Of a DNA stretch of 64,000 bases, positions 1 through 64,000 are shown piece after piece; within the stretch, counting starts at the first letter, position 1; every line of letters starts with the position of its first letter. Origin of the DNA: Chloroflexota bacterium (GTDB taxonomy: Bacteria > Chloroflexota > Anaerolineae > Anaerolineales > UBA4823); NCBI GenBank assembly GCA_029265355.1, contig JAJUJL010000014.1, forward strand, positions 62,001-126,000, in the 5' to 3' direction. The notes beneath the pieces are model-generated. The model worked only from the letters and a program-made list of their open reading frames with translations, did not search any database and was not told the DNA's origin. Position numbers and translations under genes: made by a program.

Positions 1-239
1 AGACTTATGAATGCGGCATCGAAACGGTCGGCGATACCTCGGTGCAGTTCCGCGTCCAGTACTACCTGTTCACCCTGGTTTTCCTGATCTTCGATGTGGA
101 AATCGTTTTCCTCTACCCGTGGGCTGTTGCCTACGAACAACTCGATTTATTTGCAGTTGTCGCAGGCATACTTTTCATCTTCCTGCTGGTTGACGGCTTA
201 ATATTTGCCTGGCGCAAAGGCGCTTTGGAGTGGGAGTAA
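1..239 (+). CDS. nuoA: NADH-quinone oxidoreductase subunit A, 3' part
   Basis: This is the C-terminal part of a small membrane subunit of respiratory complex I; the start lies before the window and the open frame runs from base 3. The translation opens with the YECG motif that marks the NuoA loop, continues with a [12 protein letters not shown] membrane segment typical of the family, and ends after a second hydrophobic segment with GALEWE. NuoA sits at the junction of the membrane and peripheral arms next to NuoH. The next gene is nuoH, so the peripheral-arm genes must lie upstream or elsewhere. A hairpin follows the stop codon. Confidence 0.93.
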
Positions 240-259
240 ATTGACTTCACGAAAAGCGT

Positions 260-304
260 AAAAGGCTGATGGCGACGGTGCAACCACCCCACCTTCAGCC
301 TTTT
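260..304 (+). terminator. Hairpin between nuoA and nuoH, possible terminator or attenuator
   Basis: AAAAGGCTGA at 260-269 pairs with TCAGCCTTTT at 295-304, with a smaller GGTG/CACC helix inside the loop. The right arm ends in four T and the next bases are also T-rich. It lies between two genes of one complex, so it may reduce rather than stop read-through. Confidence 0.5.
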
Positions 305-329
305 AGTTTGATTATTGAGGAGTTACTCT

Positions 330-1538
330 ATGGGTGATCCAATAACTGCGATTTCTCTCTGGTTGGATGGATTGCTGGCCGGCTGGGGGCTGGCGCCGGC
401 CTTGATCATCGTCATAAAAGCGCTGCTGGGTGTGGGCGCTTTGGCGACTGCGGTGCTGCTGGTGGATATCTTCCTGGTTTGGGTTGAGCGCAAAGTGGTG
501 GCGCGTTTCCAGGATCGCTTGGGTCCGAACCGCCTGGGACCGTTTGGTTTGATCCAGCCATTTGCCGACGTGATAAAGCTCTTGATCAAGGAGGATATCA
601 CTCCAGTGGGGGCTGATCGCATCGTGTACAACCTGGCGCCGATCATGGCGCTGGCGACCGTGCTGCTGCTGTGGGCGGTCATCCCGCTTGCCCCAACGGT
701 GGTGGGCACCGACGTGAACGTGGGCGTGCTGTACATCGTCGGCGTCGGCGCGCTGGGCACCCTGGGAATCATCATGGCCGGTTGGGCGTCCAACAACAAA
801 TATGCGCTGATTGGCGCTTTCCGCACCGTGGCGCAGATGGTTTCCTATGAAGTACCGATGGTCATTGCTTTGCTCGTGCCGGTGCTGCTGGCGCGTTCGA
901 TGGGCATCAACTCGATTGTCAACGCTCAAGACAGTTACTGGTTCATCCTGGTGGCGCCGATCGCCTTTTTGCTGACGCTGATCACTTCGATCGCTGAACT
1001 GGGACGCGCCCCTTTCGACCTGGTGGAAGCCGAGTCCGAGATCGTGGCAGGCTTTCACATCGAATACACCGGCATGAAGTTTGGCTTGTTTTACGCTGGC
1101 GAGCTGTTGCACGCGCTGACACTCTCGGGCATCGTGGCGTCGCTCTTCCTGGGCGGCTGGCGTGGCCCTGGCGCAGAGTCGTTCCCACTGCTTGGCATTG
1201 TGTACTTCTTCGCCAAAGCATTCTTCCTGTACTGGGTGATCATGTGGGTCAAATACTCCCTGCCGCGCATACGCATCGACCAGATGCTCAACCTCAACTG
1301 GAAATTCTTGACGCCTTTATCGCTGGTGGTGCTGGTGGTTACTGCACTGCTGGATAAGGCCTTGGTGGGTGTGCAACCCTGGGTGTATGTGCTGGTCTTG
1401 CTGGCGGCGAACCTGGTCATCGCCTGGGTCACCTTGCAAATCCTGCGCTCCCGGGCGCGCAAAGAGCGCCAACGGGTGGCGGAACCGAGACCGATTGCCC
1501 GCCCGCCCGCGGCGCCGGTATCTTCGCAGGGCGCCTGA
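330..1538 (+). CDS. nuoH: NADH-quinone oxidoreductase subunit H
   Basis: NuoH forms the quinone-access channel and links the peripheral arm to the proton-pumping subunits. The protein is 402 residues, longer than the usual 320-350, and has about eight membrane segments. The family-typical segments VWVERKVVARFQDRLGPNR near the start and IAELGRAPFDLVEAESEIVAGF in the middle, which carries the acidic quinone-channel loop, are both visible. The extra length is a C-terminal Arg/Pro-rich tail after the last membrane helix. The ATG at 330 follows GAGGAG at 317-322; an upstream TTG at 315 would overlap that ribosome site and is less likely. There is no nuoI between this gene and nuoJ, unlike the common order. 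Confidence 0.97.
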   Translation: MGDPITAISLWLDGLLAGWGLAPALIIVIKALLGVGALATAVLLVDIFLVWVERKVVARFQDRLGPNRLGPFGLIQPFADVIKLLIKEDITPVGADRIVYNLAPIMALATVLLLWAVIPLAPTVVGTDVNVGVLYIVGVGALGTLGIIMAGWASNNKYALIGAFRTVAQMVSYEVPMVIALLVPVLLARSMGINSIVNAQDSYWFILVAPIAFLLTLITSIAELGRAPFDLVEAESEIVAGFHIEYTGMKFGLFYAGELLHALTLSGIVASLFLGGWRGPGAESFPLLGIVYFFAKAFFLYWVIMWVKYSLPRIRIDQMLNLNWKFLTPLSLVVLVVTALLDKALVGVQPWVYVLVLLAANLVIAWVTLQILRSRARKERQRVAEPRPIARPPAAPVSSQGA

Positions 1539-1585
1539 ACCAGGCTGTATTTTTTATTCATACGCCCTGATCCTGGAGGAGGCTT

Positions 1586-2095
1586 ATGACAGCTTTACAA
1601 ATCATTTTCTTGATTACGGCGGTGATCACCCTGGGGGCAGCGGCGATGGTGGTCATCACGCGCAACCTGGTGCACGCCGCCCTATGGTTGATCATGACCT
1701 TTTTTGGCATCTCTGTGCTGTACGTTTTGTTGAACGCCGGTTTCCTGGCGGTGGCGCAGGTGGTGATCTACATCGGCGCCATCTCGATCTTGATGATTTT
1801 TGCCATTATGCTCACCCGCCGCGTGCAGCAGGATTTTGGCCCACAAACCAATGCTGCCTGGCCCTGGGCTCTGGTGATCGCTGCGGCGCTCTTCGGCGGC
1901 TTGATCTGGATCTTCTCCGGTTGGGGCAACTTCTTCACCCAGGCGCCGGTGATGGGCGAGCGCGCCGACCCGCTGCGCCAGCTCGGCATGGCGCTGGTTT
2001 CTCCAGAGCAATACGTCATCCCCTTCGAAGTGGCCTCGGTGATGCTGACCGCTGCTCTGATCGGCGCCATCATGGTCGCCTGGGAACGAAAGTAG
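1586..2095 (+). CDS. nuoJ: NADH-quinone oxidoreductase subunit J
   Basis: NuoJ is a membrane subunit of complex I whose third helix takes part in coupling. The 169-residue product has about five hydrophobic segments. It contains the segment AQVVIYIGAISILMIFAIML, which includes the family's Y-x-G-A-I helix with its pi-bulge region. The size matches the family. It starts at an ATG preceded by GGAGGAGG and is followed 12 bases later by nuoK in the same orientation. Confidence 0.96.
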   Translation: MTALQIIFLITAVITLGAAAMVVITRNLVHAALWLIMTFFGISVLYVLLNAGFLAVAQVVIYIGAISILMIFAIMLTRRVQQDFGPQTNAAWPWALVIAAALFGGLIWIFSGWGNFFTQAPVMGERADPLRQLGMALVSPEQYVIPFEVASVMLTAALIGAIMVAWERK

Positions 2096-2107
2096 GCAGG
2101 AGGCGGT

Positions 2108-2416
2108 ATGATCCCGTTATCTTATTTCCTGGTTTTTGCTGCAGCGCTCTTCTCGATCGGCCTGTACGGTGTGCTGGCGCGCAGAAACGCGATTGCCATC
2201 CTGATGGGGGTCGAGCTGATGCTCAACGCGGTCAATATCAACCTGGTGGCTTTCTGGCGCTACATCACGCCGACGCAAATCGCCGGGCAAGCTTTCGCGG
2301 TGATGGTGTTTGCCGTGGCGGCTGCAGAAGTGGCTGTTGGCCTGGCGCTGGTCATCTCCATTTACCGCCGGCGCAACACGGTCGTGGCGGACGACATCGA
2401 CTTGTTGAAGTTCTAA
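2108..2416 (+). CDS. nuoK: NADH-quinone oxidoreductase subunit K
   Basis: NuoK is the small three-helix subunit that lies between NuoJ and the antiporter-like subunits. The 102-residue product has the family length. It carries two membrane glutamates in characteristic places: GVELMLNAVNINLVAF in helix 2 and AAAEVAVGLALVISIYRR in helix 3. These are the conserved acids of the central proton axis. The ATG follows CAGGAGGCGGT. The gene is closely spaced with nuoJ and nuoL. Confidence 0.97.
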   Translation: MIPLSYFLVFAAALFSIGLYGVLARRNAIAILMGVELMLNAVNINLVAFWRYITPTQIAGQAFAVMVFAVAAAEVAVGLALVISIYRRRNTVVADDIDLLKF

Positions 2417-2443
2417 TTCACCCGGTCCGCAGGAGAACGATTA

Positions 2444-4627
2444 ATGGCAACTGAACTCATCATCTGGTTGATCCCCCTTCCGCCGTTGCTGGCGTTTTTT
2501 ATCATTACGCTGCTGACCACGCGCAGCAAGGCGCTGAGCCACACGATTGCGGTGGGCGCCGCGCTGCTCTCGTGGCTGGGCAGCATGGTGGTGTTCTTCC
2601 GCGCCATCCAGGTTGAACACTTTGGAGAGCACCCCTTCGTATCTTCGATCCCCTGGCTGGCAACCGGCGACACTTATTTCCGCATCGGCGTGCAGATCGA
2701 CCCGCTCTCGGCTGCTTCGCTGTTCTTTGTCGCCTGGACGGTGCTGATGATCTTCATCTACAGCGTCGGCTACCACAACTACGGGCAGCCCGAGGGCGAC
2801 CACGACCTGCCTGGTTTGCCGCCGCACGGCGCCACGGTGAAAGACGCCCACGGGCATGAGCACCGCGTGCTATCGGTTGAGCCGATGTACTCGCGCTTCT
2901 TTGCTTTCATTGGCTTATTTGCCTTTGGTATGTACACGCTGGTGGTCTCCGACAACCTGCTCACCCTGTTCGTGGGTTGGGAGATCATGGGATTATGTTC
3001 TTATCTTTTGATCGGCTTTTGGTACGGCAAACCCTCCGCCCGCGCCGCCATGATCAAAGCCTTCCTGACCACGCGTGTGGGCGATGTGTTCATGCTGCTG
3101 GGCCTGGCGTATCTCTACTCCCAGACCGGCACGCTCAACTACCGCGAGATCTTCTACAACGCTGAGACGTTGCACATGCTGGCGGAGCACAGCTCGGGCT
3201 TCCTGGGGCTCTCGGCAGCGGCGCTGATCGGTATCCTGCTGTTCATCGGTACCGTCGGCAAGTCGGCGCAGTTCCCGCTGCACGTCTGGCTCCCGGATGC
3301 CATGGAAGGCCCCACGCCAGTCTCCGCCATGATCCATGCCGCGACGATGGTCTCTGCCGGCGTGTACATGGTGATCCGCATCTTCCCGCTGCTCTCGGCT
3401 GGAGCGGAGCATGCCGCCACACCGGCGATGCTGGTCATGTCGATCATCGGCGCCTTCACCGCATTGTTTGCGGCGACGATCGCCGTGGCCCAGGACGATA
3501 TCAAGCGCGTCCTGGCGTACTCCACCATCTCGCAGCTCGGCTACATGGTGGCGGCGCTGGGCATCGGCGCCTACGTGGCGGCGGCTTTCCACCTGATCAC
3601 CCACGCGTTCTTCAAGGCGCTGCTCTTCCTCGGTTCCGGCTCGGTGATCCACGGCATGGAGCACGGCGTGCTGCACACCGGCAATCACAGCGTTGATCCG
3701 CAGAATATGAAGAATATGGGCGGTCTGCGCCACAAGATGCCGATCACTTTTTGGACTTTTCTGGTCGGCGGATTTGCTCTGTCGGGCTTCCCGCTGGTCA
3801 CGGCGGGTTTCTGGTCCAAAGATGAAATCCTGGCGGACGCCTGGGGGCACGGGCATTACGTGGTCTTCGGAACGCTGGCGCTGGCGGCGCTGCTGACCGC
3901 TTTCTACACCATGCGCCAGATCACGATGACGTTCCTGGGCGAGCCGCGCACCGAAGAAGCCAAACACGCTCACGAGACGCCCTGGACAATGACTTTCCCG
4001 CTGGTGGTGCTGGCGGTCTTCGCTGTGGGTGCAGGGTGGGTGGGCATCCCCGAGCATTTTCCGGTCATCGGCGGCCTGGTTCCCAACTGGTTCCACGAGT
4101 TCGTTGGCGGCACGCTGCTCGAGCACCCGGAGGCAGTGGAATTCAACATCATCCCGCTGCTCACCTCGCTGGTGGTGGCGTTGGGCGGCCTGTACGCTGG
4201 TTGGTTGGCGTACCGCAATTATTCCCAGAGCCGCGTGGACGCAGCCGAGAAAGCGTTGGGCGGCCTCTACCATCTGCCGCGCCACAAGTACTACTTCGAT
4301 GAGCTGTACGATCGTATCTTCATCAAGCCGGCGATCTGGCTGGCAGAATCCTTCACCTCGGCCTGGATGGATCGCGGTGTGATCGACGGTTTCCTGCACT
4401 GGGTGGCGTACATCACCGGGCGCATTGGCAATTTCTTCCGCGATGCGATCGACAAGCCAATTGTCAACGGGCTGGCGGATAAGCTGGCTGACACGATGAA
4501 ATGGCTGGGCCGCGTCTTCCCGCCAGTGATCCAAACCGGCCGCGTGCAGCAGTACATGATCATGGCGCTGGTCAGCCTGGCGGCGTTCAGCGCCCTGTTC
4601 TACTACCTGCTGGTAATGACACCCTAG
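2444..4627 (+). CDS. nuoL: NADH-quinone oxidoreductase subunit L, long form with extended lateral-helix region
   Basis: NuoL is the distal antiporter-like proton pump of complex I and carries the lateral helix that lies along its neighbours. At 727 residues it is over 100 longer than typical bacterial NuoL. Core motifs are intact: GWEIMGLCSYLLIGFWY with the helix-5 glutamate, and GKSAQFPLHVWLPDAM with the helix-7 lysine (Lys273). Two insertions are visible. One is a His/Gly-rich loop at about residues 111-147. The other is roughly 30 extra residues at about 640-690, between the LYDRIFIKP segment and the QTGR motif before the last helix. The second insertion is where NuoL is lengthened in complexes with an additional NuoM, and two nuoM genes follow here. 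Confidence 0.96.
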   Translation: MATELIIWLIPLPPLLAFFIITLLTTRSKALSHTIAVGAALLSWLGSMVVFFRAIQVEHFGEHPFVSSIPWLATGDTYFRIGVQIDPLSAASLFFVAWTVLMIFIYSVGYHNYGQPEGDHDLPGLPPHGATVKDAHGHEHRVLSVEPMYSRFFAFIGLFAFGMYTLVVSDNLLTLFVGWEIMGLCSYLLIGFWYGKPSARAAMIKAFLTTRVGDVFMLLGLAYLYSQTGTLNYREIFYNAETLHMLAEHSSGFLGLSAAALIGILLFIGTVGKSAQFPLHVWLPDAMEGPTPVSAMIHAATMVSAGVYMVIRIFPLLSAGAEHAATPAMLVMSIIGAFTALFAATIAVAQDDIKRVLAYSTISQLGYMVAALGIGAYVAAAFHLITHAFFKALLFLGSGSVIHGMEHGVLHTGNHSVDPQNMKNMGGLRHKMPITFWTFLVGGFALSGFPLVTAGFWSKDEILADAWGHGHYVVFGTLALAALLTAFYTMRQITMTFLGEPRTEEAKHAHETPWTMTFPLVVLAVFAVGAGWVGIPEHFPVIGGLVPNWFHEFVGGTLLEHPEAVEFNIIPLLTSLVVALGGLYAGWLAYRNYSQSRVDAAEKALGGLYHLPRHKYYFDELYDRIFIKPAIWLAESFTSAWMDRGVIDGFLHWVAYITGRIGNFFRDAIDKPIVNGLADKLADTMKWLGRVFPPVIQTGRVQQYMIMALVSLAAFSALFYYLLVMTP

Positions 4628-4650
4628 GCTGCAGGCACGAGGAGCGAACG

Positions 4651-6201
4651 ATGGATTTCATTGTCAATAACTACCTGCTTACGCTGATATTGTTCACGCC
4701 AACCCTGGGCGCCTTGATCCTGTTTTTCTTGCCAGGTGAGAACAAGAGCCTGATCCGCTGGGCGGCTTTCTTGCTGAGCTTCATCCCGTTGGCGCTTTCA
4801 CTGGCGCTGTGGTTCCAATTCGACTCGACGCAGGCTGGCTTCCAGTTCGAGCAGCGCGCCGCCTGGTACCCTGCCATCAACTCTTCTTACCACCTGGGTG
4901 TGGATGGCATCTCGCTGACCATGGTGCTGCTGACCACACTGCTCACCCCGCTCTCGATCCTGGCCTCTTTTGGCATCCAGGACCGGGTGAAAGCCTTCAT
5001 GATGCTGTTCCTGTTCCTGGAAACGGGCATGCTGGGCGTGTTCCTGGCGCTGGACCTGCTGCTCTTCTTCGTTTTCTGGGAGATCGGCCTGGTGCCAATG
5101 TATTTCTTGATCAACCAGTGGGGCAGCGAGAAGGGCGAGCGCACCGTGTGGGGCGGGCGCAAGATGCCAGCCCGCGCTTACGCCTCGTTCAAGTTCATGA
5201 TCTACACCATGGCGGGTTCGCTGGGCTTGCTGCTGGCAATCCAGATGATCGGCGTGGTGTCGGGCACCTTCGACCTGATGGAGCTGTACCGCATCTGGCC
5301 CAGCCTGGATAAGCCCTTGTTTGGGTTGAGCATCAACGTGGTGAAGAGCATCGCCTTCTGGGCGTTCACGATCGCCTTCGCCCTGAAGGTGCCGGTGTGG
5401 CCGTTCCACACCTGGCTGCCGGACGCCCACACCGAAGCGCCCACCGCCGGCTCGATGATCCTGGCGGGCGTGCTGCTCAAGCTAGGCGCGTATGGTTTTC
5501 TGCGCCTGGTGCTGCCGCTGTATCCCACCGAAGCCAGGACCTACGCCGGGGCGCTGGCCTTCCTGGCGGTGATGGCGATCATCTTCGGCGCGCTGGCCTC
5601 CTTCGGGCAGAGTGACTTCAAACGGCTGGTGGCCTATTCCTCGGTCAATCACATGGGTTTCGTGGTGCTGGGCATCGCCGCCGCGGCTGCTGCTGCGGGC
5701 ACACAGGATGCGCACATCGCGATGAACGGCGCTGTGCTGCAGATGTTCAACCACGGCCTGTCGGCGGCTGGCATGTTCTTCCTGGTGGGCGTGATCTACG
5801 AGCGCACCCACACCCGCGATCTGAACGAATACGGAGGACTCTTCCCACTGGTGCCTGTATACGGGGCTATCTTGATGTTTACCTCCATGGCCTCGCTCGG
5901 GCTGCCGGGGTTGAACGGTTTCATCTCCGAGTTCCTGGTGGTGCGGGGCTCCTGGCCCATTTTCAGCGTCTACACCGCCCTGGCGATGATCGGCCTGTTC
6001 TTCACCGGCGCTTACATTTTGAAGGGTATCCGCCAGGTGCTGCACGGGCCGTTGAACGAAAAGTGGGCCGGGCATTTGACCGAAATCAACGCCCGTGAAG
6101 TCTTCGTCATCGTTCCCCTGATGATCTTGATCTTGTGGATTGGCGTGTACCCGGACTGGATCCTGGGCGTGATCAACCGGGCGGTTACAGCGCTATTCTA
6201 G
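4651..6201 (+). CDS. nuoM: NADH-quinone oxidoreductase subunit M, first copy
   Basis: This is an antiporter-like proton-pumping subunit of 516 residues with about 14 membrane helices. Pump residues are present: the helix-5 glutamate in FWEIGLVPMYFLI, the helix-7 lysine in ALKVPVWPFHTWLPDAH (Lys246), the helix-8 lysine in GVLLKLGAYGFLR, and the helix-12 glutamate in GFISEFLVVRG. The ATG follows GAGGAGCGAACG. The open frame extends further upstream inside nuoL but without a ribosome site. It is followed by a second, clearly different NuoM gene rather than by nuoN. All canonical residues being present makes this the conventional NuoM. Confidence 0.96.
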   Translation: MDFIVNNYLLTLILFTPTLGALILFFLPGENKSLIRWAAFLLSFIPLALSLALWFQFDSTQAGFQFEQRAAWYPAINSSYHLGVDGISLTMVLLTTLLTPLSILASFGIQDRVKAFMMLFLFLETGMLGVFLALDLLLFFVFWEIGLVPMYFLINQWGSEKGERTVWGGRKMPARAYASFKFMIYTMAGSLGLLLAIQMIGVVSGTFDLMELYRIWPSLDKPLFGLSINVVKSIAFWAFTIAFALKVPVWPFHTWLPDAHTEAPTAGSMILAGVLLKLGAYGFLRLVLPLYPTEARTYAGALAFLAVMAIIFGALASFGQSDFKRLVAYSSVNHMGFVVLGIAAAAAAAGTQDAHIAMNGAVLQMFNHGLSAAGMFFLVGVIYERTHTRDLNEYGGLFPLVPVYGAILMFTSMASLGLPGLNGFISEFLVVRGSWPIFSVYTALAMIGLFFTGAYILKGIRQVLHGPLNEKWAGHLTEINAREVFVIVPLMILILWIGVYPDWILGVINRAVTALF

Positions 6202-6227
6202 CGTGCTGTTTTAGCGTGAGGTGCTGA

Positions 6228-7700
6228 ATGCAGTTTCCAATCATAAGTTTCATCGTTTTTACCCCCATCCTGGCGGGCGTGCTACTGTTGCTCTTCCCCG
6301 CCGACCGCAAGACCGAAGTGCGCGTCACAGCCCTGGCAGCCGCCACTTTCTCGCTGGCGCTCTCGATCTGGCTGTATTTCTCGTACAATCTGCCGCAAGG
6401 CGGTTACCAGTTTGTCGAGAAATATGCCTGGCTGCCCGACCTGGGCATCTCGTACCATGTGGGCGTGGATGGCATGAGCGCCCCGCTGGTGCTGCTCACC
6501 GGCGTAGTCATGTTCACCGGTGTGCTCATCTCCTGGAAGATCGACGACCGGCCGCGCGAGTTCTTCGCCTTCCTGTTCATCCTGGCAACCGGCGTGTTCG
6601 GCGTATTCGTTGCGTTAGATCTGTTCATGCTGTTCTTTTTCTATGAAATCGCCGTCTTCCCCATGTACCTGTTGATCGCCATCTGGGGCTGGAAAGAGAC
6701 TCGCGAATACGCCGCCATGAAGCTGACGCTGTACCTGTTCGTAGGCTCGGTGATTGCCCTGGTCGGCGCGCTGGCTATGTACTTCATGTCGGGCCTCAAG
6801 ACCTTCGATATGCTCGCCCTGGAAGGCGCCAACTTCCCGATCTGGTTCCAGAACATCGCTTTCCCATTTGTCTTTTTCGGTTTTGCTGTGCTGGGCGGCA
6901 TTTTCCCCTTCCACAACTGGAGCCCGGATGGTCACGTGGCTGCACCCACGGCGGTTTCGATGTTCCACGCTGGTGTGCTGATGAAGCTGGGCGCTTTCGC
7001 TGCCCTGCGCGTCGGCATCATGCTGCTTCCGGAAGGCGCCAAGACGCACATGCCCTGGATCATCCTGCTGACGCTGGTCAACGTGGTCTACGGCGCCTAC
7101 ATCGCCAGCGTGCAGAACGATTTCAAATACGTCATCGGTTTCTCCTCGGTATCGCACATGGGTTTGGTGGCGATGGGTTTTGCCACGCTTAACCGAGAGG
7201 GCATGATCGGGGCCGGTGTGCAGATGTTCTCGCATGGCGTGATGACGGCTCTCTTCTTTGCTGTGGTCGGTATGATCTATGACCAGGCGCACACGCGCGA
7301 AATTCCCCGGCTTTCAGGCTTCCGGTTGTTCATGCCGGTGGTGGCGGTGGCTTTCATCATCGGCGGCCTGGTCTCGATGGGTATGCCGGGTTTTTCGGGC
7401 TTCATTGCTGAGTTTCCCATTTTTATGGGTGTGTGGGCGACCTATCCCTGGATCGCCATCGTGGCAGCCATCTCGATTGTGCTGACCGCATCGTATATCA
7501 TACGCATCATCAGCAAGGTCTTCTTTGGGCAACTCCCTGAAGAATTCGAGGGGCATATCACGGATGTGACCGTGTTGGATAAGCTGGCCCTGGTGGTGCT
7601 GTCCGTCATTTTGATCGGCGTCGGCGTCTACCCGCAAATCATGGTGCCGCTGGTCGAATCGGGCGTGAACAACGTCTTGCGCCTGTTGGGAGGTGCATAA
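6228..7700 (+). CDS. nuoM2: NADH-quinone oxidoreductase subunit M, second copy lacking the helix-7 lysine
   Basis: This is a second NuoM-type antiporter-like subunit of 490 residues, adjacent to the first and clearly diverged from it. The helix-5 glutamate (FFYEIAVFPMYLLI), helix-8 lysine (GVLMKLGAFAALR) and helix-12 glutamate (GFIAEFPIFMG) are kept. In helix 7 the usual lysine five residues before the P-[FL]-[HQ] turn is leucine (Leu222, in FAVLGGIFPFHNW), while NuoL, the first NuoM and NuoN of the same operon all have lysine there. The ATG is preceded by GAGGT. Its position fits an extra pump unit in a 2M-type complex. Whether it still moves a proton is not known. Confidence 0.93.
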   Translation: MQFPIISFIVFTPILAGVLLLLFPADRKTEVRVTALAAATFSLALSIWLYFSYNLPQGGYQFVEKYAWLPDLGISYHVGVDGMSAPLVLLTGVVMFTGVLISWKIDDRPREFFAFLFILATGVFGVFVALDLFMLFFFYEIAVFPMYLLIAIWGWKETREYAAMKLTLYLFVGSVIALVGALAMYFMSGLKTFDMLALEGANFPIWFQNIAFPFVFFGFAVLGGIFPFHNWSPDGHVAAPTAVSMFHAGVLMKLGAFAALRVGIMLLPEGAKTHMPWIILLTLVNVVYGAYIASVQNDFKYVIGFSSVSHMGLVAMGFATLNREGMIGAGVQMFSHGVMTALFFAVVGMIYDQAHTREIPRLSGFRLFMPVVAVAFIIGGLVSMGMPGFSGFIAEFPIFMGVWATYPWIAIVAAISIVLTASYIIRIISKVFFGQLPEEFEGHITDVTVLDKLALVVLSVILIGVGVYPQIMVPLVESGVNNVLRLLGGA

Positions 7701-7703
7701 GCT

Positions 7704-9167
7704 ATGACGATCGCATTCGAACCCTGGATGTACGTGGCAGTCTTGCCCGAAATTTTGTTGGTGGTGCTGACGTTGGTCGTGCTGGGCCTGGACCTGGCGC
7801 TGCCCGAGGAGCGTCGCGGTGGGTTGGGTTGGCTCACTGCTGGCGGCTTGACAGCTATCATCCTGGTGGGATTCGCCGTGGCCATGCCGGCTGGCGAACC
7901 GCGCCTGATGTGGGGCGGCATGTTGCGCCACGATTGGTTGGGCTTTGCCTTCAAGCTGACCGCCCTGTTCGCAGCAGCAGCTACCTCGCTGCTCTCCATG
8001 GACCTGGCGCAAGTGGGCAAGCGCGGCGAGTACTACCTGCTGCTGCTGGCTTCCACGCTGGGCATGATGCTGATGGGCTCAGCCGCCGATTTGGTCATGC
8101 TTTACCTGGCAATCGAGACCACTTCGATACCGCTGTATGTGCTGGCCGGCTTCCTGACCAGGGATGATAAATCCACCGAGGCCGGCTTCAAGTACCTGTT
8201 GTTTGGCGCGATGACCTCGGCGGTCATGCTGTACGGCTTCAGTCTGCTGTACGGCTTCACCGGCAGCACCAACCTTTACGAGCTGGCTTCTCTGGCGCAG
8301 GCCGGACAGCTCTCCCTGGCGTCGGTTTTCGGCAGCCTGTTGCTGGTGCTGGTTGGTTTTGCCTTCAAGATTTCCGCCGTGCCGCTGCAGTTTTGGGCGC
8401 CAGATGTGTACGAAGGCGCACCAACGCCGGTGGCCGGCTTCCTCTCGACCGCCTCGAAAGCCGCCGGTTTTGCGGTTCTGGTGCGGGTTTTGATGGCGGT
8501 GTTCCCTGGCATCCAGCCTTATTGGGGTGCGGTGATCTCCGCCCTGGCGGTAGCGACCATGACGCTGGGCAACTTCTTCGCGCTCAGCCAGAAGAACATC
8601 AAGCGCCTGTTGGCCTATTCCTCCATCGCGCATGCTGGCTACGCCCTGATCGGTGTGGCGGCGATCTCGATGCCTGGCTCCACCCTGGGCGCAACCAGCG
8701 TGGTGTTCTACCTGATCACCTACGTGGTCACCAATTTGGCAGCCTTCGGCGCCGTGGCGGCGGTGGGACGGGTGACTGGCTCCGACGAGATCGCTTCTTA
8801 TGCCGGGCTCAGCCGTCGCTCGCCCTGGTTGGCGCTGGTGCTGCTGGTGGCGCTGCTCTCGCTCTCGGGCATGCCGCCCTTCGGCGGTTTCGTGGTCAAG
8901 TTCGCCGTTTTCGCTGCCGCGGTGGAGGTGAACCTGATTTGGCTGGCGGTCATCGGTGTGCTCAACTCGATCATCGGCCTGTACTACTACCTGACGGTTT
9001 TGAAAGTGGTGTACTTGTACCGCTCTGAGGAGGAGGACAAGCCGATGCCGGTACCCGGCGGCTATGCCCTGGGACTGTTGGTGCTATGCGTCGGTATCCT
9101 GTTGATTGGCACGCTGTTTGCTCCCTGGTTCAGCTTTTCCAGCGGCGCGGCAGCGGCGCTGTTTTAG
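7704..9167 (+). CDS. nuoN: NADH-quinone oxidoreductase subunit N
   Basis: NuoN is the antiporter-like subunit that contacts NuoK. The 487-residue product has the family length and about 14 membrane segments. Visible motifs are YLAIETTSIPLYVLAGF (helix-5 glutamate), FAFKISAVPLQFWAPDVYEG (helix-7 lysine, Lys222) and LSLSGMPPFGGFVVKF near helix 12, where NuoN typically has lysine in place of glutamate. The ATG follows GGGAGG and the gene begins only three bases after nuoM2. It is the last gene of the complex I membrane-arm cluster, and an independent promoter follows. Confidence 0.96.
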   Translation: MTIAFEPWMYVAVLPEILLVVLTLVVLGLDLALPEERRGGLGWLTAGGLTAIILVGFAVAMPAGEPRLMWGGMLRHDWLGFAFKLTALFAAAATSLLSMDLAQVGKRGEYYLLLLASTLGMMLMGSAADLVMLYLAIETTSIPLYVLAGFLTRDDKSTEAGFKYLLFGAMTSAVMLYGFSLLYGFTGSTNLYELASLAQAGQLSLASVFGSLLLVLVGFAFKISAVPLQFWAPDVYEGAPTPVAGFLSTASKAAGFAVLVRVLMAVFPGIQPYWGAVISALAVATMTLGNFFALSQKNIKRLLAYSSIAHAGYALIGVAAISMPGSTLGATSVVFYLITYVVTNLAAFGAVAAVGRVTGSDEIASYAGLSRRSPWLALVLLVALLSLSGMPPFGGFVVKFAVFAAAVEVNLIWLAVIGVLNSIIGLYYYLTVLKVVYLYRSEEEDKPMPVPGGYALGLLVLCVGILLIGTLFAPWFSFSSGAAAALF

Positions 9168-9198
9168 GGAAGCTGGCGTGTCAATCGACAGCAGTTGG

Positions 9199-9228
9199 TT
9201 GACGATGCCAAAAAGCCTGTGATAAAAT
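9199..9228 (+). promoter_or_regulatory. Promoter of the Fo ATP synthase operon, predicted leaderless
   Basis: TTGACG at 9199-9204 and TAAAAT at 9223-9228 are separated by 18 bases, with an extended -10 (TGA just before TAAAAT). The ATG of the next gene starts 9 bases after the -10, so the transcript should begin at or within a few bases of the start codon. Confidence 0.72.
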
Positions 9229-9237
9229 TCGTGCGCC

Positions 9238-9549
9238 ATGAGCCAAGCCGGTAAAACGCCAGAAAACAAACCTGCCCAGCCCATCATTCCGATGAAGTTC
9301 GGTGAGGTCGGGTTGCAGGTAGCGGGGATCACTTTATTCATTGTTTTGCTGTCGGTGTTCGGCGGCCTATGGCTGGACCGAGTTTTTGGCACCAAGCCAA
9401 TTCTGACGGTTATCCTGGTGGTAGCTTCCGCGCCACTTTCTTTATTCTTAACCGTGTGGGTAGCATTGCGGGCAGTGCGAGACCTGCCATCCGGGTCGCG
9501 GCAAAGCTCGCCGACAAATTTTTCAAAGGAGGACACGAGTGACGACTGA
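9238..9549 (+). CDS. AtpZ/AtpI-like small membrane protein
   Basis: This is a 103-residue protein with a hydrophilic N terminus, two membrane helices (about residues 25-45 and 55-80) and a polar tail. The segment [18 protein letters not shown] is typical of the AtpZ/AtpI group encoded at the head of ATP synthase operons, thought to help ion supply or assembly of the c-ring. Its last bases overlap the GTG start of atpB, which implies translational coupling. The start codon has no ribosome site but lies 9 bases after a good -10 element. The family assignment rests on context, topology and the GLWLDR motif; the exact subfamily is uncertain. Confidence 0.82.
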
Positions 9550-10609
9550 GGCAACGCCTAAGAAACGAACTCCGGTGAAGCGCTGGATCGTGCTGGCCCT
9601 GTTTGTGATCGGCGGCTATGCAGCGTTTGGCAGCATCGGTGTTCTAAAACCGATCAGTCCGGTGGTTGTGTTGCCCGCTGAGCCGACCGGGATCTCGATC
9701 GCCGGCTTTCCGATCACCAATACCATCCTGGCAACGCTGATTGCCGACCTGGTACTGATCTTGTTTGCGATTAGCGCTTACCGGTTCAGTAAGAGCGGCA
9801 AGCAGGTGCCTTCCGGTATGTACAACTTCTTCGAATTTCTGGTGGAGTTCCTGTGGAATTCGGTGAAGGGCGCAGCCGGCAAATGGGCGCCGCGCATCTT
9901 TCCGGTGGTCGCCACCATCTTTTTGCTGGTGCTGGCTGCCAATATGACCAAGCTGTTCCCGGGCTATGAAGCCATCGGCTACATGAAAGAAATTCACGAA
10001 GGTAAAACCGGCTACGCTCCGGTTAAGCTGTTCGACCTGGGCTCGATACCGGTGTACGGCCTGGATAAGAACCACCCTGTCATCGGCGCGGCGCATGGCG
10101 AGGAGCACGGTGAGGCTGCTGGCGGCGAAGCGCACGGCGAAGAGAGCGCTGCTGCGAAGGAGATGTGCACTGCTTGCGAGGTGGTGCCTTTCCTGCGCGG
10201 CTCTGCCACCGACCTGAACTTCCCGTTTGCCTTGGCGGTGATCACCGTGGTGTTGACCCAGGTCTACGGCGTGTGGGCGTTGGGGCCTTCGTATTTCTCG
10301 AAGTACCTGCCGGTGGGTCAACTGGTCAGCGGCGGTATCTTTGGTTTGATCAACTTTGGGGTGGGATTCCTGGAAATCATCCTGGAGTTTGCCAAGATCC
10401 TGTCGTTTGGCTTCCGGTTGTTCGGCAACATCTTTGCGGGCACGCTGCTGCTCTCCATTGTAGGCGCGCTGACCGCCATTGTGGTGCCGCCCTTCCTGTA
10501 TCTGTTTGAAGTATTCTTTGGCGCGATCCAGGCGTATGTGTTCTTCCTGCTGGCGACGGTGTTCATCAGCGGGGCCACGGTCAGCCATCACGCCGAAGAG
10601 CATCACTAA
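9539..10609 (+). CDS. atpB: ATP synthase Fo subunit a, with a His/Glu-rich insertion
   Basis: Subunit a provides the proton half-channels and the arginine that faces the c-ring. The essential arginine is in [16 protein letters not shown], and the terminal helices are typical. The protein is 356 residues, about 80 longer than E. coli subunit a. Most of the excess is one extramembrane loop at about residues 150-210 that contains a His/Glu/Gly-rich stretch (residues about 184-203) followed by a Cys-x-x-Cys pair (CTAC). The GTG start is preceded by AAAGGAGG and overlaps the upstream gene. The loop could bind metal, but that is only inferred from composition. Confidence 0.95.
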
Positions 10610-10658
10610 ACCTTAATGAAATCATACATCCAAAACCAGAGGACGAAGGAGACTTACC

Positions 10659-10901
10659 ATGAATGATGCAGCAGCTTTTATCGCGGGTATGAAGGTGTTG
10701 GGCGCAGGCCTGGCGATGTTGGGCGCTATCGGCGCGGGCGTGGGCGTGGGCATTGCCGCCTCGGGCGGTGTGCAGGCGATGGGACGCAACCCAGACGCTA
10801 CCCCCACCATCCAAACCAACATGATCCTGGGTATGGCTTTCGCTGAAGCCGTGGCGATCTACGCCCTGGCTGTGGCGCTGATCATCATCTTCGCCGCCTA
10901 A
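10659..10901 (+). CDS. atpE: ATP synthase Fo subunit c
   Basis: This is the 80-residue hairpin proteolipid that forms the rotor ring. Helix 1 carries the glycine-rich packing motif (GAIGAGVGVGIAAS), the polar loop has GRNPDA, and helix 2 has the ion-binding glutamate Glu63 in GMAFAEAVAIY. The residues that distinguish sodium-binding rings, a glutamine in helix 1 and Ser/Thr after the glutamate, are absent (Val30 and Ala64), so proton coupling is expected. The ATG follows GAAGGAGACTTACC. It lies between atpB and the b-delta fusion. Confidence 0.97.
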   Translation: MNDAAAFIAGMKVLGAGLAMLGAIGAGVGVGIAASGGVQAMGRNPDATPTIQTNMILGMAFAEAVAIYALAVALIIIFAA

Positions 10902-10920
10902 CCGCCAGAGAGGTAATTAA

Positions 10921-11658
10921 ATGGCTGCATTAGGGATCAACCTGGGTTTTTTCTTATTTCAGGTTTTCAATTTCACCATTTTGGCGACCTTGCTGTACGC
11001 CTGGGCGTACCGGCCGATCACCAATATGCTTGAAAACCGCAAGAATATCATCGCCCAGGGCCTGGAAGATGCTCGTATCGCTGCCGAGGCGCGCGCCAAC
11101 GCAGAGAAAGAAGCCCGCGAGATCATTGCCAAGGCCCAGGCGGAAGCCAACCAGAAAGTGCGTGAATCCACCGAGCGGGCAGCCGCTGCGGCGCGTGAGG
11201 TGATGGCGCAGGCCGAGGCGGAGGTTGCCAAGCTGCGTGAAAGCGCGGCCGCCGAAGCCACCCTGGAGCGCGATCGCGTCCTGGCGGATGTGCGCGGCCA
11301 GATCGCTGCCCTGAGCATGGCTGCCGCTCAGCGCCTGGTGGGCGAAGCCCTGGATGAGAAGCGCCAGCGCGCCCTGATCGATGAGTTCTTCTCCGGCGTC
11401 AAATCCGGCAAAGTTGTGCTGCTGGAAGGCAGCGCACTGAGCGGCGCTTCCGCTGAGGTGACCAGCGCTTTGCCGCTCACCCCCGCCGAGCAGGAAACGG
11501 TCAAGAAAGATGTGCTCGCCAGGATCGGAGCGCAGGCAACTGTGACCTTCCGCGTCGACCCGTCCATCCTGGGCGGCCTGGTGGTGCGCGTCGGCGATAA
11601 AGTGCTGGACGGCTCGGTATCGGGTCAGTTGGAAACGTTGCGCGCCGCCCTGCACTAA
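10921..11658 (+). CDS. atpF: ATP synthase subunit b fused to a subunit delta C-terminal domain
   Basis: Residues 1-30 form the single membrane helix of subunit b, followed by a long Ala/Glu/Arg-rich coiled coil to about residue 130. After that the protein does not stop. It continues through a helical region (LVGEALDEKRQRALIDEFF) into about 75 residues ending in FRVDPSILGGLVVRVGDKVL and a GQLETLRAAL tail, which is the signature of the delta (OSCP) C-terminal domain. At 245 residues this is a b-delta fusion with at most a reduced delta N-terminal domain. No separate delta gene or any F1 gene follows; the operon ends at a terminator 43 bases downstream. Confidence 0.9.
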   Translation: MAALGINLGFFLFQVFNFTILATLLYAWAYRPITNMLENRKNIIAQGLEDARIAAEARANAEKEAREIIAKAQAEANQKVRESTERAAAAAREVMAQAEAEVAKLRESAAAEATLERDRVLADVRGQIAALSMAAAQRLVGEALDEKRQRALIDEFFSGVKSGKVVLLEGSALSGASAEVTSALPLTPAEQETVKKDVLARIGAQATVTFRVDPSILGGLVVRVGDKVLDGSVSGQLETLRAALH

Positions 11659-11701
11659 ACTACCTGCGTGCCGGGGTCGCGCCGGTCATCAATCGAATGA
11701 C

Positions 11702-11744
11702 AGCCATACGATGCTTGTTTGTAAGTGTCGTATGGCTTATTTTT
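11702..11744 (+). terminator. Rho-independent terminator of the Fo operon
   Basis: AGCCATACGA (11702-11711) pairs perfectly with TCGTATGGCT (11728-11737), followed by TATTTTT. It closes the operon after the b-delta gene, confirming that F1 genes are not co-transcribed here. Confidence 0.85.
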
Positions 11745-11778
11745 AAACCGCAGTAAGTGATACACCTGGCCCACCGCA

Positions 11779-13380
11779 GTGATTGAGAAAACCCTCTCTG
11801 AATTGATAGCTGCTCTGCCGGATGCCCGCCTGAGTGGCCCGCTGCCGCAGGCTGGCGCGCCGGTTCAGGCCATCGTGCTGGACAGCCGCAAGGTGCAGCC
11901 CGGCAGTATCTTTGTCGCCCTGGCAGGGGGGAGCGTGGATGGTCATCGCTTCATTCCCGATGCGGTAGCGCGTGGGGCGGTGGCGGTGGTCGGCTCTCAG
12001 CCAATCACAGGCTTGAGTGTGCCTTACATCATGACCGTGGACGGGCGCGCCGCACTGGCCAGGTTATCTGCCGCGCTCTACGATTTCCCCGCCCGCAGAC
12101 TGACCGTGCTGGGCGTCACCGGCACAGATGGTAAAACCACCACCAGCACGCTCATCTATCACATCCTGCGGGCAGCCGGTCTCCAGGCAGGTATGGTGTC
12201 CACGGTCAGCGCGCGGATCGCCGGTCAAGAGCAAGATACTGGCTTTCACGTCACCACGCCCGAAGCGCCCGATGTCCAGCGCTACCTGCGCGCCATGTTG
12301 GACGCCGGTCAGACCCACGTAGTTTTGGAGGCCACCTCGCACGGCCTGCACCAGCAGCGCGTGGCGGAGAGCGAATTCGACGTGGCGGTGGTCACCAACA
12401 TTACCCACGAGCACCTCGATTACCACGGCACGTATGAAGCTTATCGCCAGGCCAAGGGACGCTTGTTCACGTCCCTGGCGGAGACCGCCAAGAAAGCTTT
12501 CGGCAACCCGCGATTGGCCGTTCTCAACCGCGATGACAGCTCCTATGAATACTTGCGCTCACTGGCGACTGCTCCCGAGGCTGTGCAGGCGGGGGTACGG
12601 AACGTCTCGTACGGCGTCAGCGCACAGGCCCAGGTGCGTGCTTCGCAGGTACAGACCAGCGCCAGCGGATTGCATTTTGAGGTGTGCGGGCCGGATTTTA
12701 GCCTGGCTGTGGACACACCTTTGCACGGCCTGTACAACGTCTCGAACTGCCTGGCGGCGATTTCAGCCTGCGTGATCGGGTTGGGCATCTCGCCTGAAGC
12801 CGCCCGCCAGGGATTGGCGGCGGTGCAGCCGGTGCCAGGCAGGATGGAGCGCATCGACCTGGGGATGGATTTCCTGGCATACGTGGATTTTGCGCACACC
12901 CCTTACGCCCTGCGCGCCGCGCTGGAAACCGCCCGCCACATCCAGGAGAGCCAGGGGAGAAACGGCAGGGTGATTGCGGTCTTCGGCTCGGCAGGGCTGC
13001 GCGACCGCTTGAAGCGACGCATGATGGCGGAGACCGCCGCCGAGCTAGCAGACTTGATAGTGCTGACCGCCGAAGACCCACGCACCGAATCTTTGGAAGC
13101 AATCCTCGAAGAGATGGCTGCCGGCGCTCGCAGCCGAGGCGGCGTGGAAGGGCGCAGTTTCTGGCGCATCCCAGATCGCGGCGAGGCGCTGCGTTTTGCC
13201 GTCCGCCTGGCGAAACCGGGCGACATCCTCTTGGCGTTGGGCAAAGGTCACGAGCAATCGATGTGCTTCGGCGAGATCGAATATCCCTGGGATGATCGAA
13301 CCGCCCTGCGCGCCGCGCTGAGCGAATACCTGGGCATTCCTGGACCGCCCATGCCCAGGCTGCCGACCAGTCAAGTATAA
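11779..13380 (+). CDS. murE: MurE-like UDP-N-acetylmuramyl-tripeptide ligase
   Basis: This is a Mur ligase of 533 residues with the three-domain pattern: an N-terminal UDP-substrate domain, a central ATPase domain with the P-loop GTDGKTTTS at about residue 114 and HEHLDYHGTYEAYRQAK, and a C-terminal domain with FGSAGLRDRLKRR and GKGHEQ. The family adds a diamino acid to UDP-MurNAc-L-Ala-D-Glu. The substrate-recognition motif that reads DNPR in diaminopimelate enzymes reads EDPR here (about residue 432), so a different diamino acid is possible. It stands alone, not in a division cluster. The GTG start at 11779 has no clear ribosome site. A stand-alone MurE paralogue of other function cannot be excluded. 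Confidence 0.85.
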   Translation: MIEKTLSELIAALPDARLSGPLPQAGAPVQAIVLDSRKVQPGSIFVALAGGSVDGHRFIPDAVARGAVAVVGSQPITGLSVPYIMTVDGRAALARLSAALYDFPARRLTVLGVTGTDGKTTTSTLIYHILRAAGLQAGMVSTVSARIAGQEQDTGFHVTTPEAPDVQRYLRAMLDAGQTHVVLEATSHGLHQQRVAESEFDVAVVTNITHEHLDYHGTYEAYRQAKGRLFTSLAETAKKAFGNPRLAVLNRDDSSYEYLRSLATAPEAVQAGVRNVSYGVSAQAQVRASQVQTSASGLHFEVCGPDFSLAVDTPLHGLYNVSNCLAAISACVIGLGISPEAARQGLAAVQPVPGRMERIDLGMDFLAYVDFAHTPYALRAALETARHIQESQGRNGRVIAVFGSAGLRDRLKRRMMAETAAELADLIVLTAEDPRTESLEAILEEMAAGARSRGGVEGRSFWRIPDRGEALRFAVRLAKPGDILLALGKGHEQSMCFGEIEYPWDDRTALRAALSEYLGIPGPPMPRLPTSQV

Positions 13381-13391
13381 TCGATCGATTA
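13378..13391. repeat. 14-base palindrome containing both convergent stop codons
   Basis: TAATCGATCGATTA is a perfect palindrome whose two ends are the TAA stop codons of the + strand MurE-like gene and the - strand RAM-domain gene. It may simply result from compact convergent packing. Confidence 0.6.
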
Positions 13392-13622
13392 CTCGAAATC
13401 CACTGCCAGGCAGGTCAGCGTTTCCTGCATGCCGGGGATGGGCTGGATGCCTACCGCCAGGATCTTACCCAGGTGGCGCACGTCATCCGCTTCGATGATG
13501 GCGACCACATCGTACGGACCAAAGGTCATGCTGGCCTCTTTGACGCCCTCCACACGGCGCACTGTGCGCACCACGTCACGAATTTCACCGGTGCGTACTT
13601 TCATCAGAACGTAAGCTTTCAT
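13389..13622 (-). CDS. Stand-alone Lrp/AsnC ligand-binding (RAM) domain protein
   Basis: This 77-residue protein is one RAM domain, the alpha-beta sandwich that binds amino acids in Lrp/AsnC regulators, without the DNA-binding helix-turn-helix. The fold's signature is clear: a first strand YVLMKVRTG, a helix with VVRTVRRVEGVKEA, the strand pair TFGPYDVVAIIEADD, and a terminal strand TLTCLAVDFE. The ATG has GGGAGAC about 8 bases upstream. It is convergent with the MurE-like gene; both stop codons fall in one perfect palindrome (13378-13391). Such proteins form ring oligomers, and their partners are usually unknown. Confidence 0.9.
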   Translation of the reverse strand: MKAYVLMKVRTGEIRDVVRTVRRVEGVKEASMTFGPYDVVAIIEADDVRHLGKILAVGIQPIPGMQETLTCLAVDFE

Positions 13623-13649
13623 GCGCTTGTCTCCCGTGATGATCTTTAT

Positions 13650-14495
13650 TTAGGTATGTTCGGGCCGCAAGAAGATTGCCCAATAGACCGCTGCGACCAG
13701 CAGCGATCCCCCGATGATGTTCCCGATGGTAACCGGCAGCAGGTTGTTGACGAAGAATGCCCCCCAGGTCAGCCCCGAAAGATCCAGCTTGCTGGCTGCG
13801 GTGAAGGCGGGATCGAAATCCTTGATCAGCAATCCCACAGGGATGAAGTACATATTGGCAATGCTGTGCTCGAAACCGGCAGCGACAAAAGCCGCGATGG
13901 GGAAGATGATGGCGACGATCTTATCAACCGTGCTACGGGCGCTGAATGTCAGCCAGACCGCCAGGCACACCAGGACATTGCACAAGATGCCCAGCACCAG
14001 CGCCTGGAGGAATCCCAGGTGCACTTTACTGTTGGCAATGTTCAAAGCTGCCAGGCCGATGGCTCCGCCGCCGAAAGTGTGTTGCTTGCTCAGGAATACC
14101 AGCAGCGCCGTGCCCAGCGAGCCAACAAAATTGCCGATATAGACGATGATCCAGTTGCGCAGCAGGTTGCGGGTGCTGACCTTGCCGCTGGCCCAGGCCA
14201 TCACGATCAGGTTGTTGCCGGTGAACAGTTCGGCGCCTCCGACGATGACCAGGATCAGACCCAGGCAGAAGACCAGACCGACCATCAGCCGGGTTACGCC
14301 ATACGGGAGCACACCGCTGGCGCCTGCGGCAGCCGTGGTGGCGAAGACCGCCCCCATGGCGATGAAGCCGCCCGCCAGCACAGCCAGGGCGAACATCTGC
14401 AACACACCGGCTTCAGCCTTGCGCACGCCCAGGTATTCTGCGCGGCGCGCCATTTCAGCGGGAAGTAAGGCATCGATACGAAGTTCTGTACTCAT
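13650..14495 (-). CDS. focA: Formate/nitrite transporter family channel
   Basis: FNT-family proteins are pentameric channels for formate, nitrite or hydrosulfide. This 281-residue protein has six or so membrane segments and both family signatures: GGAELFTGNN in the first half and AAGFEHSIANMYFIPVGLL in the second, which contains the central-pore histidine. The N terminus carries the soluble segment EMARRAEYLGVRKAEAG seen in FocA-like channels. Which anion is carried cannot be told from sequence. It is transcribed alone from a promoter with a Crp/Fnr-like site upstream, which suggests control by oxygen, nitrogen oxides or a cyclic nucleotide. Confidence 0.93.
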   Translation of the reverse strand: MSTELRIDALLPAEMARRAEYLGVRKAEAGVLQMFALAVLAGGFIAMGAVFATTAAAGASGVLPYGVTRLMVGLVFCLGLILVIVGGAELFTGNNLIVMAWASGKVSTRNLLRNWIIVYIGNFVGSLGTALLVFLSKQHTFGGGAIGLAALNIANSKVHLGFLQALVLGILCNVLVCLAVWLTFSARSTVDKIVAIIFPIAAFVAAGFEHSIANMYFIPVGLLIKDFDPAFTAASKLDLSGLTWGAFFVNNLLPVTIGNIIGGSLLVAAVYWAIFLRPEHT

Positions 14496-14519
14496 GGTGT
14501 CTGCTATGCTCCTCTCTTT

Positions 14520-14548
14520 ACAATACCTCTGTTTTGATTTTCACGCAA
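14520..14548 (-). promoter_or_regulatory. Promoter of the formate/nitrite channel gene
   Basis: Read on the - strand, TTGCGT (14548-14543) and TATTGT (14525-14520) are separated by 17 bases. The expected transcription start is near 14513, about 18 bases before the ATG. GAGGAG lies in the leader. Confidence 0.6.
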
Positions 14549-14566
14549 GCGCTTGGAGCGGCACTG

Positions 14567-14582
14567 TGTGAAATATTTCACG
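14567..14582 (-). promoter_or_regulatory. Crp/Fnr-family operator upstream of focA
   Basis: TGTGAAATATTTCACG contains the half-sites TGTGA and TCAC(G) six bases apart, one mismatch from the Crp consensus, around a perfect 14-base palindrome (14568-14581). Its centre is about 61.5 bases upstream of the predicted start point, a standard activator position. Confidence 0.62.
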
Positions 14583-14589
14583 ATAAGGG

Positions 14590-14633
14590 AAAAATTTTTT
14601 AGGGTTGTGCGCGCTCAAACCGCGCACAACCCT
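14590..14633 (-). terminator. Terminator downstream of pnp
   Basis: A perfect 13-base stem (14601-14613 with 14621-14633) with a 7-base loop lies 13 bases after the pnp stop codon on the - strand. It is followed by A6 then T5 in that direction. Confidence 0.75.
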
Positions 14634-14645
14634 CGATCTCTGAAT

Positions 14646-16877
14646 TTAGCGCCGGCGCTGCCCGCCGCCTTGCGAACGGCGATCTCCAGGCCGACCGCCG
14701 CCCCCACCCGGACGCCCGCCGCCCGAGCGCCCAGCGCCTCCGCCGCCTCCGCTGCGGCGCGAGTCGCGCGCCTGGGCCTCTTCCGCCGTCCAGCCTTCCA
14801 GCACAGCCTGGCGGGAGAGGCGAATCTTGCCCGCGTCGTCGATGGCGGTGACCATCACCGTCAATTCGTCGCCCACTGCAGCCACATCTTCCACCTTCTC
14901 CACGCGCTGGCTGTCGAGCTGGGAGATGTGCACCATGCCATCGATGCCAGGCAGGATTTCGACGAAGGCGCCGAAATCGGTGACGCGCACCACACGCCCG
15001 GTGTAGATGCGCCCGATGACCGGCGTCTCAGTCATGCTTTCGATGCGCTCAACAGCCATGCGCGAGCTCTCGCCATCAGCGGTGGCGATGAACACTGAGC
15101 CATCTTCGCCGATATCGATCTTGGCGCCCGTCTCTTCCTGGATGGTGCGGATGGTCTTTCCACCCGGGCCGATGATCAGGCCGATCTTATCCACCGGGAT
15201 CTTGACCACAGTGATGCGCGGGGCGTGCGGCTTGAGCTCTGGCCGCGGGGCGGAGATGGTTTCCATCATCTTTTCCATGATCGCCAGCCGCGCCACGCGC
15301 GCCTGCTCCAGCGCCTCGGACATGATCTGGGGGGTGATCCCCTTGATCTTGATATCCATTTGCAGGGCGGTGATGCCCTTGGTGGTGCCGGCAACTTTGA
15401 AATCCATGTCGCCCAGGTGATCCTCAGCGCCCAGGATGTCGGTCAAGATAGCGTAACGCTCGCCTTCTTTGATCAATCCCATGGCGACTCCAGCCACCGG
15501 CGCCTTGATCGGTACGCCGGTGTCCATCAATGCCAGTGTTGAGCCGCACACCGAGGCCATTGAGCTGGAGCCGTTGGAAGACAGCACCTCCGACACCAGG
15601 CGCAGCGTGTAGGGGAAATCGGCTTCGGAGGGGATGACCGGCAGCAAAGCCCGCTCCGCCAGCGCCCCGTGCCCGATATCGCGCCGGGAAGCGCCGCGCA
15701 GCATCTTGGCCTCGCCGGTGGAGAAGGGCGGGACATTGTAGTGGTGCATGTAGCGCTTGGTTTCGGTGGGGGTCAGGTTGTCCAGCTCCTGGGCTTCGCG
15801 CGGCGTGCCGAGCGTCGCCATGGTGAGCACCTGCGTTTCCCCGCGGGTAAAGATGGCAGAGCCGTGAGCGCGCGGGCTGGCGTTCACCTCGCACCAGATC
15901 GGGCGGATGTCGGTCAGGCCGCGCCCGTCGATGCGCACACCCTGGTTGAGGATGCGCTCGCGCACCGCTTGCTTGAAAGCTGCGTCGAAGGCCTCCTTGA
16001 CCGGGCTGGCCAGCTCGTCGTCTTCTGCGCTCATGTTGACGACCAGCGCGTCGCGTTCATCTTCGATCAAGTCGTAGAAGCGGGCTTTCTCGTAAGGTTG
16101 GTCCAGGATTTCCTGGATGGCGGGCATGGCGCGCGCAGCCACGCTGGCTTTGATGCTTTCATCCAGCGCGTAGGGTGTGTAGGCGCGCTTGGGCTTACCA
16201 ACTTTGGCAGCCATCTCTTCCTGAGCTTCCACCAGGGGTTGGATGGCCTGGTGTCCGAATTCCAGCGCCGCAACCATGACGTCTTCCTTGACCTCATTGG
16301 CGCCGCACTCCACCATCAAGATGGCGTCTCGAGTGCCAGCGATGCGCAGGTCAAGGTCGGAGTATTCCATATCGGCATAGGTGGGGTTGAGCACGAACTG
16401 TCCTTCGATGCGCCCGACGCGCACTGCGCCGACCGGTCCGCCGAAGGGAATGTCCGAGATCATCAGCGCGGCTGAGGCCGCGTTGACCGCCAAAATGTCG
16501 ATGGGATTCTCTCCATCGGTGGAAAAGGCATACAGGATGACTTGCACATCATTGCGCAGGTCTTTGGGGAAGAGCGGGCGCAGCGGGCGGTCGGTCAGGC
16601 GCGCTGTCAGGATGGCTTCTTCGGTGGGGCGACCTTCGCGACGGAAGAACGAGCCCGGGATCTTGCCTCCGGCATACATGCGCTCTTCATAATCCACGGT
16701 GAGCGGGAAGAAATCGATCCCGGGGCGCACATCGCCCATGGTTGCGGCGGCGAAAATCATGGTATCGCCCAGGCGCAGGGTAACTGCGCCGCCCGCCTGT
16801 TGGGCCAGCTTACCCGTCTCAAAGGTAAACGTCTTGGCGCCAACGGTGGCATTAAGTTTATATCCTTCTGGTTTCAT
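14646..16877 (-). CDS. pnp: Polyribonucleotide nucleotidyltransferase
   Basis: PNPase degrades RNA from the 3' end by phosphorolysis. The 743-residue product has two RNase PH-like domains (about 10-145 and 310-530), the second with TLRLVSEVLSSNGSSSMASV. A KH domain follows (PVDKIGLIIGPGGKTIRTIQ, about 555-610), then an S1 domain (GRIYTGRVVRVTDFGAFVEI, about 620-690). The protein ends in an unusual Gly/Arg-rich tail of about 45 residues. The ATG at 16877 follows TAGGAGAAAATTGA. rpsO lies immediately upstream in the same direction, the classic rpsO-pnp pair, with a hairpin between them. The RGG-like tail probably adds RNA binding. Confidence 0.97.
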   Translation of the reverse strand: MKPEGYKLNATVGAKTFTFETGKLAQQAGGAVTLRLGDTMIFAAATMGDVRPGIDFFPLTVDYEERMYAGGKIPGSFFRREGRPTEEAILTARLTDRPLRPLFPKDLRNDVQVILYAFSTDGENPIDILAVNAASAALMISDIPFGGPVGAVRVGRIEGQFVLNPTYADMEYSDLDLRIAGTRDAILMVECGANEVKEDVMVAALEFGHQAIQPLVEAQEEMAAKVGKPKRAYTPYALDESIKASVAARAMPAIQEILDQPYEKARFYDLIEDERDALVVNMSAEDDELASPVKEAFDAAFKQAVRERILNQGVRIDGRGLTDIRPIWCEVNASPRAHGSAIFTRGETQVLTMATLGTPREAQELDNLTPTETKRYMHHYNVPPFSTGEAKMLRGASRRDIGHGALAERALLPVIPSEADFPYTLRLVSEVLSSNGSSSMASVCGSTLALMDTGVPIKAPVAGVAMGLIKEGERYAILTDILGAEDHLGDMDFKVAGTTKGITALQMDIKIKGITPQIMSEALEQARVARLAIMEKMMETISAPRPELKPHAPRITVVKIPVDKIGLIIGPGGKTIRTIQEETGAKIDIGEDGSVFIATADGESSRMAVERIESMTETPVIGRIYTGRVVRVTDFGAFVEILPGIDGMVHISQLDSQRVEKVEDVAAVGDELTVMVTAIDDAGKIRLSRQAVLEGWTAEEAQARDSRRSGGGGGAGRSGGGRPGGGGGRPGDRRSQGGGQRRR

Positions 16878-17005
16878 TCAATTTTCTCCTATCTTGTTCC
16901 CACCTGGTCAGGGACTGAGAGCCGCCAGTAAGCTGCGCCTGGGCGCTTGCTGGCGCCTCTCAATTCCTAACCGGTGGGTGAGTGCATAAAAAGATAAACG
17001 TGAAA

Positions 17006-17036
17006 CAGGATCAGTGATCCTTGCTCACTGATCCTG
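17006..17036 (-). terminator. Hairpin between rpsO and pnp
   Basis: A perfect 12-base stem (17006-17017 with 17025-17036) and a 7-base loop lie in the 199-base rpsO-pnp gap. On the - strand it is followed by TTTCACGTTTATCTTTTT, so it could act as a partial terminator. In other bacteria this gap also contains RNase III sites. Confidence 0.6.
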
Positions 17037-17076
17037 AGCCAACCTCCGTAGTCGTGTGATCTTGCTGGAGAGCAAA

Positions 17077-17349
17077 TTACTTGCGGCGAATGTTCAGCCG
17101 CTCGGTGAGGGCCATGTAACGCGGAAAGTCATTCCGGCGAACGTATGCCAACAACCGGCGGCGATGTCCCACCAATTTGAGCAGGCCGCGGCGCGATGAT
17201 TCATCGTGCCGGTGGGCGCGCAGGTGATCGGTGAGCTGGTTGATGCGATTGGTCAGGATCGCGATCTGAACTTCGGGCGAGCCTGTATCCTTCTCGTGCC
17301 GGGAAAACTCCTTCATTAACTCCGTTTTGGTTTCTTTATCGATAGACAT
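17077..17349 (-). CDS. rpsO: Ribosomal protein S15
   Basis: S15 is a primary 16S rRNA-binding protein of the small-subunit platform. The product from the ATG at 17349 is 90 residues, the normal length. It carries the family motifs [34 protein letters not shown] and [11 protein letters not shown]-like end. An in-frame TTG at 17370 overlaps the AAGGAG ribosome site and is rejected as the start. The gene has its own extended -10 promoter about 90 bases upstream. A short hairpin in the leader may take part in S15 autoregulation, as known in several phyla, but the structure is not one I can identify with confidence. Confidence 0.97.
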
Positions 17350-17440
17350 GACGTCTGCTAACTCCTTCAACGTAGATTTCCTGAGCAGGTCTCCATACCC
17401 GCAGCGATTACGCCGCTGGTAGGGCTAGTCAAGCGGACGA

Positions 17441-17446
17441 ATTATA
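17441..17446 (-). promoter_or_regulatory. Extended -10 promoter of rpsO-pnp
   Basis: On the - strand the sequence reads TGGTATAAT, an extended -10 element (TG-N-TATAAT). No convincing -35 is present. The predicted leader is about 85 bases and contains a CAGCG/CGCTG hairpin at 17402-17417. Confidence 0.6.
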
Positions 17447-17504
17447 CCATAAACAGGGAAACAGCATGCGGCAGTGATTTTTCATCTGGCTTATCGCGCG
17501 GCGC

Positions 17505-18311
17505 TCAACGCGTGGCTTCGCGCAATCTCTCGCGCAAAGCTGGCTGCATACTCGCTGGAAAGCTGTGCAGGGCATTGCGCAGCAGCCAGGCTGGCTTGGC
17601 GTTGTTGGGGATATCCAGCGCCTGGCGCAACAAGAAAGCGGTTTCCGCGGGCAGGCGGCGCGCCAGGCTGCGCACCAGGTCGAGCACATCCTGCTTGAGC
17701 TCATCCGGAAGCTGGTAGACCAGCGGCTGCAGGAGCTCGAAAGTCTGCGGCGGCACCTCATGCGGTATGGTATCGACCATGATCGCCAGGGCTGCCAGCC
17801 CGGTCTGGCGCAGGGCCTGGCGGCTGCTTTTGATCCAGGCCTCGATTTTCGCCAACAGCGCCTGCGGATGCTGGCGGCGCAGGCCTGCCAGCCCATCGTG
17901 CAGGATGGCTTGTTGCAGGCGTGCTTCCGGCTGCTGCGCCAACCAGTCGTCGACCACTTCCAGCAGGGGCCCAGGCGGCGAGGGTGGCAGGCTGCCCAAC
18001 ATTGCGGCAGCCATCAGGCGCAGCTCCAGGTAATCCGCCGCCCAAAGCGCTTTCGCCAGCGCCAGCCCAGCTTGCGGCTGCTGGGCAGCCTGTTTGCAAG
18101 CTTCGCGAGTGATGTAGGTATGCAGGTGGCGGGGCGCATTGTAAGCGCGGATCAACGGGCGGGGCGCTCCTGACTGCCCGGCGCGTGCGGTGCGGTCTGA
18201 GAAAAACTCTAGCAGCTCCTGCAGCATAGAAACAAAGACCGGCGGTTCGTGAAAGTGTTCCAACAGGCGCCGGGTATCATTTTGCAGGCGCACCAGTTCT
18301 ACCGCGGGCAT
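17505..18311 (-). CDS. Helical-repeat (HEAT/AlkD-like) protein of unknown function
   Basis: This 268-residue protein is predicted almost entirely alpha-helical, with Leu/Ala-rich helix pairs repeating roughly every 35-40 residues (for example LALAKALWAADYLELRLMAAAMLG and SSRQALRQTGLAALAIMV). That pattern matches HEAT-type repeats and recalls the AlkD/DNA alkylation repair fold, but I see no catalytic signature that would establish glycosylase activity. The start codon overlaps the end of the LOG-like gene by 13 bases, so it is probably translated together with it. It is the last gene of a four-gene unit. Confidence 0.72.
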   Translation of the reverse strand: MPAVELVRLQNDTRRLLEHFHEPPVFVSMLQELLEFFSDRTARAGQSGAPRPLIRAYNAPRHLHTYITREACKQAAQQPQAGLALAKALWAADYLELRLMAAAMLGSLPPSPPGPLLEVVDDWLAQQPEARLQQAILHDGLAGLRRQHPQALLAKIEAWIKSSRQALRQTGLAALAIMVDTIPHEVPPQTFELLQPLVYQLPDELKQDVLDLVRSLARRLPAETAFLLRQALDIPNNAKPAWLLRNALHSFPASMQPALRERLREATR

Positions 18312-18841
18312 AGCTCATCCAACATGCGCGCCGCGGCGTGGGCGTTGGGCGCAAAGCTTAAAAATGAGCGCTGGTTCTCGGGCACGTATTCACCCAGCGC
18401 CTGGTAGAACGCTTGCCAGGTCGCCTGCCAGCCAGCGCCGATCAAGATCAGCGGGATGGGGGGGATGGCGGCGGTCAGCAACAGGTTCCAGGTCAGGGCG
18501 ATCTCGGTCAGCGTTCCCGGCCCGCCCGGTAGTGCAATGGCAGCCTGGCAGGATTCGATCAGGGTTTGTAGACGCTCGAGCAGCGTTTCGCGGCGCACTT
18601 CTTCGATCACCCATGGATTGGGCTTGACCGGGCGCCAGGCTTCGATCTGGGCGCAGGTCACGCCGATCACGTGCGCGCCGCTCTCAGCAGCGCCGCGCGA
18701 CACGGCCTCCATGGCGCCGATATAACCGCCGGTGATCACAGTGTGGCCTCGTTCGCCCAACAACCGACCCAGCAGCAGGGCTTCTTCGTAGCTGGCCTCG
18801 CCCGGTTTGGGCTGGGAGCCGCCAAAAACGGTGATGTGCAT
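18299..18841 (-). CDS. LOG-family protein (cytokinin riboside phosphoribohydrolase-like)
   Basis: This 180-residue Rossmann-fold protein belongs to the LOG/'lysine decarboxylase-like' family, which hydrolyses nucleoside 5'-monophosphates to base plus ribose 5-phosphate. The family signature PGGPGTLTE is present (the catalytic motif is PGGxGTxxE), with the nucleotide-binding start ITVFGGSQP and the segment VITGGYIGAMEAVSRGA. The ATG at 18841 has GAGAGG at suitable spacing; an ATG at 18859 in frame has no ribosome site. It sits between a MazG-like pyrophosphatase and a helical-repeat protein, pointing to nucleotide metabolism. Confidence 0.87.
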   Translation of the reverse strand: MHITVFGGSQPKPGEASYEEALLLGRLLGERGHTVITGGYIGAMEAVSRGAAESGAHVIGVTCAQIEAWRPVKPNPWVIEEVRRETLLERLQTLIESCQAAIALPGGPGTLTEIALTWNLLLTAAIPPIPLILIGAGWQATWQAFYQALGEYVPENQRSFLSFAPNAHAAARMLDELCPR

Positions 18842-18849
18842 ACTGCCTC

Positions 18850-19149
18850 TCAATCCCATTTGCGCTGGTAGTTGCGCTTCAGTTTGGCTAATATGGCCTG
18901 CTCCAGGTCGATGCCCGCCAGGCTGGCGAGCTGCAGCAAGTACAGCGCCACATCCGCCAGTTCGCCGGCCAGCTCTTCGCGATTCTCCAAGGCCTCATTC
19001 CATTGGAAATGCTCCAGCACCTCGGAGGCCTCCAGGTTGAGCGAGATCGCCAGGTTGCGCAGGCTCTGCGGGCGGGGCGAATCTGGCTCGTACCAGCCCA
19101 TAGCGCGCACGAACTCGTGCATGGCGTCTGTCAGCTCTGCTACGTTCAT
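18850..19149 (-). CDS. MazG-like nucleotide pyrophosphohydrolase
   Basis: This 99-residue all-alpha protein of the MazG/RS21-C6 group hydrolyses (d)NTPs to monophosphates. The metal-binding pattern is visible: LNLEASEVLEHFQW (an E-x-x-E helix) followed by LAGELADVALYLLQLASLAGIDL (the second acidic helix with E and D). The C terminus KLKRNYQRKW is typical. Its start overlaps the stop of the upstream small gene in an ATGA arrangement. The downstream LOG-like gene begins 8 bases after its stop. Substrate preference cannot be read from sequence; dCTP-type enzymes are the closest in appearance. Confidence 0.88.
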   Translation of the reverse strand: MNVAELTDAMHEFVRAMGWYEPDSPRPQSLRNLAISLNLEASEVLEHFQWNEALENREELAGELADVALYLLQLASLAGIDLEQAILAKLKRNYQRKWD

Positions 19150-19352
19150 GCCTCATCCTCCTGCGCCAGTGCCTTCAGCGCGGCCCGGGCTGAGCGAACC
19201 TGCTCGGCGTGCCAACCGGCTTCCTCGACCATGCGCTGCAGGTGCGCACGCACCGACTGCTGCTCTTCGTGGCTGAGCCGGGCGAAGGCGCGGCGGATGC
19301 GTTGCGGGCGGCGGGAGAGCAGTTCATTCCATAAACTTTCGAGTGTTTCCAT
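19146..19352 (-). CDS. Small charged helical protein of unknown function
   Basis: This is a 68-residue protein, predicted to be two or three amphipathic helices, rich in Arg, Glu and Ala (for example RPQRIRRAFARLSHEEQ and VRAHLQRMVEEAGWHAEQ). No family is recognised. It is supported as real by a promoter-like TATAAT about 30 bases upstream, by AAAGG before the ATG, and by the 4-base ATGA overlap with the MazG-like gene, which implies coupled translation. Confidence 0.7.
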   Translation of the reverse strand: METLESLWNELLSRRPQRIRRAFARLSHEEQQSVRAHLQRMVEEAGWHAEQVRSARAALKALAQEDEA

Positions 19353-19382
19353 AGCTGCACGACCTTTGCGATTGATTGGCCT

Positions 19383-19388
19383 ATTATA
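19383..19388 (-). promoter_or_regulatory. -10 element of the small protein-MazG-LOG-helical repeat operon
   Basis: TATAAT on the - strand, 30 bases before the ATG at 19352. The -35 is not convincing. The leader contains AAAGG about 15 bases before the start. Confidence 0.45.
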
Positions 19389-19506
19389 GCCACGATTGGG
19401 CGGGAGAAGCGGAGGAAGATAAGAAATCGGCTTACCGGATTCTTCACAACAGACCTGGACAGGTCATCCAGGCTTTTTCAGGTAAAATTTACTCAGGAAC
19501 GCTGCT

Positions 19507-22158
19507 ATGCATGTCATCCTGACCCACGAACAGGCCGATTTTGACGCGGTCGCCTCCCAGCTCGGCGCGCACCTGCTCAACGAGACCGCTGTGCCGGTGC
19601 TTTCGCGCAAGCTGAACCGCAACGTGCGCGCTTTTCTGACCTTTTACGGGGCTGACCTGCCTTTCGTGGAGGCGCGCCACCTGCCCAGCCAGCCGGTGCA
19701 CGCCGTGACGTTGGTGGATACCCAATCGCTGACCAGCATCAAAGGCATGAGCGCCGAGACGCGCGTGCACGTCGTCGATCACCATCCCCTGCGTGATGAT
19801 TTGCCGCCAGGCTGGGAGATCACCGTCTCGGGCACTGGCGCCAACACCACCGTCTTTGTCGAGGCATTGCGCGACCGGGATGTGCTGCTGGGCAGCGTGC
19901 AGGCCACGCTGCTGCTGCTGGGGATCTACGAGGATACCGGCTCCTTGACCTACTCGCGCACCACGGCGCGCGACCTGCGTGCGGCCTCCTATCTGCTGGA
20001 GCAGGGCGCCAGCTTACAGATCGCCTCGGACTACCTCAACCACCCGCTCTCCAGCGAGCAGCAGGCGCTCTATGAAATGCTGCGCGCCGCCGCCCAGAGC
20101 TATCCGATCAACGAACACACCATTGTGGTGGCGACTGGCGACGCGCAGGGGGTGGACGAGGAACTATCCACCATCGCCCACAAGCTGCGTGATCTGCTCG
20201 ACCCGGATGCGCTCTTTGTGCTGATCAAAACCCGCAGCGGGGTCCAGATGATTGCCCGTTCGACCTCGGATGACATCGATGTGTCAGCGGTCCTGGCGCA
20301 GTTTGGCGGGGGTGGGCACGAGCGCGCAGCCGCAGCCCTGGTCAAAGATATCCCGCTCGAAGCGGTTCTCCAGCGCTTGCTGTCCCTGCTGCCCGAACAC
20401 GTGCAGCCGGCGGTGCGCGTGTCACAGATCATGTCGCGCGGTCCGCAGATGCTGCGCCAGGATACCTCGGTGCAAGAGGCAGCCCGGCGCATGCAGCGCT
20501 ATGGCTATGAAGGCTATCCGGTGGTCGATGAGCAAGATCGCCTGATTGGGCTGCTCACCCGCAGGGATGTCGACCGGGCAATCTCGCACAATCTGAAGAT
20601 CACCGCCGGGCAGTTGATGAACGCTGGCAGCTTCACCGTGCGCCCGGATGATTCGATTGAGCATCTGCAACAAGTGATGACCGACAGCGGTTGGGGACAA
20701 ATCCCGGTGGTCGATCCGTCCAGCGGGGGGATCATTGGCATTGTCACGCGCACCGATCTGCTGAAAACGCTCACCCCGCGGCCGCGCCTTCCCTCGCGCC
20801 GCAGCCTGGCAGAGCGCCTGGAGCAGGCGCTGCCTCCCGGCAGGCTGGCTCTCCTGCGCATCGTCGCTCGCCTGGCGCAGGAGCAACGCACCGCGGTGTA
20901 CATTGTGGGCGGGTTCGTGCGCGACTTGATCCTGGAGCGCCCCAGCCTGGATTTCGACATTGTCGTGGAAGAAGACGCCATTGCCCTGGCGAAGGCGCTG
21001 GCGGCGCGTTACGGCGGGCGGGTGACCAGCCACCTGCGCTTTGGCACCGCCAAGTGGTTGCTGGGGCGCGGCGCTGCCTTCCGCCTGGATCTTTTCAAAG
21101 CGGATTGCCCTGAGCTGGCCGATAAGCTGGCGCGCAGCGACCTGCCCACAGCGCTGGATTTTGTCACCGCTCGCACCGAGTTCTACACCCATCCCACGGC
21201 CCTGCCCACCGTGGAACGCGGCAGCATCAAGCTGGATCTGCACCGCCGTGACTTTACGATCAATACCCTGGCAGTGCGCCTGGATGGCGCACATTACGGT
21301 GAGCTGCAAGATTATTGGGGCGGGCTATCTGACTTGCGTTCGGGCCTGGTGCGCGTGCTGCACTCGCTCTCATTCGTCGATGATCCTACACGCATCTTGC
21401 GGGCGGTGCGCTTCGAGCAGCGCTTCGGCTTCCGCATCGAGACGCGCACATTGGAGTTGTTGCGCCAGGCGCTTTCTTTGCTGGATCGCATCTCGGGTGA
21501 TCGCATTCGCCACGAACTGGACGCGATCCTGGCCGAACCGCGCCTGGCTCAGATCCTGGCACGCCTGGCAGAGCTGGGTGTGCTCACCGCCATCCACCCA
21601 GCCCTGGTGTGGGATGAATGGCTGCAGGTGCGCTTGCAGCGGTTGCTATCGCTGGAGGATGAGTCCATGCCTGCCGACTTGCTGCAAGCATTCAACAGCC
21701 TGGAGCGCAAGAAACTGCTTTACCTGCTGTGGATGCTGCGCCTGGCGCCCGGCCACGCCGCCAGCCTGATGGCGCGTTTGAAGTTCACCGCCGAGATGCG
21801 CAAGCTGGTGCAGTCGGCGGTCGAACTGTGGGGCGAGTTGCCTGCGCTCGCCGGGCAGAAACCCAGCGTGATCACCGCTCGCCTGGACGATGCGCCTCTC
21901 CCCGCGCTGGTGGGCGTGTACATTGCCAGTGAAAGTGAGCAGGTGCGGGGCGCGCTGATCACTTACCTGACGCGCTGGCGCAAAATATCCCCGCACACTG
22001 ATGGGCATGCGCTGCGCGCTCGCGGCTTGCCGCCCGGCCCACGCTATAAAGAGATCCTGCAGGAATTGCGCTCCGCCTGGCTGGATGGCGAGATCCAATC
22101 TGAAGAGCAAGAGCAGCTACGCCTGGAGCTGCTCCTGGCACAGGCAATCAGCCGTTGA
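19507..22158 (+). CDS. DHH phosphoesterase-CBS-CBS-tRNA nucleotidyltransferase fusion
   Basis: This 883-residue protein joins four parts. Residues 1-165 are a DHH phosphoesterase core (ADFDAVAS near the start, DHHP at about 92) and residues about 200-290 a DHHA1 domain (GGGGHERAAAA). Two CBS domains lie at about 306-365 and 370-430. From about 450 there is a class II nucleotidyltransferase head (GGFVRD, then DFDIVVEED with the two metal-binding aspartates), followed by the RNA-binding helical domains (DFTINTLAV, RILRAVRFEQRFGF). Proteins of this layout are known as A-adding enzymes that complete or repair tRNA 3' ends. The nuclease part may trim oligonucleotides. Whether this one adds CCA or only A depends on whether another tRNA nucleotidyltransferase exists in the genome. 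Confidence 0.92.
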   Translation: MHVILTHEQADFDAVASQLGAHLLNETAVPVLSRKLNRNVRAFLTFYGADLPFVEARHLPSQPVHAVTLVDTQSLTSIKGMSAETRVHVVDHHPLRDDLPPGWEITVSGTGANTTVFVEALRDRDVLLGSVQATLLLLGIYEDTGSLTYSRTTARDLRAASYLLEQGASLQIASDYLNHPLSSEQQALYEMLRAAAQSYPINEHTIVVATGDAQGVDEELSTIAHKLRDLLDPDALFVLIKTRSGVQMIARSTSDDIDVSAVLAQFGGGGHERAAAALVKDIPLEAVLQRLLSLLPEHVQPAVRVSQIMSRGPQMLRQDTSVQEAARRMQRYGYEGYPVVDEQDRLIGLLTRRDVDRAISHNLKITAGQLMNAGSFTVRPDDSIEHLQQVMTDSGWGQIPVVDPSSGGIIGIVTRTDLLKTLTPRPRLPSRRSLAERLEQALPPGRLALLRIVARLAQEQRTAVYIVGGFVRDLILERPSLDFDIVVEEDAIALAKALAARYGGRVTSHLRFGTAKWLLGRGAAFRLDLFKADCPELADKLARSDLPTALDFVTARTEFYTHPTALPTVERGSIKLDLHRRDFTINTLAVRLDGAHYGELQDYWGGLSDLRSGLVRVLHSLSFVDDPTRILRAVRFEQRFGFRIETRTLELLRQALSLLDRISGDRIRHELDAILAEPRLAQILARLAELGVLTAIHPALVWDEWLQVRLQRLLSLEDESMPADLLQAFNSLERKKLLYLLWMLRLAPGHAASLMARLKFTAEMRKLVQSAVELWGELPALAGQKPSVITARLDDAPLPALVGVYIASESEQVRGALITYLTRWRKISPHTDGHALRARGLPPGPRYKEILQELRSAWLDGEIQSEEQEQLRLELLLAQAISR

Positions 22159-22171
22159 TCAGGTCAGGGCG

Positions 22172-22714
22172 ATGGAAAGCGTTTCGAAGGATCCTCATGC
22201 TGCTGCAAGTCTCCTCATCCGCCAGGCCCGACGCGATGACCTGCCGGCTATGGAATGGGAGGGCGAATACACCCATTTCCGCCGCCTGTACCAGGAGGCT
22301 TTTGAGAGCGCCCGTATCGGGCATGCGCTGCTCTGGGTGGTGGAGCAGCCCGGCGGTGGGCTGGTAGCGCAAGCTTTTGTGCAGCTCGTTTCATCCCGCA
22401 AGGAGCTGGCAGATGGCGTACACCGCGCCTATGTGTATGGCTTGCGTGTGCGCCGTGAGCACCGCCGCAACGGCATTGGCACGCGCTTGATGCAGGCGGT
22501 GGAAGCCGATCTGTACCGGCGCGGCTTTCGCCTGGTGTGTTTGAATGTCAGCCGTGATAATGGCGAGGCAAAGCGTTTATATGAACGGCTGGGCTACCGG
22601 ATCGTAGCGGTTGAAGAGGGACGCTGGTCCTACATCGATGACCGCGGTGTGCGCCAGCACATGCACGAGCCCGCCTGGCGCATGGAAAAGCGCCTCTCAG
22701 CTCCGGATGCCTGA
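22172..22714 (+). CDS. GNAT-family N-acetyltransferase
   Basis: This 180-residue protein has a GNAT fold. The acetyl-CoA-binding motif A is VYGLRVRREHRRNGIGTRLM (R-x-x-G-x-G/A form), and motif B is NGEAKRLYERLGYRIV. The substrate is not predictable; RimI-like and small-molecule acetyltransferases share these motifs. The ATG at 22172 lies 13 bases after the stop of the fusion enzyme, so the two are probably co-transcribed. The ribosome site is weak. The open frame extends further upstream inside the previous gene, but residues before 22172 do not resemble the family. Confidence 0.88.
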   Translation: MESVSKDPHAAASLLIRQARRDDLPAMEWEGEYTHFRRLYQEAFESARIGHALLWVVEQPGGGLVAQAFVQLVSSRKELADGVHRAYVYGLRVRREHRRNGIGTRLMQAVEADLYRRGFRLVCLNVSRDNGEAKRLYERLGYRIVAVEEGRWSYIDDRGVRQHMHEPAWRMEKRLSAPDA

Positions 22715-22776
22715 AATTTTGCTGCCCCGGTATGTTAAAATATTGTTAGAGTGCCGGCGTGACGCCGTTCAAGTAC

Positions 22777-22805
22777 TTGCAGGCTGGCGCCAGTTGTGCT
22801 AAAAT
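22777..22805 (+). promoter_or_regulatory. Promoter of the nusA-infB operon
   Basis: TTGCAG (22777-22782), a 17-base spacer and TAAAAT (22800-22805) preceded by TGC, which gives an extended -10. The start point would be near 22812, giving a leader of about 108 bases before the nusA ATG. Confidence 0.75.
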
Positions 22806-22844
22806 GTGGGCTGGGTAGGTCACAGCTAAAGATGCGGTAGCAAC

Positions 22845-22869
22845 GAAAAGTGGGCAGCCCCCACTTTTC
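22845..22869 (+). terminator. Hairpin in the nusA leader, possible attenuator
   Basis: GAAAAGTGGG (22845-22854) pairs perfectly with CCCACTTTTC (22860-22869) around a 5-base loop, followed by TTCTTA. It lies inside the leader RNA, 51 bases before the start codon. NusA stimulates hairpin-dependent pausing and termination, so a feedback attenuator is plausible. Confidence 0.55.
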
Positions 22870-22919
22870 TTCTTAGTGAGGGTTAACACATTTTATGCTC
22901 TGAGTTGGAGAGCAATTGT

Positions 22920-24959
22920 ATGAAGAACGAGTTTGTCCTGGCATTTAATGAAGTATTGGAAGAGAAGCAGTTGCCGCGCGAGGTGATTCGCGAGGCGTTG
23001 CAGGCTGCGATGGTAGCGGCATACCGCAGAGCGGTGGGCGCCTCCAGCGCTCAACTGGTCGAGGCAGAAGTGGACCTCGACACCGGTCGGGTGTCGATCT
23101 CAGCCGAGAAAGAAGTCGTGGAAACAGTGCAAGATCCGCGCACCGAGGTTTCCCTGGCAGAAGCCCGCAAGGTCGACGCGCACGCCGAATTGGGCGGCAT
23201 GGTGGTGGTCGAAACCACGCCGCGCAACTTCGGGCGGGTTGCCGCGCAGACAGCTCGCCAGGTGATCCAGCAACGCATCCGCGAGGCCGAACGCGATGCC
23301 CAGATGGAATTTTACAGCAAGCAGGTCGGCGAGATCGTCAGCGGTGTGGTGCAGGCGGTCAATGCGCAGGGAATCACCCTGGGGCTGGATATGAAAGCGG
23401 AAGGGATCATGCCGCGCAACCAGCAGGTGCCAGGCGAGCGCTTCCGCGTGCATGATCGCGTGCGCGCCCTGCTCCTGGAGGTCAAGAACCAGGCGCGCGG
23501 CCCGCAGATCATTCTTTCGCGCGGCCATCGCAACTTCCTGCGGCGTTTGTTGGAAAACGAAGTGCCTGAAATCTATCACGGCATGGTGGAGATTCGCTCG
23601 ATCGCTCGCGAACCCGGGCAACGCTCCAAGGTTGCCGTGGCTGCGCTTCAGCCCGGCGTCGATCCCGTGGGCGCCTGCGTGGGCGTGCGCGGCGTGCGCA
23701 TCCAGGCCATTGTCCGTGAGTTGAACGACGAAAAAATCGATGTCATCGAATGGAACCCCGACCCCGCAGCCTATATCGCCAAGGCGCTCAGCCCGGCGCG
23801 GGTCACCGGTGTTTACTTGAACGAGCAGGCCAAGGGCGCTAAGACTGCTACGGTGGTTGTGCCAGAAGACCAGCTCAGCCTGGCCATTGGACGGGATGGG
23901 CAGAATGCTCGCCTGGCAGCCAAGCTGACGGCCTGGCGCATCGACATCAAGAGTCTGCCCGAAGCCGCCGCGGACACGCTGCACAAGGTGCAGACGGATG
24001 CGGAATACGCTCAAATCCTGGAACAGGAAAGCGATGTGCTGGCGCAGGTCAGCGCCATCCTGGCGAAAAAGGCCGAAGGGCGCCCGGTGATGCCGGAAGA
24101 GTACACTGTTTTGAGCCAGTTTGTGGATCGCGTCGAGCGCAGTTTGATCCAGCAGCGCCAGAAGGACCTGCGCGCTGAAGAGTACCGCCAGCGCGTCTCC
24201 CAGGTGGACATACCCGAAGAAGCCTATAAAATTCCGCTGGAAGACCTGGGTATTTCGCCGCGCGTGACTACCGTTTTGGGCGGCGCAGGGTACACCACGG
24301 TTGGCGACCTGCTGTTGCAATTGAAACTGGACGAGAACGAAGTGCTGCGCCTGAACGGTATTGGGCCGCGCACCATGACCGATATCCAGAACGCTATCGA
24401 GAAACTTCAGCAGCAAGGCATTTTGCCAGCGCCGGCAGCGGAGGCCGAAACGGTTGCTGAGGCGGAGGCGGCGCCGGAGGCAGCGCAAGCAGCGGTTGAA
24501 GCTGTGGCGACTGAAGCCCTTGCGCCAGCCGTTGAATCCGCAGCCGAGCTGGCAACGGAAGCTGTTACCAGCGAGCTAAGCGAGGGCGAGCTTGTTCTTG
24601 AAAGCAAGGTGGTAGAGCGCGAGATTGTAGCCGCCGCCGAAGAGCAGGCTGCAGAAGCGCTTGCAGCGGTTGAGGCGCCAGAGCTGGAAGCTGTAGCTGA
24701 AACTGCGGTTACGGCTGCCGAGCCAGTTGAAGAAACCTCTTCGCTGGATGAATTGTTCTCCTTAACGCCAGATGTCATCGATTTCGCCGTCATCGATGAA
24801 GACGAAGATGAAGATGAGGAAGAAGCTGGCGGAAAGGGAAAGAAGAAGAAAAAGAAGAAGAAACGATTTGTGGAAGCGGAATACGATCCGGATGCAGATG
24901 TTGTGCTTTACAAGAAGAAGCGCAAACGCGGCGACGAGGAATGGGGCGACGATTGGTAG
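22920..24959 (+). CDS. nusA: Transcription factor NusA with a long acidic/lysine tail
   Basis: NusA binds RNA polymerase and modulates pausing, termination and antitermination. The N-terminal polymerase-binding domain covers residues 1-130. An S1 domain (about 135-200, [20 protein letters not shown]) and two KH domains (about 215-345, with [16 protein letters not shown] and [19 protein letters not shown]) follow. A helix-hairpin-helix region at about 440-500 ([18 protein letters not shown]) resembles the alpha-CTD of RNA polymerase. Residues about 505-620 are Ala/Glu/Val-rich and low-complexity; the last 50 alternate acidic and lysine runs. At 679 residues it is much longer than the common 350-500. 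The ATG at 22920 follows TTGGAGAG. No rimP gene precedes it. Confidence 0.96.
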
Positions 24960-24999
24960 CTCTTTTTCGAGCTACTGCGAGCCCGGTATCGAGTGACAG

Positions 25000-25311
25000 G
25001 TGGCTAAGAAAGAGACCCATCGTAAACACATTCCTCAACGGATGTGCGTAGGCTGCCGCGCGGTGCTTTCGAAGCGCACATTGATCCGTATTGTGCGCAC
25101 ACCACAGGGTGTCGTGGTTGATCCAACGGGTAAACTGGCGGGCAGAGGTGCTTATCTGCACAACCAGCGATCCTGTTGGATGAAAGGAATCAAAGGCGCG
25201 CTGGCCCAGGCGTTGCGCGCAGAGATTTCACAAGAAGATATTGATCGCTTGTTGGCTTTTGCTGATACGCTCTCGGACGAGTCCTTCGAAGCACAAGGAC
25301 CATTGGCATGA
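25000..25311 (+). CDS. ylxR: YlxR/RnpM-family RNA-binding protein
   Basis: This 103-residue basic protein has the YlxR (DUF448) signature: RMCVGCRAVLSKRTLIRIVR near the N terminus and DPTGKLAGRGAYLHNQRSCW. In other bacteria this protein binds RNase P RNA. The GTG at 25000 is 40 bases after nusA, and the position between nusA and infB is the conserved one. Its stop codon overlaps an ATG that opens a 29-codon frame. No ylxQ (L7Ae-type) gene follows, although it is often found here. Confidence 0.93.
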   Translation: MAKKETHRKHIPQRMCVGCRAVLSKRTLIRIVRTPQGVVVDPTGKLAGRGAYLHNQRSCWMKGIKGALAQALRAEISQEDIDRLLAFADTLSDESFEAQGPLA

Positions 25312-25530
25312 ATGCGGAGACGCTGCGGCTTCAGTTTATTGACAGTACTGCTGTCTGGAGATGGTCACACTTTTCAGGGGAGCTGGCTGGCTCTTGAATG
25401 ACCATGAACAGCCAGGAAATCGTGCGATGAACGACTGAACTGCGAGAATCTCTCCATGCCTCTCACGCTCGTGCGGGCGCGGTTTCCATCGGAACAAAGC
25501 TTACAGGCTGCAAAAGTATGGAGGTGCCAA
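25308..25530 (+). other. 219-base ylxR-infB spacer with a 29-codon frame and hairpins
   Basis: An ATG overlapping the ylxR stop opens a 29-codon frame (25308-25397) ending in TGA, with no recognisable family. A short hairpin GACAG/CTGTC lies at about 25340-25354, and a GGCTGG.../CCAGCC-type helix near 25384-25424. No strong promoter or terminator was seen. It could be a translated leader or a decayed ylxQ, but neither is demonstrated. Confidence 0.3.
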
Positions 25531-27327
25531 ATGAGCGAAAACGGGCATGAAAACAAAAGCATAATACTGCCCTCCAGCATCACGGTGCGAGAGCTGGCAG
25601 TGTCTTTAGGATCAAGTCCCATTGATATCATCAAAACATTGATGTCGAATGGGGTGATGGCAAACATCAACCAGCAAATTGATTTCGATACGGCGGCTAT
25701 TGTGGCTGCTGAAATGGGGTTTGAAGCCAGCCTGGAGACCATAGCAGAAGAAATCAAAGAGGACCTGGGGGAGGTGCCTCTGTGGCGGCAGGTGATCATG
25801 AATGAAGACCCTGCCAAGCTGGTGCCGCGCCCGCCCGTTGTCACCATCCTGGGTCATGTCGATCACGGTAAAACCACGCTGCTGGATGCCATTCGCCACA
25901 CCAATGTGGTGGAGGGCGAGGCCGGCGGCATTACCCAGCACATTGGCGCCTACCAGGCAGAGCATAATGGCAGGCTGATCACTTTCCTGGATACGCCTGG
26001 TCATGCCGCGTTCACCGCCATGCGCGCTCGCGGCGCGCAGGGCGCGGATGTGGTGGTGCTGGTGGTGGCAGCCGATGATGGCGTCATGCCGCAAACGCGC
26101 GAAGCCATCGCTCATGCCCGCGCTGCCAAGGTGCCGATCGTTGTGGCAGCGAACAAGATCGATAAACCCAATGCCGACCTGGACCGGCTCAAGCAGCAGC
26201 TCGCAGAAGTTGGCCTGGTGCCGGACGACTGGGATGGCGATACCATTGTGGTGCCTCTCTCGGCGAAGCGCAAAATTGGCCTGGATGACTTGATGGAGGC
26301 GATCTTGCTGGTAGCTGACAACCTGGAAATCCTGGCGAACCCGGACGGGCAGGTGTTAGGTACGGTGATCGAAGCCGAGCGCGATCGCACGCGCGGTCCA
26401 CTGGCGACGCTGCTGGTGCAAAACGGCACGCTACAAGTTGGCGATGTGGTCATCGCAGGCAATACGTATGGGCGCTTGAAAGCCATGTTTGACAATCGTG
26501 GCCGCCGTGTGCGCAAAGCCGGGCCTTCGACGCCAGTGTCTGTAATGGGACTGAGCGATGTGCCCGAGGCGGGTGACATTTTCCGCACCGTGGAGAACGA
26601 ACGCGATGCGCGCAGTATCGTGGCAGAGCGCATTCAACAGCAGCGCGAATCGACCCGCGCCCAGCGCAATACGATGACCCTTGAGCAGTTGTTCGATCGT
26701 TTCCAATCGGGAGATGTGCGCGAGCTGCCGCTGATTATCAAGGCCGACGTGCAAGGCTCATTGGAGCCGATCATCCATGAAGTGAATGAATTGGGCAAAG
26801 GCGACATTAAGATCAATATTCTGTATGCTGAAACCGGAAATATTGGTGAAAATGACGTCATGCTGGCTTCGGCATCCAAGGCGATTGTGATTGGCTTCAA
26901 TGTGCAGGCTGATACCGCCGCCCGCCGACTGGCAGATTCTGAGGGCGTTGATATTCGCCTGTATGATATCATTTACCGATTGACCGAGGACCTGGAAAAA
27001 GCGCTCAAGGGTATGCTGGAGCCGGAAGAAAGGCAAGTTGTCATCGGTCACGCCCAGGTGCGCGCCGTGTTTCGCATTTCGAAGCTCGGCAATGTTGCTG
27101 GATGCCTGGTGACGAGTGGAGAGCTGCGCCGCAACGCTTACATTCGCGTCTTGCGCAATGGCAGCGTGGTACACGAAGGCCCGATCGGGTCGCTCAAGCA
27201 CTTGCAAGAAGATGTGCGCGAGGTGCGCACTGGCTTTGAGTGCGGCGTTTCGGTAAAACAGTTTGATGACTTTAAAGTTGGCGATGAGCTGGAGTGTTTC
27301 GTCACCGAAAAGGTAGCAGTTGCCTGA
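25531..27327 (+). CDS. infB: Translation initiation factor IF-2
   Basis: IF-2 is the GTPase that brings initiator tRNA to the 30S subunit and promotes subunit joining. The 598-residue product has a short N-terminal domain ([21 protein letters not shown], about 20-60), then the GTPase domain with G1 GHVDHGKTT (about 108), DTPGHAAF (G3) and ANKIDKP (G4), and the beta-barrel and C-terminal domains. The short length, like Thermus IF-2, means the long variable N-terminal extension of enteric IF-2 is absent. The ATG at 25531 follows GGAGGTGCC. The frame is open further upstream, but those residues are not IF-2-like. It is followed by rbfA. Confidence 0.98.
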
Positions 27328-27403
27328 GGCAGGTCTTGGCAGGCATGTCTCTGTGCAAGGGCAGTGTGCACTGCCTTTGGAAAGATGGCTTGGAGAGAAA
27401 CAC

Positions 27404-27787
27404 GTGGTATCAAAATTGCGCTTACAGCGCATTTCGGACCGGTTGAGAGAAGAGCTGTCGGAGATGCTCATTCAGGATATCTCCGATCCGCGACTGTCTG
27501 GTATCTCGGTAACCGAGGTGAAAGTGGATCGCGAGCTGGCCTTTGCAGATATCTACATCTCTGCCTTTGAGGGCTCTGAGCGAGCGAAGGAAGTGCTGGA
27601 AGGACTGCAACATGCCCAGGGGTTTATTCGCCGGGAACTGTCACAGCGGGTAGAACTACGCACCTTCCCTCGGCTGCGCTTTCATTGGGATCCGACCTAC
27701 GAGCGCGCCGAGCACATCGAGCGCTTGATCGCTTCGTTGCAAAATGAAGAGGGCGATAACCCCGCTGAGGACCCTCCAAATGATTGA
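27404..27787 (+). CDS. rbfA: Ribosome-binding factor A
   Basis: RbfA is a KH-fold protein that assists late 30S maturation. The 127-residue product shows family features: LRLQRISDRLREELSEMLIQDISDPRL at the start, VTEVKVDRELAFADIYIS, and LRTFPRLRFHWDPTYERAEHIERL at the end. The GTG at 27404 is preceded by GGAGAG; the open frame upstream of it has no RbfA similarity. It follows infB by 76 bases and overlaps the next gene's ATG by 8 bases. Confidence 0.95.
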   Translation: MVSKLRLQRISDRLREELSEMLIQDISDPRLSGISVTEVKVDRELAFADIYISAFEGSERAKEVLEGLQHAQGFIRRELSQRVELRTFPRLRFHWDPTYERAEHIERLIASLQNEEGDNPAEDPPND

Positions 27788-28763
27788 TACGGTGGTCGCC
27801 TCTGCGGGTGCAGCCCTGCACCAGGCGCAGCGCATCTTGCTGGCCTCTCACATTCGTCCGGATGGCGACGCGATCGGCTCGTTGTTGGGCATGGGATTGG
27901 CGTTGGCGGCGGCTGGTAAACAGGTGCAAATGGTATCGAGCGATGGTGTGCCATCCAGCTTGCAGCATCTGCCAGGAAGTGAGCTGATCGCCTACCGCGC
28001 TCAGGGTGATTTCGACATGCTGGTGGTGCTGGACAGCTCAGACCTGAGCCGCGTGGGCTCAGCGCTGAATGGTTACCGTGAACCCGATCTTAATATCGAT
28101 CACCACGTGACCAACCTGAACTTTGCGCGCTTGAACCTGGTGGATACCTCTGCCGCGGCAACAGCCGAGATGCTGGCCATCCTGCTGCCCCGGTGGGGTT
28201 TTCCCCTGGACCAGGCCTCGGCCAGCGCTCTGCTGACGGGTATGATCACGGATACGATCGGTTTTCGCACCTCCAATATCACCCCCAGGGTGATGCGCAC
28301 TGCGGCTGGGCTGATGGAGCTTGGCGCTGATCTCAGCGCGCTGTATTTTCAAGCGCTGACCCAGCGCAGCTTCGAAGCCATGCGCATGTGGGGAGCTGGC
28401 TTATCCAAGTTGGCGCGCCAGGATGGCGTGGTGTGGACTGTGATTAGCCTGGAGGATCGCAAGCATGCCGGTTATAGCGGTCGTGATGACGCTGACCTGG
28501 TGAATATCCTCTCGGCCATTAAAGGTGCGCAAATCTCGGTGATTTTTGTTGAACAACCGGACAATCGGATTAAAATAAGCTGGCGCGCTCAGCCGGGTTT
28601 GGATGTGAGCGCCTTGGCGTTGCGTTTTGGGGGGGGAGGCCACCCGGCGGCCTCCGGAGCGGAAATTGAAGGTGCCTTGATCGAGGTACAGAATCAGGTA
28701 TTAGAAGAGACGATTCAACTTCTGCGCCAACATCATCCAATCGTTTCGGAGAGTAGTCAATGA
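27780..28763 (+). CDS. nrnA: DHH-family bifunctional oligoribonuclease/PAP phosphatase
   Basis: This is a 327-residue DHH/DHHA1 phosphoesterase of the NrnA group, which degrades nanoRNA and 3'-phosphoadenosine 5'-phosphate. Metal-binding motifs are visible: SHIRPDGDAIGS (DxD), VVLDSSD, and the DHH motif NIDHHVTN. The C-terminal DHHA1 motif is FGGGGHPAASGAEI. The ATG at 27780 overlaps the rbfA stop, and the stop overlaps the truB start in ATGA form, so translation is coupled throughout. The order rbfA-nrnA-truB is common. Confidence 0.93.
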   Translation: MIDTVVASAGAALHQAQRILLASHIRPDGDAIGSLLGMGLALAAAGKQVQMVSSDGVPSSLQHLPGSELIAYRAQGDFDMLVVLDSSDLSRVGSALNGYREPDLNIDHHVTNLNFARLNLVDTSAAATAEMLAILLPRWGFPLDQASASALLTGMITDTIGFRTSNITPRVMRTAAGLMELGADLSALYFQALTQRSFEAMRMWGAGLSKLARQDGVVWTVISLEDRKHAGYSGRDDADLVNILSAIKGAQISVIFVEQPDNRIKISWRAQPGLDVSALALRFGGGGHPAASGAEIEGALIEVQNQVLEETIQLLRQHHPIVSESSQ

Positions 28764-29665
28764 CAGATCAAATGCAAAACGCAGTATCGGGGGTATTGGT
28801 TGTCGACAAGCCCATCGGCATGACCTCCCACGATGTGGTTCAGGTCATTCGCCGGGGAACCGGCATCCGTCGTGCAGGACATACCGGGACGCTCGATCCG
28901 CGCGCCTCAGGTGTGCTGGTGGTGCTGGTCGGTCCTGCGGTTCGCCTGAGCGAATATGTTTCAGCGTCCGATAAGCGTTACCAGGCGACTATTCGGCTGG
29001 GCAGCTCCACGGATACCTACGATGCAGATGGAACATTCACTTCGAGCGAAGTTTCCGTGGATGACATCACGGAAGACCGCTTCGTCGAGGTGCTTGAGAA
29101 ATTTATTGGTGAGATTGTGCAAGTGCCACCGCCGTATTCTGCGGTGAAGGTCAAGGGGAAAAAAGCTTACGAAATGGCGCGCCAGGGCGAGGATGTCAAC
29201 CTGGAACCGCGCACCATCCAGGTCTACAGCCTGGAGGTGTTGGAGTGGGCGCCGCCGGAAGTGGTCATTGACGTTTACTGTTCATCCGGCACGTACGTGC
29301 GCTCGCTGGCACACGACTTGGGCAAAGAGCTGGGCTGCGGCGCTCACCTGGTTGGGCTGCGGCGCACTAAAAGCGGCCGGTTTACGCTGCGGGATGCCGT
29401 GCCGCTCCGCCGCCTGCAGGAATCCTTCGACGCTGGCGACTGGTACCGCCACCTGATCCCCGCGGCTGAAGCCCTGGCCGATTGGCCCGCCATCGAGCTG
29501 GATGCCGATGAAGTCGAGCTGGTGCGCCATGGGCACCGTGTAGCAGGCGCATCCAATGAGAAGGGCAAAGCGCGCGCCGTCAGCCAGCAGGGCGACCTGG
29601 TGGCGCTGATGGAATACGATCATGAGACCGGCGAGTGGCAGCCGCGTAAGGTGTTTTTCTCCTGA
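28760..29665 (+). CDS. truB: tRNA pseudouridine-55 synthase
   Basis: TruB converts U55 of tRNA to pseudouridine. The 301-residue product has the catalytic motif GHTGTLDPRASGVLVV with the nucleophilic aspartate, the KPIGMTSHDVV start, KRYQATIRLGSSTDTYDADG, and the C-terminal YIRS-like motif SSGTYVRSLAHDLGKELGCGAHL. A C-terminal PUA-like region follows. It starts in a 4-base overlap with nrnA and is followed 12 bases later by ribF. Confidence 0.97.
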   Translation: MTDQMQNAVSGVLVVDKPIGMTSHDVVQVIRRGTGIRRAGHTGTLDPRASGVLVVLVGPAVRLSEYVSASDKRYQATIRLGSSTDTYDADGTFTSSEVSVDDITEDRFVEVLEKFIGEIVQVPPPYSAVKVKGKKAYEMARQGEDVNLEPRTIQVYSLEVLEWAPPEVVIDVYCSSGTYVRSLAHDLGKELGCGAHLVGLRRTKSGRFTLRDAVPLRRLQESFDAGDWYRHLIPAAEALADWPAIELDADEVELVRHGHRVAGASNEKGKARAVSQQGDLVALMEYDHETGEWQPRKVFFS

Positions 29666-29677
29666 CCGCCGCTGTCT

Positions 29678-30598
29678 ATGCAACACTACCGCTCCTTAGA
29701 TGATCTGCGCCTGCAAAACACCTGGCTGACCATTGGCTCGTTTGATGGTTTGCACCGCGGTCACCAGGCGATCGTCCAAACGCTGGTGCGGGAGGCGCAT
29801 CGCGCCGGGGGTAAGGCAGCGGTGCTCAGTTTCTACCCACACCCGGCTGTGGTGCTGGGCCGGCGCAATGACCCGCTTTACCTGACCACACCCCAGGAGC
29901 GGGTGGAATTGCTGGCGGGGTTGGGGGTCGACCTGGCAATCACCTATCACTTCACCCGGGAAACCGCGGCTCTGTCGGCGCAGGAATTTATGCAGATGCT
30001 CAAGCAGCATCTGGGATTGCGCGCCTTGTTTGTGGGTGAAAACTTCGCCCTGGGACGCGGCCGAGAGGGGAATGTCCTCCGGTTGCGCGAGTTGGGAAGG
30101 GAGATGGATTACCACGTCGAAGTGATCCCTCCTGTCACTGAGGGTGAGCAAATCATTTCCTCCACCTGGTTGCGGCGTACTCTCGAGCAAGGGGATGTGA
30201 CTATGACCCACCGCCTGCTGGGGAGACCCTTTAGCCTGTGGGGCAGCGTGGTACCCGGTGATGGTCGTGGGCGCACGATCGGCATTCCCACGGCCAACAT
30301 CGCGGTGTGGCGCGAACGACTGGTGCCGCGCTCCGGCGTTTATGCGTGTCGGGTGGCGCTTGGCGAGCAGGTGCACCGGGCGGTTGCCAATATTGGCACA
30401 CGACCCACTTTCGACCATCACGCCACCCGCCAACATGTCGAAGCGCATCTGTTGGATTTTGATCAAGACCTGTACGGCAATCGCTTGCGCCTGGATTTTA
30501 TTGAGCGCCTGCGCGACGAGCAGCGTTTTCCCGGTGTACAGGCTTTGCTGGAGCAAATTCACAAGGATATTGAGCAGGCGCGAGCGATCCTGGCTTAA
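29678..30598 (+). CDS. ribF: Bifunctional riboflavin kinase/FAD synthetase
   Basis: RibF makes FMN and FAD from riboflavin. The 306-residue product has an N-terminal adenylyltransferase domain with IGSFDGLHRGHQAIV (the HxGH nucleotidyltransferase motif) and ISSTWLRRTLEQGDV. The C-terminal flavokinase domain has GDGRGRTIGIPTANI (about residue 190) and NIGTRPTF. It is the last gene of the nusA operon and ends tail to tail with the DUF624 gene, the two stop codons overlapping. Confidence 0.97.
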   Translation: MQHYRSLDDLRLQNTWLTIGSFDGLHRGHQAIVQTLVREAHRAGGKAAVLSFYPHPAVVLGRRNDPLYLTTPQERVELLAGLGVDLAITYHFTRETAALSAQEFMQMLKQHLGLRALFVGENFALGRGREGNVLRLRELGREMDYHVEVIPPVTEGEQIISSTWLRRTLEQGDVTMTHRLLGRPFSLWGSVVPGDGRGRTIGIPTANIAVWRERLVPRSGVYACRVALGEQVHRAVANIGTRPTFDHHATRQHVEAHLLDFDQDLYGNRLRLDFIERLRDEQRFPGVQALLEQIHKDIEQARAILA

Positions 30599-31200
30599 CC
30601 TTCGTTTTCGAGCAGTTGCAGCACTGCCCGGTTTGCCAGGTAGGCAGCCAACGCTGCTCCGACCACCAGCCAGGGAGCGCCCAAAAACACGCTGACCAGG
30701 ATCATCCCCAGGCTGAGTGTTGCGCCAAAACCGAAAGCGAACCCCGGCTGACGCGCCCACAGGACCAGGCTGTTGCGGTACGCGACGCGCAGCCGGCGGT
30801 CGCTTTGCTCCATCAACAGCGGCAGGGCGTACAGTTGCAGCAAGCCCCATACCCAGGCCAGGCTGATAAAGACGCCTTGCACCCAGATCGACCAGGACTG
30901 TTCATATTGCGCATAGAAACCCAGGTTCGAGGCTACGATGGCAAGAACTGCCAGGTTCACAGCCGCCCAGCGCAGCGCCAGCCACACATCGCGCCGCATT
31001 CCCTGCCAGAAGACGCCCCAACTGCCGCTGCCTTCGTGCGCCAGGTGATTCGCAGCCGCAAACAACGCCAGGGTCGCTGACGGAGCGGTGATCACCGGCA
31101 GGCACAGCAGCAGCCAGGCAATATTCAGCGCCAGCAGATCGAAGAACATGTGGAAAGAGTCCACCAGCCAGTCGAAGAGCAGGCGCAAGAAATTTCCCAT
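30595..31200 (-). CDS. DUF624 (YesL-like) membrane protein
   Basis: This 201-residue membrane protein has about five hydrophobic helices. The arrangement (DLLALNIAWLLLCLPVITAPSATLALF, then WGVFWQGMRRDVWLALRWAAV, then a helix pair at the C terminus) matches the DUF624/YesL family, often found near carbohydrate utilisation genes but of unknown function. The ATG has no ribosome site and instead lies 6 bases after TATAAT, suggesting a leaderless transcript. It is monocistronic and convergent with ribF. Confidence 0.83.
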   Translation of the reverse strand: MGNFLRLLFDWLVDSFHMFFDLLALNIAWLLLCLPVITAPSATLALFAAANHLAHEGSGSWGVFWQGMRRDVWLALRWAAVNLAVLAIVASNLGFYAQYEQSWSIWVQGVFISLAWVWGLLQLYALPLLMEQSDRRLRVAYRNSLVLWARQPGFAFGFGATLSLGMILVSVFLGAPWLVVGAALAAYLANRAVLQLLENEG

Positions 31201-31206
31201 AAGACG

Positions 31207-31212
31207 ATTATA
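31207..31212 (-). promoter_or_regulatory. -10 element of the DUF624 gene, predicted leaderless
   Basis: On the - strand TATAAT is followed by CGTCTT and then the ATG at 31200. No strong -35 was seen. Confidence 0.6.
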
Positions 31213-31275
31213 ATAGCCAAATTAGCGATAAGTTGGCCGCATTCGTGAGCCATCAGAACAAAAGGGAGGGCCGCG

Positions 31276-32070
31276 ATGAGACAATACCTGGATTTGATGC
31301 AGCATGTGCTGGATAACGGCGTTCCAAAGAGCGACCGCACCGGCGTGGGCACGCTCTCGCTTTTTGGCTACCAGATGCGTTTTGATCTGCAGCAGGGCTT
31401 CCCCTTAGTGACCACTAAGAAGCTGCACATGAAGTCCATCATCCACGAACTTCTGTGGTTTCTACAGGGCAGTACCAATGTGCGCTACCTGCAAGAGAAC
31501 GGGGTGCGCATCTGGAACGAGTGGGCAGACGAAAATGGCGAACTGGGCCCGGTGTACGGCGCCCAATGGCGCGCCTGGCCCACCGCCAATGGCGAGACGA
31601 TTGATCAGATCAGCTCGCTCATCGAGCAAATTCGCACCAATCCCGCCTCGCGCCGGCTGATTGTCAGCGCCTGGAACGTTGGCGAGATTCCAAAGATGGC
31701 GCTGCCGCCCTGCCATGCTTTCTTTCAGTTCTACGTGGTGGATGGGAAGCTCTCTTGCCAGCTCTACCAGCGCTCGGCGGATGTTTTCCTGGGTGTGCCC
31801 TTCAACATTGCCTCTTATGCTCTGCTGACGATGATGGTCGCCCAGGTGTGCGATCTGATGCCTGGGGATTTCGTGCACACGTTTGGCGATGTGCACCTGT
31901 ACCTGAACCACCTCGAACAGGCGCGCCTCCAACTCACCCGCCAGCCATATCCGCTGCCCTCCATGCATCTCAACCCTCGGGTGCGTTCGATCTTTGATTT
32001 CAGGTATGAAGACTTCGAGCTGAGCAATTATCAAGCCCATCCGCACATCAAGGCAGAGGTTGCGGTGTGA
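31276..32070 (+). CDS. thyA: Thymidylate synthase ThyA
   Basis: ThyA methylates dUMP to dTMP with methylenetetrahydrofolate. The 264-residue product is the standard short form. The catalytic cysteine is in [12 protein letters not shown], the dUMP-binding arginines in [18 protein letters not shown] and [10 protein letters not shown] are present, and the C terminus IKAEVAV is typical. AAAGGGAGG precedes the ATG. It overlaps folA by 4 bases (GTGA), so synthase and reductase are co-translated; the reductase recycles the dihydrofolate produced here. Confidence 0.98.
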
Positions 32071-32558
32071 TCGTTTCATTGATCGCCGCCCTCGACGAGG
32101 CGAACGGCATTGGCTGGCAGGGAGGGCTTCCCTGGCGTTTGCCGGCAGACCTGCGGCGCTTCAAGCGCCTCACGATGGGGCACCATCTCATTTGTGGTCG
32201 CAAGACCTACCAGTCGATTGGGCGACCTCTGCCCGGGCGGACGATGATTGTTGTCACCCGCCAGAAAGATTTCCAGGCGCCGGGCTGCCGCGTCGTGCAT
32301 TCCTTAGATGCCGCCCTGGCGCTGGCGGAAGCGGCGGGTGAGGAAGAGGTCTTCGTTATTGGCGGCGCAGCGCTGTACGCGGCCGCCCTGCCGTACGCCA
32401 GGCGCATGTATTTGACGCGCGTGCACGCTGTGCTGCCAGCGGACGTGCATTTCCCTGAGTTTGATGAAGGGCAGTGGAGCATCGTGGAGCAGGAAGCGCT
32501 GCCTGCCGATCGGGATAATCCGCACCCAACATCCTTCTTCAAGCTGGTGAGAAACTGA
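32067..32558 (+). CDS. folA: Dihydrofolate reductase
   Basis: This 163-residue reductase regenerates tetrahydrofolate. Family motifs: [18 protein letters not shown] at the N terminus, the active-site segment [12 protein letters not shown] with its acidic residue, [17 protein letters not shown] for NADPH binding, and [13 protein letters not shown]. The GTG start overlaps the thyA stop. The pairing with thyA gives strong functional support. Confidence 0.97.
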
Positions 32559-32584
32559 GAGGGATTTTGTTGGGGGAGTAACTT

Positions 32585-34204
32585 ATGCACCTTATCCACG
32601 CACCAGGAGTGACACGAACACTGCTGCAGCGTGCTCCAGGCTTGATGTTGACGATCTTTCTGCTGATCAATTTGACCAGTGCCTGGAACCTGACGCTGAC
32701 CTACGACGAGCCGGAACACCTGCGTTATGGGAAACAGATCCTGTCGCTGAATTCGGACCGCTTTGACGACAGCAAGATGCCGTTCTCGGCGCTGAACGCG
32801 CTCCCTGGGCGGCTGGCCGAGTACCTACCCGGAGGCTGGCTGCATTCAGCGCTTGGAGCGACGATCACCGCCCGGTTTGCGACAGTGTTGTTCAGTGCGC
32901 TGGTGGGCGTTCTGGTTTTCCGATGGGCACGGGAATTGTACGGAGAAGTCCCGGCGTTGTTCGCTCTCTTCTTCTATGTCTTCGAGCCGAACATTACCGC
33001 TCATTCGCAACTGATCACTACCGATATATACGCCACAGGAATGGCGCTGGCGAGCCTTTTCACCTTCTGGCGATTCTGCCTGTACAGGGATTGGAAGCAT
33101 TTATTCTACTTCGGGCTGACCCTTGGGTTAGCACAACTGGCGAAGTATACGTCAGTGTTTCTTTATCCGCTGCTGCCGCTGATGCTGCTCGCTTATGATG
33201 CGCCGGATCTGAAAGTTTGGATCGAGCGCCGTGACGGAGCATCTTTGAAGCGCTATCTCTACCGCACGTTCCTGTTCGCACTCACTGCAGGATTGATCAG
33301 CCTTCTGGTCATCAATGCAGGTTTTCTTTTCAACCGCACGCTGACGCCGCTGGGCAGTTATCGATTCCGATCGCAGTTATTTGCAGAAAACCAGGCCCGG
33401 CTTCGGGCACTGAAAGACTTTCCCGTTCCGCTGCCCTATCCCTACCTGGAGGGATTGGATTACGTGCTCTATCGCGAACGCACCGGTCAAGGGTATGGAA
33501 ATATCTATCTATTGGGTGAGCTGAGCGCAGCAGGTTTTAACAATTACTACTTGATTGTTTTCCTCTACAAGGCTCCTATTCCACTGCAGCTGGCCCTTTT
33601 GCTCTCTCTCCTCTTGTTTTTCACCGGAGACAAGAAGCGCAGTTTCCGTCAGCGGGAGCTGTTCTTACTCGCGCCGGCGGTCTACCTGTTCGCATATTTT
33701 AATTTCTTTAACCGTGCCCAGCTTGGCGTTCGATTTCTATTGGTGATCTTCCCATTTTTGATCCTCTTTTGCGCAGGTTTGTTGCAAGGCTGGCAAAGAT
33801 TTGGCCGACGGCACTGGCTGGTTATCAGCGGGCTGGCAGGCTATCTGATGATAACCAGCCTGAGCTATTTTCCGCATTACATTCCGTACTTCAACGAGCT
33901 GATGCCCGACCGGCGCCAGGCATACAAAATCCTGGCCGATTCGAACCTCGATTGGGGGCAGGTGGGCTGGTATATCAGCCAATACCGAGAGCTTCATCCC
34001 GATACGATCATCGATCCACCGCTCCCAACCGCGGGAAGGGTGGTGGTGAGCGCAAACAACCTTGTCGGTATCACGGCAAAGCCTGAGACATTCAGGTGGT
34101 TGCGCGAAAACTTCGAACCGGTGGACACGGTGGCGTATGCTTATCTGGTCTACGAAATCGACCCCGAGCAGTTGAGGAACGTGGTTGATAGATCGTCTCC
34201 GTAG
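32585..34204 (+). CDS. GT-C membrane glycosyltransferase (PMT/ArnT-like)
   Basis: This 539-residue protein has about a dozen membrane helices and the first-loop acidic motif TYDEPEHLRYG, the DE motif of GT-C enzymes such as ArnT and protein mannosyltransferases that use polyprenyl-phosphate sugars. The helix pattern and a soluble C-terminal part after about residue 430 (DSNLDWGQVGWYISQYRE) fit. Acceptor and sugar are unknown. The ATG follows GGGGGAGTAACTT, 26 bases after folA. A second large GT-C-like gene follows. Confidence 0.83.
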   Translation: MHLIHAPGVTRTLLQRAPGLMLTIFLLINLTSAWNLTLTYDEPEHLRYGKQILSLNSDRFDDSKMPFSALNALPGRLAEYLPGGWLHSALGATITARFATVLFSALVGVLVFRWARELYGEVPALFALFFYVFEPNITAHSQLITTDIYATGMALASLFTFWRFCLYRDWKHLFYFGLTLGLAQLAKYTSVFLYPLLPLMLLAYDAPDLKVWIERRDGASLKRYLYRTFLFALTAGLISLLVINAGFLFNRTLTPLGSYRFRSQLFAENQARLRALKDFPVPLPYPYLEGLDYVLYRERTGQGYGNIYLLGELSAAGFNNYYLIVFLYKAPIPLQLALLLSLLLFFTGDKKRSFRQRELFLLAPAVYLFAYFNFFNRAQLGVRFLLVIFPFLILFCAGLLQGWQRFGRRHWLVISGLAGYLMITSLSYFPHYIPYFNELMPDRRQAYKILADSNLDWGQVGWYISQYRELHPDTIIDPPLPTAGRVVVSANNLVGITAKPETFRWLRENFEPVDTVAYAYLVYEIDPEQLRNVVDRSSP

Positions 34205-34319
34205 ACCTGCAGACTCACCCGGCAGTATCGTTCGCGATTGCCCTTCCACCACCTTCCGACGCTGGTGCACGGTGAACGTGGACACTGGTTTCGCCCCAGC
34301 GCGTCCGGCGTTGATAACG

Positions 34320-34325
34320 TATAAT
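34320..34325 (+). promoter_or_regulatory. -10 element of the second GT-C gene, predicted leaderless
   Basis: TATAAT ends 8 bases before the ATG at 34334, with no ribosome site between. The 129-base gap before it holds no other feature I can support. Confidence 0.55.
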
Positions 34326-34333
34326 ACCCGTCT

Positions 34334-36397
34334 ATGGTAAGAAACCCGTTTCGCCGCAGCCTCCCCGCTCTGCTGGTCTTCCTGGTGCTCCTGGTGCTCA
34401 GCTTCGGTCTGATGATTCCCTGGCTGGGTTTTTACTGGGACGACTGGCCAATTGTGCTGGCGAGCCGCCTGCAGGGGGTGGGCGTCTTCTGGGATTACTA
34501 CCGCCTGGAACGCCCCTTTTCGGCCTGGACCTATCTGGTTACGATCCCATTCCTGGGCACCCAGCCGCTGACCTGGCACATCTTCACCCTGCTGCTGCGC
34601 TGGCTGACGGTAGCGGGCATGTGGTGGTGCTTGAAGCTGGTATGGCCTGAGCACGCCCGCCAGGCGGTATGGGCGGCGCTGCTTTTTGCCGTCTACCCGG
34701 TGTTCACCGACCAGCCGGTGGCGCTGGCATTCTCCCAACACTGGATTTGCTTTGGTTTGTATTTTCTCTCATTGGGTTTGATGTTGCAATCGGTGCGCCG
34801 CAGGCAAGGCTGGTTATGGCTGAACGGAATTGCTCTAGCGGCTTCAGCCGTGCACATGCTGACGATGGAGTATATCTGGGGGCTAGAGCTGCTGCGCCCG
34901 CTGATATTGTGGATCGTCCTCGCCGACAGTTACCCATCTTGGAAGGGTCGCCTGCGACAGTGGCTCAGGCTGTGGTTGCCTTACCTGCTGGTCTTTTCCC
35001 TGGCGCTGGGCTGGCGGCTGGCGTTTGCTGATGACCTGGCCCAGGCTAATCGTCCGCAACTATTATCCGCCCTGCTCGCCAGCCCATTCACAACCAGCGT
35101 ACAGCTCTTACAGGTCAGCTTGCAGGATATGGTCAACAACCTGGTAGGGGCGTGGTACCAAACCATCAATCCGGTAGATCTGGAGCTGGCTGATCTCACT
35201 GTACTGGCTTCCCTGGCGCTTGGGGTTGTGACAGCGGGCTTGACTTTCTGGTTCTTAAAATGCCTGGATGGAGGATCTCCAGCCGCTGAGCGAGCCACGC
35301 TCCCTCAGGATGATAAGCCCGATGGATGGGTGCGGCAAGCGCTGCTGGTGGGGCTGCTCGGCGCGCTGCTGGGTCCGCTGCCGGTGTGGTTGATCGAACG
35401 CCAGGCGCTGGTCGGGCTGCACAGCGGGCGTTTTGCGCTGGCGGGGATGTTTGGTCTGAGCATCTTGATCGTTGCCTTGCTGGAGTGGTTCACACCTCGC
35501 CGGATTCAAAAGATGGCGCTTCTGGCGGTGTTGGTTGGCCTGGCAGCAGGGTTTCACCTGCGCAATGCGGTCACTTACTATCGCTCCACGCTGCGCCAGA
35601 ACGATTTTTACTGGCAGCTCTACTGGCGTGCGCCCTACATCCTGCCAAACACCGCCATCCTGTCTGCAGACGAGTTGTTTCCCTATGTTGGGCGCAACCC
35701 CACCGCGGTGACGCTCAACCTGCTCTATCCGCAGCCTTATGGCATCCGCCAGGTGGGCTACTGGTTCCTGGAGCTGTTTCACGATATCGGCCCAGCGGTG
35801 GTGTCGCGATTGGGGCGTGGGCGCACCTTCACACCTGAGTTTCGCACCTTCAGCTTCCGCGGCTCCAGCCTGGACAGCCTGGTGATCTATTACAAGCCTG
35901 GCGCTGGGCGCTGCCTGTGGGTGCTTTCACCCGAGGATGTCGACAACCCAGAGCTGCCGGAGATCACCCGCCAGGCGCTGCCAGTTTCGAACCTGAGCCG
36001 CATCCAGGCGCAACCTGCCGCCGGGGAATACCCGCCCACCGACTTATTCGGGCGTGAGCCAGCGCATGGCTGGTGCTACTACTACCAGAAAGCCGAGCTG
36101 GCTCGCCAACAAGGCGACTGGCAGGCGATCGTTCAGCTCGGCGAGCAGGCCGAGAATGGCGGGTATCGCGCTGGGAATGGCCATGAGCGCTTGGTGTTCA
36201 TCGAAGCCGAGGCGCGCACCGGCGATTGGCAGGCCGCCCTGCAGCACAGCGCAGAGGTGTTTGCTGCCGATAACGATCTCGCCCCGCGGGTGTGCCGCTT
36301 GTGGGAGCGAATCGCGGCAGACGCGCAGATTCCCCCGCCCCAGCTTCCGTTGCTGGAAAAGCTGCGCAGCGAGCTATCCTGCCAGGCTGCGCCTTAA
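34334..36397 (+). CDS. Large polytopic membrane protein, GT-C glycosyltransferase-like
   Basis: This 687-residue protein has a multi-helix membrane domain (about residues 10-420) and a soluble C-terminal part. The first loop has WLGFYWDDWPIVLA, an acidic motif at the position of the GT-C catalytic loop. The C-terminal 90 residues (YYYQKAELARQQGDWQAIVQLGEQAENGGYR...) look like two or three tetratricopeptide-type helix pairs, as in some oligosaccharyltransferase-like proteins. No specific family is recognised. It has its own promoter despite following another GT-C gene. Confidence 0.72.
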   Translation: MVRNPFRRSLPALLVFLVLLVLSFGLMIPWLGFYWDDWPIVLASRLQGVGVFWDYYRLERPFSAWTYLVTIPFLGTQPLTWHIFTLLLRWLTVAGMWWCLKLVWPEHARQAVWAALLFAVYPVFTDQPVALAFSQHWICFGLYFLSLGLMLQSVRRRQGWLWLNGIALAASAVHMLTMEYIWGLELLRPLILWIVLADSYPSWKGRLRQWLRLWLPYLLVFSLALGWRLAFADDLAQANRPQLLSALLASPFTTSVQLLQVSLQDMVNNLVGAWYQTINPVDLELADLTVLASLALGVVTAGLTFWFLKCLDGGSPAAERATLPQDDKPDGWVRQALLVGLLGALLGPLPVWLIERQALVGLHSGRFALAGMFGLSILIVALLEWFTPRRIQKMALLAVLVGLAAGFHLRNAVTYYRSTLRQNDFYWQLYWRAPYILPNTAILSADELFPYVGRNPTAVTLNLLYPQPYGIRQVGYWFLELFHDIGPAVVSRLGRGRTFTPEFRTFSFRGSSLDSLVIYYKPGAGRCLWVLSPEDVDNPELPEITRQALPVSNLSRIQAQPAAGEYPPTDLFGREPAHGWCYYYQKAELARQQGDWQAIVQLGEQAENGGYRAGNGHERLVFIEAEARTGDWQAALQHSAEVFAADNDLAPRVCRLWERIAADAQIPPPQLPLLEKLRSELSCQAAP

Positions 36398-36587
36398 CTC
36401 GCTCTCGCCTGTGTTTTTAGCAATCCCTGATGACCGCCATTCGCTCTGTGAGGTGAGGCGATCAGGTTTACCGTCCCTTCATTCAGAATCACCCGCAGGA
36501 TCTGCTCCCCGATCTAAAATCGGGTCTATACTGATGCTGATAGCGCGCTGCGCTCCTTCTCCGCGTCGATTAAAAGGCAGGCAAATA

Positions 36588-38828
36588 ATGAAGTTACATA
36601 CGGTATTCGCTCTGGTCGTGCTGTGCGCTGGCCTGGTTTCTTGTTCACCCGCCGCGCCAACCTCGCCGTCAGGCAGTCCAACACCCGTTCCAGCCACGGC
36701 AACCTCGGCCCCACTGCCGCCATCCCCGACGGCTATCCCACCCTCGCCCACCGCCGAAACGGTTGAGCAAGGCGTCCAACCCGGCGATGAAGTCCAGGGC
36801 ATGCGACTTGTGGCAGCAGCCGATGAGAGCGGCGTGTCCACCAACATCTGGGATTACTGCGATCCTATCGTCAGCGACGTTCGCGATACCCGGATACGGA
36901 ATTGTGATGTGCCGGCATTCGAGGCGCTGTTCATCGGCAATGGGGTGGGTGTCCTTGCCTCAGCCAACACGGCTGCAGAGTTAGATGCGAACTGGTCGGC
37001 GCTCCACTGGAAGCTCTATCTCGACGATCAACCCATCGATCTGCCCGCCTTCGGGCCGATCGATGTGTGGGGAGGTACCTTCCGCTTGTGGAACGTGGTC
37101 ATCGAAAAGCCCACCCTGGGCAAGCATACCCTGCGTTACGTGGTCGCCACCAGCCCGGAATTCCTTGACCCCGGGGAGGCTACCTGGGCTTTCACGATTA
37201 AAGAGCTGTCTGAATTTCCCGAGCTCAGTGTTCAGCTCCCACCCCAGCCCACGCCCATGCCAGCGCCCAGCCAGCCGCCTTCCTTGGGCAGCGGCGGTTT
37301 GCCGTGGTGGAACGATCGCATCTTTTATGAAGTCTTTGTGCGCAGCTTCAAAGACAGCGACGGCGATGGCATTGGTGATCTGCAAGGATTGATTTCTCAG
37401 CTCGATTACCTGAACGACGGCAACCCCGAAACCGGTGATGACCTGGGCGTCACCGGCTTATGGCTGATGCCGGTGGCCCAGTCGCCCAGCTATCACGGCT
37501 ATGATGTCACCGATTACAAAACCATCGAGGCGGATTACGGCAGCAATGAGGATTTCAAACAGCTCATGGCCGAAGCGCACCAGCGCGGCATGGTCATCAT
37601 CGTCGACCTGGTGATGAACCACACCTCCAGCGAGCATCCCTGGTTCCTCGAGTCGCAAAATCCAGGCTCTGAATACCGTTCCTGGTACATTTGGGATGAC
37701 AGCCCCATTCCCTTTCCCAGCCCGTGGGGCTCGCAGGTCTGGCATCCGCTGGGCGATAGCTATTATTATGGCTTGTTCTGGGAGGGTATGCCCGACTTGA
37801 ACTACCGCAACGGCGATGTCACCCAGGCCATGCGCGATGTGATCCAGTTCTGGTTAAGAGACATGGGTGTGGATGGCTTCCGCCTGGATGCTGTCCGTCA
37901 CCTGATCGAGGATGGCGCCATTCAGCAGAACACACCTGAGACGCACGCCTGGCTGCAGGATTTCTACCGTTTTGTGCACACCCTCTCGCCGCAGGCGCTG
38001 ACCGTGGGCGAGGTGTGGGATACCAGCGCCGCGGTAGCGCCCTATATTGGCGACGAGGTGGACTTTTGCTTCGAGTTCGACCTGGCGACAGCTATCCTGG
38101 AGGCTGCCAAGAGGGGTGAGAATAATCAACTGGTGACCGTGCAACAGCGCGTGCTGGAAACCTACCCGCGCGGGCAGTACGCTTCCTTTTTGACCAACCA
38201 CGACCAGAACCGGGTGATCAATCACTTGTTGAAGAATGTCGACCAGGCGAAGATTGCTGCCACGCTGCTGCTGACCAACCCGGGCGTGCCTTTTATCTAC
38301 TATGGCGAAGAGATTGGCATGCGCGGCGTCAAGCCGGACGAGCGCATCCGCACGCCGATGCAGTGGGATAGCTCAGCCAACGCCGGTTTCACCAGTGGCA
38401 CACCCTGGGAAGCCCTGAACAACGATGCCAGCACCGTCAATGTGGCCGTGCAGGCAGAGGATCCGCACTCGCTTCTTTACCACTACCGCGGACTATTGCA
38501 CCTGCGCGCAGAGCATACCGCCCTGCGCACCGGCGAGATGGCGCTGGTGAAAAGCAGCACCACCCAGGTGTACGCCTTCCTGCGCTATGATGACAGCGAG
38601 GCCTTGCTGGTGCTGGTCAACCTCGCATCCGAGCCGGTCAGCAGCTATGAGCTGTCTCTGGCAGACGGCCCGTTGCAGGGCAGCCCAGGGGCGACGCTGC
38701 TATTCGGTGAGGGACAGGCGATTGCTCCGGTGTCGAACGCCTCTGGCGGCTTCCAGGCGTATATGCCGCTGCCCGAGCTGGCCCCGCACGGCAGCTATAT
38801 CCTCCGGCTGGCAACCGATGGCGAGTGA
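36588..38828 (+). CDS. Lipoprotein alpha-amylase family glycoside hydrolase (GH13)
   Basis: This is a 746-residue secreted starch- or oligosaccharide-active enzyme. The N terminus is a lipoprotein signal (ALVVLCAGLVSC, cleavage before Cys), then a Pro/Thr/Ser-rich linker, then a beta-rich region before the catalytic barrel (about 240 onward, FYEVFVRSFKDSDGDGIGDL). Catalytic residues are present: nucleophile in GFRLDAVRHL (about 430), acid/base in TVGEVWD (about 473) and NHDQN (about 538). A C-terminal beta domain ends the protein. The ATG follows AAAGGCAGG. Such enzymes are usually alpha-glucosidase or amylase on the cell surface; exact specificity is not readable. Confidence 0.92.
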   Translation: MKLHTVFALVVLCAGLVSCSPAAPTSPSGSPTPVPATATSAPLPPSPTAIPPSPTAETVEQGVQPGDEVQGMRLVAAADESGVSTNIWDYCDPIVSDVRDTRIRNCDVPAFEALFIGNGVGVLASANTAAELDANWSALHWKLYLDDQPIDLPAFGPIDVWGGTFRLWNVVIEKPTLGKHTLRYVVATSPEFLDPGEATWAFTIKELSEFPELSVQLPPQPTPMPAPSQPPSLGSGGLPWWNDRIFYEVFVRSFKDSDGDGIGDLQGLISQLDYLNDGNPETGDDLGVTGLWLMPVAQSPSYHGYDVTDYKTIEADYGSNEDFKQLMAEAHQRGMVIIVDLVMNHTSSEHPWFLESQNPGSEYRSWYIWDDSPIPFPSPWGSQVWHPLGDSYYYGLFWEGMPDLNYRNGDVTQAMRDVIQFWLRDMGVDGFRLDAVRHLIEDGAIQQNTPETHAWLQDFYRFVHTLSPQALTVGEVWDTSAAVAPYIGDEVDFCFEFDLATAILEAAKRGENNQLVTVQQRVLETYPRGQYASFLTNHDQNRVINHLLKNVDQAKIAATLLLTNPGVPFIYYGEEIGMRGVKPDERIRTPMQWDSSANAGFTSGTPWEALNNDASTVNVAVQAEDPHSLLYHYRGLLHLRAEHTALRTGEMALVKSSTTQVYAFLRYDDSEALLVLVNLASEPVSSYELSLADGPLQGSPGATLLFGEGQAIAPVSNASGGFQAYMPLPELAPHGSYILRLATDGE

Positions 38829-38843
38829 AGCACAGCTCCCTGG

Positions 38844-39317
38844 TCAGGCGGGTGTGTAAGCGAAGTCCAGGATCGTCGGCTTGACCAGGCGGGCGAAATC
38901 CTCGAACGCTATCTGCACCAGCTCAGTGTGTGTGCCAGCGCAGAAGGCAATTTCGATCTCATCGCTGAGCGTCTGGGCGGCATAGACGGGTATGCCATAC
39001 AGGTTGCCAAAGGGCGGCATCGCGCCAACCTGGCAATCCGGGAAACGAGCCTTCATTTCGCTTTCACGCGCCAGCTCGATAGTCTGCGCGCCGGTCAGCT
39101 CGCGCAGCCGGTTCAGGTGCACGCGCTGCGAGGCCGGCAGCACCGCCATCGCCAGCTTGCCATCCAGCTTGACCATCACGGTCTTGGCAAGCTGCTTGCC
39201 GGAGATGTGCGCCGCGGCGGCGATCTCTTGCGCGGTGTAGACAGGGGTGTGATGTTCGACCACGCGATAGTTGACATGCTGGTTGTCCAAGAACTCTGTC
39301 AATTTACTGGCAGGCAT
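38844..39317 (-). CDS. YbaK/ProX-type aminoacyl-tRNA deacylase
   Basis: This 157-residue protein of the YbaK/prolyl-tRNA editing family hydrolyses misacylated tRNA. The N-terminal segment VNYRVVEHHTPVYTAQEIAAAAHISGKQLAKTVMVK carries the conserved lysine region, and VGAMPPFGNLYGIPVYAAQTL is the family's glycine-rich motif. The ATG at 39317 follows AAGGAGGGATC; an upstream start at 39332 would lie before that site. It is convergent with the amylase gene, 15 bases apart. Whether it edits Cys-, Ala- or Ser-tRNA cannot be told. Confidence 0.9.
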   Translation of the reverse strand: MPASKLTEFLDNQHVNYRVVEHHTPVYTAQEIAAAAHISGKQLAKTVMVKLDGKLAMAVLPASQRVHLNRLRELTGAQTIELARESEMKARFPDCQVGAMPPFGNLYGIPVYAAQTLSDEIEIAFCAGTHTELVQIAFEDFARLVKPTILDFAYTPA

Positions 39318-39749
39318 GATCCCTCCTTTCACCGGTGGGCGAATCGATCGTCACTTTCAGTATAGAGAAAGAAGAAGCGCGGGTCAAGCATGATTCGCCA
39401 ACCTTCGGACAACCACCATTTTACGGGTCATGGCGAGCCCCGCCGGGACGTGGCAATCCCCTGGACGATCGCGGAGATCACTTCGCTGTCGCTGGCGAGG
39501 AACACCGTGTCAGAATAATGGTCCGAGCGATTATCTGAACTTGAGCGAATCGCTGCCCACGGTCATTCCAGGTGGGGTCAAGCGCCTGTCACTCGCTCTG
39601 CGGGAGTCCTCGCTGCGCTCGACATCGTCGTCATGTGACCCCGGATATGACCAGCGGCACTGCCAAATATGACCACCGGCGCGTAAGATAGGCACAGTTG
39701 GAACACCAACACCAAAGTCTATCGAGTGAGTGAATGAAAGGAAATTCCC
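39318..39749. repeat. 432-base gene-free region with degenerate dispersed-repeat sequence
   Basis: No gene is seen. Bases about 39427-39510 (GTCATGGCGAGCCCCG..., GACGTGGCAATCCC, GCGGAGATCACTTCG) look like a decayed relative of the inverted-terminal repeat at 62317-62413. A further GC-rich stretch at 39570-39645 has CTCGCTGCGCTCGAC-type sequence seen in similar repeats. The last 30 bases hold the ribosome site of the next gene. Confidence 0.4.
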
Positions 39750-41066
39750 ATGAAAACCTCTCGCAAGTTTCTCGCCATCTTCAGCCTGGTGCTGCTGGCC
39801 TCGCTGGTTTTTGCACCGGCAGCGCTGGCATTTGATGGGCGCAGCGGCGACCGCATTGTGATCGGCGCCAATGAAGTGATCAATGACGACCTGTACCTGG
39901 CTGGCACGGAAGTGATCGTTGATGGCACGATCAACGGCGACCTGATGGTCGCGGCCCGGGATGTGATCATCAATGGCACCGTCACCGGCGATTTGTGGGT
40001 TGCCGGGCGCAGCGTGACCATCAACGGCGCGGTGGGCGACGATCTGTTTTCTGGCGCGGCTGTTGTCACATTGGGCTCTGAAGCGCGCATCACCGACGAC
40101 GCTTTCGGAGGCGCAGGCAGCGTTGAGAGCAAGGCTGGCAGCCAGGTCGGCGGGTCCTTCTTGATCGGCGCAGGCCAGGCGCTGCTCTCCGGCGATATCG
40201 CTGAAAACCTGATGGCAGGCGCAAGCCGCATCCGCCTGGAAGGCGCTGTCGGCGGCGACGCCTCGCTGGGCGTGGACAGCCATGACAATTACTGGTCGCC
40301 GTCCTTTTATCTTGGTCCAGACACCCCGGCCATGCCGTCTGTGCCATCGGGCTTGACCTTCGGTGAAGGCGCCAAAATCTCTGGCAGCCTGGAATACACC
40401 AGCCCCGCGCAACAGAGCGTGCCCTCCAGCGTTTCTACCCAGGTGCAGTACCGGCAGCCTCCGGTCGACGCCCAGGTATCGCGCGAGATCAGCCGCAACG
40501 ATGGTGTGGCCTCCAGCCTGCTGGACAACGTGCGCCGCATGATCGCCCTGCTGGTGGTCGGACTGCTGGTCGCCTGGCTGTTCCCCGCCTGGATCCTGGC
40601 GCCCGCTCGCCGGCTGGTAGAGCGCCCACTGCCCTCCTTCAGCGTTGGCCTGCTTGGCCTGGTCGCCTTCCCGGGACTGTGGCTTGTAGCGCTGGGCCTG
40701 ATCATCCTGGTGGCAATCATTTTCGGCGCCCTGACGCTGGGCGGTCTGCTGGGCAGTTCGCTGGCCCTGGGTCTCTCCGGGTTGGGCGCCGTGACGGTGC
40801 TCTTCTTCCTGATGCTCGGTTACCTGCCGCAGGCGATCGTCGCCTACATCGGCGGGCGTTGGATGCTGCAGCGCTTGAGCCCTGCCTCGGCAGATAACCG
40901 CTACTGGGCCACGGTGGTGGGATTGATCGTGCTGGCTGTGCTGATCTCGCTGCCCATCGTCGGCGGTCTGCTGCAGCTTCTCGCCATACTGGTTGGCCTG
41001 GGCGCCATCCTCCTGGTGCTGTGGGACAAGCGCCCCCAGCCAGCTCCTGCCGCAGTGCAGGCCTGA
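39750..41066 (+). CDS. Secreted/membrane bactofilin-like beta-helix protein
   Basis: This 438-residue protein has a signal peptide (LLASLVFAPAALAFDG). Residues about 35-200 have a six-residue-type beta-helical repeat (VDGTINGDLMVAARDVIING, GDLWVAGRSVTINGAVGDDL) as in polymer-forming bactofilins. A linker follows, then about five membrane helices (about 265-425). The combination suggests an extracytoplasmic beta-helix anchored by a C-terminal membrane domain. AAAGGAAATTCCC precedes the ATG. A strong terminator follows, then a two-component system. A scaffold or envelope-stress role is only a guess. Confidence 0.78.
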   Translation: MKTSRKFLAIFSLVLLASLVFAPAALAFDGRSGDRIVIGANEVINDDLYLAGTEVIVDGTINGDLMVAARDVIINGTVTGDLWVAGRSVTINGAVGDDLFSGAAVVTLGSEARITDDAFGGAGSVESKAGSQVGGSFLIGAGQALLSGDIAENLMAGASRIRLEGAVGGDASLGVDSHDNYWSPSFYLGPDTPAMPSVPSGLTFGEGAKISGSLEYTSPAQQSVPSSVSTQVQYRQPPVDAQVSREISRNDGVASSLLDNVRRMIALLVVGLLVAWLFPAWILAPARRLVERPLPSFSVGLLGLVAFPGLWLVALGLIILVAIIFGALTLGGLLGSSLALGLSGLGAVTVLFFLMLGYLPQAIVAYIGGRWMLQRLSPASADNRYWATVVGLIVLAVLISLPIVGGLLQLLAILVGLGAILLVLWDKRPQPAPAAVQA

Positions 41067-41080
41067 TCCCCTCTTTGGTT

Positions 41081-41117
41081 GGGGGAGCGATCGGAAACCG
41101 ATCGCTCCCCCACTTTT
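41081..41117 (+). terminator. Terminator after the bactofilin-like gene
   Basis: A perfect 14-base stem (41081-41094 with 41098-41111) with loop AAA is followed by ACTTTTATGG. The promoter of the histidine kinase gene begins immediately after it. Confidence 0.85.
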
Positions 41118-41121
41118 ATGG

Positions 41122-41127
41122 TTTAAT
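41122..41127 (+). promoter_or_regulatory. Extended -10 of the two-component system, predicted leaderless
   Basis: TGG-TTTAAT is followed by GGACAC and then the ATG at 41134. There is no ribosome site, so the transcript probably starts at the start codon. Confidence 0.6.
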
Positions 41128-41133
41128 GGACAC

Positions 41134-42363
41134 ATGCGTCACACCAGCCAAAACACATTGCTCAACCTGACCGCTTACTTAACCACCGCCGGCGCGGCGG
41201 CTGGCGCTGTGCTGCTGGTGGACCGCATCTTGCTGCGCTGGCAAGTGATCCTGCTGCTGGGGGTCTTCGCTGCCCTCCACAGCCGGTTGCCAGCCGAAGA
41301 TGGCGAGGCGCACGCGCTGCGCACGGCAAACCTGCTGATCGGCGCCCAGGCGCTGATTGTGGGCTACCTGGCGGCGGTCACCAGCGTGGGGTTTTCGCTG
41401 CTGGTCTTGTTCTTCATCTTGAGCGTCAGCGCCGCGCTCTACAACCCGCTGCGCGGTCTGTTGCTGTGGATTGGCGCCTTCACGGTTTTCACGGCCTGGT
41501 ATCTGCTCCGGCTTGGTGGTTGGGCAGGCGTCGCGGGTGGGCTGGCAACCTACACCGGTGGGTACCTGTTCTTCGGCTTTGTCACGCTGGCGCTCAGCGC
41601 AGCGCGCCGGGCGCAGGCAACCAGCGAGCGTTTGCTGGTCGAGTTGCGAGCCAAAAACGTGCAGCTCGAAGAATACGCCGGGCAGGTGGAGACGCTGGCG
41701 GCGGTGGAGGAGCGCAACCGGCTGGCGCGGGAGGTGCACGATACGCTCGGTCACCGCCTGACCAGCACCGCGGTGCAGCTCGAGGCTGCCGAGCGCCTGG
41801 CGGCGCGCGACCCCGCTAAAACCGCTGAGCTGGTTAGCATTGCGCGCCAACAGGTGCGCGAGGGACTGCAGGAGCTGCGCCAGACAGTCGGTCGCTTGCG
41901 CGCCCCGCTGGAGATCGAATTGTCTCTGCCGCAAGCGCTCACCCGCCTGGTGCAGGGATTCCAGGCCGCCAGCGAGCTACAGGTGCACCTGGAGTTGCCC
42001 GAGACGATGTGCGAAACCACACCTTCCCAGCGCCTGGCGATCTACCGCGCCGCCCAGGAAGGCTTGACCAATGTGCAGCGCCACGCCCAGGCCAGGCAGG
42101 CCTGGTTGCGCCTGGGGTGCGAGCCGGGCGAATTGCGCCTTGAGCTGCGCGATGATGGGATAGGTGTCTCGGGGAACCCATCACCCGAAACCATAGGCTT
42201 TGGCCTGCGCGGGCTGCGCGAGCGCGCCGTTGCCCTGGGGGGCTACCTGGCGCTGGAAACTGTGGAAGGCGGCGGCAGCCGACTGGTGATGCGCCTGCCG
42301 CGAGCTGATACCTCTAAAACACCGCGAGGAAACGATGGAAAACATCCGCCTGCTGATCGTTGA
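41134..42363 (+). CDS. NarL-type sensor histidine kinase
   Basis: This 409-residue kinase has an N-terminal membrane domain of about six helices (residues 8-155) with no large extracytoplasmic domain. A coiled coil leads to the HisKA_3 dimerisation domain with the phospho-accepting histidine in REVHDTLGHRLTS (about residue 200). The HATPase domain has EGLTNVQRHAQA (N box), LRDDGIGV and GFGLRGLRERA (G boxes). The stimulus probably comes from the membrane. Its end overlaps the response regulator gene by 29 bases. The open frame extends upstream across the terminator but is not coding there. Confidence 0.93.
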   Translation: MRHTSQNTLLNLTAYLTTAGAAAGAVLLVDRILLRWQVILLLGVFAALHSRLPAEDGEAHALRTANLLIGAQALIVGYLAAVTSVGFSLLVLFFILSVSAALYNPLRGLLLWIGAFTVFTAWYLLRLGGWAGVAGGLATYTGGYLFFGFVTLALSAARRAQATSERLLVELRAKNVQLEEYAGQVETLAAVEERNRLAREVHDTLGHRLTSTAVQLEAAERLAARDPAKTAELVSIARQQVREGLQELRQTVGRLRAPLEIELSLPQALTRLVQGFQAASELQVHLELPETMCETTPSQRLAIYRAAQEGLTNVQRHAQARQAWLRLGCEPGELRLELRDDGIGVSGNPSPETIGFGLRGLRERAVALGGYLALETVEGGGSRLVMRLPRADTSKTPRGNDGKHPPADR

Positions 42364-42988
42364 CGACCAGCGCCTGATGCGCCAGGGGTTGTGCACGCTG
42401 CTGGAGCTGGAACCCGACCTGCAAGTGGTGGGCGAGGCTGAAGACGGCCTGGCAGCGCTGGAAGCCTATGCCAGCTTGCTGCCGGATGTGGTGCTGATGG
42501 ACGTCCGCATGCCGCGCATGGATGGTGTGGAAGCCATCCAGCGCCTGCGCCAACGCTGGCCCGAGGCGCGCGTGATCATCCTGACCACCTTCGACGACGA
42601 CGCCTACGTGTTCGATGGACTGCGCGCCGGCGCCCAGGGCTACCTGCTCAAGGATGTCTCAGGCGCCGAACTGGCGGATGCCATCCGCAAAGTCGCCGGC
42701 GGCGGCGCGCTGATCGAGCCCTCGGTGGCGCGCAAGGTGCTGGCGGAGTTCGCCCGCCTGGCAGAGCCGGTGCAGCCGCCGGTCGAGCGCCTGCCCGAGC
42801 CGCTCAGCGAGCGCGAGCTGGAAATCCTCAAGCTGCTGACGCAAGGCGCGAATAACAAACAAATCGCCGCCCAGCTCTACCTGGCGGAAGGCACGGTCAA
42901 GAACTACATCTCCACTATCCTGGACAAGCTGGGCGTGGAAGACCGCACCCAGGCCGCGCTGCGCGCAAAAGAGATGCGCTTGATTTAG
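42335..42988 (+). CDS. NarL/FixJ-family response regulator
   Basis: This is a 217-residue two-domain regulator. The receiver domain (1-120) has the acidic pair in LIVDDQRLM, the phospho-accepting aspartate in VVLMDVRMP (about residue 55), the conserved threonine in IILTTFDDD and the lysine in YLLKDVSGAEL. The C-terminal LuxR-type helix-turn-helix has LSERELEILKLLTQGANNKQIA and GTVKNYISTILDKLGVEDR. It overlaps and is co-translated with the sensor kinase. The target genes are unknown; the bactofilin-like gene upstream and the T-box operon downstream have separate signals. Confidence 0.95.
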   Translation: MENIRLLIVDDQRLMRQGLCTLLELEPDLQVVGEAEDGLAALEAYASLLPDVVLMDVRMPRMDGVEAIQRLRQRWPEARVIILTTFDDDAYVFDGLRAGAQGYLLKDVSGAELADAIRKVAGGGALIEPSVARKVLAEFARLAEPVQPPVERLPEPLSERELEILKLLTQGANNKQIAAQLYLAEGTVKNYISTILDKLGVEDRTQAALRAKEMRLI

Positions 42989-42996
42989 TATTCCCC

Positions 42997-43024
42997 TTGA
43001 CATCCGCTCGCAATCTCGTATAAT
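42997..43024 (+). promoter_or_regulatory. Sigma-70-type promoter of trpB2
   Basis: TTGACA (42997-43002) and TATAAT (43019-43024), both perfect consensus hexamers, are separated by 16 bases. The start point is expected near 43031, just before the T-box leader. Confidence 0.85.
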
Positions 43025-43030
43025 CCAACC

Positions 43031-43376
43031 AATCGAACAGCCAAAGACTGGGATGAGGACGAGTAGGCTGCGCAGCGGCAGTCCAGAGAGCGGGAGCTGG
43101 TGAGAACCCCGCCTGTACGGCGCAACCGAATGGACCTCGGAGTTGCAAGGCGAAAGACCTCCTGCTGAGCGTCAACTAGCCTGAGCCGGAATCGCCCCCG
43201 TTATATGGGCAAAGGGTATAAGCCTGGTTTCAAGGCCGTACCCGAACAGAGTGAGGCTGGCCTCCAAACCCCGTCGCATCACCGGCGGGATTTTTCGTTA
43301 AAGAGCGGACGGCAAGCCTAACCGGGGTGGCACCACGGACTGATGCGTTCGTCCCCATGGGGATGGGCGCGTTTTG
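43031..43376 (+). ncRNA. Tryptophan-specific T-box riboswitch
   Basis: The leader contains T-box landmarks in order: GATGAGGACGAGTA at the 5' base of stem I, the AGAGAG and GGTGAGAA motifs of stem I (43085-43116), and a specifier region GAATGGACCTCGGAG with the codon TGG at 43131-43133 (tryptophan). The T-box bulge GGGGTGGCACCACGG follows at 43324-43338. A terminator hairpin (GCGTTCGTCC with GGATGGGCGC, 43345-43370) then runs into GTTTTG. Uncharged tRNA-Trp should pair with the specifier and the T-box and so favour antitermination, raising trpB2 expression when tryptophan is short. Confidence 0.93.
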
Positions 43377-43447
43377 ATTCTCACACCTATCCCCAGACGT
43401 TGCATAAGACAATCCAATCGTTTACATTTTTCTAAAGGAGGATCCCC

Positions 43448-44821
43448 ATGAACGACCGTACCCGTTTCAACCTGAGTGAAAATGACCTGCCGCGCTTTTG
43501 GTACAACATCAACGCCGACAACCCCTTGCCGCCCACCCCGGTGCTGCACCCGCAGACCATGGAACCGGTCACGCCGGATTTTCTCAACGTGCTCTTCCCC
43601 ATGGAGCTGATCTTGCAGGAAATCTCCACCGAGCGCTACATCCAGATACCGGAGGAGGTGCGCGAGGTTTACAAGCTCTACCGACCGACCCCGCTGATCC
43701 GGGCGCGCCGCCTGGAGAAGCTGCTGGACACGCCAGCGCATATCTACTATAAGCACGAAGGTGTCTCACCCACCGGCTCGCACAAGCCCAATACGGCCAT
43801 TGCCCAGGCTTTTTATAACAAGATCTCTGGCACCAAGGCTTTGACCACCGAGACCGGCGCCGGGCAGTGGGGCTCGTCGCTGGCTTTCGCCGGCAAGCTG
43901 TTCGACCTGGACATCGAAGTCTACATGGTCAAGGTTTCCTACAACCAGAAACCTTACCGCCGCATCATGATGGAAATGTACGGGGCGCAGGTGTTCGCCA
44001 GCCCCACCAACCGCACCCATTACGGTCGCCAGCTCCTGGCGCAGCACCCAGATTCGCCCGGTTCGCTGGGCATCGCCATCTCCGAAGCGGTGGAAGTGGC
44101 TGCCACCTCCGGCGGCGCCAAGAAATACTCGCTGGGCTCGGTGCTCAACCACGTGCTGCTGCACCAATCGGTGATCGGCGAGGAAGCGCTCAAGCAGATG
44201 GATTTGGCGGGCGAATACCCCGATGTGGTGCTGGGCTGCGTGGGCGGCGGCTCCAATTTCTCCGGCATCGCCTTCCCCTTCCTGCGGGAGAACCTGCGCA
44301 GCGGGCGCAAGACTCGCCTGGTGGCAGTCGAACCGCAGGCCACGCCTTCCATGACCAAGGGCGTGTACACCTTCGATTACGGCGACACCGCTCGCATGGC
44401 GCCGATTGTCAAGATGCACACCCTGGGGCACAACTTCGTCCCGCCGCCCATCCACGCTGGCGGCTTGCGCTACCACGGCATGGCGCCCACCCTGTGCGCC
44501 CTGTACGATGCCGGGCTCATCCAGGCGGTGGCGGTGCCACAACTGGCGACCTTCGAAGCCGCCATGCAGTTCGCCAACAGCGAGGGCATCATCCCAGCCC
44601 CGGAGAGCGCCCATGCCATCCGCGCTGCCATCGATGAAGCGCTGGATGCCAAGTTAAAGGGTGAGAAGCGCATCATCCTCTTCAACCTGTCCGGGCATGG
44701 CAACTTCGATATGGGAGCCTACCAAGATTACCTGAGCGGCAAGCTGCAAGATTACGAGTATCCGGCAGCCGCAGTGGCTGAGGCGATGAAAGACCTGCCG
44801 CAGGTGCCGCAGGCGGCGTGA
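43448..44821 (+). CDS. trpB: TrpB-like (TrpB2) tryptophan synthase beta chain
   Basis: This 457-residue PLP enzyme of the TrpB2 type makes tryptophan from indole (or indole released elsewhere) and serine. The PLP lysine is in [14 protein letters not shown], the phosphate-binding loop is [14 protein letters not shown], and the C-terminal region [15 protein letters not shown] is characteristic. It is longer than the 390-410 of classic TrpB, with the extra N-terminal segment usual in TrpB2. AAAGGAGG precedes the ATG. No trpA or other trp gene is adjacent. The T-box leader shows that the cell treats it as a tryptophan gene. Confidence 0.95.
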
Positions 44822-44880
44822 CCTCCACCAAATGCTCCCCAAAGGGTGTTTTTATCGGGGCGACGACCCCCTCCCCGAAC

Positions 44881-45014
44881 CCTCCCCCAAAAGCCGTTTT
44901 TGGCTTTTGGGGGAGGGAGAATTAAATTTCCCTCCCCCATTTTGACCTTGTGAAAATGGGGCAAAGCGCAACCCAAATTTCCCTCCCCCATTTTCGTACT
45001 TTGCAAATGGGGGA
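44881..45014. repeat. Cluster of three intergenic hairpins with a repeated 20-base unit
   Basis: Hairpin 1 pairs CCTCCCCCAAAAGCC (44881-44895) with its complement (44902-44916) and may terminate trpB2. The unit AAATTTCCCTCCCCCATTTT occurs at 44924-44943 and 44975-44994. Each copy forms a hairpin with a downstream AAATGGGG segment. A related arm (CCCCCATTTTCG) recurs after ilvE at 63410-63442. No gene lies in this 229-base gap. Confidence 0.75.
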
Positions 45015-45038
45015 GGGCAGGGAGGGGGTGTTTTATGA

Positions 45039-45044
45039 GATAAT
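45039..45044 (+). promoter_or_regulatory. Extended -10 of the asparaginase gene, predicted leaderless
   Basis: TGA-GATAAT is followed by ACCCTC and then the ATG at 45051. The upstream DNA is the G-rich repeat, with no -35 and no ribosome site. Confidence 0.55.
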
Positions 45045-45050
45045 ACCCTC

Positions 45051-46082
45051 ATGGATAAACCTCGCGTCTGCATCCTGTACACTGGCGGCACCATCGGCAT
45101 GCGCGAGACGCCAGACGGCTACGCCCCCGCCCCCGGCTACCTGAGCGCCCAAATGCAGGCGCTGCCCGAATTTCAGCACCCTGCCCTGCCCGATTATGAC
45201 ATCCAGGAATTCGAGCCCCTGCTCGACTCGGCCAATATGACCCCCCAGGATTGGCTGAAGATCGCGCGCGCCGTGCAGGCTGTCTATACGCGCTACGATG
45301 GCTTTGTGGTGCTGCACGGCACCGACACCATGGCGTACACCGCCTCGGCGTTGGCTTTCCTGTTGGAAGGGCTGGGTAAACCGGTGATCTTGACCGGCTC
45401 GCAGATTCCCGTCGGCAGGGTGCGCTCCGATGCGGTAGACAACCTGGTGACAGCCCTGCTGATCGCCTCAAGCTACCCGATCCCCGAGGTGTGCCTGTAT
45501 TTCGGGGGCAAATTGATGCGCGGCTGCCGCGCCACGAAGGTGAACGCCAGCGATATGGAGGCTTTCGCTTCGCCGAACTACCCTCTGCTGGGCGAAGCGG
45601 GCATCCGCATTCGTTTGCATTGGGCCGCGGTGCGACCTCGCCCCCCGCTGGAGACGCCGCTGCTGGTGCGGGAGATCAGCCACTGTTCGGTGGGCGCGCT
45701 GCGGCTGACGCCCGGTTTGAGCGCCCGGGCGGTCGACGCCTACCTGAGTGCCGGCTTCCAGGGCGTCGTGCTGGAGACCTACGGCGGCGGCACCGGCCCG
45801 GATCGCGACACTGCGCTGATCCAGGCGCTCCACGATGCCGCCCAGGCGGGGCTGGTGCTGGTGGCCGTGACGCAGTGCCTGGTGGGAGGGGTGGATTTGA
45901 GCGGCTACGCCTCATCATCTGCCCTGGCGCGCGCCGGAGTGGTGTCCGGGCACGATATGACCACCGAAGCCGCTCTGGCCAAGCTGTACTACCTGCTGGG
46001 TCGCGGCGAAAGCGTCGAAGAGGCGCGCCGGCTGGCTTCGCACAACTTGCGCGGCGAGCTGACGCCAATGACGATCGAATAA
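45051..46082 (+). CDS. ansA: L-asparaginase (type I)
   Basis: This 343-residue asparaginase hydrolyses asparagine to aspartate and ammonia. Catalytic threonines are in YTGGTIGM (first active-site motif) and HGTDTMAYTA (second motif). LTGSQIPVGRVRSDAVDNL and GTGPDRDTALIQAL are also family-typical. There is no signal peptide, so it is the cytoplasmic form. The start codon lies immediately after a -10-like element. It is followed 25 bases later by a prolyl oligopeptidase with its own ribosome site, so the pair probably acts in peptide and amino acid catabolism. Confidence 0.94.
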   Translation: MDKPRVCILYTGGTIGMRETPDGYAPAPGYLSAQMQALPEFQHPALPDYDIQEFEPLLDSANMTPQDWLKIARAVQAVYTRYDGFVVLHGTDTMAYTASALAFLLEGLGKPVILTGSQIPVGRVRSDAVDNLVTALLIASSYPIPEVCLYFGGKLMRGCRATKVNASDMEAFASPNYPLLGEAGIRIRLHWAAVRPRPPLETPLLVREISHCSVGALRLTPGLSARAVDAYLSAGFQGVVLETYGGGTGPDRDTALIQALHDAAQAGLVLVAVTQCLVGGVDLSGYASSSALARAGVVSGHDMTTEAALAKLYYLLGRGESVEEARRLASHNLRGELTPMTIE

Positions 46083-46107
46083 CTTGCTCCAAGGAGATGA
46101 GCACAAA

Positions 46108-48171
46108 ATGGCATTCCAGTATCCCAAGACCCGCAAAGTTGACCAGGTGGATGACTACCACGGTACGCTCGTGGCGGACCCCTACCGTTGGCTGGAAGAT
46201 ACCGATTCCCCCGAAACACAGGCCTGGGTGCAAGCGCAGAACGCGGTCACCTTCAGCTATCTGGAGTCGCTGCCGCAGCGCAACCGCATTCGCCAGCGCC
46301 TGACCGAGCTGTGGGACTTTCCCAAGGCGCTGGCGCCCGAGCTGCACGGTGGGCGCTACTTCCAACTGCGCAACAGCGGCTTGCAGAACCAGGATGTGCT
46401 GTACGTGATGGACTCGCTGGAGGGCGAAGCGCGCCTGCTGCTCGATCCCAACACGCTCTCCACCGATGGCACAGTTGCGCTCACCGGCTGGTCAGTCAGC
46501 AAAGATGGTCGTTGGTTGGCCTACGCCACCAGCGCGGCCGGCTCGGATTGGCTGCGATGGCAGGTGCGCAGCGTGGACCGCGGCCAGGACCTGGAGGATG
46601 TGATCGAGTGGAGCAAGTTTTCGGGTGCAGCCTGGCTGCCGAATGGCTCCGGGTTCTTCTACGCCCGCTACGATGCCCCGCAGGAGGGGGAGGAGTTCGC
46701 CCAGGCCAATTACTTCCAGAAGCTGTACTTTCACCGCCTGGGCGACCCGCAGTCTGCCGATCGACTGGTCTACGAGCGTCCCGACCAGAAGGAATGGGGC
46801 TTCGACGCCAGTGTCTCTGAAGACGGGAATTACCTGGTGATCCACGTCTGGCAGGGCACCGACCGGCGCAACCGCCTGTTCTACCAGGATTTGCAAGCCG
46901 GCGGGCCGGTGGTGGAGCTGATTTCCGAGATGGAAGCCGCTTACCACTTCGTGGGCAACGACGGGCCACTCTTCTACCTGCGCACCGACCTGGACGCGCC
47001 GCGCGCCCGCCTCATCGCCATCGATACCCGCCAGCCTGGCCGCGAAAACTGGCGCCAGGTGATCCCGGAGGGCGAGGACACTCTCGAGATAGTTAAACTG
47101 GTGGGGGAGCGCTTTGCAGCGCTTTATCTGCACAACGCTCACCACGTCATCCGGCTCTACAACCTGGATGGCTCGCCGGACGGCGAGGTCAATCTCCCCA
47201 CGCTGGGCTCGGTCAACACGGCCTACGGCCCCAGTCTGAGCGGCGAGCGCGCCCACCGGCAGCTTTTCTACGTGTTCAGCTCTTTCGTGTATCCGATGAC
47301 GGTCTTCGAATACGACTTCGACCGCCGTTCCAGCCGGGCGATCTTTACCCCTCCCATCCGCTTCGATTTTTCCCCCTACGAAACCCGCCAGGTGTTCGCT
47401 GCCAGTAAGGACGGCACCCAGGTACCCATGTTCCTGGTGCACCGCAAAGATATCAAGCTGGATAGCGACAACCCAACCCTGCTGTACGGCTACGGCGGCT
47501 TCAACATCGCCCTCACCCCGGCGTTTGCCGTCAGCCGGCTGGCGTGGCTGGAGATGGGCGGCCTGCTGGCGGTCGCCAACCTGCGCGGCGGCAGCGAATT
47601 CGGCGAGGCCTGGCACGAAGCCGGTACGATCCACAAGAAGCAAAACGTGTTCGACGATTTCATCGCCTGCGCCGAGCACCTGATTGCCGCTGGAATCACC
47701 CGTCCGGCGCGTTTAGCCATCCAGGGCGGCTCCAACGGTGGTCTTCTGGTGGGCGCCTGCATGACGCAGCGACCGGAGCTGTTCGGCGCAGCCCAACCTG
47801 CCGTGGGTGTGATGGACATGCTGCGCTTCCACAAGTTCACCATCGGCTGGGCCTGGGTGAGCGATTACGGCAGCTCGGACGACCCCGAGCAGTTCAAGAC
47901 GCTGTTCAAGTACTCGCCGCTGCACAACCTGCGCCCGGGCGTGCACTATCCGGCGACGCTGGTCACCACTGCCGATCACGACGATCGCGTCGTGCCGGGG
48001 CATTCGTTCAAGTTTGCCGCTGCGCTGCAGGAGGCCCACACCGGCGAGAATCCGGTGTTGATCCGCATCCAGGTGCGCGCCGGGCACGGTTTTGGCAAAC
48101 CCACGGCCATCTTGATCGCCGAGCAATCTGATATCTGGGCGTTTCTGGCGGCGAATCTGGGGATGGGATAG
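46108..48171 (+). CDS. Prolyl oligopeptidase family serine peptidase (S9A)
   Basis: This 687-residue enzyme cleaves short peptides after proline. The N-terminal beta-propeller covers about residues 70-410. The alpha/beta hydrolase domain contains the nucleophile in QGGSNGGLL (about 540), the aspartate in TADHDDRV (about 625) and the histidine in RAGHGFG (about 659). The start KTRKVDQVDDYHG..VADPYRWLED is the family hallmark. The ATG at 46108 follows AAGGAGATGAGCACAAA; an in-frame start 24 bases upstream lies before that site. No signal peptide is present, so it is cytoplasmic. Confidence 0.95.
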   Translation: MAFQYPKTRKVDQVDDYHGTLVADPYRWLEDTDSPETQAWVQAQNAVTFSYLESLPQRNRIRQRLTELWDFPKALAPELHGGRYFQLRNSGLQNQDVLYVMDSLEGEARLLLDPNTLSTDGTVALTGWSVSKDGRWLAYATSAAGSDWLRWQVRSVDRGQDLEDVIEWSKFSGAAWLPNGSGFFYARYDAPQEGEEFAQANYFQKLYFHRLGDPQSADRLVYERPDQKEWGFDASVSEDGNYLVIHVWQGTDRRNRLFYQDLQAGGPVVELISEMEAAYHFVGNDGPLFYLRTDLDAPRARLIAIDTRQPGRENWRQVIPEGEDTLEIVKLVGERFAALYLHNAHHVIRLYNLDGSPDGEVNLPTLGSVNTAYGPSLSGERAHRQLFYVFSSFVYPMTVFEYDFDRRSSRAIFTPPIRFDFSPYETRQVFAASKDGTQVPMFLVHRKDIKLDSDNPTLLYGYGGFNIALTPAFAVSRLAWLEMGGLLAVANLRGGSEFGEAWHEAGTIHKKQNVFDDFIACAEHLIAAGITRPARLAIQGGSNGGLLVGACMTQRPELFGAAQPAVGVMDMLRFHKFTIGWAWVSDYGSSDDPEQFKTLFKYSPLHNLRPGVHYPATLVTTADHDDRVVPGHSFKFAAALQEAHTGENPVLIRIQVRAGHGFGKPTAILIAEQSDIWAFLAANLGMG

Positions 48172-48219
48172 AATATTTTTTACCAATCGTGATCCGATGA
48201 GACGTTTGCGAGGCCAGCC

Positions 48220-49152
48220 ATGAAAAAAAATATTATCCAACTGCTCAGTTGGTCATTATTTTTGGTCATTGCGATTGCTATTGTCAGCATCGCCCTTGCG
48301 ACTCGCCCTCGAGGGGATCCGCAAACCAGCAACGTATCGACGCTGGAGCAAAGATTGGTAGATTTGGGTCTCCCGGTTAAGAGCTTTACTGTCATTAAAT
48401 CATCTCCACTCGAAGTTGAATTAATCCTGGAAAGCGCCGGTAGAGGTGATGACCAGTCGGTGCGGGCGGATATGTGGAACCGATTTATTGCCGGACGGGA
48501 ACTGGATCTGGCTTACCTCAATTACGATCTCCGCATTGCGAGCTACTACCTAAATCAGGTGACGCCCAAAGGTGACGTGGTTACCAGCCAGACGAGATAT
48601 TTAAATCCTGATGATCCATTTCAGAAACTGACCCCGGCGCCTCCCTCTGCATTGGATGATCTTCAGACGAAAGAGATCGTCAAGAACGATCTCGATTTGA
48701 AGGGATTGGCACTGCTGGAGGTCGATGTGCTGGATTTCGCCGCAGAACGCGAGAACAGCCAACTGCTCACCCTGCATCTTTCTACCGGTACAAGCGGCGA
48801 CGAAGTGGATGAAGAACAAATCACCCTTTTTATCTGGAGCGTCCGCTCCCAGATCGAAGCGATCAACGCCCAATATGGAACGAGAATCACCCTGGCGCGC
48901 GTGTTGATCACTGACTCCAGCGGGAATCCGTTGGTAGAATACCTGGAAGATACTGTGACAGGGAGACAATTTTCATGGAAGGCGGACAGCCTCGAAGGCG
49001 CCTGGTACCCTCAGCCGGCCCCGATCATCACCGGCATCGTAGAAGAGACGCCCCAGCCGATCGAATCCCCCACACCTGTTCCCCTGGCAGCCACCTCAAC
49101 ATCCGATCGGGGCGCCTACCCGCCTCCGCAAACCCCCAGCCCCTATCCGTAG
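48220..49152 (+). CDS. Membrane-anchored hypothetical protein with proline-rich tail
   Basis: This 310-residue protein has one N-terminal membrane helix (about residues 8-27), an extracytoplasmic alpha/beta domain (about 40-265) and a Pro/Thr/Ser-rich C-terminal tail. No family is recognised. Codon use is visibly less GC-rich than in its neighbours, which may mean recent acquisition or low expression. There is no obvious ribosome site beyond GAGGCC, and it lies 48 bases after the peptidase. It is convergent with the giant sensor kinase, 32 bases apart. Confidence 0.7.
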   Translation: MKKNIIQLLSWSLFLVIAIAIVSIALATRPRGDPQTSNVSTLEQRLVDLGLPVKSFTVIKSSPLEVELILESAGRGDDQSVRADMWNRFIAGRELDLAYLNYDLRIASYYLNQVTPKGDVVTSQTRYLNPDDPFQKLTPAPPSALDDLQTKEIVKNDLDLKGLALLEVDVLDFAAERENSQLLTLHLSTGTSGDEVDEEQITLFIWSVRSQIEAINAQYGTRITLARVLITDSSGNPLVEYLEDTVTGRQFSWKADSLEGAWYPQPAPIITGIVEETPQPIESPTPVPLAATSTSDRGAYPPPQTPSPYP

Positions 49153-49184
49153 CCGACCTGGCACGGTCGGATCCGCCCGCGCCC

Positions 49185-52100
49185 CTACGCGGCGGCTACC
49201 GGTATCGTGAAGTGGAAGGTGGTGCCCTTCCCTAGCTCGCTCTCGAACCAGATCTTGCCGCCCTGCATCTCCACCAGGTGGCGGGTGATGTTCAGCCCCA
49301 GCCCGGTGCCGGGAGATTCGCGGATGTTCTGGTCATCAGACCGGAAGAACTTTTGGAAGATCTTCTTCTGATCCTCGGCTGAAATGCCGTAGCCGGTATC
49401 TGCCACCGCAACGTGCACTACCTGTGGGGCGCCTTTTTCGTCCCACAAATTGCGTTCGCTGCGCGCCGTGACCGTGATGCGCGCCTGCGCTGGCGAGTAT
49501 TTGTTGGCGTTGCTGACCAGGTTGTTGAGAATCTGGATTACACGGTTGGCATCCGCCCACACGGGCGGCAGGTTTTCGGGCACATCCAGCACCAGGGTTT
49601 GCGACTTGGCTTCGATCTGCGCCTGGGTGGTGCGCGCCGCCTCCTGCACTGCTTCGGCGATCGAGATGGCGCTGTATTCCAGGCGCAGGCGGTTGGACTC
49701 GATGCGCGAGACATCCGCCAGGTCGGAGACCAGGGTGGCCATGCGGCTGACGTTGGCGCGGATGGTGCCCAGGAAACTGGCCTGCGCTTCGTTGACCGCG
49801 CCCACCGCGCCCTGCGCCAGCAGGTCGGTGTAGCCGCGGATGGCGGTCATGGGGGTCTTCAGCTCGTGCGAAACCAGCGAAACGAACTCGGTCTTGGCGC
49901 TGTTGGCAGCCTGCAGGTCGGCGTAGAGCTGGGCGTTGGAGATGGCGATGGCGGCGTGGTCGCTCAACCTGTCCAGGAAAGTGATCGTCTCAGGCGGGAA
50001 GGCATCCGGGCGGGAGGAAGCCAGCAGCAGCAAAGCGACGGCTTGCTGCTGGCGCGATACCGGCACCACCAGCAGCTTCTGGCTGCCTGCGAGCAGGCCG
50101 ACCTGTTCTGCGAAAGGCGCCTGGTCCGGTGTGAGCAGCGCCGGGTTGCCATCCGCGATGGCATTCAGGACGGGTAGAGCGCTCACCTCCAGAGATGGGT
50201 ACAGACGCCCGCCAGTTTCCGAGCCAGCCTCCGCCTGGTTATCCAGCGACGGCAGGCCCTGGCTGGCCATGATGTGCAGGCGCAGCCCGGCATCGCCTTT
50301 TTCGAGCAATCCCAGCAACCCGGTTTCGGCCCGCGACTGGCGCAGCGACCATTGCAGGGTGATATCCATGCTGCGTTCCAGGTCCAGGCTGGCATTCAGC
50401 TCGCGGTCGATGCGTTGCATGACCGACATTTCCTCGACGCGGGCTGCCAGGGCCTGGTCGGTCTGGGTGTAGAGGCGCGCGTTCTCGATGGCGACCGAGG
50501 CTTGCCCGGTGAAAGCGGTCAAGAGTTCCTGGTCTTCCAGGCTGAAAGGCAGCCCATTGCGCTTGTTGATCACTTCCAGCACGCCAATTACCTGGTCTTT
50601 CACTTTCAAGGGAACCGCCAGCAGATCGCGAGTGATAAAACCGGTTTTGCGGTCAGGCTCTGCATACCAGGCGGCGGAGCTGGCCGCCTGGTTGGTGATG
50701 ACCGGCTGGCCGGTGGCGACGACTTTGCCAACCACACCCGTGCCCTGTGGAAGGCGCTGCCCGGCCAGGTCTGCGGCAACTGGACCAACGGTCACCTCGA
50801 AAACCAGCTCGGCGGTCTGCTCGTCCACCATGAACAAGCTGCCGGCTTCGCAGTCCAGCATTTCCACCGCGCTGTGCATGATCTTCTGCAGCAGCGGTTT
50901 CAATTCCAGGGTGGAGGTCAGGGTGCGCCCGATTTCATTGAGCGTTGCCAGGTGGCGAGCGCGGCGTTCGGTCTCATGCAGCAGGCGGGCTTTGACGATC
51001 GCGCCAGCGGTCTGGTCAGCAATGGCCTGCAGCAGATCGAGCTGGGATTGGGTCAGCGCCTGGGTGGGTTCGCGCAGTCCCAGGCTGAGGGCGCCGATGG
51101 TTTCTGCGCCGGCGTTGAGCGGCACCCCCGCCCAGGCAAAGATTCCCGATGCGTCTGGCAGCACGTTGTGCAGGCGGCATTCCTGTTCGTAGTCTTCACA
51201 GAGCAGCGCCCGGCGGCTGGCAATCACCACCGCCTCCAACCCCTGACCTGGCGGCAGGGGCGTATTCTCCCGCGAAGAAAGGCGCTCGTCGTTTTCCAGG
51301 AAGAAAGCATGGTACAGGGCTTGCCCATGCTCATCTTTCAATGTGACGCGAAAGTCACGCGTCGGGCACAGCACATACGCCTGGGCATAGATCAGCTCCA
51401 GCATGTCATCGAAAGCCAGGGTGATGTTCACGCCCTGGGCAACGCGCGAGAGCACATCCATCTCGCGCACGCGGCGCTCGAGATTGGCGATCACCTGGGC
51501 GCGCTCGACGGCCAGGGCGGCCTGGTCGCTCAAGGCCTCCAGGAATTCCAGGTCGCGGTTGGTGTAGGGCTCGCCCGATAAACGCGGTCCAAGCGCCATC
51601 CACCCCACCAGGCGCTGCTGACCAGGCAAAGGAGCAAATAAGATCGCCCCCAACAGCACCAGGCGGATGCGCTCCGCTTGCATGGCCACGGGAATGGTGT
51701 CTGTACCGCCCAGGAAGATCGGCGAACGGCGTTGGGAAAGGGTCTGCACGATGGCGCTGTTGGAGGAAAAACGCAGGTCGCTGGTCAGCTTGCCGCGGAT
51801 GTCGGCAGTGGCAATGAACTGCTCGCTCTGTGGGTCGAGAATGAACAGGTGGAAGGAGGCGGGCTCCAGCGTGGCCTGCACGGCTTCGAAGAGCCGGTGG
51901 GAAATGCGGGGAATTTCCAGGGTTTCGGTCAGCTCGTGGCTGAAGGACTGCAACTGTTCCTGGTAGGCCGAGCGCCCGCGGAAGAAGGAGCGGTCGACCT
52001 GTTTTTGCAGCCAATCGCGCAGGGGGTTGAAAACCAGCGCCAGGAGAAAGACCATCAGGCCGATCCATATCGGTTGGTTGGCAGGCAGCACGCTGCCCGC

Positions 52101-53267
52101 AGCGATGCCCAATCCGCTGATTAGCAGTGCGTAACCGGTGACCGCTAAAACGGTCATCAATAAGTAGACCGTAGCCCGGCTGAGGATGGTATCGGTGCTG
52201 AGCAACCGGTAGCGCAGGATGGCATAGGCGGTCACCAATGGGAAGATCGCCACAAAGACCAGCAGGTAAGGGGTGAAGCCCAGGTTCGGGAGCAGGAGCC
52301 TGGCCAGCCCCCAGGCGGCCAGCGGCAGGAAGGAAGCCCCAAAACCCCACAGCAGAAGGCGAGATTGCTCGCGCGCCACCGGCGATTGCGCCCGGTAGCG
52401 GCGCAGCAGCAGGGCGGCCAAGAAAAACAGCGCTGCCAAACCGGTAAAGGCGTATTCCAGCCGCCACATGAGCAGATAAGCCATTGGGCGGTCAAAATCA
52501 TAAATGGTGGGCATGGCGGCCGCGCCAATCGCGACTGCCAGCACATAGCCGCTCCATGACAAGAAGGGATAGCGCATCACCAGCGGCGATTCTTCGGGGA
52601 ACAGCAGGGCAAGATTGATCAGGCTGCCGCCGACCAGGGCGATCGAGAAGGTCCATACCGGTGTGAGCACATGGGTGGTGTAGCTGTCGAACAAACCGGC
52701 GACGCCGAGAGCCACGGCTGCGGCGAACAGCGCAAACGCCCTGCCGGTGGGGTCCCAGCGCCGCAGGGCAAAGACCCACAGGCTGCTGCCCAGGTAGATC
52801 CAGCCGATCAGATAGGGCAGAATGAAGTAGGTCGCCTGGTCTACCAGCGACAACCGTTGCAGCGTCACGCTCAACGCCTGGCGGCTGCCATCCGCGGCCT
52901 GGGTGACGATCTCGATGCGCTCTCCAACCTGGTAGGCGCTCAGCACCTGTGACAGGCTATCAGTGGGCGACAGCTCTTTCCCGTCCACGGCGACGATCTG
53001 CTCGCCAACCGGCAGCCGCTCGCCCGCCTGGCCGGCTGCGCGCTCGCCGGCCAGCGCCAGGGTTGAACCGTTGATGATGCGGGTGTGCTCGACAAAAGCG
53101 CCCAGGAAAGGCTGTTGCACCCAGCGGATGCCGAGTATGGGGATCATCAAGAATGCCAGGATGACCACCAACTGGTATGCCAGCACACCTGCCGGAGCAA
53201 AGCGATCCTGCAGGGCATACCAGATCGTTAGCGGCTGAAATTTCTGTGGTGCAAATGTGCGTGCCAT
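49185..53267 (-). CDS. Giant hybrid-input sensor histidine kinase (PDZ-like, 7TM-type, four GAF)
   Basis: This 1360-residue kinase begins with a membrane helix, then a PDZ-like domain (about 80-150, GERLPVGEQIVAVDGKEL) and a multi-helix membrane domain (about 155-400). Four GAF-type regions follow (about 440-590, 600-775, 780-955, 965-1110). HisKA has the phospho-accepting histidine in VSLVSHELKTPMTAIRGY, and HATPase has NLVSNANKYSPAQ, VADTGYGIS and GTGLGLNITRHLVEM. There is no receiver domain, and no response regulator gene is adjacent. It is the last gene of an apparent operon with a heterodimeric ABC exporter and a kinase-like protein, 21 bases after the latter. The signal is unknown. Confidence 0.92.
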   Translation of the reverse strand: MARTFAPQKFQPLTIWYALQDRFAPAGVLAYQLVVILAFLMIPILGIRWVQQPFLGAFVEHTRIINGSTLALAGERAAGQAGERLPVGEQIVAVDGKELSPTDSLSQVLSAYQVGERIEIVTQAADGSRQALSVTLQRLSLVDQATYFILPYLIGWIYLGSSLWVFALRRWDPTGRAFALFAAAVALGVAGLFDSYTTHVLTPVWTFSIALVGGSLINLALLFPEESPLVMRYPFLSWSGYVLAVAIGAAAMPTIYDFDRPMAYLLMWRLEYAFTGLAALFFLAALLLRRYRAQSPVAREQSRLLLWGFGASFLPLAAWGLARLLLPNLGFTPYLLVFVAIFPLVTAYAILRYRLLSTDTILSRATVYLLMTVLAVTGYALLISGLGIAAGSVLPANQPIWIGLMVFLLALVFNPLRDWLQKQVDRSFFRGRSAYQEQLQSFSHELTETLEIPRISHRLFEAVQATLEPASFHLFILDPQSEQFIATADIRGKLTSDLRFSSNSAIVQTLSQRRSPIFLGGTDTIPVAMQAERIRLVLLGAILFAPLPGQQRLVGWMALGPRLSGEPYTNRDLEFLEALSDQAALAVERAQVIANLERRVREMDVLSRVAQGVNITLAFDDMLELIYAQAYVLCPTRDFRVTLKDEHGQALYHAFFLENDERLSSRENTPLPPGQGLEAVVIASRRALLCEDYEQECRLHNVLPDASGIFAWAGVPLNAGAETIGALSLGLREPTQALTQSQLDLLQAIADQTAGAIVKARLLHETERRARHLATLNEIGRTLTSTLELKPLLQKIMHSAVEMLDCEAGSLFMVDEQTAELVFEVTVGPVAADLAGQRLPQGTGVVGKVVATGQPVITNQAASSAAWYAEPDRKTGFITRDLLAVPLKVKDQVIGVLEVINKRNGLPFSLEDQELLTAFTGQASVAIENARLYTQTDQALAARVEEMSVMQRIDRELNASLDLERSMDITLQWSLRQSRAETGLLGLLEKGDAGLRLHIMASQGLPSLDNQAEAGSETGGRLYPSLEVSALPVLNAIADGNPALLTPDQAPFAEQVGLLAGSQKLLVVPVSRQQQAVALLLLASSRPDAFPPETITFLDRLSDHAAIAISNAQLYADLQAANSAKTEFVSLVSHELKTPMTAIRGYTDLLAQGAVGAVNEAQASFLGTIRANVSRMATLVSDLADVSRIESNRLRLEYSAISIAEAVQEAARTTQAQIEAKSQTLVLDVPENLPPVWADANRVIQILNNLVSNANKYSPAQARITVTARSERNLWDEKGAPQVVHVAVADTGYGISAEDQKKIFQKFFRSDDQNIRESPGTGLGLNITRHLVEMQGGKIWFESELGKGTTFHFTIPVAAA

Positions 53268-53288
53268 GGCTATTTACAAAGGCGGGTG

Positions 53289-54491
53289 CTAGAAATTGGG
53301 AAAACGCCTCAAGTAATCGCTGCACGCCGCCTGGTGACCGACATCGTGCTGCGCCTGCTCGGACAGGTACCACTTGTGCTCCAAGAGCTGGCAGTACAGC
53401 TCAGCGGTATCCAGGTCGGGCCGTTCCAGCGGCTTGAGCAGCGCCAGGGTTGGCTGATAGATGTTCTGCAACCAATGGTGGGCGGCTACGCTGAGCGGCA
53501 TGCTGCGATTATTCACTTTCGACAGCGTGGCTTTGATCTCGAAAATCTCGTTCATCATTTTGCGCGCCTGCCGTTCACCAGCTTCGATGCCGGTCAACGA
53601 TTGCAACTGGTCGCGGTGGAAGTTCTGGTCGGTGACCATCACGCGCAGGCGCAATTGGTCACCTGCGCCGGTTGTGAACAGCTCCACGTCGCCGACGGAA
53701 AAACCCAGGTCGTTCAAGGCGCGGATGCGCTCCTGGATGCGATAATGTTCATTGGGATGGATAACCTGCTCCTGGGTGATTTCTTCCCACAGGCGCTGGT
53801 AACGCAGGCGCAGGTACGCGCCGGCGGCGGTCAGGTAGATCTGGTTGGGCAGGTAAATCTCCGCCCCCAGGTCTGCCAGGTCGCCATTGATGTTTTCTTC
53901 CATGATCACCAGGTCCTGGTGACGCAGGGTCGGGGGGATATCCTCGGGGGAGTGGATTTCCACCGTTTCAGCATCCACGAGGTAAGCGCGCAGCGCGCCA
54001 GCGTCGCGTTTGAACAGCGTGTTGGAAAGCGAGCAATCGCCCCAATAGACGCCGGCCAGGTGAAGCTGCACCATCAGCCCTGCAATCGCATCCAGCAGGT
54101 GAGCCCGGTAACTGATCATGCGGTCGCCGGTGAACAGAGCCAGGAAAGGCAGGGAGTAGTCCAGGTAGCGGGTGATCAAGACACTGGCGGGACCGAAGCG
54201 CGTTTTGGTGCGCGCATAGCCGATCGGCTGGACACAGGGCAGGCGCTGGTTCTCCATCTTGAGCAGCGCCTGGTATTCACGCTGGGCGGCGCCGTTAGGC
54301 AGCTCTTTCAGGGCGAAAAGCTGGTCGCTCACATTGACAAAAATGACCGGATGGCGGGAATTCCCGGCTGGCAGCTCTTCGAGCAGCACGCCTTCCGCCT
54401 GCCATGTTTTGAGGGGCAGATGCCAGGGGAAACTCAAAAAATCGGGATTCCCCGGGCGGACAGTAATTTCCACTAATGAGGGAGCCTGCAC
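53289..54491 (-). CDS. DUF4032 kinase-like protein
   Basis: This 400-residue protein resembles the DUF4032/lipopolysaccharide-kinase-like group. It shows a degenerate kinase fold: a nucleotide-lobe lysine in DQLFALKELPNGAAQREYQAL, a catalytic-loop-like HLAGVYWGDCSLSNTLFK (D and N spaced as in HxDxxxxN) and AYLVDAETVE in place of the DFG-type aspartate. The C-terminal half is helical and of unknown role. The GTG start is preceded by AGGAG. It lies between the ABC exporter genes and the giant sensor kinase. A phosphotransferase acting on a sugar or lipid is possible but unproven. Confidence 0.8.
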   Translation of the reverse strand: MQAPSLVEITVRPGNPDFLSFPWHLPLKTWQAEGVLLEELPAGNSRHPVIFVNVSDQLFALKELPNGAAQREYQALLKMENQRLPCVQPIGYARTKTRFGPASVLITRYLDYSLPFLALFTGDRMISYRAHLLDAIAGLMVQLHLAGVYWGDCSLSNTLFKRDAGALRAYLVDAETVEIHSPEDIPPTLRHQDLVIMEENINGDLADLGAEIYLPNQIYLTAAGAYLRLRYQRLWEEITQEQVIHPNEHYRIQERIRALNDLGFSVGDVELFTTGAGDQLRLRVMVTDQNFHRDQLQSLTGIEAGERQARKMMNEIFEIKATLSKVNNRSMPLSVAAHHWLQNIYQPTLALLKPLERPDLDTAELYCQLLEHKWYLSEQAQHDVGHQAACSDYLRRFPNF

Positions 54492-54524
54492 GGTGCACTC
54501 CTGAACAATACGATCGAGCCAGTC

Positions 54525-56360
54525 TTATGGAGCCTGCGCCAGGCGGCGGGCGTTTTCGATATACGCCAGGCTCTGGTGGCGGAAATAAGTGTTGTACAGG
54601 CTGGCGTAGTGTCCCGCTTGCGCCAGGAGCTGGTCGTGGTTGCCTTCCTCGATGATGCGCCCGCCTTCCAGGACGATGATGCGATCGGCGCGGCGCACGG
54701 TGGAGAGGCGGTGGGCGATCAGGATGCTGGTGGTGTTCGCCAGGATCAGATCCAGCGCCTGCTGAATCTGCCATTCGGTGAAGGGATCGATGCTGGCGGT
54801 GGCTTCATCCAGGATGAAGATGGCTGGCTCCTGCACCAGGACGCGCATCAGCGAGATGAGCTGGCGCTGCCCCATGGATAGGCGCGACCCACGTTCGCCC
54901 ACCTCCGTGTACAAGCCATCTGGCAAGGTCTCGAGCCATTCGCCATCGCCGATGCGGCGCGCCAGCCGTTCGATTGCGCTGGGATCGGCGGCGTGCGAGC
55001 AGGCGTAGCAGATGTTTTCCAGCACGGTGCCAGAAAACAAAAACGGCGCTTGCGAAACAATGCCCAGGTGCGTGCGGTAATCGGCCAGGTTCAGTGAGCG
55101 GATGTCGCGCCCATCCACCAGGATGCGCCCGCGTTGGAATTCGTAGAAGCGGGCGATCAGCTTGGCTATGGAAGACTTGCCGGCGCCGGTGTGTCCCACC
55201 AGGGCGATGGTCTCACCCGGGCGGATGTGCAGGCTGAAATCCTGCAGGACAGCTTCGTTGGGAGAATACTGGAACCAGACGTGCTCGAAACGGATCTCGC
55301 CGCGCAGGCGTTCGCCCGGCGAGGCGACGACAGGCTCGGAGCCGGTTTGGATGACCGCTGACTCGGCGTCGATCAGGGCAAAAACTCGCTCGGCGGCGGA
55401 AAGACCGGCCTGCACCTGCGCCCAAAAGGCTGACAGGTTGAGCACCGGGAAGAAGAAGCGATCCAGGCTTTGCAGGAATAGATACCAGGCGCCCACCGAG
55501 ACGGCGCCGGCGGCGGCGCTCATCCCGCCGACGTACACCAGCATGGCCATGGCGGCGCCGCCCAGGGCATTCAATGTGGGAAAGACCAGGGAAAGCACAA
55601 AGCCGCGGCGCACATTCACCTGGTAGGATTGCTGGTTGGCGCTGTCGAACTCAGCAAAGATCGACTGCTCCTGGCGAAAATTCTTGGCAACGCTGATGCC
55701 GCTCACGGTTTCCTTTATCGCTGCATTGACATTGGCCATGGCGCGCATGCCCAGCCGGGTCACCACGCGCGCCAGGTTGCGGAAGCCGACCGCCACCAGG
55801 AATAATATCGGCAGGATGCCAATCAGGTAAAGCGACAGGCGCCAATCAATATTGAAAAGCACCACGCCCAGGATGAGAGCCTGGACGAACTGCGAGACCA
55901 GGTCGGTGACCAGCAAAATGACCTGCCCAAAATCCTGCGTGTCGGAGGTGATGCGCGAAACGATGCGCCCAGAAGCGTATTCATCGTGAAAGGACAGGTC
56001 GTGCTCCGCAGTGGCAGCGAAAGCCTGGTTGCGCAGGGCGAGCACCACATCGCCGACCACGCGCACGGTCAGCCGCCGGCGCAGCCAGTTGCCAAACCAG
56101 TTGAACAGGCCCAGGGCCAGGATCGCCCCGCCGTACAGTGCAATGGTCGCCAGGCTCGGGTTGAGGCGCACCACGTCCACTCCGCGCGACACGATCCACG
56201 GCGAGGCTGCGCCTGACACAGACAGCGCCAGCAGGAACAGGCTGATCCATGCCAGTTTGCCTGCGTGCGGGCGAAAGTAACTGGCCATGCGCCGCACCAG
56301 CTCACGGTCGGTGTACTGGCGGTCGTAGCCTTCGGTTTCCAGGTTGCTGAAAAAGCTCAT
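54525..56360 (-). CDS. ABC exporter half-transporter, canonical ATPase
   Basis: This 611-residue half-transporter has six membrane helices (about 35-330) and an ATPase domain. It has Walker A GHTGAGKSSIAK (about 388), signature LSMGQRQ (about 493, with Met in place of the usual Gly) and Walker B IFILDEATASID with the catalytic glutamate (about 513). The fusion and neighbour gene indicate a heterodimeric exporter of lipid, drug or peptide. The ATG follows GAGGGAGCAGC. It is 31 bases after its partner gene in transcription order. Confidence 0.94.
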   Translation of the reverse strand: MSFFSNLETEGYDRQYTDRELVRRMASYFRPHAGKLAWISLFLLALSVSGAASPWIVSRGVDVVRLNPSLATIALYGGAILALGLFNWFGNWLRRRLTVRVVGDVVLALRNQAFAATAEHDLSFHDEYASGRIVSRITSDTQDFGQVILLVTDLVSQFVQALILGVVLFNIDWRLSLYLIGILPILFLVAVGFRNLARVVTRLGMRAMANVNAAIKETVSGISVAKNFRQEQSIFAEFDSANQQSYQVNVRRGFVLSLVFPTLNALGGAAMAMLVYVGGMSAAAGAVSVGAWYLFLQSLDRFFFPVLNLSAFWAQVQAGLSAAERVFALIDAESAVIQTGSEPVVASPGERLRGEIRFEHVWFQYSPNEAVLQDFSLHIRPGETIALVGHTGAGKSSIAKLIARFYEFQRGRILVDGRDIRSLNLADYRTHLGIVSQAPFLFSGTVLENICYACSHAADPSAIERLARRIGDGEWLETLPDGLYTEVGERGSRLSMGQRQLISLMRVLVQEPAIFILDEATASIDPFTEWQIQQALDLILANTTSILIAHRLSTVRRADRIIVLEGGRIIEEGNHDQLLAQAGHYASLYNTYFRHQSLAYIENARRLAQAP

Positions 56361-56391
56361 GCTGCTCCCTCGCAGGCTTTAGGACCTGCGG

Positions 56392-58155
56392 CTACTCGCT
56401 GAAGATGCGCCGGTAGGCTTCCGAGGTAGCCATCAACTCGTCATGCGTGCCCACCGCGGCGATGCGCCCCTTGCGCAGCACCACGATCAGGTCCGCCCAG
56501 CGGATCTGCGACAGGCGGTGGGTGATAATCAGCGTCGTGCGTCCCTGCGCCGCGGCGTAGATGGCGCGCTGGATGCGGTCCTCGGTGGCGGAGTCGATGG
56601 CGCTGGTCGAGTCATCCAGGATCAGGATGCGCGGATCGGTCAGGAAGGCGCGCGCCAGCGCCAGGCGCTGGCGCTGCCCGCCGGAGAGGGTCACACCGCG
56701 CTCGCCGATGACTGTGTCGTATTTTTCGCTGAAAGCGTTGATGAAATCATCCGCCTGGGCTGCCTGGGCCGCCTGCCGGATAGCTTCCGGCGAGGCGTCT
56801 GGCTGCCCGAAGGCGATGTTCTCCGAGATCTTGCGTGAGAACAGGAAGATGTCCTGTTCGATCATGGAGACGTTGCGCCGCAGCGCCTCCAGGTTCCAGT
56901 CGCGCACATCCACGCCATCCACCAGCACCTGCCCCTGGGTGGCGTCGTAAGTGCGATTGACCAGCTTGACCAGGGTGGTCTTGCCAGCGCCGGTTTGCCC
57001 AACGATGGCCACCGTCTGCCCGGCCTCCACTTTAAATGAAATATCTTGCAAGGCAGGGTCAGCGCCGGGGTAAGCAAAACTGACGTTGCGAAATTCGATC
57101 TCGCCTTTCAGCGGACCCTTGTAGCCTTGCAAGTTTTGATCCAGGTTGTTTTCGCGGTTGATCAATTCCAGGATGCGCCTGGCGCTCGCCAGCCCCAGCG
57201 ATACCTGGGAGTAAGAAAACAAAGAGACAAAAGTGGGAAAGCCGAAGAGCTGGATCAGCCCCATGTAGCCCACCACCTGGCCGACATCCAGCAGCCCCTG
57301 GCGAAAGAGCAGCAGGGCGTGCAGGAAGGCTCCACCCTCCGCCAGGCCGAGCAGGAGCAGCGGCAGGAAGCGCGCCTCGATATCGCCCTGCTTCACCTGC
57401 CAGTTGCGGTACATGCGGGCGTTGGTGCCAAAGCGCGCCACCTCGCTTTGCTCCTGGGCCATGCCCTTGACCGTTTCGATGCCGTCGATGGCCTCCGCCA
57501 GGCGGGAGTTCAACCGCCCGAAAGCCTCGCGCACGCGGTTGGTGATCGGGCGTAACTCGGCCAGGTACTGCCACAGCGCCAGGATATAGCCGATCAAGAA
57601 CAGCACCGGCACCAGCGCCAGCGCCGGGTGGTAGCGGGGCGCGAACAGGATCGGCATGAGCAAGAAGTTGGCTGAACCGATCACCAGGTTGATGCCCGGG
57701 CTGAACATGAAATTGATCTCGCGCACGTCATTGGTGGCGCGCGCCATGGTATCGCCGACCGGCTGCAGAGAGTGGAAGGTCATGCTCTTGCCCAGCAGGC
57801 TGGTGTACAGCTCGGCGCGGATGTCGCGCTCGATGCGCTGCCCGATCAGCTCGGCGCCGAAGTTGCGCCCCAGTTGCAGCACCGCGCGCACCACTTGCGA
57901 GACCACGATCAGCAGGGCAAAGCGTCCCAGCAGATGGGTCTGCGGTGGGGAAGCCACGACGGCGTTGAAGGCCTGCCCGATGAGCACCGGCACCACGGCC
58001 GCCAGCATGGCGTTGCCCACGGCGCCGATCAGCATGATGACGCCCAGGTACCACTGGCGGCTGAAATGGGAGAGTATCCAGCGCAGCGGGCTGCTGCGGT
58101 CGGATTGAAAGCCTTGTTGGATGGTGAATTCGGAAGGCGCGCTGGCGGCGGTCAT
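56392..58155 (-). CDS. ABC exporter half-transporter, degenerate ATPase site
   Basis: This 587-residue partner half-transporter has six membrane helices and an ATPase domain. It has Walker [13 protein letters not shown] (about 388), a canonical signature [14 protein letters not shown] (about 491) and Walker [13 protein letters not shown], in which the catalytic glutamate is replaced by aspartate. Paired with the neighbour, whose signature motif is the altered one, this gives one consensus and one degenerate ATP site, as in asymmetric heterodimeric exporters. Its ATG overlaps the stop of the Cys-rich gene in ATGA form. Confidence 0.94.
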
Positions 58156-58874
58156 AGCTCGGCTTCCACGGGTTGAATCTCATCTGGAAAAGGCAACTGC
58201 GCCGCCACGGCGTACGGGCCAAACCTGGGCAGCTCGTGGGCGTTCACCGGGAGCAGCTTCCCATCGCCAGGGCTGACCAGGTACGTGGAACCGTCGCGGT
58301 GCAGCAGGGGGATTTGCTCGCCGCGCTGGCTGAATGAGCGCCGCATGCTGCTGGAGAAACGGCGGAAGTTTTCCAGCTCGCCGGGCATGCGCTGGAAGAG
58401 CAAGTCGTAAGCGTGGATGAACTGCTGGCGGTATTCTTGCGAAACCACCTGTAAATTACTGATCACCCAGCAGCGATCGGCGTATTCCCAATAGTACGAC
58501 AGCCCGGCAAATTCGCCCTGGCGGGTGATGTAGGGAAAAAACGGGAAAGAGCGGCAGGTCAATGAGCGATAGCCGCGCTGGCACAGCCTGTGCCCGAGAC
58601 ACTCGATCAGCACCTGGTGCTCGGGCGTCTGGCGGCGCAGGCGCTCGGTCTCTTCCGGCGTTGGCCCCTGCCACTCATGCCACAGGTTGGTATGGGCGTG
58701 CAAGAACTGCCATTCTTCCCGGTAGGCGCTGGGCACGGCGTGGCGCGTATCGCAGCAGAAAGGCGCGCCGCCTTCATTGTACGGGGCGCACTTCTTGCCG
58801 CAGTCCAGGGCTGTGATGGGGGCTTCGAAAAGGGAATACAACTCAGCGAATGCGCTGCTCGGCATACCGGACAT
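58152..58874 (-). CDS. Cys-rich YkgJ-like metal-binding protein
   Basis: This 240-residue soluble protein has a cysteine pattern like YkgJ/zinc-iron-chelating domain proteins: [19 protein letters not shown] near the N terminus, then [27 protein letters not shown] and DRCW. About ten cysteines could hold a metal site. The function of the family is unclear; some members sit next to modification or export genes. It heads the operon. The ATG has no ribosome site and follows TATCCT by 7 bases, suggesting a leaderless transcript. Its stop overlaps the first ABC gene, so the two are translationally coupled. Confidence 0.8.
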
Positions 58875-58881
58875 GCCTGGT

Positions 58882-58887
58882 AGGATA
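58882..58887 (-). promoter_or_regulatory. Extended -10 of the Cys-rich/ABC/DUF4032/kinase operon, predicted leaderless
   Basis: On the - strand TGG-TATCCT is followed by ACCAGGC and the ATG at 58874. A -35 is not evident. Confidence 0.5.
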
Positions 58888-59111
58888 CCACAATTTGGCT
58901 GGCTGGCAGGTTACAAATCTGATGAGCCGCAAAGTGAGAGAAACAGCCTTTGAAACACGCAACTGCGAAGCCAGCGTTTTTTGCTGGCTGAAGCCATCCC
59001 CTGGCTTGCGCGAGAACGCTTCCCTCCGCAGTGTTCTGGGCAGGCTGTCGAGCAAAAAGCGTCCTCCTCACCGCGACGTTGTTAAGGCTCTGCAAGAAGT
59101 TTCCGAAGCCA

Positions 59112-59140
59112 TTGCGCACCTGGGCAAAATGTTGTATAAC
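59112..59140 (+). promoter_or_regulatory. Promoter of the SET-domain gene
   Basis: TTGCGC (59112-59117) and TATAAC (59135-59140) are 17 bases apart. The start point is near 59147, about 52 bases before the TTG start codon. The rest of the 324-base divergent gap (58875-59198) holds nothing else I can support. Confidence 0.6.
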
Positions 59141-59198
59141 TCAACACAGTTTGCAACCCGCTGCCCCTGCGCAGCCATTCCCAGGAGAAGATAATCCG

Positions 59199-59717
59199 TT
59201 GAAAGAGACTCGATCTTACTTAACTCCCAAGGCCGAGGCCAGGCCCAATCACAAAAAAGGCGGCGGGGGAGTGTACGCCACACAGCCGATCCAGCGTGGC
59301 GAATTGATCCTGTGCTGGGGCGGCGCCATCGTGACCGAAGAAGAATTGTATACCCTGACCGAGCAGCAACGCAGCCACAGCATCCAGGTGGAGGAGGGCC
59401 TCTACCAGGTGACGCTGGGCGAACCCGAGCCGGCGGATTACATCAATCATTCCTGCGATGCCAACGCAGGCTTGAGCGGGCAAATCTCCATCGTGGCGCT
59501 GCGTGACATTGCCCCCGGCGAGGAGATCTGTTTCGATTACGCCACCAGCGACGGCAGCCCCTACGACGAATTCGACTGCGCCTGCGGCGCGCCGCACTGC
59601 CGCAAGCACGTCACCGGCAACGACTGGATGCTGCCCGAGTTGTGGGAGCGCTACGCCGGGCATTTCATGCCCTACCTGCAGCGGCGAATCGATCGTCTGA
59701 AAATAAAAACCTCGTAG
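59199..59717 (+). CDS. SET-domain protein-lysine methyltransferase
   Basis: This 172-residue single SET domain has the hallmark motifs. GGGGVYATQPIQRGELI forms the first strand pair, and DYINHSCDANAG holds the pseudoknot (NHSC). RDIAPGEEICFDYATSDG contains the GEE and catalytic tyrosine region. A post-SET cysteine cluster CACGAPHCRKHV binds zinc with the NHSC cysteine. The start is the TTG at 59199 with AGGAGA upstream; no ATG is suitably placed. The substrate in bacteria is usually unknown, with a chromatin-like or ribosomal protein possible. Confidence 0.9.
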   Translation: MKETRSYLTPKAEARPNHKKGGGGVYATQPIQRGELILCWGGAIVTEEELYTLTEQQRSHSIQVEEGLYQVTLGEPEPADYINHSCDANAGLSGQISIVALRDIAPGEEICFDYATSDGSPYDEFDCACGAPHCRKHVTGNDWMLPELWERYAGHFMPYLQRRIDRLKIKTS

Positions 59718-59805
59718 AGACAGGTTTGCACCAGCAAGCCTCGCCTGTCGGGTACAGCACATCTCAGCTTTTCCGATCGGGTCTGTCAGAACAAAAACCT
59801 GCCCC

Positions 59806-60084
59806 CTACAGCACCATCACTACCTGGGGCATAGCGCCCAGGGCGGCATAAATTGCCTCGAGCTGCGGGCGGCTGTGGGCAGTGAACGAGATAGTGAGCG
59901 AGATATATTTGCCGCCTGAGCTCAGGCGGCTGCTCACGGCCGCTTCATCCACCTCCGGCGCGTGAGGATTGATCGCCGCCAACACCAGGCTCGTGAAATT
60001 GTCCTGGTTATTGCCCATCACCTTCACGGCGTAGGGCAGGGGGAATTGCATCAGATCATCGTCGAAAGCCTCGTTGCTCATCAT
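59806..60084 (-). CDS. DUF493 (YbeD-like) protein
   Basis: This 92-residue protein shows the DUF493/YbeD fold, related to the regulatory ACT-like alpha-beta sandwich: FPLPYAVKVMGNNQDNFTSLVLAAI, then SSGGKYISLTISFTAHSRPQLEAIYAALGAMPQVVMVL. In other bacteria the family is linked to lipoate metabolism and regulation by context only. It starts at tandem ATG codons that lie 6 bases after TATAAT, without a ribosome site. Confidence 0.88.
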   Translation of the reverse strand: MMSNEAFDDDLMQFPLPYAVKVMGNNQDNFTSLVLAAINPHAPEVDEAAVSSRLSSGGKYISLTISFTAHSRPQLEAIYAALGAMPQVVMVL

Positions 60085-60090
60085 GCGGGG

Positions 60091-60118
60091 ATTATACCTG
60101 CAAGCATAGCTTTCACAA
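60091..60118 (-). promoter_or_regulatory. Promoter of the DUF493 gene, predicted leaderless
   Basis: On the - strand TTGTGA (60118-60113), a 16-base spacer and TATAAT (60096-60091) are followed by CCCCGC and the ATG at 60084. Confidence 0.65.
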
Positions 60119-60136
60119 AGAGCCCAGGCAGCATTT

Positions 60137-60368
60137 GCGGGCAAAGCATCCGGCTGGAGAGCGGCGCGCGGCAGGCAGGTTGGCGAGGCCGGATGCTTTG
60201 CCCCTACGGGCTTCCAGGCAGGTTCTTGCGGCCCCGGCGCTTTTTGCTGGGTGCGGGCAAAGCATCCGGCTGGAGAGCGGCGCGCGGCTGACCGGTTGGC
60301 GAGGCCGGATGCTTTGCCCCTACGGGCTTCGATAGGCAGGTCATTGCGGCCCCGGCGCTTTTTGCCGG
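60137..60368. repeat. 116-base tandem duplication, each unit with a 16-base inverted repeat
   Basis: Two nearly identical units start at 60137 and 60253. Each contains GGGCAAAGCATCCGGC and, 33 bases later, its exact complement GCCGGATGCTTTGCCC (60139-60154 with 60188-60203 in unit 1), followed by CCTACGGGCTTC and GCGGCCCCGGCGCTTTTTGC. It occupies most of the 438-base gap between DUF493 and the UbiB-like gene. No transposase is present. Confidence 0.9.
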
Positions 60369-60507
60369 GGGAAGCAATCTCCCTTGCCAGCCGGGGGCTG
60401 TCGCGCTGAGCAGGGCGGAGAACTGCCGCACGCGCCGACATTACCTTTCTTGTAATGGCTCTGGTACCTGCAGTCCGCCAGGCTGTGTGCCAAATCACAA
60501 GCGCGGG

Positions 60508-60513
60508 TATAAT
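60508..60513 (+). promoter_or_regulatory. -10 element of the UbiB-like gene, predicted leaderless
   Basis: TATAAT ends 9 bases before the ATG at 60523. There is no ribosome site. Confidence 0.6.
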
Positions 60514-60522
60514 CCTAACGGG

Positions 60523-62211
60523 ATGATACGCCACCGCTACCGCCGCATCGTCAATTTTTTCGCACGCCTCTTGATCGGTTTTGCGTTCTGGGATTTATTC
60601 TTGCCGCGCCTGGGACTGCGGACCTGGGCGCGGCGCACGCGCTCGCAGCGCCTGCAGAGAGCGGCAGCCGCCTACCGCGCCCTGGCGGTGCAGATGGGCG
60701 GCGTGCTGATCAAGGTGGGGCAGTTCCTATCTGCAAGGGTGGACGTGCTGCCGCGCGAGGTCACCGACGAGCTGGCCGGCCTGCAGGACGAGGTGCCGCC
60801 CGAGCGCTTCGAAGACATCCGCCGGGTGGTGGAAGCCGAATTTGGGCAGCCGTTGGCGCAGAAGTTCGCCAACTTCGATCCTGAGCCGCTGGCAGCCGCC
60901 TCGTTGGGGCAGGTGCACCGGGCGGCGCTGCCGGATGGCGCGGATGCCTCGCCGGAAACGCACAGCGTGGTGGTCAAAGTGCAGCGCCCGGATATCGAGC
61001 TGCTGATCGCCACCGACCTGGCGGCGCTGGACACCGTCGGTGGCTGGCTGCAGCGCTACCGCCCGATCAGCCGGCGCGCCGATGTGCCCGCACTGCTCCA
61101 GGAATTCACCAAAGTCCTCTACGAAGAGATCGACTACGAGGCCGAAGGGCGCAACGCTGAGACCTTTGCCGCCAATTTCAAGGATGATCCCAAGGTGCGC
61201 GTGCCGGGCGTGATCTGGTCGCACACCAGCAAGAGGGTGCTCACACTGCAGAATGTGCTGGGCATCAAGATCACCGATTACGAGGCCATCACCGTTGCCG
61301 GCATCGACCGCGCCGAGGTGGCGTCGCGCCTGTTGGACACCTACCTGCAGCAGATCTTCGAGGATGGCTTCTTCCACGCCGACCCACACCCCGGCAACCT
61401 GTTCGTCCAACCCCTGGAGCCAGCGCAGGCTGTGGATGGGCAGCCCGCCGGCAAGCGTCCCTGGCAGCTCACCTTTGTCGATTTTGGCATGGTCGGGCGC
61501 GTCCCGCCGCACACCAAGGACGGCCTGCGCGAGTTGCTGATCGGCGTGGGCACCCAGGACGCCGCCCGCGTGGTGCGCGCCTACCAGACGCTGGGCGTGC
61601 TCTTACCCAGCGCTGACCTGGCGCTGATCGAGAAAGCCGGCAGTCGCGTGTTCGAGCGCTTCTGGGGCAAGAACATGACCGAGCTGACCCACATCGATCC
61701 GGCGGAGATCCGCCAGTTCACCCGCGAATTTCGCGAGCTGATCTTCAGCCTGCCTTTCCAGGTGCCGCAGGACTTTATCTTCCTGGCGCGGGCGGTGGGC
61801 ATCCTCTCTGGCATGTGCACGGGCCTGGATCGCAATTTCAATGTTTGGGAGCATCTGGAGCCTTACGCCCGCAAGCTGATGGCGGAAGAAGCCCAGGCCA
61901 ACCGCGAGTTTTGGTTCGAGGAGATCAAGAACCTGGCGCGCGCCGTGCTGGCGGGACCGCTCAAGCTGGAGGCAGCCCTGGGCAAGCTGGAGCGCGGCGA
62001 GATCGCCGTGCGCACGCCGGAGGTCGCCCGCCAGACCGAGCGTCTGGAAGGCGCGCTGCGCCAGGTGGCTGCCAGCGTGATCTTTGCCGCCCTGCTGCTG
62101 GGCAGCGTGCTGCTGTACACAGCCGGTGAGGCAACATTTGCCGCCGCGCTGCTGGGCGGGGCGGGTCTCAGCCTGCTGTGGCTGCTGCTGGCGGGGCGGC
62201 GCAGGTCATAA
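60523..62211 (+). CDS. ABC1/UbiB-family atypical kinase
   Basis: This 562-residue protein belongs to the ABC1/ADCK/UbiB family, atypical kinases or ATPases linked to isoprenoid quinone lipids. Diagnostic motifs: KxGQ in VLIKVGQFLSARVDVLP (about 62-78), the alanine-rich loop AAASLGQVHRA, the lysine in VVVKVQRP, DGFFHADPHPGNLFVQ in the catalytic loop and FVDFGMVGR at the metal site. Two membrane helices end the protein (about 510-560). The ATG at 60523 is chosen because it lies 9 bases after TATAAT; an upstream in-frame GTG overlaps that element. The link to quinones fits a respiring cell. Confidence 0.93.
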   Translation: MIRHRYRRIVNFFARLLIGFAFWDLFLPRLGLRTWARRTRSQRLQRAAAAYRALAVQMGGVLIKVGQFLSARVDVLPREVTDELAGLQDEVPPERFEDIRRVVEAEFGQPLAQKFANFDPEPLAAASLGQVHRAALPDGADASPETHSVVVKVQRPDIELLIATDLAALDTVGGWLQRYRPISRRADVPALLQEFTKVLYEEIDYEAEGRNAETFAANFKDDPKVRVPGVIWSHTSKRVLTLQNVLGIKITDYEAITVAGIDRAEVASRLLDTYLQQIFEDGFFHADPHPGNLFVQPLEPAQAVDGQPAGKRPWQLTFVDFGMVGRVPPHTKDGLRELLIGVGTQDAARVVRAYQTLGVLLPSADLALIEKAGSRVFERFWGKNMTELTHIDPAEIRQFTREFRELIFSLPFQVPQDFIFLARAVGILSGMCTGLDRNFNVWEHLEPYARKLMAEEAQANREFWFEEIKNLARAVLAGPLKLEAALGKLERGEIAVRTPEVARQTERLEGALRQVAASVIFAALLLGSVLLYTAGEATFAAALLGGAGLSLLWLLLAGRRRS

Positions 62212-62217
62212 AAGATG

Positions 62218-62310
62218 TCACCCTCAGGGGGCAGCGAAGCTATGCTTCTCGCCACAACCGAAGGGTCTGCCCGGCCTGAAAGTAAGATTCTTCGCTGCGC
62301 TCCTTCGCGA
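62218..62310. repeat. Dispersed-repeat module with TCACCCT...AAGGGTCT and TTCTTCGCTGCGCTCC
   Basis: This module after the UbiB-like gene has the layout of a common intergenic palindromic repeat: TGTCACCCTCAGG, GCAGCGAAGC, CCGAAGGGTCTGC and AGATTCTTCGCTGCGCTCC. It directly abuts a second repeat module. No gene is seen. Confidence 0.55.
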
Positions 62311-62316
62311 CCATTA

Positions 62317-62413
62317 TGTCACTGCGAGCGAAGCGAAGCAGTCCCCTTGCCGGTGGGGAGATTGCTTCAGTCGCCGTGCGAAGCTGAGCTTCACCAGCTC
62401 CTTCGCAATGACA
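62317..62413. repeat. Dispersed repeat with inverted termini (CACTGCGAGCGAAGC type)
   Basis: TGTCACTGCGA at 62317-62327 is matched by TCGCAATGACA at 62403-62413 in inverted orientation with one mismatch. The interior has GAAGCGAAGCAGTCCCC and GGGGAGATTGCTTC. This is the type of short mobile-like repeat scattered in intergenic DNA of many bacteria; no coding function is seen. Confidence 0.7.
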
Positions 62414-62491
62414 GGTTTCTACCAGGTTGAAATGCGCCATGGCGCTGTGGTGTTACTCAAAATGACACAATAAAGAAAAGGAGATGATTGG

Positions 62492-63403
62492 ATGATATCT
62501 GAATACGTGTGGATGGACGGCGAGCTGGTTCCCTTCGAGAAGGCCACTGTGCACTTCATCACCCCCACGCTGCACTACGGCATGGGCGTCTTTGAAGGCA
62601 TTCGCTGCTACAGCACGGCGCACGGCCCGGCGGTCTTTCGCCTGCGCGAGCACCTGGTGCGCTTCCTGGAATCGATCCACATCCTGGGCGTGCGCGATTT
62701 CCCCTACAGCGTGGATGAGATGCGCCGCGCCGTGCACGACGTGATCCGCGCCAATAACTTCAATGAATGCTATATCCGCCCGCTGATGTTCCTGCAGGGT
62801 CCGATGGGGCTGAATATGGACGCCTCCCGCTCGCGCCTGGGCATCGCCGCCTGGGAATGGGGTCCCTACCTGGGCAAGGAAGCCGGAACCACCGGCATCC
62901 ACATGATGGTCTCTTCTTTTACCCGCTTGCACCCCAATATCAATATGACCAAGTCCAAGGTGGCGGGCAACTACGTCAACTCGATGCTGGTCAAGACCCT
63001 GGCGCTGCGCTCCGGCTACGACGAGGCGGTGATCCTCGACCCACAGGGCTACGTGGCGGAATGCACCGGCGAGAACCTGTTCATGGTGCGCCGCGGCATG
63101 ATCTATACGCCGCCGCTGGCGCTGGTGCTGGAGGGCATCACGCGCGACGCCATCGCCACGCTGGCGGGCGATATGGGCATCAGCGTACTCGAGCGCGGCA
63201 TCACCCGCGACCAGCTCTACATCGCCGATGAGGTGTTCATCACCGGCACGGCTGCCGAGGTGGTGGGCGTGCGCATGATCGACCACCGCCAGGTGGGCAG
63301 CGGCGGGGTGGGACCGGTCACCCGCGCACTGAAGGAGGCCTTCCAGGCGAATATTCACGGGGAGGGGAAGCATTCGGAGGAGTGGCTGGATTACGTGGAG
63401 TGA
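62492..63403 (+). CDS. ilvE: Branched-chain-amino-acid aminotransferase
   Basis: This 303-residue class IV PLP aminotransferase converts branched-chain 2-oxo acids to Leu, Ile and Val. The PLP-binding lysine is in MTKSKVAGNYVNSM. HYGMGVFEGIRCY near the start, YVAECTGENLFMVR and EVFITGTAAEVVGV are family motifs. AAAGGAGA precedes the ATG. A second ATG-proximal start is not needed. It is transcribed alone and followed by a strong hairpin. Confidence 0.96.
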   Translation: MISEYVWMDGELVPFEKATVHFITPTLHYGMGVFEGIRCYSTAHGPAVFRLREHLVRFLESIHILGVRDFPYSVDEMRRAVHDVIRANNFNECYIRPLMFLQGPMGLNMDASRSRLGIAAWEWGPYLGKEAGTTGIHMMVSSFTRLHPNINMTKSKVAGNYVNSMLVKTLALRSGYDEAVILDPQGYVAECTGENLFMVRRGMIYTPPLALVLEGITRDAIATLAGDMGISVLERGITRDQLYIADEVFITGTAAEVVGVRMIDHRQVGSGGVGPVTRALKEAFQANIHGEGKHSEEWLDYVE

Positions 63404-63409
63404 AATTGG

Positions 63410-63442
63410 CCCCCCATTTTCGCCATAGGCGAAAATGGGGGG
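63410..63442 (+). terminator. Strong hairpin after ilvE
   Basis: A perfect 15-base stem (63410-63424 with 63428-63442) has the loop ATA. It lacks a T run, so it may be a repeat-derived structure or a Rho-independent terminator of weak type. The arms resemble the hairpins at 44924-45014. Confidence 0.6.
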
Positions 63443-63498
63443 AATGGAGAATTCTGAGGGGAAATCGGACGCTCGTGATATCTGAGGAGACTTAATGC

Positions 63499-63699
63499 TC
63501 AACCGAGAAGTAAGAATACTGGTCGAGTGGCGCAGTACCTAATTTCCACCCGGTACCCTGCCCGCCTCGCCTGGTCTTTGTCCAGGGTGCACAGGGGCAG
63601 CTTGAGATACTCCGCCGTGGCCACGTAGACCGCATCCGCGCCGCGCAAGCCAGGCTGCGCAGCTAGCCCCGCCGCGGATGCTACCAGCCCGCGTTTCAT
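63499..63699 (-). pseudogene. PIN-domain (VapC-like) C-terminal remnant
   Basis: This 66-residue frame matches the C-terminal third of PIN-domain toxins (LRGADAVYVATAEYLKLPLCTLDKDQARRAG), with the conserved aspartates of the late metal site. The N-terminal part with the first catalytic aspartate is missing, and a stop codon lies directly before the ATG in the same frame. No antitoxin gene is adjacent. It is therefore a decayed toxin fragment rather than a working module. Confidence 0.75.
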
Positions 63700-63737
63700 C
63701 TATAACAAACCGAAATTAATAAAATTCTAATGCAACG

Positions 63738-63783
63738 TTTGCCCCCTCAGCGCATCTGATAAAATAGCAAATGCCAGATTTGC
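63738..63783 (+). promoter_or_regulatory. groES promoter with a GCAAAT-N5-ATTTGC inverted repeat at the start point
   Basis: TTTGCC (63738-63743), a 16-base spacer and TGA-TAAAAT (extended -10, 63760-63765) form the promoter. GCAAATGCCAGATTTGC at 63767-63783 is an inverted repeat just after the -10, where a repressor would block initiation. It is not a CIRCE element. Confidence 0.6.
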
Positions 63784-63822
63784 GCCAAATTTCTATTCGA
63801 CCCATTGGAAGGAATACCAAAC

Positions 63823-64000
63823 ATGAGCGACATCAAAGTTCAACCCCTGGGCAGCCGCGTGCTGGTGCGCCCGGATAAAGAAGGCGAAGGCCGCACGACG
63901 ACCGGCATCTATATCCCCGAAACCGCTAAGGAAAAACCGCAGACCGGCTTCGTGGTCGCCGTTGGCGACGACGAAGATGAAATCAAGGTCAAAGTCGGCC
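63823..64000 (+). CDS. groES: Co-chaperonin GroES, 5' part
   Basis: This is the start of the 10-kDa ring protein that caps GroEL. The visible 59 codons encode [18 protein letters not shown], a glycine/threonine-rich mobile loop region ([17 protein letters not shown]) and [10 protein letters not shown], all family-typical. The ATG follows GGAAGGAATACCAAAC. The gene runs past the window end, and groL is expected downstream. A candidate operator lies in its promoter. Confidence 0.96.

Follow-up and report, generated by a model that had tools for sequence, protein, structure and literature searches.

A Chloroflexota 2M complex I locus whose additional NuoM lacks the TM7 lysine

How many antiporter-like subunits does a nuo cluster with two NuoM genes encode, and does the extra one pump protons? 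We addressed this question in a 64,000-nt stretch of Chloroflexota DNA (hereafter the window, at its full length), which carries two nuoM genes downstream of a long nuoL. The locus is a further case of the already known 2M complex I, whose founding paper is said to be that of Chadwick et al. in 2018, reportedly covering the Chloroflexi 2M enzymes as well.

The membrane-arm genes of the window run in the order nuoH-J-K-L-M1-M2-N (Table 1). A sequence-only reading had described two different nuoM genes in tandem, and this was borne out: the genes are adjacent, both exceed the TIGR01972 cut-off and their products, M1 and M2, share 36% identity. With both NuoM genes in a single nuo cluster, the locus differs from canonical complex I, which has one NuoM and a NuoL lateral helix (HL) of canonical length. 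We could rule out that M2 is a recent tandem copy of M1, given this identity and the grouping of M2 with Bacillota-type single NuoM (SH-aLRT only, midpoint root). The mechanical ORF list puts the start of nuoM1 earlier, at 4501.

Table 1 Features of the nuo cluster, in window coordinates.
Feature	Position	Strand	Basis and remarks
nuoA 3' end	1..239	+	PF00507 122.8 bits; whole gene C49:61883-62239, start lies before window
nuoH	315..1538	+	NF004741 333.7 bits vs cut-off 305; start codon TTG per ORF tool
nuoJ	1586..2095	+	top NCBIfam match NuoJ 120.8 bits, below model cut-off 154
nuoK	2108..2416	+	NF004322 130.1 bits vs cut-off 128
nuoL	2444..4627	+	727 aa, lengthened lateral helix; NF005141 635 bits vs cut-off 556 (NCBIfam)
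Extra NuoL loop before TM4	2777..2875	+	~residues 112-144, distinct from lateral helix
NuoL lateral helix	4286..4531	+	residues 615-696, predicted as single helix (AlphaFold2)
Asp643, first NuoM-docking aspartate of HL	4370..4372	+	aligned Asp columns
Asp670, repeated docking aspartate, 27 residues further	4451..4453	+	aligned Asp columns
nuoM1	4651..6201	+	516 aa; TIGR01972 NuoM 538.9 bits vs cut-off 263.8
M1 Lys246, TM7 lysine (= E. coli NuoM K234)	5386..5388	+	alignment, codon verified
nuoM2, extra NuoM	6228..7700	+	490 aa; TIGR01972 462.0 bits vs cut-off 263.8; lineage in NuoM tree
M2 Leu222, replacing TM7 lysine (E. coli NuoM K234)	6891..6893	+	alignment, codon verified
M2 His247 (TM8), at NuoL H254 place; not in M1	6966..6968	+	alignment, codon verified
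nuoN	7704..9167	+	TIGR01770 393.2 bits vs cut-off 332.6

We found further nuo genes elsewhere in the genome. On contig C19, nuoB, a fused nuoCD (577 aa, with NuoC and NuoD matches) and nuoI adjoin one another, which is the separate nuoBCDI with fused nuoCD that characterizes the Chloroflexi 2M arrangement. From what the window's cluster lacks, we infer that this operon serves it and would supply the cytoplasmic part of the complex. A second nuo cluster does exist, on contig C26, and it carries its own nuoM, leaving the 2M reading intact. In total, the genome has three NuoM that exceed the cut-off and two NuoL, both with a lengthened HL. Contig C29 encodes a lone NuoM-like protein, a candidate for the missing subunit of C26.

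Excerpts of published accounts allowed comparison with known systems. Chloroflexi 2M clusters (Lost City, PMC7117926; Chloroflexus aggregans, PMC8004040) share the nuoL-M1-M2-N order and the second NuoM, and the Lost City/Anaerolinea-type 2M (PMC7117926) also shares the separate nuoBCDI with fused nuoCD. Within these excerpts we found no structural difference from the window's cluster, and no mention of M2's missing TM7 lysine. Tandem NuoM and a long HL, together with a gene order and a satellite nuoB-CD-I that agree with the Chloroflexi 2M arrangement, support the 2M assignment made from sequence alone. Nitrospira 2M (PMC6606698, in excerpt) is alike in having two NuoM and a long HL, and the M2 of L158, which comes from the genome of a Nitrospira record, also lacks the TM7 lysine; Nitrospira L and M1 are far from the window's L and M1 in trees. 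Candidatus Manganitrophaceae are described in part of PMC9040806 as having 26-residue HL insertions, even where the NuoL belongs to a complex that has no additional pump, and a Complex_I_3 in which two MrpD-like subunits replace NuoL, which the window keeps. Such replacement of NuoL likewise defines rhizobial green complex I, a class that does not fit here since NuoL and two NuoM all exceed their cut-offs. Canonical E. coli K-12 complex I (L094) has the same subunit families, and its conserved axis residues are shared by the window's L, M1 and N, but it differs from the window in its one NuoM and its HL region of 48 residues.

We next consider the length of NuoL, for which some 30 extra residues before the final helix had been claimed within a 727-residue protein. 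The insertion itself is confirmed: the stretch from YYFDELYD to QTGRVQ spans 81 residues, whereas E. coli has 48 and the 34 remaining canonical rows have 51-53. This is an excess of 28-30 residues over the canonical HL, in keeping with the insertion of ~26-28 residues described for 2M. Both the alignment and the AlphaFold2 model place the extra residues inside the lateral helix, along which block pLDDT is 85-91 up to residue 660, 83 at 661-670, and then 71, 70 and 55. Across 99 rows, HL stretch lengths are bimodal, with 48-53 residues in 35 rows, 76-88 in 64 and none between. The total length also includes a feature that the earlier reading missed, a loop before TM4 that is ~30 residues longer (40 residues between anchors versus 8 in E. 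coli; AlphaFold2 gives residues 114-130 a confidence below 50). The 727-aa total therefore overstates the lateral-helix insertion.

Judged by alignment, the HL extension repeats the aspartate that docks NuoM in canonical enzymes. The docking Asp is present at the first HL place in 62/64 long-HL rows and repeated at the second in 52/64; 11 of the 12 rows missing it are 2M loci. A regular expression for the spaced motif matched 28/64 long rows and 0/35 canonical rows, although aligned Asp columns are the better measure. In the portions of the complex I and 2M literature that were searched, we found no mention of this repeated Asp. The lateral helix is lengthened by one unit repeating the docking aspartate. 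M1, adjoining L, would dock on the first aspartate, and M2, placed between M1 and N, would use the second. Because the repeated Asp is missing in those 12 rows and M2 Tyr317 occurs in only 13/37 M2 rows, the proposal that M2 docks at the second unit is weakly supported. Seven rows with Asn at the second place, which form one clade, all have Phe317 in M2.

Does a long HL by itself reveal a 2M enzyme? It is present in 35/35 complete 2M loci, and a canonical-length HL accompanies one NuoM in 31/31 complete rows. However, among 48 complete rows with one NuoM, 17 (from 16 distinct clusters, the second NuoL of this genome among them) have a long HL as well. A long HL therefore does not require a second NuoM, and the extension as proof of 2M is refuted. 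In the excerpted literature searched, a long HL beside a single NuoM was found earlier only for Manganitrophaceae. We also rejected the idea that every one-NuoM cluster with a long HL once had an M2 and lost it. Such a history suits L018. It does not suit C26 and L156: their insertion is found in a clade of four rows (SH-aLRT 100), and the two remaining rows, L139 and L157, measure 51-52 residues. The AlphaFold2 model of C26 NuoL has confidence below 50 at residues 647-649, 655-685 and 698-710, and does not fix the shape of the insertion.

The residues of the proton path bear directly on whether M2 pumps. M1 retains every checked residue of the canonical path, and the canonical conserved axis residues are also present in L and N of this cluster. 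M2 retains the TM5 Glu, TM8 Lys, two His and TM12 Glu; what it lacks is the lysine of the Glu-Lys pair, in TM7. The lysine is absent in 37/37 M2 rows and present in 37/37 M1 rows. A second sample of 12 rows (7 genera, 4 families; 2/12 near-copies of first-set rows) gave the same division, absent in 12/12 M2 and present in 12/12 M1. The other M2 axis residues are nearly invariant (E144 37/37, K265 34/37, H322 37/37, H348 35/37, E407 37/37), and the three rows without K265 have Lys one place earlier. Excerpts of earlier work report that mutation of the TM7 lysine abolishes function in E. coli NuoM and call the Glu-Lys pair essential in Paracoccus. With a lysine reported essential in canonical NuoM absent from M2, a fifth proton cannot be read from subunit count. 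The extra antiporter-like subunit proposed from sequence should not be equated with an extra pump. We found no mention of the missing lysine in the excerpted literature searched (PMC7117926, PMC9040806, PMC6606698, PMC8004040, PMC8129789, PMC9271201, PMC5061711, PMC3046159, PMC7419157, PMC9802314, PMC13220270; the founding 2M paper is outside this scope).

Lysine-less NuoM form a single lineage. One branch of the NuoM tree (SH-aLRT 100, midpoint root) comprises the 37 M2 rows, five lysine-less single NuoM and nothing else. In a sample of 61 Chloroflexota, the 7 genomes that belong to the same class as the window all have the tandem pair. A related pattern is published for HycC of E. coli formate hydrogenlyase (excerpt of PMC5061711), which like M2 has Leu at the NuoM K234 place and keeps the TM5 Glu and TM8 Lys. 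HycC belongs to a hydrogenase complex, unlike M2, and the likeness comes from the published description.

Together, we consider it likely that these genes specify the membrane arm of a 2M complex I of the Chloroflexota type, which has four antiporter-like subunits (L, M1, M2 and N) and in which M1 docks next to L, M2 lies between M1 and N, and M2 pumps in a modified manner or not at all. M2 would then relay the coupling signal without the usual Glu-Lys gate. Going by the genes, M1 and M2 would belong to one complex. In every complete pair (35/35, and 12/12 in the second sample) they are adjacent, in the same order and accompanied by a long HL. This conservation makes it very improbable that they are alternative isoforms of one slot or that M2 serves the C26 complex. 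Three NuoM and two long-HL NuoL in one genome would suit such sharing, but a separate NuoM is encoded within the C26 cluster itself, and four genomes (G019, G021, G035, G045) have the pair but yielded no further NuoM at the thresholds applied.

Two readings of M2 itself need weighing. M2 could be a full fourth pump, so that two electrons drive five protons, as supposed in the 2M literature, with the TM7 lysine replaced functionally, for example by the TM8 histidine or water. Its retained axis residues and its conservation, equal to that of M1 (mean identity to the window over 36 loci, 57.9% versus 57.5%), speak for this. So do the TM8 His, found in 70% of the 37 M2 rows and in 12/12 of the second sample, and five one-NuoM clusters, one from Heliobacterium, that have only a lysine-less NuoM, and from which we gather that the lysine-less type presumably works. 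On the other side, about 30% of the 37 M2 rows are without the TM8 His, and no further titratable residue precedes His229 in TM7 of M2; with the E. coli and Paracoccus findings, this leaves a full pump somewhat doubtful. Alternatively, M2 could be a non-pumping spacer or relay, the complex moving four protons over a longer arm. Loss of the lysine from every M2 seen fits such a role, as does the report that HycC tolerated all 18 substitutions tried (PMC5061711, in excerpt). We nevertheless think it unlikely, as near-invariant TM5 Glu, TM8 Lys and TM12 Glu are not expected of a spacer, and the Paracoccus work, in the part available, argues that a blocked subunit halts the whole enzyme.

More speculatively, the canonical route may not carry a fifth proton in the 2M complex, and the additional NuoM, from one lysine-less lineage, would be a relay or differently gated module. 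The HL unit with its docking Asp would serve as a ruler that allots one unit to each NuoM. Long-helix complexes with one nuoM, including this genome's second, would hold two NuoM-type subunits, one gene being used twice or a subunit borrowed from another cluster. We offer this picture tentatively and would not bet on it.

For annotators, these results are a warning against identifying a 2M enzyme from a long NuoL lateral helix alone. In the literature, 2M complexes serve as natural examples of a higher proton/electron ratio, an inference made by subunit counting. Every extra NuoM examined here is without the lysine reported essential in the canonical subunit, and its M1 neighbour always keeps it. 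This opens a debated question to testing, namely whether an antiporter-like subunit that naturally lacks the lysine can pump.

The sequence-only reading had proposed a 2M complex I here, the known enlarged form with a second NuoM and a lengthened NuoL lateral helix (HL), and this is borne out: tandem NuoM genes accompany a long helix, arranged as in Chloroflexi 2M complexes. The window spans C49:62001-126000 of the source genome. Its nuo genes run nuoA (3' end), H, J, K, L, M1, M2 and N, with putative F0 ATP synthase genes directly after nuoN. NuoL has 727 aa, M1 516 aa and M2, the extra NuoM, 490 aa; M1 and M2 share 36% identity. Elsewhere in the source genome (5.05 Mb, 64 contigs, completeness 98.45%), nuoB, a fused nuoCD and nuoI lie apart on contig C19, the same arrangement that is in print for Chloroflexi 2M complexes (PMC7117926). 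Among the matches listed (best 80 of 594 stretches), MAGs of Anaerolineales and Anaerolineae give the closest named NuoL relatives. The enzyme class is a known one, and this locus is an ordinary member of it.

HL length was taken as the number of residues separating two conserved anchors, in 99 NuoL rows. These comprised 77 of the 80 relative loci, the genome's second nuo cluster on contig C26, 19 NuoL from further regions, the window and E. coli. Fragments (L027, L045, L060, L154) and L145, whose stretch has no NuoL, were left out; rows L086 and L155b are one and the same gene. Lengths were bimodal, with 35 rows at 48-53 residues (canonical), 64 at 76-88 (long) and none intermediate. The proposed lengthening was confirmed, the window measuring 81 residues versus 48 in E. 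coli, within residues 615-696, which AlphaFold2 (40-row alignment) predicted as a single continuous helix; block confidence was 85-91 to residue 660, 83 at 661-670, then 71, 70 and 55. An additional ~30-residue loop ahead of TM4, separate from HL, also enlarges the window NuoL.

Features of the source genome and one relative, with their coordinates
Feature	Location	Particulars
F0 ATP synthase a, c, b-like genes	window 9238-11658	by sequence; b protein 245 aa, C-terminal part long
alpha/beta-type F1 genes	G000:C46:80819-84031	on another contig
Hydrogenase-4 (Hyf) type membrane cluster	G000:C4 (L011 6892-13662)	subunits B, D, F exceed NCBIfam cut-offs
Two antiporter-like proteins	G000:C19:68637-72782	985 and 506 aa; Mrp-like, judged from size and match
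Isolated membrane protein	G000:C29 (L013 4940-6373)	477 aa; weak Proton_antipo_M match (49.5 bits); adjoins coiled-coil protein
Second NuoL of the genome	G000:C26 (L010 12481-14661)	gained own HL insertion, 81 residues, beside one NuoM
nuoL and nuoM1 of a relative	L014 5938-13862	~4.5 kb apart; nuoM1 runs off contig

Complete loci, with L to N present (16 rows excluded as incomplete), had one NuoM in 31 rows and two in none when the helix was canonical, and two in 35 rows and one in 17 (16 distinct) when it was long. Among the complete loci of this sample, two NuoM always come with a long helix, but a long helix does not always come with two NuoM. The tandem pair is present in 13 of 61 Chloroflexota genomes, among them all seven of the window's class (its own, five of the same order, one of the same class), counted from the coordinates of matches with E 1e-80 or stronger, where split contigs could hide pairs.

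One-NuoM long-helix clusters were found in Chloroflexota, Zixibacteria, KSB1, Ignavibacteria, Armatimonadota and one actinomycete. The 17 genomes searched (14 with a complete cluster, 3 with one truncated at a contig end) each held exactly two NuoM over cut-off, at two separate places, and their second clusters, where readable, had their own L, M and N; the exceptions (L143, L145, L148, L151, L154) were cut, missed one of these members or kept only part of L. In L018, nested among 2M Anaerolineales, we found no M2 and no M2 remnant between M1 and N. The C26 cluster of the source genome (matches to NuoB, D, F, H, L, M and N) has its own single NuoM. Its HL insertion and that of L156 differ in sequence and lie inside a clade otherwise normal in length. 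HL insertions were already reported for Manganitrophaceae, in NuoL of complexes without an extra pump (PMC9040806).

In Paracoccus, HL D648 touches NuoM H239 and Y315, and the authors conclude that the lateral helix is purely structural (PMC9802314). Counted along the alignment, D648 is Asp643 of the window NuoL; neighbouring residues show a constant offset, by which H239 and Y315 are H241 and Y317 of E. coli NuoM. The docking place holds Asp in 34 of 35 canonical rows, the exception being E. coli, where we take NuoL Asp563, which the aligner placed two columns away, to be the equivalent. In the long rows the first docking Asp is present in 62 of 64 cases and a second, ~26-29 residues further on, in 52 of 64. 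Across complete 2M loci, the first Asp (35/35), M1 His241 (35/35) and M1 Tyr317 (34/35) are kept; the second place holds Asp in 24 of 35, Asn in 7, Glu in 3 and His in 1, and Tyr317 is present in 13 of 35 M2. We infer that M1 sits beside L on the first HL unit and that M2 occupies the second, whose contact would clearly be looser. One-NuoM long-helix rows keep the first Asp in 15 of 17 and the second in 17 of 17 (16 distinct), a pattern one would not expect of a second unit lacking a partner. Judged from these alignments, the repeated docking unit is a general feature of the 2M class in this sample; we did not find it in the literature searched.

The TM7 lysine of NuoM is reported as essential in E. 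coli and in Paracoccus (for Paracoccus, PMC9802314). At the place of E. coli K234, in a gap-free region of the alignment, the window M2 has Leu222, and the window M1 and the C26 NuoM have Lys. Across 37 M1/M2 pairs (the 35 complete 2M loci, L024 and L035), M1 has Lys in 37/37 and M2 has Leu in 35, Thr in 1 and Ile in 1; the count omits NuoM fragments <440 aa, such as the L015 M2, and includes several close relatives (L033, L034, L035, L041, L048 and L083). Other axis residues of M2 are kept: E144, H322 and E407 in 37/37, H348 in 35/37 and K265 in 34/37, with L029, L038 and L042 carrying Lys one position earlier. K217 of NuoN is conserved in 81/81 rows and K229 of NuoL in 98/99, the remaining one being a gap. 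Single NuoM have Lys in 17/17 (16 distinct) long-helix rows; the 31 canonical-helix rows have Lys in 26 and Leu in 5. In these five canonical-helix complex I clusters (L057, L059, L061, L081, L090) the sole NuoM is thus lysine-less.

A second sample, drawn from the Chloroflexota genome set, added 12 tandem pairs (7 genera, 4 families; 2 of the 12 >95% identical to first-set pairs) and 8 chosen single-NuoM clusters. All 12 pairs had a long helix, Lys in the L-side M and Leu in the N-side M; the singles had Lys in 8/8 and an HL of 51-52 residues in all 7 with NuoL in the stretch. Four of the 12 M1 matches (G028, G039, G048, G075) had a single TAA within the profile-matched stretch; the open frames, 509-513 aa, contain every named residue. 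A lysine-less M2, not found in the literature searched, is by its sequence a general feature of the 2M class in this sample. The lysine-less type presumably works in some way, since the only NuoM in the cluster seen of Heliobacterium mobile (L090) is of this type.

In a NuoM tree of 128 rows (quick IQ-TREE, SH-aLRT supports only, midpoint root), a support-100 branch of 42 rows gathered all 37 M2 together with the 5 lysine-less singles and contained no Lys-bearing row; L085 (Lys) attaches just outside. So rooted, the tree indicates that the lysine was lost a single time and that M2 did not arise by local duplication of M1. A weakly supported fork (80) joins 36 of 37 M1 with 9 of 17 one-NuoM long-helix rows; the other 8 lie elsewhere. 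M2 appears about as constrained as M1, given near-equal mean identities to the window protein over 36 loci (57.9% and 57.5%).

Gene content, helix length and residue pattern are direct observations; the assembly, subunit order and electron donor of the complex we infer. Its soluble part would most likely come from nuoB, fused nuoCD and nuoI on C19. NADH or another donor would reduce quinone via nuoB-CD-I and nuoH; the window's contig C49 has no nuoF. The coupling signal would pass along the membrane arm from N through M2 and M1 to L. The central claim for the 2M class, a fifth proton, becomes directly testable through M2's missing lysine and the doubled docking unit.
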